From positions 1-33,491 of the forward strand of contig JAQCKI010000010.1 in NCBI GenBank assembly GCA_027592645.1: 33,491 bases of DNA, read 5' to 3'. Shown here one piece after another: positions 1 through 33,491 of the stretch. Positions within the stretch are counted from its first letter, which is position 1; each line of letters begins with the position of its first letter. Source of the stretch: Chloroflexota bacterium (GTDB lineage: Bacteria; Chloroflexota; Dehalococcoidia; UBA2979). A program made the position numbers and the translations under genes. The notes beneath the pieces are model-generated. The model made no database searches. It saw only the letters and a list, made by a program, of their open reading frames with translations, and was not told the origin of the DNA.

Positions 1-339
1 GTGCGGACTCCTGCATCGTTCGCATGCCGGGCCGTCAGTCCGGCATCTGGCCCAGGTAGCATCCAGTTGATCGAGCCGGCGTTCCCAGATCGCGCGTTGC
101 TCGGCCAGCCAGCCATCCACGACCTGCAGCCGGTCCTGGTTCAACCGGTAAGTCCGTACCCGCCCCGCCTTGTCCGACCTCACCAACCCGCACCCCTCCA
201 GTACGCGGAGATGCTGGATGAACGATGGCAGCACCATCGCGAACGGCTCGGCGAGTTGGGTGACGGAGGCCGGTGCCAGGCTCAGCCGCTCCACCACCCG
301 TCGCCGCGTCGGATCAGCGAGCGCGCGGAACAGTGATTG
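1..339 (-). CDS. ArsR-family winged-helix transcriptional regulator (partial, C-terminus runs off window start)
   Basis: Minus-strand reading (not in ORF track) gives QSLFRALADPTRRRVVERLSLAPASVTQLAEPFAMVLPSFIQHLRVLEGCGLVRSDKAGRVRTYRLNQDRLQVVDGWLAEQRAIWERRLDQLDATWARC, typical ArsR HTH. Start codon uncertain; frame is open upstream to about 432 with only non-ATG candidates. Confidence 0.8.
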
Positions 340-506
340 TCTATGGTGCTGGCGGATCTCCGGACACGCAGCAAGGGCGCCTCTTGCGAGACGCCCTGCT
401 GGTGCGGACAGAGGTTGCCGGAGGGACGTCAACCTCGATCCTGTGCAGAGAAGGGGGCGGCGGCGCGGGGACGCCGCTGGTGCCCCGGACCAGCGCTAGC
501 GCTGGG

Positions 507-1274
507 CTAGTCCTTCTTCTTGCCGTGGTCCTTGTTTTTGTTGTGGTCCTTGCTCTTGTTCTTCTCGATCTCAATCGAGGAGGACGTGGACGCCTTCACG
601 TAGTGCTCCACCATGCCGCCGAGGCTCTTCTTCAGCCAGGCCGGCGCAGTCGGGTCCTTGTAGATGCCGCAGAGCGCGGTCAACGTGGCGTCCGTGGTGG
701 TCGCGGCACAGATGATCTCGGCCTTGTTCATCTGCGTGGCGCGCTTCAGGATGATCTGGCCGATGTTCTCCTGCGCCCACGCCGGGAGCTGTGCCCCGAG
801 GTAGAGGCCACAGAGGGCGTTCACACCGTTGTCCGCGCCCGAGTACGCCTGGCAGGCCGCCTGGACCTTCGCCGAGGTGCCGGTGGTCTCGACGGTCTTC
901 TGAATGACCGTCACGTTGACCGCTGCCGCCGCGGTGAGTGCGCCGTCAGAGACGACGTAGGTGAAGGTGTCAGCCCCCAGGTAGCCGTTGGTCGGCGTGT
1001 AGGTGACCTTCTTGCCCTCGTGGCTGATGGCGACCGCGCCGTGAGCCGGGGTAGAGACCGAGATGACGGTCAGCGTGTTGCCGTCCGGGTCAGTGTCATT
1101 GCTGAGGACGTCGATCGTCGTGGCGTGGCCCGACTTCACGGTGACCGTGTCGCTCTGTGGGGTGGGCGTCTGATTGACGGCCTGCGCGGAGGCTACTCCG
1201 GCCAGGCCGAAGGTCAGCACTGCCGCCGCAAACGCGGCGGGAACCAGGTGCCAGCCGGCTGTTCGTAGTCGCAT
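507..1274 (-). CDS. secreted protein with one Ig-like/VCBS-cadherin-like domain and Lys/Asp-rich C-terminal tail
   Basis: 255 aa; N-terminal signal peptide (AAFAAAVLTFGLAGVASAQA); NDTDPDGNTLTVISVSTPAHGAVAISHEGKKVTYTPTNGYLGADTFTYVVSDG motif; tail KNKSKDHNKNKDHGKKKD; SD GAAGGAGA upstream of ATG. Confidence 0.8.
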   Translation of the reverse strand: MRLRTAGWHLVPAAFAAAVLTFGLAGVASAQAVNQTPTPQSDTVTVKSGHATTIDVLSNDTDPDGNTLTVISVSTPAHGAVAISHEGKKVTYTPTNGYLGADTFTYVVSDGALTAAAAVNVTVIQKTVETTGTSAKVQAACQAYSGADNGVNALCGLYLGAQLPAWAQENIGQIILKRATQMNKAEIICAATTTDATLTALCGIYKDPTAPAWLKKSLGGMVEHYVKASTSSSIEIEKNKSKDHNKNKDHGKKKD

Positions 1275-1533
1275 GGTTGTCTCCTTCGATCACTTCAGTC
1301 TGTTTGGACGGGGGCTCGATCCCTCGTTCATGTCAGGGCCCCGTCCACCTACTGAAACGGCCTGCCTTCAGATCCGTTTGCCATGACACTCAAACTGACA
1401 TAATCAGTGGCGTGGCAGACGAGAGGATCATCGTGGGAGCGTCTAACGGGCTCGTCCGTTATGATCTGCTTCCGTCGGGCCACCTCGGGCATTCGGCGGC
1501 ATCCTGACCCTCCCCAGGCAACGGAGCGAGCGT

Positions 1534-2142
1534 GTGGCCTTCGACCCGGGCCCAGTCCCCGAGTCTCACCATGACATGGTGCTCGGCCCGCTCGTGCGCG
1601 TCATCGAAGAAGCATGCTCTGACGCCCCGTGGGCCCTCATCGGCGCGAACGCCGTCCGCCTGCAAGGCGTCGAGGCGACCTCTCCCAACCTGGAGTTCCT
1701 GACCACCGATCCGGCGCTCTCCGAACTGAGCCAGATGCTGGGCGTGCCCTGCGACTGGGGGCAGGGCGCACACCTGGCGGCGAACCGCCTCCACTTCATG
1801 CGCCACGGGGTTCCCGTCTTCGTATTCGCCGACCCCGTCTTCCACGGCCCGTATGAGTCGCTCGTGCCGCGTGACATCCCTTCGCTATGGGACGCACGAG
1901 TACGCGTCGAGGTGCGCGCATCGAATCCGGAGATGCCCCCGGCCGCGGTGCTGTGCACGCCCCTCGAGTGGGAACTGATCCTTGCGGTCTGCCTCGGCTA
2001 CAACGCCCGCATCGATGCCATCCGCGAACGTCTGCGCGAGACCGGCTATGACAGCCGCCTCGTCGTGCGACTACTCCGCGAGGGCCATGTGCAGCCCGCG
2101 ACGGAGGAGGCCGTGTGGGCCGTCCTGGAGCGCGACGGGTAG
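1534..2142 (+). CDS. hypothetical protein, possibly nucleotidyltransferase-like
   Basis: 202 aa ORF with GTG start; PWALIGANAVRLQGVEAT..LEFLTTD weakly resembles the N-terminal fold of minimal nucleotidyltransferases. Confidence 0.55.
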   Translation: MAFDPGPVPESHHDMVLGPLVRVIEEACSDAPWALIGANAVRLQGVEATSPNLEFLTTDPALSELSQMLGVPCDWGQGAHLAANRLHFMRHGVPVFVFADPVFHGPYESLVPRDIPSLWDARVRVEVRASNPEMPPAAVLCTPLEWELILAVCLGYNARIDAIRERLRETGYDSRLVVRLLREGHVQPATEEAVWAVLERDG

Positions 2143-2252
2143 GCCAACCCGACCCCTCCGCCCGCCTGTGCCCCGGTGCTACGATGCGCCCGCCCTGCTG
2201 GCCGCTCACGGTCGCGGGCCTGATCGCACGCGAACATCGAGGAGCCACACCC

Positions 2253-3293
2253 ATGCCGATGAGCGTCAGCACCGGAATCGGGACCGACCTGCGCGAGGTA
2301 CCGGAGAAGGCGCGGCTGTACGAGCGCCTGGGCTACGACGCCGTCGCCTGCGGCGAGACCCAGCATAACCCCTTCCTGCCGCTCGCGCTGGTCGCCGAGC
2401 ACACGGAGCGCCTGCAATTCGGCACCTCCGTGGCGATCGCGTTCCCGCGCGTGCCCCACATCTCGGCGAACATCGCCTGGGATCTCGCGCGCTACTCGGG
2501 CGGACGGTTCTTCCTCGGGCTGGGCACGCAGGTGAAGGGCCACAACGAGCGCCGCTTCTCCGTGCCGTGGCAGCCGCCGGGGCCACACCTGCGCGATTAC
2601 ATCAACTGCATGCGCGCGATCTGGGACTCCTGGCAGAACGGCACCAAGCCGAACTACGAGGGCGAGTTCTACCAGTACAAGTTGACCAGCCCGTTCTTCA
2701 ACCCGGGCCCGATCGAGCACCCGAACATCCCCGTGCTGGTCTCCGCGGTGAACCCGTTCAACGCCCGCCTCGCCGGCGAGGTGTGCGACGGCATCGCGAT
2801 CCACGGCTTCAGCACCTTCAAGTACATCCGCGAGGTCCTCATCCCCGCGGTGCATGAGGGTGCTCGGCGCGCCGGCAAGGATGTCTCGCAGGTCCAGGTG
2901 CGCGGCGGCGGCTTCATTGTCACCGGCAAGACGGAGGAAGAGGTCGCGCGGGCCAAGGAACGCTCCCGCCGCCAGATCTCCTTCTACGCGTCCACCCGCT
3001 CCTACTCCAACGTGATGAAGATTCACGGCTGGGCGGACGAAGCGGCGCAGCTGCACCGCATGTCCGTCGAAGGCAAGTGGGACGACATGGTCGGCCTGAT
3101 CACGGACGACATGATGGAGGAGTTCTGCGTCATTGGGACGTGGGACGAACTGCCCGGCCGGATGCGCGAGAAGTACGCCGGCATCAACACCACGATCTCC
3201 TTCTCCGCCGAGCCGAAGAACCCGGACGAAGAGGCGCAGATCGCGGACATCATTGGCGAACTGAAGAAGATCCCGACCGTCGGCGAGGTCTAG
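2253..3293 (+). CDS. LLM-class (F420-dependent-type) oxidoreductase, TIGR03617-like
   Basis: MPMSVSTGIGTDLREVPEKARLYERLGYDAVACGETQHNPFLPLALVAEHTERLQFGTSVAIAFPR..SGGRFFLGLGTQVKGHNERRFS; luciferase-like monooxygenase motifs; SD GAGGAG upstream. Confidence 0.9.
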   Translation: MPMSVSTGIGTDLREVPEKARLYERLGYDAVACGETQHNPFLPLALVAEHTERLQFGTSVAIAFPRVPHISANIAWDLARYSGGRFFLGLGTQVKGHNERRFSVPWQPPGPHLRDYINCMRAIWDSWQNGTKPNYEGEFYQYKLTSPFFNPGPIEHPNIPVLVSAVNPFNARLAGEVCDGIAIHGFSTFKYIREVLIPAVHEGARRAGKDVSQVQVRGGGFIVTGKTEEEVARAKERSRRQISFYASTRSYSNVMKIHGWADEAAQLHRMSVEGKWDDMVGLITDDMMEEFCVIGTWDELPGRMREKYAGINTTISFSAEPKNPDEEAQIADIIGELKKIPTVGEV

Positions 3294-3350
3294 CGACCTC
3301 CGCCGCACACGACGCGATCACACGTCAGAGACGATCGAGGGAGGTGCACG

Positions 3351-4115
3351 ATGCCCTACGCCGAGAACGAAGGCGTCCGCATCCACTACGAAACCGATGG
3401 CACCGCGGGCGCTCCTACGGTGCTGATGCATCACGGCTTCCTCGCCGACCTGGAGTCGTGGCGGTCGCGTGGTTACGTCGACCGAATGCGGGACCAGTAC
3501 CGCGTCCTGCTGATGGATTCGCGCGGTCACGGCCTGTCTGACAAGCCCACCGACCCCGAGGCGTATGACACGCGCACCCGCGTGCTCGATGTCGTCGCGG
3601 TGTTGCAGGCAGAGGGCGTCCAGCGGGCGCACTACGTCGGCTACTCGATGGGCGGCATGGTGGGCTTCTCCACGCTCATCTACGCGCCGCAGCGGTTCGC
3701 CTCCGTCTCCGTCGGTGGCGCATCGCCGATGCGTGACCCGAAGCGTGCCGCCGGCCTCAACGCCGACTTCGATGCGTATTACCAGGGCGCGCTGAAGCGG
3801 AACGCCGCCGTGAAGGCCGCCTTTGAGGCCGGCAAGCACGACGTGGCAGCGCTGAAGGCGTGCCGCGACGAGAGCGCGCGCTGGGGTGGTGCGGAGCAGG
3901 CCGTGCGGATGGCGCAGGTGCCGATCCTGATCTTCGCGGGCACGAACGACGCGCCCCACGACGGCGCGAAGCGTGCGCAGTCATTGAACCCGCGCGTCCG
4001 CTTCCTGCCGCTGGAGGGCAAGGACCACGCCGGCGCCGCCGAGGCAGTGGAGCAGGTTGCCCCGGCGATCCTCGAAACCATCGCCGCCGCCGAGAAGGCA
4101 AGCCCGACGGTCTAG
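3351..4115 (+). CDS. alpha/beta hydrolase
   Basis: 254 aa; MHHGFLADLESW, LLMDSRGHGLSDKP, nucleophile-elbow GYSMGGM, C-terminal GKDHAGA. Confidence 0.9.
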   Translation: MPYAENEGVRIHYETDGTAGAPTVLMHHGFLADLESWRSRGYVDRMRDQYRVLLMDSRGHGLSDKPTDPEAYDTRTRVLDVVAVLQAEGVQRAHYVGYSMGGMVGFSTLIYAPQRFASVSVGGASPMRDPKRAAGLNADFDAYYQGALKRNAAVKAAFEAGKHDVAALKACRDESARWGGAEQAVRMAQVPILIFAGTNDAPHDGAKRAQSLNPRVRFLPLEGKDHAGAAEAVEQVAPAILETIAAAEKASPTV

Positions 4116-4122
4116 CGTGGTG

Positions 4123-4794
4123 TCAGTCCTCGATTGAGAACTCCGGGAGGCGCGACATCGCGCCTCCCGCTGTGTCTGAGCCGATCAGCACGGGCGCTGC
4201 GACGACCTCGAACTGGTCAACGTCCGGCAGCCACCGGTGCAGCGATCGGCCCTGTGGCCGGCCACGGCGCACCGCCTCGATCTCTCGCACCTCGGCAATG
4301 CGCCGCACCGGACGTCGCATCGGGCCAGAGACCTCGATGTACACCGCCACGTCGATGCGTGCCGCCTGCTCATCCGGCACGCCGTTCCACGCGCAGATCA
4401 CCTCGAACGCGGCATCGACCCCGGGCGCGTGCAGTGCTGTCGCCAGTGAGAAGCCATCGAGGGCTGCAAAGACTCGCTGCACCTCGTCGCCCCAGAAGTA
4501 ATCGGTGAAGCCCGCGTCCGAGATCTCGGACAGGAACAGGTAGCCACCGTCCGCCTTCCCCGGGATCCCGAGGCCACCGTCACTGCGACGCTCCAGCGTG
4601 TGGATCGGTGTGCGCTTCCGCCGGTACGCCAACGCGGCGTTGAGGACGGTGGTCTTACCGGCCAGCCTGGGCACGGCGATGGCGAGAATCGACCGCCGCT
4701 CCGAGGCAGCGACCGCGAGCGTCGAGGCGATCTCGGGCGACATCGTCCCGTTGCGGACGAGGTCAAGCAGCCCCGGCGACGGGCCGGCGGCCAT
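4123..4794 (-). CDS. orphan divergent type II/IV secretion (GspE/PilT/CpaF-like) ATPase
   Basis: 223 aa; degenerate Walker A ILAIAVPRLAGKTTVLNAALAY; FLSEISDAG resembles GEIRDxE; FSLATALHAPGVDAAFEVI resembles the His box LxTLHaNxA. Confidence 0.55.
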   Translation of the reverse strand: MAAGPSPGLLDLVRNGTMSPEIASTLAVAASERRSILAIAVPRLAGKTTVLNAALAYRRKRTPIHTLERRSDGGLGIPGKADGGYLFLSEISDAGFTDYFWGDEVQRVFAALDGFSLATALHAPGVDAAFEVICAWNGVPDEQAARIDVAVYIEVSGPMRRPVRRIAEVREIEAVRRGRPQGRSLHRWLPDVDQFEVVAAPVLIGSDTAGGAMSRLPEFSIED

Positions 4795-4797
4795 GAC

Positions 4798-5937
4798 CTA
4801 CCGTCCGGCCTGCAGGCGGGCCGCCGAGTCGCGTCCGATGCCCGCCCAGCGAGTCTGCGCCGCCTCGTACACCTCGTCGATTCGCCGTGTGCGCTGCGCC
4901 ATGCCGACGAAGAGCCGTGCGAGGCCATCGATATCGCCGAGGTGAACGGTCTCCGGCGCGATCCGGTTGTCCTCGCCCATGTTGTGGTAATTCCCCAGCG
5001 CCACGCACGCGGCGCCCGTCTCGTACCCCATCAGGTCGTACGCCGTCGCCTCGGTGGTGCCGCCATCCATCAACTTCCGCTGGAAACGGAACGCCGGGTC
5101 GGCGGCCTGCATCTCGCGCGCCACCTGCGTCATCCACATCGACATCCGCGGGGAAAAGATGTGGCCGATGTCGCCGACACGGATCACCGGGCCGCCGCCC
5201 TGCTCCGCGCGCCCCCCGGCGGCCGAGGAACACTCGACGGCGACCACCAGGCCGTCCTTCGGCAGCACGCCCGAGGCAGCGACGGCAGCAGCACCCAGCA
5301 GGCCGACCTCCTCGGCGCGGGTGAACAGGCCGATTACGTGCGCGTCCACCTGCTCGCGCACCAGCATATCCAGCGTCCAGAGGATGCTGACGACGCCGAT
5401 CAGGTCGTCACACTGGCGCGCCTCGACGAGCGCGCCGCGAATCCGGCACTCGGGCACGTCCCACAGCGCGAGGTCGCCCACCTGCGCCTGCGATCCCGCG
5501 TCGAGCGTCGCGTGCGCACCCGCGACCCGCCGCGCCCAGCGAGCCGCGGCCAGGTTCGTGCTGATCGAGGTGATGCGTGCCGTGCCTGTGGTGCCGTCCG
5601 CGCCGTAGATGCGGACCGGTTCGCCTCGACCGTAGGCCGCGGAGACGCCGCCGCGGAACTCCAGCGCGAGCCGGCGTCCCTTCACCTCGGTCACCACGAA
5701 GCCGGGGTGGTCGGTGTGGGCGCCGAGCACGAGGGGGCGCGTCTTGCGGCCGCGGCGGTACTCGATCAGTCCGTTGCCGCTGGCGTCCTCGCGGTAGGTC
5801 AGGCCGCGCTCGGCGGCGAACTCGGCGAGGGCCGAATGGACGCGCTGCTCATTGAAGGAGCCGGTCGGGATCGAGACGATCGACCGCGTCAGTGCGGCGA
5901 GCGGCTTCAATGCGGCGGTGGAGACGCGGGGCGACAT
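4798..5937 (-). CDS. M42/M28-like metallopeptidase (aminopeptidase)
   Basis: PLVLGAHTDHPGFVVTEVKG, LEFRGGVSAAYGRGEPVRIYG, DLIGVVSILWTL, GLFTRAEEVGLLGA; start placed at MSPRVSTAALK, ORF open to 6000. Confidence 0.85.
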   Translation of the reverse strand: MSPRVSTAALKPLAALTRSIVSIPTGSFNEQRVHSALAEFAAERGLTYREDASGNGLIEYRRGRKTRPLVLGAHTDHPGFVVTEVKGRRLALEFRGGVSAAYGRGEPVRIYGADGTTGTARITSISTNLAAARWARRVAGAHATLDAGSQAQVGDLALWDVPECRIRGALVEARQCDDLIGVVSILWTLDMLVREQVDAHVIGLFTRAEEVGLLGAAAVAASGVLPKDGLVVAVECSSAAGGRAEQGGGPVIRVGDIGHIFSPRMSMWMTQVAREMQAADPAFRFQRKLMDGGTTEATAYDLMGYETGAACVALGNYHNMGEDNRIAPETVHLGDIDGLARLFVGMAQRTRRIDEVYEAAQTRWAGIGRDSAARLQAGR

Positions 5938-6089
5938 CCAGGGCGTCCTCTCCAATGAGTCATCAGCCGGCCATACAGGGAGGCGCCGGGTCGGCGGCAA
6001 GCCCGCATGGTACTCGGTCGGCTCAGGGGCAGGCGGAGGCGCACAGAGCGCCCTCAGCGCCTCCCGGATCGCCGGGGTACGATGGATCG

Positions 6090-7403
6090 ATGCCCCAACC
6101 GCTCACGCTTCCCATCATTCCCACGGCAATTGTGCCGGAACCGGTGCCGAACCCGCGCAACCGGAAAGATCGACGCGCCCACAACCGCCCGCTGGTGCCG
6201 ATCGAGCTCACGCTCACCGGCTTCGCTGCCGGCGGCAAGGCCGTGGGGCACCACCCGGACGGCCGCGTGGTGTTCGTGGAGTTCGCCCTGCCCGGCGAGC
6301 GCGTGATCGCCGAGATCACGACCGACCGCGCCGATTACCTGGAGGCAACCGCCGTCCTCGTGCTCGAGGCGTCGGAGCACCGCATCGCCCCGCCGTGCCA
6401 GTACTTCGGTCGCTGCGGTGGCTGCCAGTTGCAGCACGTGGACTACGAGGAGCAACTGCGCCTGAAGACGGGCATCGTCGGCGACCAGTTGGCACGCATC
6501 GCGCGCTTCAGCCCGGAACGCGTGGCGGAAGTCCTCCGGCCGATGCTGGGCATGGACAACCCGTGGGGCTACCGCAACCACGTCCGCTTCACCGTACGAC
6601 GCGATGGCCAGATCGGCTTCATGCAGCGTGGCACCCACCACTTCATGCGCATCGATGAGTGCGCCATCGCCCTGCCCCGCGTGAACGAGGTGCTGCGGCT
6701 GGCGCAGGACAACACGATGCAGACACAGCAGCTCTCGGTACGCGTCGGCGAGCACACGGGTGACGAGATCCTCCAGCCGCACCTCCAGTGGCGGCCCGGC
6801 AAGCGCGCACCGAAGCTGGCCTCGGGTCAACTTCGTTATGTAGAGAATCTGCTGGGCACGCCCTACCGGATCTCCGGCCCGGCGTTCTTCCAGGTGAATA
6901 CACGCCAGGCCGAGCACCTCGTCTCGATGGTGGTCGAGCGCGTGCAGGCGGCCCGCCCGCACATCGTCGTGGACGCCTACGCCGGCGTCGGCACATTCGC
7001 GGCGCAACTCGCGCCCTGGGTCTCGCAGGTCATCACGATCGAGGAGTCCGCGGCCGCCGGTGTGGATGCCGGGCACAACCTGTCGGAGTTCGACAACGTC
7101 ACGCGCGTCGTCGGCAAGGTGGAGGACGTCCTGCCCGGCATGACCCCGGAACCGGACGTGGTGGTCATCGACCCGCCGCGCACCGGGCTGTTCCCCGGCG
7201 TCATCGAGGCGATCATCGTCTCCGCTGCGCGCCGCGTGGTGTACGTCTCCTGCGACCCGGGCACGCTCGCCCGCGACCTCCGCCTGTTCGAGGAAGGCGG
7301 CTTCACCGTCCGCGAGGTGCAACCGGTCGACATGTTCCCGCACACCCAGCACATCGAGTGCGTGACGACGATCGACCGGACCGGACCGCGGCCGCAGGCC
7401 TGA
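6090..7403 (+). CDS. class I SAM-dependent 23S rRNA/tRNA (uracil-5)-methyltransferase, RlmD/TrmA family
   Basis: Fe-S cluster motif CQYFGRCGGCQLQHVDYEEQLRLK, FFQVNTRQAE, DAYAGVGTFA, VIDPPRTGL, VYVSCDPGTLARDL. Confidence 0.93.
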   Translation: MPQPLTLPIIPTAIVPEPVPNPRNRKDRRAHNRPLVPIELTLTGFAAGGKAVGHHPDGRVVFVEFALPGERVIAEITTDRADYLEATAVLVLEASEHRIAPPCQYFGRCGGCQLQHVDYEEQLRLKTGIVGDQLARIARFSPERVAEVLRPMLGMDNPWGYRNHVRFTVRRDGQIGFMQRGTHHFMRIDECAIALPRVNEVLRLAQDNTMQTQQLSVRVGEHTGDEILQPHLQWRPGKRAPKLASGQLRYVENLLGTPYRISGPAFFQVNTRQAEHLVSMVVERVQAARPHIVVDAYAGVGTFAAQLAPWVSQVITIEESAAAGVDAGHNLSEFDNVTRVVGKVEDVLPGMTPEPDVVVIDPPRTGLFPGVIEAIIVSAARRVVYVSCDPGTLARDLRLFEEGGFTVREVQPVDMFPHTQHIECVTTIDRTGPRPQA

Positions 7404-8032
7404 TGGACGGCGCGCCCCGGCTGGTCCTCGCCTCCGGCTCCCCGCGTCGCCGCGAACTACTCGCTGCCCTCGCCGTCCCGTTCGAGGTCGACGTCTCCGA
7501 TGTCGACGAGACGAGTGACGAGACCGACCCGATTCGCCTCGCGGAGACGCTCGCCGAGCGCAAGGGGCGCGCGGTTGCCTCTCGGCGGCCTTCGGACGTG
7601 GTCATCGGTAGCGACACCGTCGTCGCGCTGGACGGGCGACTGCTCGGCAAGCCTGCCGGCGCCACCGAGGCGCGCGCGATGCTGGCGGCGCTGCGCGACC
7701 AGGCACACGAGGTGGTGACCGGGGTCGCCGTCGTCCGAGACGGCCTGGCGCACGTCAGCCACTCGACCACGACCGTCACGATGCGTCCGTACACAGGCGC
7801 GGAGGTCGAGGCGTTCATCGCGACCGGCTCTCCATTCGACAAGGCCGGCGGCTACGCCATCCAGGACCCCGCCTTCGCCCCGGTCGCCGCGTTCGATGGC
7901 TGCGAGTGCGGCGTGATTGGCCTCCCGCTGTGGACGCTACGCACGCTGTTGGCGGCGGCAGGCATCGAGGCGTCCCCGCCAGACATCGAGCGGTGCGCTG
8001 GCTGCCCGCTAGCAGGGCACACGGCCCGCTAG
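7403..8032 (+). CDS. maf: Maf-like nucleotide pyrophosphatase
   Basis: LVLASGSPRRRELL, IGSDTVVALDGRLLGKP, GYAIQD; TGATG overlap with upstream gene. C-terminal extension DIERCAGCPLAGHTAR. Confidence 0.93.
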   Translation: MDGAPRLVLASGSPRRRELLAALAVPFEVDVSDVDETSDETDPIRLAETLAERKGRAVASRRPSDVVIGSDTVVALDGRLLGKPAGATEARAMLAALRDQAHEVVTGVAVVRDGLAHVSHSTTTVTMRPYTGAEVEAFIATGSPFDKAGGYAIQDPAFAPVAAFDGCECGVIGLPLWTLRTLLAAAGIEASPPDIERCAGCPLAGHTAR

Positions 8033-8053
8033 ACCGCCCGCTAGGCTGAGGAC

Positions 8054-8680
8054 ATGCGCCAACGCCTCTTCGCCCTCATCTACCTCCCCTTCGACCGCCT
8101 GCAGCGCCGGCCGTTGGCTGCCGTGCGCGATGCGCTGGTCGGCGACCTCGTGGGCGACGTGATCGAGGTCGGATGCGGGCCCGGCTCCAACTTCGCGCAT
8201 TACCGGGCTGCGGCACGGGTGACCGCGGTGGACAGCAACCCGCACATGCTCGCCGCGGCCAGGCGTGCCGCCGAGCGCGCCGAGGCGGAGATCACGGTGC
8301 TGGAGGCGGATGCCCTCCGGTTACCGGTCGGCGATGCCTCGGCGGATGCCTACGTCACCGCGCTGGTACTGTGCTCGGTGGCGGACGTGGAGGCGGCGCT
8401 GCGCGAGGCGCGGCGGGTGCTGCGGCCCGGCGGTCAGTTGCGACTCTTCGAGCACGTCCGCTCGCACCGACCCGCATTCGCTCGGCTGCAGCGGTGGCTC
8501 TCGCCGGCGTGGTCGGTCGTCGCGGACGGCTGCCACCTCGACCGCGATCCGGTCGCGGCGCTGCACGCGGCCGGGTTCGATGACATCGTCATCGAGGCGA
8601 CCTCGGGTGGCGGCCTCGTGCCAATGGTGCTCGTAAGCGCACGTAAGGCGCCTCACAGACGCGAAGCGGCTACGGGGTAG
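8054..8680 (+). CDS. class I SAM-dependent methyltransferase (type 11)
   Basis: VIEVGCGPGSNFAHY, VTAVDSNPHML, LEADALRLPVGDASADAYVTALVLCSV, LRPGGQLRLFEHVRS. Confidence 0.9.
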   Translation: MRQRLFALIYLPFDRLQRRPLAAVRDALVGDLVGDVIEVGCGPGSNFAHYRAAARVTAVDSNPHMLAAARRAAERAEAEITVLEADALRLPVGDASADAYVTALVLCSVADVEAALREARRVLRPGGQLRLFEHVRSHRPAFARLQRWLSPAWSVVADGCHLDRDPVAALHAAGFDDIVIEATSGGGLVPMVLVSARKAPHRREAATG

Positions 8681-9236
8681 CGCGGACCACCAGTATCTCG
8701 CCCACGACCGTGGAGATGCGCAGACGGAGCCGGTGCGGCGCCTCGTCGTACGCCTCGGTGCGGACGTGGATGTCGCGGATGAAGCCATCCTCACGCACGC
8801 CCAGCACGTCTACGCTGCCGATGAACGCCTGCGCCTCCACGTCCAGACCGACCGAGGCCGGCGCCTGCACGTGGATCGTCCCCACCCAGCAGAGCAGGTT
8901 CACCTCGACCTCGCCTTCGGGGAGCGTGGCCTGGCGCAGGTCCAGGTGGATGTCGCCAATCGCCGCACGGATCACGCCTTCTTCGAGTCGCCAGTCCTCG
9001 CCGGAGCGAACGTGACCGAAGGCACGGCTTAACTGGCGGGCAAAGCGGTGCGCACGCCACGATGCGAGCATTGAGAGGACGCCGAGGGCGATCAGGAACA
9101 GCCCCACGGCGCCCTCGACGAGCGAGGAGGTGCCGATCGGGAGCAGGCCGGTGGAGTCCAGCGCGAGCAGACCGCCGACGGCGACGAGGTAGAGCCCGAC
9201 GGTCAGCCCCAGTACATCGCGCAGGCGAGAACTCAC
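8670..9236 (-). CDS. membrane protein with LiaF-like C-terminal domain
   Basis: N-terminal TM segments, then GDIHLDLRQATLPEGEVEVNLLCWVGTIHVQAPASVGLDVEAQAFIGSVDVLG (LiaF/cell-wall-active antibiotic response beta-helix pattern). Confidence 0.8.
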   Translation of the reverse strand: MSSRLRDVLGLTVGLYLVAVGGLLALDSTGLLPIGTSSLVEGAVGLFLIALGVLSMLASWRAHRFARQLSRAFGHVRSGEDWRLEEGVIRAAIGDIHLDLRQATLPEGEVEVNLLCWVGTIHVQAPASVGLDVEAQAFIGSVDVLGVREDGFIRDIHVRTEAYDEAPHRLRLRISTVVGEILVVRATP

Positions 9237-9397
9237 CGGCGCCGCCAGGAGCGGCGGACGCGGTCATAAATGATCGCCACGCCAATCGCGATCAGGATGA
9301 CCGGCCAGAGTTCGCCAAACCCGATCCCCTCGATGATGTCGAGCGAATCCAGCAGGAACAGTGCGCCGATCAGGACTAGCAGGACGCCCAGGGCCAC
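9233..9397 (-). CDS. small LiaI/LiaF-N-terminal-like transmembrane protein (54 aa)
   Basis: GTG start preceded by SD TAAGGAGG; VALGVLLVLIGALFLLDSLDIIEGIGFGELWPVILIAIGVAIIYDRVRRSWRRR; 4-nt GTGA overlap with the LiaF-like gene. Confidence 0.75.
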   Translation of the reverse strand: MALGVLLVLIGALFLLDSLDIIEGIGFGELWPVILIAIGVAIIYDRVRRSWRRR

Positions 9398-9590
9398 GGC
9401 GGCCTCCTTATCTCGACCTCGATTGTACGCAGGCCGCGTCCTGTGCTCGCGAGACCCGGGGCACCCCCGTACCTGACGGCATTCTGGCGGTGCGCCACGC
9501 CCGCTTGATCGCAAGGTCCACTGGGTATCGACTGGATAACTGTTCAGATTTGCATAGTCTTTGCAACATTCGACGAGATGGGCGGCTCTG

Positions 9591-10292
9591 ATGGCGGACG
9601 CAATCATCCAGGTGCGTGACCTGGTCAAAACGTATGAGGCGAGCGAAGTCAAGGTGCAGGCCCTACGAGGGGTCAACCTGGACGTCCCCAAGGGCGAAAT
9701 GCTCGCCGTGATGGGCCCTTCGGGGTGTGGCAAGACCACCCTGCTCAACTGCATGTCGGGCATCGATGACCCGACCTCAGGTGCGATCTCCATCGAAGGC
9801 GTTGGCCTCGCCACGATGAACGACGACCGGAAGACGGAGTACCGCGCCCGGCGCATGGGCTTCATCTTCCAGTTCTACAACCTGCTCCCGGTGCTCTCCG
9901 CCGCGGAGAACGTGGAACTGCCGTTGCTGGTCTCCGGTACCCGACCGTCCGAGGCGCGCACCAAGGCCGAGCAGGCGCTGGAGCGCGTCGGCCTCGGCCC
10001 GTGGGCCACGCACCGGCCGGGTCAGCTCTCGGGCGGCCAGCGCCAGCGCGTCACCATCGCACGCGCCCTGGTGAATGACCCGGCGATCGTGTGGGCGGAT
10101 GAGCCCACGGGTGACCTGGACTCCCACACCGCCGACGAGATCATGGAACTGATGCAGTCGCTCAACCGCGAGCACCAGCAGACGTTCGTGATTGTGACCC
10201 ACGACCCGAGCATCGCGGCACGCTGCCACCGCATCGTCTACATGCGTGACGGCGAGATCGAGCGCGAGGAACGGGTCGGCCAGCATGGATAG
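9591..10292 (+). CDS. ABC transporter ATP-binding protein, MacB/LolD type
   Basis: Walker [10 protein letters not shown], signature [15 protein letters not shown], Walker [13 protein letters not shown]-loop VTHD. Confidence 0.95.
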
Positions 10293-13200
10293 CCTGTTTG
10301 GCATCCCCCTGACCAACATCCTCGCGGTGCTCGCCGTGATGGTGGGCATCGCCTTCGCCACGCTCGGCTGGGTCGCGTTCCGCAACCCTTTGCTCGTCCG
10401 CATGGGCCTGCGCAACGTGGTCCGGCGCAAGGCGCAGACGATCCTGATCGTGATCGGCCTGATGCTCTCAACGCTGATCATCAGCGCCGCGTTCGCGACC
10501 GGCGACACCGTCGGCTACTCCATCACCAACGCCGTCTACAACGACCTGGGCGAGGCCGACGTGGTGCTCGCCTTCGACGCGCAGAACGCGCCGCCCGGCG
10601 TGGAAGCGCTGACCGACGCTGACCTGGCGCACATCCAGGAGGCGCTGGCCGCCAACCCGGACGTCGATGGCGTCAGCGGGCTCGTGCAGGAATCGGTCCC
10701 CGCAATCAACCAGGGCGAACGGCTCTCCGAACCGCGCGCACAACTCGTGGGTGTCGACCCGGCGACCGGCGACGCGTTCAACGCGCTGATCACGCCCGCC
10801 GGCGACCTCCTGCGCGCCGCTGACCTGGGCGACGGCGAGGTCTACATCACCGACCGGCTGGCGAGTGACATCCTCGCCGGCGCGGGTGACGAGATCGTCG
10901 TCGTCTACGACGGCGTGAGTCACACGCTTCGTGTCGCCGGCATCGTCCGCGACAACGCGCTCACCGCTCGGCCGGCTGACGCGAGTGGCGCGCTGCCCGC
11001 TGGCGGCGTGGTTGGCCAGATGGACCTTGTCCGTGCGATCACTGGTGAGCCCGATTCGCTCTCGCTGATCGTGGTGTCCGCCCGCGGAGGCGTGCGCGAC
11101 ACGCTGGACTTGGTCGGCCCGATCTCAGTGCAGATCGAAGACGCCATCGAGGCACTCGCACTGCCGATCCGCGAAGTGGTGAACAAGGAGGAGGCCGTCG
11201 CCTTCGCGAACCTCATTGGCTCAGTGTTCGTCACCTTCTTCCTGGTGTTCGGTCTGTTCTCCATCGCTGCCGGGGTGATGCTCATCTTCCTGACGTTCAT
11301 CATGCTCGCGGCGGAGCGCCGTGCTGAAATGGGAATGGCGCGCGCCATCGGCATGAAGCGGCTGCACCTGACGCAGTCGTTCATCGCAGAAGGCATGGCG
11401 TACAACGTCGGCTCGGCACTCGTCGGCGCGCTGCTCGGCCTCGGCGTTTCCTACATGCTGATCTTTGTGATGGGCCGAGTGTTCGAGGACTTCGGCTTCA
11501 ACATCACCTTCCATGTGAACTTCGTGGGCTTCGGGATCGCCTACTGCCTGGGCGTGGTGATCACGTTCCTGACGGTGGCGATCTCCTCCTGGCGTGCGGC
11601 GAACCTCAACATCGTTCGCGCGATCCGTGACATCGACGAGCCTCAGCCGCTCCGCGGCGACGATCGATCGATCAAGCGCCTGCTGCTCGCCTCGCTCGCG
11701 GTGGGGTGGTTCCTGCTGTGGTTCGTGCCGCCGCTGACACTGGCACCCCTCGGCCTGTCGCTCTTCAATGCCGTGTTCCGCCGAGGCCGCGTGCGCCACA
11801 CCCGTCGCAACGCCGGCGGCTGGGCCGTGTGGATGTTGATCATCGGTGTGGCCGGTGTGTGGTGGGGCGGCTGGGTCGCCCAGCAGGCGTTCGCCTACAC
11901 CGCCGGCTTCACGCTGATGCTGCTGTCGCTGGCGATGCTGTGGGTCTACTTCGGTGGCCGCGCACGGCCGGCATTCACGCTCGCAAGCGGTCTGTTGATC
12001 TGGTACTGGCTGCTGCCACTGCCGTTCTCCCTGATGTTCGAGGCGGGCAAGGGCTGGATCGACCCGATCAGCGGGTTCTTCTCGCTGTTCGGCCTCGAGC
12101 CGCCGCCGATCCAGGGCAACATCGAGATGTTCTTCGTCTCGGGCATTTCGATCACCGCGTCGGCGACGCTGTTCGTGCTGTTCAACGCGGACCTGCTACT
12201 GAAGGGGGTCAGCGCGCTGCGCTTCCTCTTCGGCGGCCTGATGCCGGCGATCCGGACGGCCGTCGCCTACCCGCTGGCTTCCAAGTTCCGCACCGGCATG
12301 GCGATCGCGATGTTCGGCCTGGTGGTCTTCTCGCTGGTGGTGATGGCCACGCTGAACTCCAACTTCACGCAGCTGTTCCTGGGTCAGGACGCCACCGGCG
12401 GGTTCCAGGTGGCGGTGAAGGGCAGCCCGAACAACCGCATCCCCGATCTCCGCGTCGCACTCACCGAGGCGGGCTACGACGTGGACGGGAACATCACCGG
12501 TGTGGGTACCATGCTCGGTGGCGCGGCGCGGGTGATCTCACCGGTGAAGGATCCGGAGGATCTGCCGTTCTACCGGATCCGCAGCATCGACGAGGAGTTC
12601 GCGAACATCGCGGCGTTCCCGATGCTCACCCGCGCTGCCGGCTACGACTCGGACGAGGCGGTGCTTCAAGCCCTCCTCGCCGACCCGACCGTGGCCGTGG
12701 TGGATGAGTCGCGGTTGACGATCCCGGGTTCGTTCGGCGAGCCAGGCGCGGCATTCCTGCTGCCGCAGACCGCTGCGGACTTGCAGGATGCCCCCTGGGA
12801 GCCAATCGCGGTCACGGTGCAGGACCCGGTCAGCGGCAACACCGTCGACCTGAAGATCATCGGCATCCTGCGCGGCCCCGTGACGGGCGTCATCATCGAC
12901 TGGGCGGCGTTCATCGTCGGCCCCACAGTGATGACCGAGTCGTTCCGCGGCGGCGAGTTCGAGCGGTTCTTCATCCAGACCGCCGATGCGAGCAAGGACG
13001 GCGCGATCGAGGCCTCCCGCCAGATCGAGTCGACGCTCATCGAGCGTGGCGTCCAGGCGACTGCCATCCAGGAGATGATCGACGATGCCGCGGCCGCGTC
13101 GACCGCCTTCCAGGTGCTGTTCGAGGCATTCATGGGCCTCGGCCTAGTGGTGGGCATCGCGGCGCTCGGCGTCATCGCCTTCCGCACGGTGGCGGAACGC

Positions 13201-13512
13201 CGCCAGCAGATCGGCATGCTCCGGGCGATCGGGTACTCGCGACGGCTGATCGCGGCCTCCTTCTTCCTGGAGTCCTCGTTCATCGCGATCACGGGCATCG
13301 GGATGGGGGTCATCCTCGGCGGGGCGCTGTCGTACAACCTGATGACCTCACCCGAGTTCACCAACGGGAACGAGATCGACTTCGCCTTCCCATGGATGCG
13401 GCTGTTCATCATGGTTGGCATCGCCTACGGCGCGAGTGCACTGATGACGCTGATCCCGGCGCGGTCGGCCTCGCGCGTGGTGGTGGCGGAGGCGCTCCGC
13501 TACAACGGCTAG
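10285..13512 (+). CDS. ABC transporter permease with two FtsX/MacB-type domains and a multi-TM central insertion
   Basis: 1075 aa from [61 protein letters not shown] and [17 protein letters not shown] FtsX motifs; 8-nt overlap with ATPase gene. Confidence 0.93.
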
Positions 13513-13595
13513 CCCGGGCGAGGCTAATCCCGGCGCGGTCGGCCTCGCGCGTGGTGGTGGCGGAGGCGCTCCGCTACAACGGCTAGCCCGGGCGA
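13453..13595 (+). repeat. 69-bp perfect tandem direct repeat (13453-13521 and 13527-13595, period 74)
   Basis: Both copies read atcccggcgcggtcggcctcgcgcgtggtggtggcggaggcgctccgctacaacggctagcccgggcga; 5-bp spacer ggcta. Confidence 0.97.
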
Positions 13596-13611
13596 CCGGA
13601 CACAATCAGAC

Positions 13612-13637
13612 GGGCCGCCCATGTGGGCGGCCCGTTT
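13612..13637. terminator. intrinsic terminator between convergent permease and gltD
   Basis: gggccgccc-atgt-gggcggccc perfect 9-bp stem followed by gtttt on + strand. Confidence 0.85.
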
Positions 13638-13661
13638 TGGTTGGCTTCCAAAGCATGCGCC

Positions 13662-19743
<6,082 letters not shown>

Positions 19744-19747
19744 CCGC

Positions 19748-19772
19748 TCCTCCTCGCCGTGAGCGAGGAGGA
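19748..19772 (-). promoter_or_regulatory. RBS-sequestering hairpin upstream of gltB
   Basis: Minus strand TCCTCCTCGC-TCACG-GCGAGGAGGA, perfect 10-bp stem; 3' arm contains the SD (GGAGGA), 4 nt before ATG at 19743. Confidence 0.6.
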
Positions 19773-19917
19773 TTCGCGATCATAATGCAAGAGGGAAGGT
19801 CGGTACGCGTCCCGGTGGCTCGCGGCCGGTCATGACTTTGCGCATTCCCTCACAAAGTACCCCGGACTATACCCGATACATGCAACCCACCGCCACGGGC
19901 GACGGGCGACGGGGGCC

Positions 19918-21156
19918 CTACCCGAGTTCGACCTCGGGCCGCTCCTCCCACACCACCTGGCGCGACACGAGGTCCTCGAGGGCGGCGGCATCGAGGTCGA
20001 GCAGCTCTGCCAGCACCTCGCGGCTGTGCTGGCCCATGTCCGGCGACGTGCCGCGGATGCCGGCGGGCGTGCGGGACAGGCGTACCGGCGAGTTCGCCAG
20101 GCGCACCTTCCCGAAGGCGCGGTGTGGCACCTCCGGCAGCATCCCGCGCTCCTCGACCTGCGGCATCGAGGCGGTGTCCGGGATGCTGTTGAGCGGCCCG
20201 CACGGGATGCCGAAGCGCTCGAGCGCCGTCACCCACTCGGTGGTGGTCCGGCGCTTGAACGCGTCGTTCAGCAGCGGCTCCAGCGCGGCGTGGTTGCGAG
20301 AGCGCGCGGCCGCCGAGTGGAAGCGCTCGTCATCGATCAGTTCGGGGATGTCGAGTTCGGAGCACATCAGCGCCCACTGGTTCGGGACACCCCACGCTAG
20401 CGCCAGCACCATCCACCCGTCCGCCGTCGGGAACGCCTGGAACGGCACCGCCGAGGGGTGGCGGGTCCCGAGCCGGACCGGAGTCTCACCCGTCAGGAAG
20501 TAGCGCATGTACGCGTTCTCCTGGATGGCGATCTGACAGTCGAGCATGGAGATGTCCAGCAACTGGCCCTTGCCCGAGTCGCGTCGCTCGTGGAGCGCGG
20601 CGAGGATCCCGACGGCGCAGTAGAGGCCGGCCGCGATGTCACCGAGGGAGAGGCCGGGCCGCGCGGGCGGGCCGTCCGGGTGGCCGGTGACGGACATCAC
20701 TCCCCCAGCGCCCTGCACGATCACGTCCAGCGCCGGCTTCTCGCGCATCGGCCCGGTCTGGCCATAGCCGGAGATCGCCGCGTAGATGAGCGCCGGGTTC
20801 ACCTCGGACAGCGCGGCATAGCCAAGGCCCAGCGTGTCCATCTTGCCGGGCGTGAAGTTCTCCACAACCACGTCCACCTGGCGTACCAGCCGCAGGAAGA
20901 TCGCCTTCCCTTCCTCCGATGACAGGTCGAGCGAGATCGAGCGCTTGCCGCGGTTGATCGAGAAGAAGTACCCCGACTCGCCATCGATGATTGGCCCGGT
21001 GGTGCGGGAGACGTCGCCGTAGGGCGGGCGCTCGAGTTTGATCACGTCGGCGCCGAGGTCCGCGAGCGTGGCGGTGCAGAACGGGCCGGAGAGCACCCAC
21101 GTGAGATCCAGCACGCGCACCCCGGCCAGCGGTCCGGTCGTCGGCAGTGGTGGCAT
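19918..21156 (-). CDS. CaiB/BaiF family (class III) CoA-transferase
   Basis: GPLAGVRVLDLTWVLSGPFCTATLADLGADVIKLERPPYGD, SINRGKRSISLDL, GQTGPMREKPALDVIVQGAGG. Confidence 0.95.
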   Translation of the reverse strand: MPPLPTTGPLAGVRVLDLTWVLSGPFCTATLADLGADVIKLERPPYGDVSRTTGPIIDGESGYFFSINRGKRSISLDLSSEEGKAIFLRLVRQVDVVVENFTPGKMDTLGLGYAALSEVNPALIYAAISGYGQTGPMREKPALDVIVQGAGGVMSVTGHPDGPPARPGLSLGDIAAGLYCAVGILAALHERRDSGKGQLLDISMLDCQIAIQENAYMRYFLTGETPVRLGTRHPSAVPFQAFPTADGWMVLALAWGVPNQWALMCSELDIPELIDDERFHSAAARSRNHAALEPLLNDAFKRRTTTEWVTALERFGIPCGPLNSIPDTASMPQVEERGMLPEVPHRAFGKVRLANSPVRLSRTPAGIRGTSPDMGQHSREVLAELLDLDAAALEDLVSRQVVWEERPEVELG

Positions 21157-21201
21157 GGGGTCCCTCCTCGGGCGGTCGATACGAACAGCGCACGGGCCAG
21201 A

Positions 21202-22089
21202 TTACGCGGCGGCGGGCGCGCCTTCACGCCCCGGGCGCAGCGCCACGGTGACGCCGATCAGGATGATCACGCCACCGAACACCTCGATGAGGGTGGGAAT
21301 CTCATCCAGCCACACCGCCGCAATCGCCGATGCCACCACTGGCTCGCCGAGGATCGCGACCGCGACAATCGCCGCCGGGATCGACCCGAGCGCCCAGTTG
21401 AACGCGTTATGTCCGATGAGTTGTGGGACGAGCGCCATCAGCAGGATGTAGAGATACGCGTCGTTGCTGTGTCCCCACGCCGGCGTCGTCGTCGCGAGGA
21501 GCGCCAGCAGCAGCAGCCCCGCGGTCAGCCCGTACACGACCGCAGTGTACGAGGCGGTCGACAACTTCCTGCGCGCGCCGCGTCCGGCCACGATGTACGC
21601 GCTGGACGCCATGCCACCGGAGAGCGCCAGCAGGTTCCCCAGCAGCGACCCGCGATCATCGAGGTCGTCCGTCATCAGCAGCAACGCGCCGCCCGCCGCG
21701 ATGCCGACGCCCAGCAGCACCGCGCGCGAGGGCCGCTCGCGCAGCACGAGCCACGCACCGAGCGCCACGAAGATCGGCTGCATCGTGACGAGCACGACGC
21801 CTGAGAGGACGGAGGTGCGCTGGATCGCGGCGACCCAGAGCGCAAAATGCGCCGCGAGCATCACCCCGGAGAAGAGCAGCACGGCCCAGTCTCGACGTGT
21901 CAGCGCGCGGAGATCGTCCACGCCGCGCCAGGCGGCGAGCGCCATCATCGGCGGCGCGGCGATGGTGAGGCGGAGCGCGGCGATCACCAGCACAGGCGTC
22001 CCGCCCTCGGACGCCGCGCGGATCAGCGGGGCGGCCCAGGCCACGGCGAAGACGCCGATCGTGAGGACAATCACGTGGCGAGCGGTCAT
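21202..22089 (-). CDS. EamA/DMT-family transporter
   Basis: About 10 hydrophobic segments; EamA repeats including C-terminal LGEPVVASAIAAVWLDEIPTLIEVFGGVIILIGV; start at MTARHVIVL. Confidence 0.88.
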   Translation of the reverse strand: MTARHVIVLTIGVFAVAWAAPLIRAASEGGTPVLVIAALRLTIAAPPMMALAAWRGVDDLRALTRRDWAVLLFSGVMLAAHFALWVAAIQRTSVLSGVVLVTMQPIFVALGAWLVLRERPSRAVLLGVGIAAGGALLLMTDDLDDRGSLLGNLLALSGGMASSAYIVAGRGARRKLSTASYTAVVYGLTAGLLLLALLATTTPAWGHSNDAYLYILLMALVPQLIGHNAFNWALGSIPAAIVAVAILGEPVVASAIAAVWLDEIPTLIEVFGGVIILIGVTVALRPGREGAPAAA

Positions 22090-22173
22090 CCGGCCTCTCT
22101 TCGGTTTGACAGGCGATCCCCTGCCCGCGAAAGATGCAGCGCAGCATACGGACTGCACGGACGGGGGACGGCT

Positions 22174-23490
22174 ATGGCAGAACCCAACATCAACTGGGAC
22201 GCCTGGACGGAACAGGCCACGGAGTGGCTCTCCGCCTACATCCAGGTGGACACGGTGAACCCGCCGGGCAATGAGACCCGCGCCTGCGACTTCCTCGGCC
22301 GCATCCTGGAGGCCGAGGGCATCCCATACGACCTCTACACGCCGGACGGCGACGAGTCGCGCAAGTCGCTCGTCGCACGCCTCCCCGGCACCGGTACCCG
22401 GGGCAAGGGCGTGATCCTACTGAACCATACCGACGTGGTCCCCTTCGAGCGCGACCACTGGACGGTGGAGCCGCTGGGCGGCGAAATCCACGATGGCTAC
22501 ATCTGGGGCCGCGGTGCCATGGACATGAAGGGGATGGGCATCATGGAGCTCATCACCTTCCTGATCCACAAGCGGCAGGGCCTGCCCCTCACCCGCGACC
22601 TCGTCTTCATGGCCGTAGCGGACGAAGAGGCCGGGTCGGCCTTCGGCGTGGAGTTCTTTGACCGCTCGCATCCAGAACTGCTGGATTGCGACTACGTCAT
22701 CAACGAGGGCGGCGGAGGCTCCACCGAGGTGCTGGGCGTGGAGCGCAATACGTTCAACATCGGCGTGGCGGAGAAGGGGCCGCTGTGGCTCCTGTTGCGG
22801 GCGCACGGCCGCCCCGGCCACGGCTCTGTCCCGCACGATGACAACGCCGCCGACCGGCTGGTGCGGGCGCTGCAGAAGATCCAGGACTGGAACCGCCCCC
22901 TGATCCCCTCCCCGGAGGTGAAGGAGTACTTCCGCCACCTGCACGAGGCGGGGATCCTGGACCGTGATCCCACCGCGGAAGTGCTGGCGGAGTTCGCGGA
23001 GACCAACCCGCGCATCAAGTCCGTCCAGATGAACTCGATCTCCCTCACCACCCTGACCGCGGGCGTGAAGCACAACGTCATCCCGGCGCAGGCGGAGGCC
23101 ACGCTCGATATCCGCCTCGTCCCCGGCTACGACCCGGACGAGTTCATCCGCGAGCTGTCCGAGGTCATCGACGACCCGAAGATCGACATCGAGCGTGTCT
23201 TCGGCTCGTCCTCGCCCGCCTCGCCGCTGGACACGGAGTTGTACGCGGTCATGACCCGCGAGGCGAAGCGAGCGATCGAGGACGCCGTGGTCGTCCCCAG
23301 CGTGGGCACCGGGTTCACCGACTCGCGCGTCTTCCGGCGTCGCGGCATCACCTCGTACGGCTTCGTCCCGGCTTTGACCGCCGCCGCGGACCAGGGCCGC
23401 GTCCACGGCAACGACGAGCGTCTATCCATCGAGAATCTGCGGCTGGGGATGCAGATCCTGCACCATACGGTCCGGGGCATCTGCGGCTAG
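22174..23490 (+). CDS. M20 family metallopeptidase
   Basis: VILLNHTDVVPFERDHWTVEPLGGEIHDGYIWGRGAMDMKGM, DEEAGSAFG, RAHGRPGHGSVP. Confidence 0.94.
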   Translation: MAEPNINWDAWTEQATEWLSAYIQVDTVNPPGNETRACDFLGRILEAEGIPYDLYTPDGDESRKSLVARLPGTGTRGKGVILLNHTDVVPFERDHWTVEPLGGEIHDGYIWGRGAMDMKGMGIMELITFLIHKRQGLPLTRDLVFMAVADEEAGSAFGVEFFDRSHPELLDCDYVINEGGGGSTEVLGVERNTFNIGVAEKGPLWLLLRAHGRPGHGSVPHDDNAADRLVRALQKIQDWNRPLIPSPEVKEYFRHLHEAGILDRDPTAEVLAEFAETNPRIKSVQMNSISLTTLTAGVKHNVIPAQAEATLDIRLVPGYDPDEFIRELSEVIDDPKIDIERVFGSSSPASPLDTELYAVMTREAKRAIEDAVVVPSVGTGFTDSRVFRRRGITSYGFVPALTAAADQGRVHGNDERLSIENLRLGMQILHHTVRGICG

Positions 23491-23535
23491 CCGAACCGAG
23501 TAGAATCCCGGCCACAGGAGCCGGAGGAGGCCATC

Positions 23536-24288
23536 ATGCGGTTGGATCAAGTTAAGACCATCGGAATGCTCGGCGGCGGCGTCATGGGTGGCGGCATCGC
23601 CCAGGTGATGTCCATCGCCGGGTTCAACGTCATCGTGCGCGACCTCAACGATGAACTCGTGGAGAACACGCGCGGCGAGATGTTCGAAGGCAAGTGGGGC
23701 ATGAAGAACGCCGTGGTGCGCGGCAAACTGTCCGCCGAGGACTGCGAGGCCGCCATGGCCCGCGTCTCCTTCACCACTGAACTCACCGGCCTGAAGGACG
23801 CGGACTTCGTGATCGAGGCGATCCCGGAGAAGCTGGACCTGAAGCAGCAGGTCTTCAAGGAACTCGATGGCATCGTGAAGAAGGAGGCGATCTTCGCCTC
23901 CAACACCTCGGGCTTCGTCATCCAGGAGATCGCGCGCGACGTCTCGGACGACCGCAAGACCAAGTTCGTGGGGATGCACTTCTCGAATCCGGTGCCGGTG
24001 ATGAAGATCTGCGAGGTGATCCACACGCCGCAGAGCACGCAGGAAACCGTGGACACCGCCGTGGGCATCTCGGACCGCGCTCAGCGCGTCACCGTCCTCG
24101 TGAAGGACACCCCCGGCTCGTACGGCTTCATCTTCAACCGCATCTTCGCCGCCGCCCGACGCGAGGGCGACAAGCTGGTCGAGGAAGGCATCGCCACGAA
24201 GGAAGACATCGACAAGGCGATGATCTACGGCCGCAACTGGCCGGTCGGCTTCTACCAGGGCCGAGGCGGCATCGGGAAGCAGTGGTAG
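23536..24288 (+). CDS. 3-hydroxyacyl-CoA dehydrogenase (short form)
   Basis: IGMLGGGVMGGGIAQVMSIAGFNVIVRDLND, FVIEAIPEKLDLKQQVFKELD, FASNTSGFVIQEIA, GMHFSNPVPVMKICEVI; C-terminal domain appears truncated. Confidence 0.92.
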   Translation: MRLDQVKTIGMLGGGVMGGGIAQVMSIAGFNVIVRDLNDELVENTRGEMFEGKWGMKNAVVRGKLSAEDCEAAMARVSFTTELTGLKDADFVIEAIPEKLDLKQQVFKELDGIVKKEAIFASNTSGFVIQEIARDVSDDRKTKFVGMHFSNPVPVMKICEVIHTPQSTQETVDTAVGISDRAQRVTVLVKDTPGSYGFIFNRIFAAARREGDKLVEEGIATKEDIDKAMIYGRNWPVGFYQGRGGIGKQW

Positions 24289-24312
24289 CGCCCACCAGCG
24301 CACCGTGAACAC

Positions 24313-24340
24313 ATCGAGGCGGCCTGCGGGCCGCCTCGAT
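24313..24340. terminator. putative bidirectional terminator hairpin
   Basis: atcgaggcggcc-tgcg-ggccgcctcgat, perfect 12-bp stem between convergent genes; no T-tract. Confidence 0.65.
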
Positions 24341-24373
24341 CGTCCCGGGACGTGTCCGCCGCCACGGGCAGGA

Positions 24374-24970
24374 CTACGGGGCCGGCTGTGCCGGCGCGGT
24401 CGCGAGGGCGGTGGGCTCGACGGGGCCATGATCCCTCGATGGCGCGGAGCGGATGCGCCCGGCACGCCACTCACCCTCGCCAACCTTGTCGGCGTGCAGC
24501 AGCACCCGGCCGTCCTCGGTGACTTCGATGGCAACCCGGCCCAGGTCGCGCGGCGTGGGACCAAAGATACGCGTACCGTCGCGCGCCCACCGGGACGAGT
24601 AGCACGGATCCAAGAACACGCCCGTCATGCCTTCCCACACCGCGTCCGGCCGCCAGTCCACGCGGCATCCGAGGTGCGGGCTGATGCCGATGAACGCGAC
24701 GAGTTCACCATCGTCCAGGTGGACGATGTGTACCTGCAGCGGTGCTCCCGGCACGTCGCCGAGGTAACTCCGGCGTGACCACCCGAGCACCGGCGCTCCG
24801 TCACCATCGAGCGGCGTGAACGTGGTCACCGAGCCCGATGGGAAGTCGCTGATCCGGCCGAGGTTCACCGTGCGGCCGTCGGTCATACCTGACCACACGA
24901 AACCAGCGGTGATGGCGATCAGCGCGGCGCTCGCGCTGATCGCGAGCAGCACGAGGAGTGCTCGGCGCAT
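24374..24970 (-). CDS. membrane-anchored Rieske-fold protein lacking canonical 2Fe-2S ligands
   Basis: N-terminal TM/signal RRALLVLLAISASAALIAITAGFVW; AFIGISPHLGCRVDWRP..GVFLDPCYSSRWARDGTRIFGPTPRDL aligns by eye to CTHLGC...CPCHGSxF..G.GPxPRxL. SD GGGAGG upstream of ATG at 24970. Confidence 0.75.
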   Translation of the reverse strand: MRRALLVLLAISASAALIAITAGFVWSGMTDGRTVNLGRISDFPSGSVTTFTPLDGDGAPVLGWSRRSYLGDVPGAPLQVHIVHLDDGELVAFIGISPHLGCRVDWRPDAVWEGMTGVFLDPCYSSRWARDGTRIFGPTPRDLGRVAIEVTEDGRVLLHADKVGEGEWRAGRIRSAPSRDHGPVEPTALATAPAQPAP

Positions 24971-25024
24971 GTGTGTGGCCTCCCCTCTCGGGTGCCCGCA
25001 CATCCACCCTACGCCCTCCGCGTC

Positions 25025-25540
25025 CTACGACCCGCCCGCGGCGGCGCCGTCCAGCACTTCGCGCAGGTTCGCGTCGGTCTGAGGGCCAAAGAGGCGCTGC
25101 GTGACGTTGTCGCTGTCCGGCGCAACGACGGCGAACGCCGGGTGCTGCCCGACGCCGAGGCGCTGCGCCAGCGACCGGTCATCGTTCCGGTCGTAGTCGA
25201 GCAGCACGAAGTTCACGTGCTCCTGGTATTCCGTCCGAAGCCCGTTCACGACGGGCCGCGCGATCGCGCAGAACGGTCACCAGATCGCGTCCACGTAGAC
25301 CAACGTGGGCTTGCCGTTCGCGGGGAGGAACGCGCCGGTCGAGTCGACGCGATCCTCGGGCGGCACGTAGCCGGCCTCGACGATCACGGCGGGGCCCGTG
25401 GGAAACGTGGGCTCCGAGGAGGCTCCGGCGGGTACGACAGGGTCGCTCGCCGTCGTCACCGGCCCCGCGTCCGGCGTCGAACAGGCGACGGCGACGAGGC
25501 CGAACGCGAACGTCAGGGCGATCAGCACGACGCGCTTCAT
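25025..25540 (-). CDS. candidate selenocysteine-containing thioredoxin-fold lipoprotein (in-frame TGA at 25277-25279 read as Sec)
   Basis: The 25277-25576 and 25025-25249 ORFs are in the same frame (252 nt apart). Through-reading gives MKRVVLIALTFAFGLVAVACSTP...NGKPTLVYVDAIW-U-PFCAIARPVVNGLRTEYQEHVNFVLLDYDRNDDRSLAQRLGVGQHPAFAVVAPDSDNVTQRLFGPQTDANLREVL, a full thioredoxin domain with cis-Pro. Confidence 0.8.
25240..25256 (-). promoter_or_regulatory. candidate bacterial SECIS-like hairpin
   Basis: Minus strand GCCCGU-CGUGA-ACGGGC: perfect 6-bp stem (plus flanking G-U), 5-nt loop with G at position 2, stem starting after 20 intervening nt from the TGA. Confidence 0.6.
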
Positions 25541-25593
25541 GCCGGTAGGATACCAGCGCCCGGCAGACCGCTTCACTACCTGGAGGCCCCCGA

Positions 25594-27000
25594 GTGATCG
25601 TGCTCCGCCGTTTCCTCGCGAGCATGCTCGGCGTCGTCCTGTTCACCCTCCTCGTCACCTCCACCTCCGTCGGTGCCGTTGCGGCGACGGTGCTCTCCGG
25701 CGACTACCTCGCGGACGCCCTCGACGATGCCGAGTTCCACCAGCGTGTCCACGCCGAAGGCCTCCCGGCGATGGTGCGGGCATACGTCGAGGACCAGGAC
25801 GAGCACGCGCCTGACAACCTGCGCGGCGTCAACTTCCCGACCGACGCGCAGTCCACCGCCCGCCTCACCGAGGTGATCCAGGCGCTGCTCCCGGAGGCGT
25901 TCATCCACGAGCAGACCGATGTGGTCCTCCGCGAGTTCGTCCCGTGGATCACCGGTCGCCAGGATTCGTTCGAGGCGCGCGTCAGTCTCCACGAGCCCCT
26001 GCTCGCGACGTTCGCACCGCGCGGTGGTGACCCTTCGCTCTTCGAAGCGGCGTGGCTCGACCTGGACATGAGTCGCCGCGTGATGGACGGCCTGGCCACA
26101 CGCCAGGCGGAGGCGCGACGCGAGTCCGGCGAGGTGGCGCCCGAGACGCCGAGCGTGCTCGACCGCCTCGGCCCGAACCGCGATGCCGCCGAGCGATGGC
26201 TGGACGACGCGCTATTCGAGGTGATCGACGCGATCGTCCCATTCCTCGCCGGGGAGGCGGAGGACTTCGCGATCCACCTCGACTTCACGCCCTACCCGGA
26301 ACTCGCTGACCCGCTCGCGGAGATACTCAACAGTGACGAGGAGACGCTGCTGACCGAGGGCTGGCGGTTCAACAGCGCCGACTTCCGAGGTCACCTGGAG
26401 GACGCCGGCAATCCCGTCCTGTCCGACTCCAACCGCTTCATCGCCGTGTTCCGGCCGGAGGGCGCCCGGTTCACCTCCGCCGACTTCGTGCAGCGCATGG
26501 AGGAGCAGCGCGAAGAGCAACGCCTCGCCGGTGATCCCGTGGACGGCCCCACCGTAGAGGAAGTGCGGAGGGCGATGTCATGGGGCCGGCTCGCCGCCTC
26601 ATGGGTCCCGATTGGGCTGATCCTGCTGCTCGCCACGGCGATCGGGTTCCTCGGCGGGCGCACATGGACCTCGCGCGGCGCGTGGGCCGGGGTCACAGTC
26701 GTCGTCGCGGCGTTGTTCGCGCTGCTCGCGTCCACCGCGATGTACACCGCCACGGTGGGCGGGCGCTTCGACCGCTGGATCGCGGACGAGCGCGCGGGCT
26801 ACGCCGGCAGTGCGACGGCGGCACTGCGCGACCCGGCGTACGACGTGGTCGAGAGCGTCGTGCACGGCATCGCGGCGGCGATGACGTGGCGCGCCACCGT
26901 CTGGCTGCTGCTCGGCATGGCCGTGGTCGCAGCGGCGATCATCCTGCCGCGCGTGCTCAACCGGCCCCAGCGCCCGACGCCGACGCCGGCCGACATCTAG
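25594..27000 (+). CDS. hypothetical multi-pass membrane protein with large extracytoplasmic domain
   Basis: 468 aa, GTG start; TM near N-terminus and three C-terminal hydrophobic segments; no cysteines; Pro/Thr tail PQRPTPTPADI. Confidence 0.75.
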   Translation: MIVLRRFLASMLGVVLFTLLVTSTSVGAVAATVLSGDYLADALDDAEFHQRVHAEGLPAMVRAYVEDQDEHAPDNLRGVNFPTDAQSTARLTEVIQALLPEAFIHEQTDVVLREFVPWITGRQDSFEARVSLHEPLLATFAPRGGDPSLFEAAWLDLDMSRRVMDGLATRQAEARRESGEVAPETPSVLDRLGPNRDAAERWLDDALFEVIDAIVPFLAGEAEDFAIHLDFTPYPELADPLAEILNSDEETLLTEGWRFNSADFRGHLEDAGNPVLSDSNRFIAVFRPEGARFTSADFVQRMEEQREEQRLAGDPVDGPTVEEVRRAMSWGRLAASWVPIGLILLLATAIGFLGGRTWTSRGAWAGVTVVVAALFALLASTAMYTATVGGRFDRWIADERAGYAGSATAALRDPAYDVVESVVHGIAAAMTWRATVWLLLGMAVVAAAIILPRVLNRPQRPTPTPADI

Positions 27001-27851
27001 TCGCGGAGCAGGTGCTTCGCCAGTTCGGGGCCACCGGGAGCGTTCGGGTCGTCCTTGAATTGCTCCATGCGGCGGTAGACCTCGGCGGCGGCCTCGTGGA
27101 AGCCGCCCGGCAGGCCATTGGACTCGAACGTCGCGGCGATCTCTTCCATCTCGCCCACCCACCGCCACGCCTTCGCGGCGGCACCACCGAGGCCCTCCGA
27201 CTGCGCCATGAGCCGTGGCTGTGACTTCGACCACTCCTGCTCCAGCGCGTCCATCACGCCCTCGCGGATCGCCAGGGCCTCGATGGCGGCGAGCAGAGCG
27301 CTCGTGCCCTTCGTCCAACCGGCGTACGCCATCTTCAGCGCGGAGGCAGCGCCCACCGGCGCGTCCAGCACGATCACGTCCAGCGGCCCGCCGGAGAGGT
27401 AGCGCGCCACACGCGGCGCCTCTTCGCCGGAGAGGTAGAGCCGCGTCGCACCCGGCCGGTCGGCCGAGGGCGGCCCGCCGATGATGCCGCCATCGACGAA
27501 GTCGGCACCCACCTGGCCCACCATCTCGCCCACCTTGCGGGCCGTCTCCGGGCTCACCGCGTTGCAGTCCACGAAGATGCGCTCGTAGCCCAGCATCCGC
27601 ACCGACTCGGCCACGTCCATCGCCGCGTGCGGCGGGCAGATCGAGAGGATGATGCGGGACTGGTTCACCAGTGCGTTCAGCCACGCGACATCCTGCAGTC
27701 CGGCCGCCTTCGCGCGCTCGTAGGTCGCGTCGCTCCGGTCCTCGGACACCCACAGCACCTGTGCGCCCGCCGCGACCGCCGAGGCACCAACCGCCGCGCC
27801 CATCGCACCCGGGTTCAGCAGACCAATCGTCGTCGTCGGGTGTGGGTTCAT
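26997..27851 (-). CDS. NAD(P)-dependent oxidoreductase, 6PGDH/3-hydroxyisobutyrate dehydrogenase-like with DUF1932-like C-terminus
   Basis: TIGLLNPGAMGAAVGASAVAAGAQVLWVSEDRS; FVDCNAVSPETARKVGEMV; DGGIIGGPP; convergent stop codons overlap 25594-27000 gene. Confidence 0.85.
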   Translation of the reverse strand: MNPHPTTTIGLLNPGAMGAAVGASAVAAGAQVLWVSEDRSDATYERAKAAGLQDVAWLNALVNQSRIILSICPPHAAMDVAESVRMLGYERIFVDCNAVSPETARKVGEMVGQVGADFVDGGIIGGPPSADRPGATRLYLSGEEAPRVARYLSGGPLDVIVLDAPVGAASALKMAYAGWTKGTSALLAAIEALAIREGVMDALEQEWSKSQPRLMAQSEGLGGAAAKAWRWVGEMEEIAATFESNGLPGGFHEAAAEVYRRMEQFKDDPNAPGGPELAKHLLRD

Positions 27852-27970
27852 CGCGCGGCCCTCCGTGGTGCATCACCAGTGTACGAGGACGCGGGGCGCC
27901 GCCCGTACAATGCGCCGCATCACGCCACGCGCACCAAGACATTGGACACATCGACGAACGGACACCGACC

Positions 27971-28279
27971 ATGCCCATCCCCACGCTACTGGCGAAGTTG
28001 ACCGCGAAGCCCGGCCACGAGGCCGACCTGCACGCCGCCCTCGAAGCGGCCGTCCGCGCCGTGGACGTGGCGGAGCCGGGCATGCTGGCGTACACGATGC
28101 ACACCGTAGTCGGGGAGCCGGGGACGTTCTGGTTCTACGAGCAGTACGCCGATGACGCGGCCGTCGCCGCGCACCGCTCCTCGCCCCACCTCGCTACCCT
28201 CATCACCGCCGTACGCGAACACGCGGACGGCGGCATCGAGGTCATCCGGCTGACGCCGGTGATGGGAATCTCGCGGTAG
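27971..28279 (+). CDS. antibiotic biosynthesis monooxygenase (ABM) domain protein
   Basis: 102 aa; LAKLTAKPGHEADLHAALEAAV..EPGMLAYTMHTVVGEPGTFWFYEQYADDAAVAAHRSSPHL. Confidence 0.9.
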   Translation: MPIPTLLAKLTAKPGHEADLHAALEAAVRAVDVAEPGMLAYTMHTVVGEPGTFWFYEQYADDAAVAAHRSSPHLATLITAVREHADGGIEVIRLTPVMGISR

Positions 28280-28290
28280 CGGGCGCGCTG

Positions 28291-28308
28291 GAGCGGCTAC
28301 AGCCGCTC
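28291..28308 (+). terminator. possible terminator hairpin after ABM gene
   Basis: gagcggc-taca-gccgctc 7-bp stem 12 nt after stop; no strong T-tract. Confidence 0.35.
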
Positions 28309-28331
28309 GTCTCGGCTCGACGGGAGTGAAG

Positions 28332-29051
28332 ATGGCAGAGAACGATGTCTCCCCCGCCTCTAGATCCAAGTGGATCGGAGTCCGGGGAACGGCCCGGTAT
28401 CTCCTCGCGTTAAGCGTACCCATCGCGGCCCTGGTGATCTGGTGGTTCGGCGGTCTGGAGATTTGCGACAGTCGAGGCGCGACACCCGTGTGCGCTCTTA
28501 TGTCCCCGACTTCGGTACCGGCGCTCGCGGGACTGCTGCTCGTCGCTCTGCTGCTTTTCCCCGACCTTTCAGAAGCAACGGTTGCCCAAGTGTTTTCAGT
28601 GCGAAGACGAGTCGCGAGTCAGGAGCAGCGATTGGATTCGCAAGAGGCGCGCCTCGCCCAACTGTTCGCTATGACGAATTCCAGCAATGCGTCCGTGGTC
28701 AACAACATCGGATTTCTTCAGCCAGGGGAACCTCAGAAGGTTGAGGCCCAACTACCGCCCAGTTTTCTCCCGAATGTCGCGCAGAACCTCGCAAGCCATA
28801 GCGTCGAGGAACGAAAGCTCGCACTTATTGAGTTGAATGAGCGACTCACCCGTCTGGCAGGCGCAGTTCGCGCAGGTGACGTTCGCCTTCCCGAGGATTG
28901 GATCCTGGCAGATTTTCAGGGGATCGTCGATGTCGTCCGCAGGGCACGAAACAACGTCGCGCACGGGATTCCGATCGACGACCACGATGTCAGGCGTGCC
29001 ATCGCGATGGGACGAGCACTGGAAAGGACAGTGCGGCCCGACAGATCCTGA
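28332..29051 (+). CDS. membrane-anchored coiled-coil protein with HEPN-like C-terminal motif
   Basis: Two N-terminal TM segments (YLLALSVPIAALVIWWF; VPALAGLLLVALLLFPDL), heptad-like region, C-terminal VRRARNNVAHGIPIDDHDVRRAIAMGRAL with R-x4-H. Alternative start 28326. Confidence 0.65.
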   Translation: MAENDVSPASRSKWIGVRGTARYLLALSVPIAALVIWWFGGLEICDSRGATPVCALMSPTSVPALAGLLLVALLLFPDLSEATVAQVFSVRRRVASQEQRLDSQEARLAQLFAMTNSSNASVVNNIGFLQPGEPQKVEAQLPPSFLPNVAQNLASHSVEERKLALIELNERLTRLAGAVRAGDVRLPEDWILADFQGIVDVVRRARNNVAHGIPIDDHDVRRAIAMGRALERTVRPDRS

Positions 29052-29065
29052 GTTTGCCCCCGTCA

Positions 29066-30253
29066 CTACCCCCGCGGTAGGCCCAGGCCGCGCGTGGCGA
29101 TGATGTTGCGCTGGACCTCGGAGGTGCCGCCGGCGATAGTGCTGCTGACGGCACCGAGGTAGCCGCCGGCGGCTTTGCCGGACTGCGCCTCTGAGCGGCG
29201 GCTGTCCCACATCGACCCGTAGAGGCCGTACAGGCGCAGCGTGGTGGCAGCGATGCGCTGGTTCAGTTCGGACGTGAACAACTTCGACATCGACGCCTCG
29301 TGGTTCGGCACCATGTTCCGCGCCCGGATCGTGATGTTCAGGTAGGAGAACAGCCGCGCGATCTCCGCCTCGATCCAGCGGTCGGTGAAGGCGAGCCGCC
29401 AGCCGCTACCGGCGCGGCCCAGCACGGTCTGCTCGGGCGGCGCGTCGAGCGCGGTGCGCAGCAGGCCGCGGAGCCGCCGCTGCGTACCCACGGCGTTGCC
29501 GATGCCGCTGCGTTCGTAGTCGGTGAGCGTCATGCCCACGTACCAGCCGCGGTTCTCCTCGCCGACGCGGTTCGCGACGGGGACGCGCACGTCCTCGAAG
29601 AACACCTCGTTGAAGCCGTGGTTGTTGGCGAGGTTGATCAGCGGCCGGACGCTGACGCCCGATGAGTCCATCGGGAACATCAGCAGCGAGATGCCGCGAT
29701 GCTTCGGCGCGTCCGGGTCGGTGCGCGCCAGCATGTACATCCAGTCCGAGTGCTGCGCGCCGGACGTCCAGATCTTCTGGCCGTTCAGCACGTACTCGTC
29801 GCCCTCGCGAATCGCGCGCGTCTGGAGCGAGGCGAGGTCAGAGCCGGCGCTCGGCTCGCTCCAGCCCTGGCACCACACCACCTCGCCACGGAGGATCTTG
29901 CCCAGATGCTCGCGCTTCTGGTCGTCCGTGCCGTGGATCATCAGCGTGGGGCCGAACATCATCACGCCGAACCCGCCGACGTTGCTCAGGCCGCTCTCTG
30001 CCAGTTCCTCGTTCAGGATGAACTGCTCGGTGGCGGTCAGCCCGGCGCCGCCGTACTCCACCGGCCACGCCGGCGCGATCCAGCCCGAAGCGACCAGCGC
30101 GTCACGCCAGCCCTTCGTCTTCGCCCGCACCTCGCGAGATAGCAGCGCCTCGCCCTCGGTCTCCTCCGCCTTCGCCTTCGCGCCGTGCTCGGCGATGAAG
30201 TCGCGCACCTGGGCGCGGAAGGCGGCCTGCTCGGTCGTGTCGGCGAGGTCCAT
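29066..30253 (-). CDS. acyl-CoA dehydrogenase
   Basis: WCQGWSEPSAGSDLASLQTRAIREGDEYVLNGQKIWTSGAQHSDWM; C-terminal TIAGGTSEVQRNIIATRGLGLPRG. Confidence 0.95.
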   Translation of the reverse strand: MDLADTTEQAAFRAQVRDFIAEHGAKAKAEETEGEALLSREVRAKTKGWRDALVASGWIAPAWPVEYGGAGLTATEQFILNEELAESGLSNVGGFGVMMFGPTLMIHGTDDQKREHLGKILRGEVVWCQGWSEPSAGSDLASLQTRAIREGDEYVLNGQKIWTSGAQHSDWMYMLARTDPDAPKHRGISLLMFPMDSSGVSVRPLINLANNHGFNEVFFEDVRVPVANRVGEENRGWYVGMTLTDYERSGIGNAVGTQRRLRGLLRTALDAPPEQTVLGRAGSGWRLAFTDRWIEAEIARLFSYLNITIRARNMVPNHEASMSKLFTSELNQRIAATTLRLYGLYGSMWDSRRSEAQSGKAAGGYLGAVSSTIAGGTSEVQRNIIATRGLGLPRG

Positions 30254-30307
30254 CGGGCGTCTCCCCTGCGCTACGGCTGGAGGTCGGGCGAGCCGCCTCG
30301 ATGCCGC

Positions 30308-31978
30308 CTAATCGTTGGTGCGGGTGAGCCAGCCGAACTTCTGCGGCTTACGACGCGCGTCCGGATCGAGCGGCACGTTGATCAACGACGGGCCGTTGAT
30401 CTTCAGCGCCGCATCGATCGCCGCGTCCAGCTCCGCCGAGTTGTTCGCGTTGAAGTGGGCCCCACCGAGGCCCTGCATCATGATGTCGTACCGCGCACCC
30501 AGGCTCATGCCGCCCACCGGCTTCTGGTCCTTCTCGAACAGTTCCGGCTTGTGGCCGCCAATGCCGCCGTTGTTGAAGACGATCCACGTGATCGGCAGGT
30601 TATAGCGGACCGCCACTTCGCACTCGGTGCCCGCGAAGCCGAACGCGCCATCGCCCTGCAGGCAGATCACGCGCTTGCCCGGGAACGCCGTGGCCGCGCC
30701 GATGGCGAAGCCGTGCCCGAGGCCCATCGAGCCGAACGAGCCGGCGTCCAGGCGGGTGCGCGGCAGGTACTGGTTGATCACGGTGCGGCTGATGTCCATG
30801 GTGCTGGCGCCTTCGGCCACGAAGATCGCGTCCTTCGGCAGCCGCTCATCGATGGAGCGCAGCGCGCGGTAGTACCCGAGCGGGGAGGTCTCCTCCTGCA
30901 TCATGCCCTGCACAGCCTCGGCGTTCTGGCGCGCCTCTGCGCTCACCGCGCGCGTCCACTCGGAGTCGTCCGGGAACGACCAGCCGTCGCGGTCGAGGAC
31001 ATCGAGCAGTTGCGACAGCGTGGCCTTCGCGTCGCCGATCATGCCGACCTCGGACGGCACGTTGACGCCAATCTCCTCCGGGTTGAAGTCCAGTTGGACG
31101 ACGCGCACGTCCGGCCGGAAGCGCGGCGGCAGGCCGAAGTGGAGCATCCAGTTCAGGCGTGCGCCCACCAGGAAGATCAGGTCGGCGTTCTGCAACACGA
31201 ACGACCGCGCCGCCGCGGCGGACTGGTCGTGGTCGTCCGGGATCAGCCCCTTTGCCATCGGCATTGCCAGGTACGGGATGCCGGTCTTCTCGACGAACGC
31301 GCGGATCTCGACCTCAGCGCGCGCGGAGGCGACGCCCTTGCCGAAGATGATCAACGGCTGCTGCGCGGTCTTCAGCGCGGCGATCGCTGCCTCCACATCC
31401 GCCGGGTCGGATAGCGCGCGCTTCGGATCCGGGACGCGCGGCGCCCACTCCACCAGGTCCTCGTCCACGCGGGCGGTGATGATGTCACCCGGCAGTTCCA
31501 GGTAGACCGGGCCGGGGACGCCGTGCAGCGCCTTTTTCACGGCCTCCGCCACGTAGATCGGGATCCGCTCAAGGCGTTCGACACGCTCAGCGTACTTCGC
31601 GTACGGCTTCATCGCCGTCAGCTGGTCGGCCTCCTGGAAGAAGCCCATGAGGTGGCCGGTCTGCTCGTAAGAGCCGCCGATCATGATCATCGGCCAGCGG
31701 TTGGACCACGCGTTCGCGAACGCGGCCACGGCGTTCAGCACGCCCGGCCCGGAGACCGCCAGCGCGGCGCCGAGGCGCCCAGACCCGCCGAGGTAGGAGA
31801 CGGCCTGTGCCGCGTACGTGGCCGGCATCTCGTGCCGCATGCCCACGTAGTTGATGCCCTCGCGCTGGGCGGCGGCGGCAATGCCCGTCACCGGGATACC
31901 CACCACGCCGAACATGGCTTCCACGCCCTGCTGCTTCAGCGCGCGCGCAATGATGGTCTGACCGTCGATCTCCGCCAT
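30308..31978 (-). CDS. ThDP-dependent enzyme, oxalyl-CoA decarboxylase / 2-hydroxyacyl-CoA lyase-like
   Basis: From MAEIDGQTIIARALKQQGVEAMFGVVGIPV; NYVGMRHEMPATYAAQAVSYLGGSGRLGAALAVSGPGVLNAVAAFANAWSNRWPMIMIGGS; ThDP motif GDGAFGFAGTECEVAVRYNLPITWIVFNN. Confidence 0.9.
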   Translation of the reverse strand: MAEIDGQTIIARALKQQGVEAMFGVVGIPVTGIAAAAQREGINYVGMRHEMPATYAAQAVSYLGGSGRLGAALAVSGPGVLNAVAAFANAWSNRWPMIMIGGSYEQTGHLMGFFQEADQLTAMKPYAKYAERVERLERIPIYVAEAVKKALHGVPGPVYLELPGDIITARVDEDLVEWAPRVPDPKRALSDPADVEAAIAALKTAQQPLIIFGKGVASARAEVEIRAFVEKTGIPYLAMPMAKGLIPDDHDQSAAAARSFVLQNADLIFLVGARLNWMLHFGLPPRFRPDVRVVQLDFNPEEIGVNVPSEVGMIGDAKATLSQLLDVLDRDGWSFPDDSEWTRAVSAEARQNAEAVQGMMQEETSPLGYYRALRSIDERLPKDAIFVAEGASTMDISRTVINQYLPRTRLDAGSFGSMGLGHGFAIGAATAFPGKRVICLQGDGAFGFAGTECEVAVRYNLPITWIVFNNGGIGGHKPELFEKDQKPVGGMSLGARYDIMMQGLGGAHFNANNSAELDAAIDAALKINGPSLINVPLDPDARRKPQKFGWLTRTND

Positions 31979-32055
31979 GTGGAAGGCCTCCAAGGACGTG
32001 GGGAAGGATGCGTTTCGGCGCGATACTACACGCCCTCGAAAGCACCTCGTGGCCG

Positions 32056-32628
32056 TTACGTCTTGAACCGCTCCCGAGTTACCACCCACACGTACGAACC
32101 GGTGTGCCGCGAGGACAGTTCCCCGGTCCCATGCATCCCCACCGACTCCGCGACGGCGATCGAGGCCGCGTTGGATGGGTCGATCACCGCGGTCACCTCG
32201 CGCGTGTCGGGATCGAGGAAGGCGCGGGCGACCAGCGCCCGGGCCGCCTCGCGCGCGTAGCCGCGGTGCCGCCACGGCGGTTCGAGGCCGTAGCCGATCT
32301 CCACGCGTCCCTTCAGCGGGCCAACCCTCGCCGGGCGCCCCTTGAGGTTGATGCCACCCGCGATTTCGCCCGTCTCGCGCACCACCACGGCTCGCCCCTG
32401 CCACACGGCGACCAAGGGGTCGACGCGCAGCCGCTCGACGTAACCGGGGAAGGAGAGCCGAATCTCGTCGCCGAACGGCCACTCACCGAGCGGGTAGCCG
32501 AGGACGGCCGATGCGCGCTCACGCTCGCCGGCAAGGATCGCCTCGCAGAACTCGAGCGGGAGCAGTAGCAGGTCAAGGCGCTCGGTGCGCAGCACCTCCG
32601 ACGCGGGGTCGAAGGCGCGCTCGGTCAC
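32056..32628 (-). CDS. GNAT family N-acetyltransferase (RimJ/RimL-like)
   Basis: RTERLDLLLL; RVEIGYGLEPPWRHRGYAREAARALVARAFLDPDTREVTAVIDPSNAASIAVAESVGM. Confidence 0.9.
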   Translation of the reverse strand: MTERAFDPASEVLRTERLDLLLLPLEFCEAILAGERERASAVLGYPLGEWPFGDEIRLSFPGYVERLRVDPLVAVWQGRAVVVRETGEIAGGINLKGRPARVGPLKGRVEIGYGLEPPWRHRGYAREAARALVARAFLDPDTREVTAVIDPSNAASIAVAESVGMHGTGELSSRHTGSYVWVVTRERFKT

Positions 32629-33032
32629 GGTTGAGGGACACCCGCCTGCACGACCTCGAAGCGCAGCGCGACGACCTCGTCGCCATCGATGCGCACCTGG
32701 ACCTCGTGCGGGCCATAGGACTGGATCTGCATCTGCTGGAGGTCAATCACCATGTTCGCGCGCATCTGGACGGTCTCGTCCGGCACCGTGAGGTTGATCT
32801 CGCCCTCGACCGGCGGGATCACCTCGCGGCCGTCCGCGTCGCGCACGCGGACGGCGAACTTGCGGCTGCCTTCGTCGGCGCGGGTGAATGAGAAGCGGAT
32901 CACGGCAACGGCCTTGGGATGAACGGCCGGCATGCTGGTCGCACCGATTTGCTCGATGCCGATACCCACGGCGTGGATCTTGCCGTTGCTCTCCGCCGCG
33001 GCATCACAGAGGAAGGCGAAGTCGACACGCAT
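32625..33032 (-). CDS. conserved hypothetical protein (DUF6941-like beta-sandwich)
   Basis: 135 aa from MRVDFAFLCDAAAESNGKIHAVGIGIEQI; 4-nt overlap with GNAT gene start. Confidence 0.65.
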   Translation of the reverse strand: MRVDFAFLCDAAAESNGKIHAVGIGIEQIGATSMPAVHPKAVAVIRFSFTRADEGSRKFAVRVRDADGREVIPPVEGEINLTVPDETVQMRANMVIDLQQMQIQSYGPHEVQVRIDGDEVVALRFEVVQAGVPQP

Positions 33033-33093
33033 CGGCGGGCTACTCCCTGTGCTCGCGGGCAACCAGCGCCCACCACATCGAGTGTACCGCCGG

Positions 33094-33491
33094 CTACGCG
33101 TCCTCCCCTGCTTCGGGCGCGCTGTCCTCGGGAGGCTGGGCCTGTCGCACGAGGTAGTCCGCGACGCGCAGGAATGCCTCGCGGTCCGCGACGTCCATGC
33201 CGTCGAACAGTGACCCGGCCTCCAGGTGATACGCAACGAGGGGTGAGAGCGCGGCCTCCGGGCGGGCGAGAAGTTCAACGAGCATCGCCCGCCGGTCGGT
33301 CGGGTGTACGCGACGACGCACCAGGCCCTCGCCCTCCAGGTTGTCCACGAGCGAGGTCATCATGCGGCCGCTGACGCCGAGGCTGGCGGCGAGGTCGCTC
33401 ATCCGCCACGGCTCATCGGAGGTGGCGAGCCGCTCCAGCAGATAGAGGCGGATCACAGACCCGCCGCTGACGCCGCTGTTCCACTTCCGGA
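33094..33491 (-). CDS. MarR-family transcriptional regulator (partial, N-terminus beyond window end)
   Basis: VIRLYLLERLATSDEPWRMSDLAASLGVSGRMMTSLVDNLEGEGLVRRRVHPTDRRAMLVEL; reading frame stays open through 33491. Confidence 0.85.
   Translation of the reverse strand, partial: RKWNSGVSGGSVIRLYLLERLATSDEPWRMSDLAASLGVSGRMMTSLVDNLEGEGLVRRRVHPTDRRAMLVELLARPEAALSPLVAYHLEAGSLFDGMDVADREAFLRVADYLVRQAQPPEDSAPEAGEDA

Follow-up and report, generated by a model that had tools for sequence, protein, structure and literature searches.

A Dehalococcoidia family of Rieske-fold proteins that lacks the cysteine cluster ligands and retains the disulfide cysteines

A Rieske domain is nearly always interpreted as an electron carrier. 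Proteins of the QcrA/PetC type also possess a pair of cysteines that forms a disulfide, a bond to which tuning or stabilisation of the cluster is usually ascribed. Departures from this arrangement have been described. In NirD of Bacillus bataviensis, the Cys and His ligands of the cluster are replaced (PMC3475470). In AioB, the Rieske subunit of arsenite oxidase, the two disulfide positions change as a pair, being Cys/Cys in A. faecalis and Phe/Gly in NT-26 (PMC3758308). The solved structures nearest to the protein described here, both by sequence and by fold, are kuste4569 and kustd1480 of Kuenenia (9rk4 and 9rk3), each of which carries a [2Fe-2S] cluster with full ligands (PMC12954380).

The window, the whole stretch of 33,491 nucleotides analysed here, comes from a member of the Dehalococcoidia. 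It contains a gene for a Rieske-like protein whose features are listed in Table 1. The frame is opened by the ATG at position 24970, with a GGGGAGG stretch located 8 bases upstream, and its GC3 of 0.83 is coding-like. An earlier note, made from the sequence alone, had given the product 199 residues; the stop codon had been counted, and the protein has 198. The same note correctly stated that there are exactly two cysteines, C102 and C123, and that they occupy the disulfide positions. Its reading of the two ligand boxes was also accurate: S97, D121 and Y124 stand at three of the ligand positions, and H99 is kept.

Table 1. Positions of the features discussed in the text, counted from the first letter of the window
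Feature	Coordinates	Strand	Basis or remark
Rieske-domain protein, predicted to be cluster-less	24374..24970	minus	198 aa + stop; homology, structure, family comparison
Single N-terminal membrane helix (predicted), residues 2-27, anchor as in QcrA/PetC	24890..24967	minus	AlphaFold2 model, hydropathy
Degenerate box I, S97-P-H99-L-G-C102: ligand Cys to Ser, His kept, disulfide Cys kept	24665..24682	minus	
Degenerate box II, D121-P-C123-Y124-S-S: ligand Cys to Asp, His to Tyr, disulfide Cys kept	24593..24610	minus	
Retained F-G-P-T-P-R-D-L, the 'Pro loop' of Rieske proteins, residues 136-143	24542..24565	minus	alignment
Thioredoxin-like lipoprotein, in-frame TGA 25277-25279 in W-U-P-F-C	25025..25540	minus	Thioredoxin 5.5e-8
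468-aa divergent membrane protein	25594..27000	plus	neighbour gene

The Pfam Rieske model PF00355 reports no match in the window protein. NCBIfam models for PetC (3.7e-7) and QcrA (3.8e-7) do match it, and a sequence search of the PDB returns many PetC/QcrA chains, the best at 3e-7, with both boxes aligned in register. Judged by these matches, its homology to Rieske subunits is beyond chance. Furthermore, its FGPTPRDL segment aligns with FGPAPRSMD of intact relatives.

The structure of the protein was predicted with AlphaFold2, using a family alignment of 27 sequences as input. The model has a mean pLDDT of 84.5, rising to about 95 in the Rieske domain over residues 81-160, and consists of the N-terminal helix and an all-beta domain. 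The Kyte-Doolittle mean across residues 4-22 of the helix is 2.47. When the model was compared with the PDB using Foldseek, the top 50 matches were all Rieske-family chains or complexes containing such chains. The best of them was 9rk4, with an E-value of 1.9e-6 and a TM-score of 0.77 when normalised by the target. The query-normalised TM-scores are near 0.45, as would be the case if nothing in the matched structures corresponds to the membrane helix, the loop of residues ~55-78 and the C-terminal tail. The structure prediction proposed as a check in the earlier note has thus yielded a Rieske fold.

The window protein resembles QcrA and PetC, of the bc1 and b6f complexes, in its fold, its N-terminal helix, its disulfide cysteines and its GP-P loop, and chains of this type are among its best PDB matches. 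It differs from them in that three of the four ligands are replaced and in that its gene lies away from cytochrome b genes, none of which was found among the immediate neighbours. The ligand set that defines a Rieske [2Fe-2S] subunit is absent, and the protein is classified here as a variant of the Rieske fold. NirD is likewise a Rieske-type fold in which ligands can be missing, and the entries 4aiv and 3c0d are among the fold matches. However, NirD lacks a membrane helix and functions as a small soluble subunit of NirB, whereas the window protein has such a helix, and there is no nirB gene among the immediate neighbours. AioB shares the Rieske fold, but represents the opposite case, in which the cluster is kept and the disulfide is dispensable; the immediate neighbours of the window gene include no gene for AioA, the molybdopterin subunit. 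The AioB pattern is repeated in one relative, L238 (G041:C137, 549-1160, plus strand), whose boxes, CPHLGE and CRKHGA, contain all four ligands intact. The disulfide pair of L238 is replaced by Glu and Lys, which perhaps form a salt bridge instead.

Whole-genome searches across the family, the class and the phylum produced 172 distinct Rieske-like cores. All four ligands are intact in 58 of these, which are termed intact relatives below, and both ligand cysteines are gone in 109 distinct degenerate domains, none of which keeps even one of the two. On comparison of these domains, the loss of the ligand cysteines is a family-wide condition and not the peculiarity of one odd protein. At least one degenerate member, and up to five, is present in 42 of the 45 genomes of the Dehalococcoidia family to which the window belongs. 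A few also occur elsewhere in the class, in two further families (G059, G359, G372 and G417). No Pfam family is reported for the degenerate members that were scanned, and no NCBIfam model reaches its cut-off in them. Two of the 109, L040:1244-1858 and L247, are weak members that are perhaps not Rieske domains.

The former ligand positions have not been treated alike. The box II ligand Cys has become Asp in 91 of the 109 degenerate domains, while the box I ligand Cys is replaced by Asp (31), Val (18), Ser (16) and other residues. The ligand His is kept in 25 domains in box I and in 7 in box II. The statement of the earlier note that only the box I His is kept is therefore true for the window protein and is not a family trait. 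It had also been asked there whether Ser, Asp and Tyr are fixed and both cysteines invariant. Asp is indeed close to fixation and the cysteine pair is nearly always kept, but Ser and Tyr are not fixed; among the relatives compared, Y124 was seen only in the window protein. The features conserved in the family are the anchor, the two loop cysteines, one Asp, the glycines G117, G132 and G137, the loop after box II and, often, a tryptophan after box I. The other three former ligand positions are not conserved.

Asp, Ser and Tyr are conceivable iron ligands, and the window protein has kept the box I His, so that a [2Fe-2S] cluster bound through substitute ligands could be imagined. This is very improbable in view of the family. 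Every degenerate member is without both cysteine ligands, Val, Ala, Leu or Gly stand at ligand positions of the relatives, and there is no alternative set of Cys and His residues. The cluster is very probably absent from the window protein.

Two relatives from another family of the phylum, L139 (G195:C6) and L149 (G096:C21), have lost a single ligand. They keep CTHLGC in box I and have SPCHDG in box II, where Cys has changed to Ser, and may represent an intermediate state. Tandem pairs of degenerate genes are frequent (L035, L048, L049, L066, L210, L211, L213-L217, L219, L220 and L225), each consisting of two divergent copies of different type that are side by side.

The two disulfide cysteines behave as a pair. 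Both are present in 103 of the 109 degenerate domains and both are absent in 6; the count becomes 103 and 4 if L040:1244-1858 and L247 are left out. Among the 58 intact relatives, 57 have both cysteines and one has Glu and Lys. When the degenerate and intact domains are pooled, 160 have both cysteines, 7 have neither and none has only one. If the losses were independent, the chance of such a pattern would be 1/C(167,7), or about 1.6e-12, a figure that the shared ancestry of the sequences makes too strong; moreover, the alignment is doubtful for two of the seven exceptions. The joint presence or loss of the two residues fits a pair that forms one bond, and the disulfide between C102 and C123 probably forms. 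The proposal of the earlier note that the fold and the disulfide are preserved without the cluster is in this way supported across the family.

In the degenerate proteins L055 / L012 (G017:C95), L070 (G014:C50) and L232 (G021:C200), the disulfide cysteines are gone as well, in every case as a pair. Because of the losses in L055, L070 and L232, the disulfide is not indispensable in all members. Such relatives may be under-counted, since the search profile itself contains these cysteines.

A first search for relatives covered 80 related genomes. Searching genome and viral contigs for related loci with the single protein as query returned nothing; a query made from a subfamily alignment did return loci. 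The nearest two relatives are an ortholog in G002, a genome of the same genus, which is 48% identical and has the boxes SPHRGC/DPCTGS, and L006 in G041, from another genus, with the boxes DPRNGC/DPCHGS. The G002 ortholog shares with the window protein the Ser of box I and the Asp of box II, but not the Tyr. Close homologues with intact ligands, by which the earlier note would have been contradicted, were sought and not found.

The relatives bear directly on the suspicion that the gene is a decaying Rieske gene or a product of sequencing or assembly error. The assembly of the window genome is a draft of 157 contigs, those relatives that are named were assembled from metagenomes, and the gene is missing at this locus from G001, another genome of the same genus. 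However, the G002 ortholog has a full-length open frame with the same Ser, His, Asp and paired cysteines, the degenerate domains are numerous and distinct, the fold is predicted with high confidence and the GC3 is that of a coding sequence. Recent decay or sequencing error was rejected on the strength of the 48%-identical ortholog and the 109 degenerate domains, and is hardly credible.

The window genome has not lost its conventional Rieske protein. An intact subunit of the QcrA type, with the boxes CPHLGC/CPCHGS, is encoded on contig C12, where it adjoins genes for the N- and C-terminal parts of cytochrome b and for a c-type cytochrome. The respiratory role is therefore already filled. Two more degenerate paralogues are found in the same genome, on contigs C73 and C89. 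In the phylogenetic tree, the window group adjoins the clade of intact QcrA-type proteins; a single clade comprising all the degenerate domains is not rejected, with an AU p of 0.77 obtained from a short alignment.

The gene immediately upstream, on the same strand, encodes a thioredoxin-like lipoprotein, and 54 bases separate its stop codon from the ATG of the Rieske-like gene. Its in-frame TGA would place a selenocysteine in a U-x-x-C motif (VDAIWUPFC). The TGA is found in the homologues of about 20 related genomes, at the same place in those that were aligned. The window genome also encodes SelB (302 bits) and has a tRNA-Sec with the anticodon TCA, L081 (G000:C147, 26-122, plus strand), at the start of contig C147. 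Because of the conserved TGA, SelB and the tRNA-Sec, the thioredoxin-like protein is in all likelihood a selenoprotein. It probably represents an uncharacterised family of extracytoplasmic seleno-thioredoxins of the Dehalococcoidia. A search for a SECIS element gave nothing unusual for the window strand alone (z -0.91); 14 homologues taken jointly fold better than 189 of 200 codon-block shuffles, which is suggestive only. In L070, a peroxiredoxin- or thioredoxin-like frame on the minus strand (G014:C50) contains an in-frame TGA in ...RSARWUPYC... and is possibly a second selenoprotein.

This neighborhood raises the question of whether C102 and C123 are a redox-active pair, working as a thiol-disulfide relay or switch with the seleno-thioredoxin as partner. 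The two genes are in tandem, both products are predicted to be extracytoplasmic, and the neighbor is a conserved selenoprotein in a genome equipped with SelB and tRNA-Sec. Nevertheless, the Rieske-like protein at the matching locus of G017 (STHLGR/EPSHSE) has no cysteine at all, yet a seleno-thioredoxin gene is still close by. Conversely, the seleno-thioredoxin locus is common without a Rieske-like gene, for example in G001, G018 and G025. In G001, the M20 peptidase gene is followed in turn by those for a hydroxyacyl-CoA dehydrogenase, the seleno-thioredoxin and a dehydrogenase, and neither the Rieske-like gene nor the membrane protein is present. The gene order is different in G002, where the Rieske-like and membrane-protein genes are inserted at other positions around the seleno-thioredoxin than in the window. 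Since the cysteine-free protein of G017 retains the neighbor and G001 has the neighbor only, the seleno-thioredoxin is not taken to be the redox partner, and a redox-active pair is unlikely. The 468-residue membrane protein, which matches no Pfam family, occurs in 10 of 46 related genomes and is close to a Rieske-like gene in three of them.

The occurrence of the window type is sporadic: it is present in the window, in G002 and, in its cysteine-less form, in G017. Other degenerate subfamilies have more regular settings. The SUF-linked subfamily, which has one extra pair of C-terminal cysteines, occupies the same setting in many genera, together with sufB, sufD (both named from sequence and place), a Rieske ferredoxin, sufS, sufU, a DUF59-type protein and a predicted lipoprotein of the SBP_bac_5 family. 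The ETF-linked subfamily, often a tandem pair, sits between genes for an enoyl-CoA hydratase and an acyl-CoA synthetase; next come those for a NarI-like/4Fe-4S/CCG membrane oxidoreductase, EtfB and EtfA. At L267, for example, the paralogue of this setting lies at 8910-9398 and an EtfD-like protein is encoded at 11131-13314. This second subfamily is more divergent, but its AlphaFold2 model (pLDDT 90.5) also has Rieske structures, along with small subunits of nitrite reductases, as its top Foldseek matches, and C92, D117 and C119 are invariant in 17 of its sequences. The ETF:quinone and Fe-S assembly neighbors suggest that these subfamilies have accessory roles around membrane electron-transfer systems.

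The best explanation of these findings, in which we place moderate confidence, is that the window protein is a membrane-tethered, extracytoplasmic Rieske fold that has no [2Fe-2S] cluster, is pinned by its disulfide and is retained as a rigid module for binding or docking, not as an electron carrier. The loops that formerly surrounded the cluster would be held together by the C102-C123 bond, and Asp121, the conserved residue where box II formerly had its ligand Cys, would perhaps cap the box II loop. The anchor, the cysteines and the Asp are conserved while the other ligand positions vary, a pattern that would follow if the domain were retained for its shape. It presumably acts by binding a partner, the default reading for a fold without a cofactor, and could belong to a membrane complex as a subunit or adaptor. 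Its most likely origin, shared with its many paralogues, is a respiratory Rieske subunit that was duplicated in the Dehalococcoidia. A counterpoint is the absence of the gene at the G001 locus, because of which the window gene is dispensable at the level of the genus.

The conserved Asp could be given another meaning. The former cluster pocket might have been rebuilt as a site for another metal or cofactor, with D121 acting together with H99, S97 and Y124 or their equivalents. Asp can bind metal, and its position is the most conserved of the former ligand positions. However, the other three positions differ even among the nearest relatives, the four residues being S/H/D/Y in the window protein, S/H/D/T in L054 and D/R/D/H in L006, and His99 is seldom kept in the family. 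Because these positions vary freely, there is no constant second metal ligand, and a rebuilt site is quite improbable. A cofactor-free docking module accounts best for the window protein.

The literature found on cluster-less Rieske families comprises only the Bacillus NirD case and the work on the AioB disulfide. The openly accessible papers searched yielded no account of a cluster-less Rieske family that is membrane-anchored and keeps its disulfide. In the present family, what the Rieske disulfide does for the structure can be told apart from what it does for the cluster, and there are natural test cases: a disulfide without ligands in the window protein, ligands without a disulfide in L238 and neither in L055. 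Counts of electron-transfer proteins in these genomes can come out too high if they rely on 'Rieske' annotations. More tentatively, the Rieske domain may have become, in this lineage of Dehalococcoidia, an extracytoplasmic module of general use that is free of cofactor and pinned by its disulfide. Its one to five paralogues per genome would then be accessory subunits of various membrane systems, among them the ETF:quinone oxidoreductase that takes part in fatty-acid oxidation.
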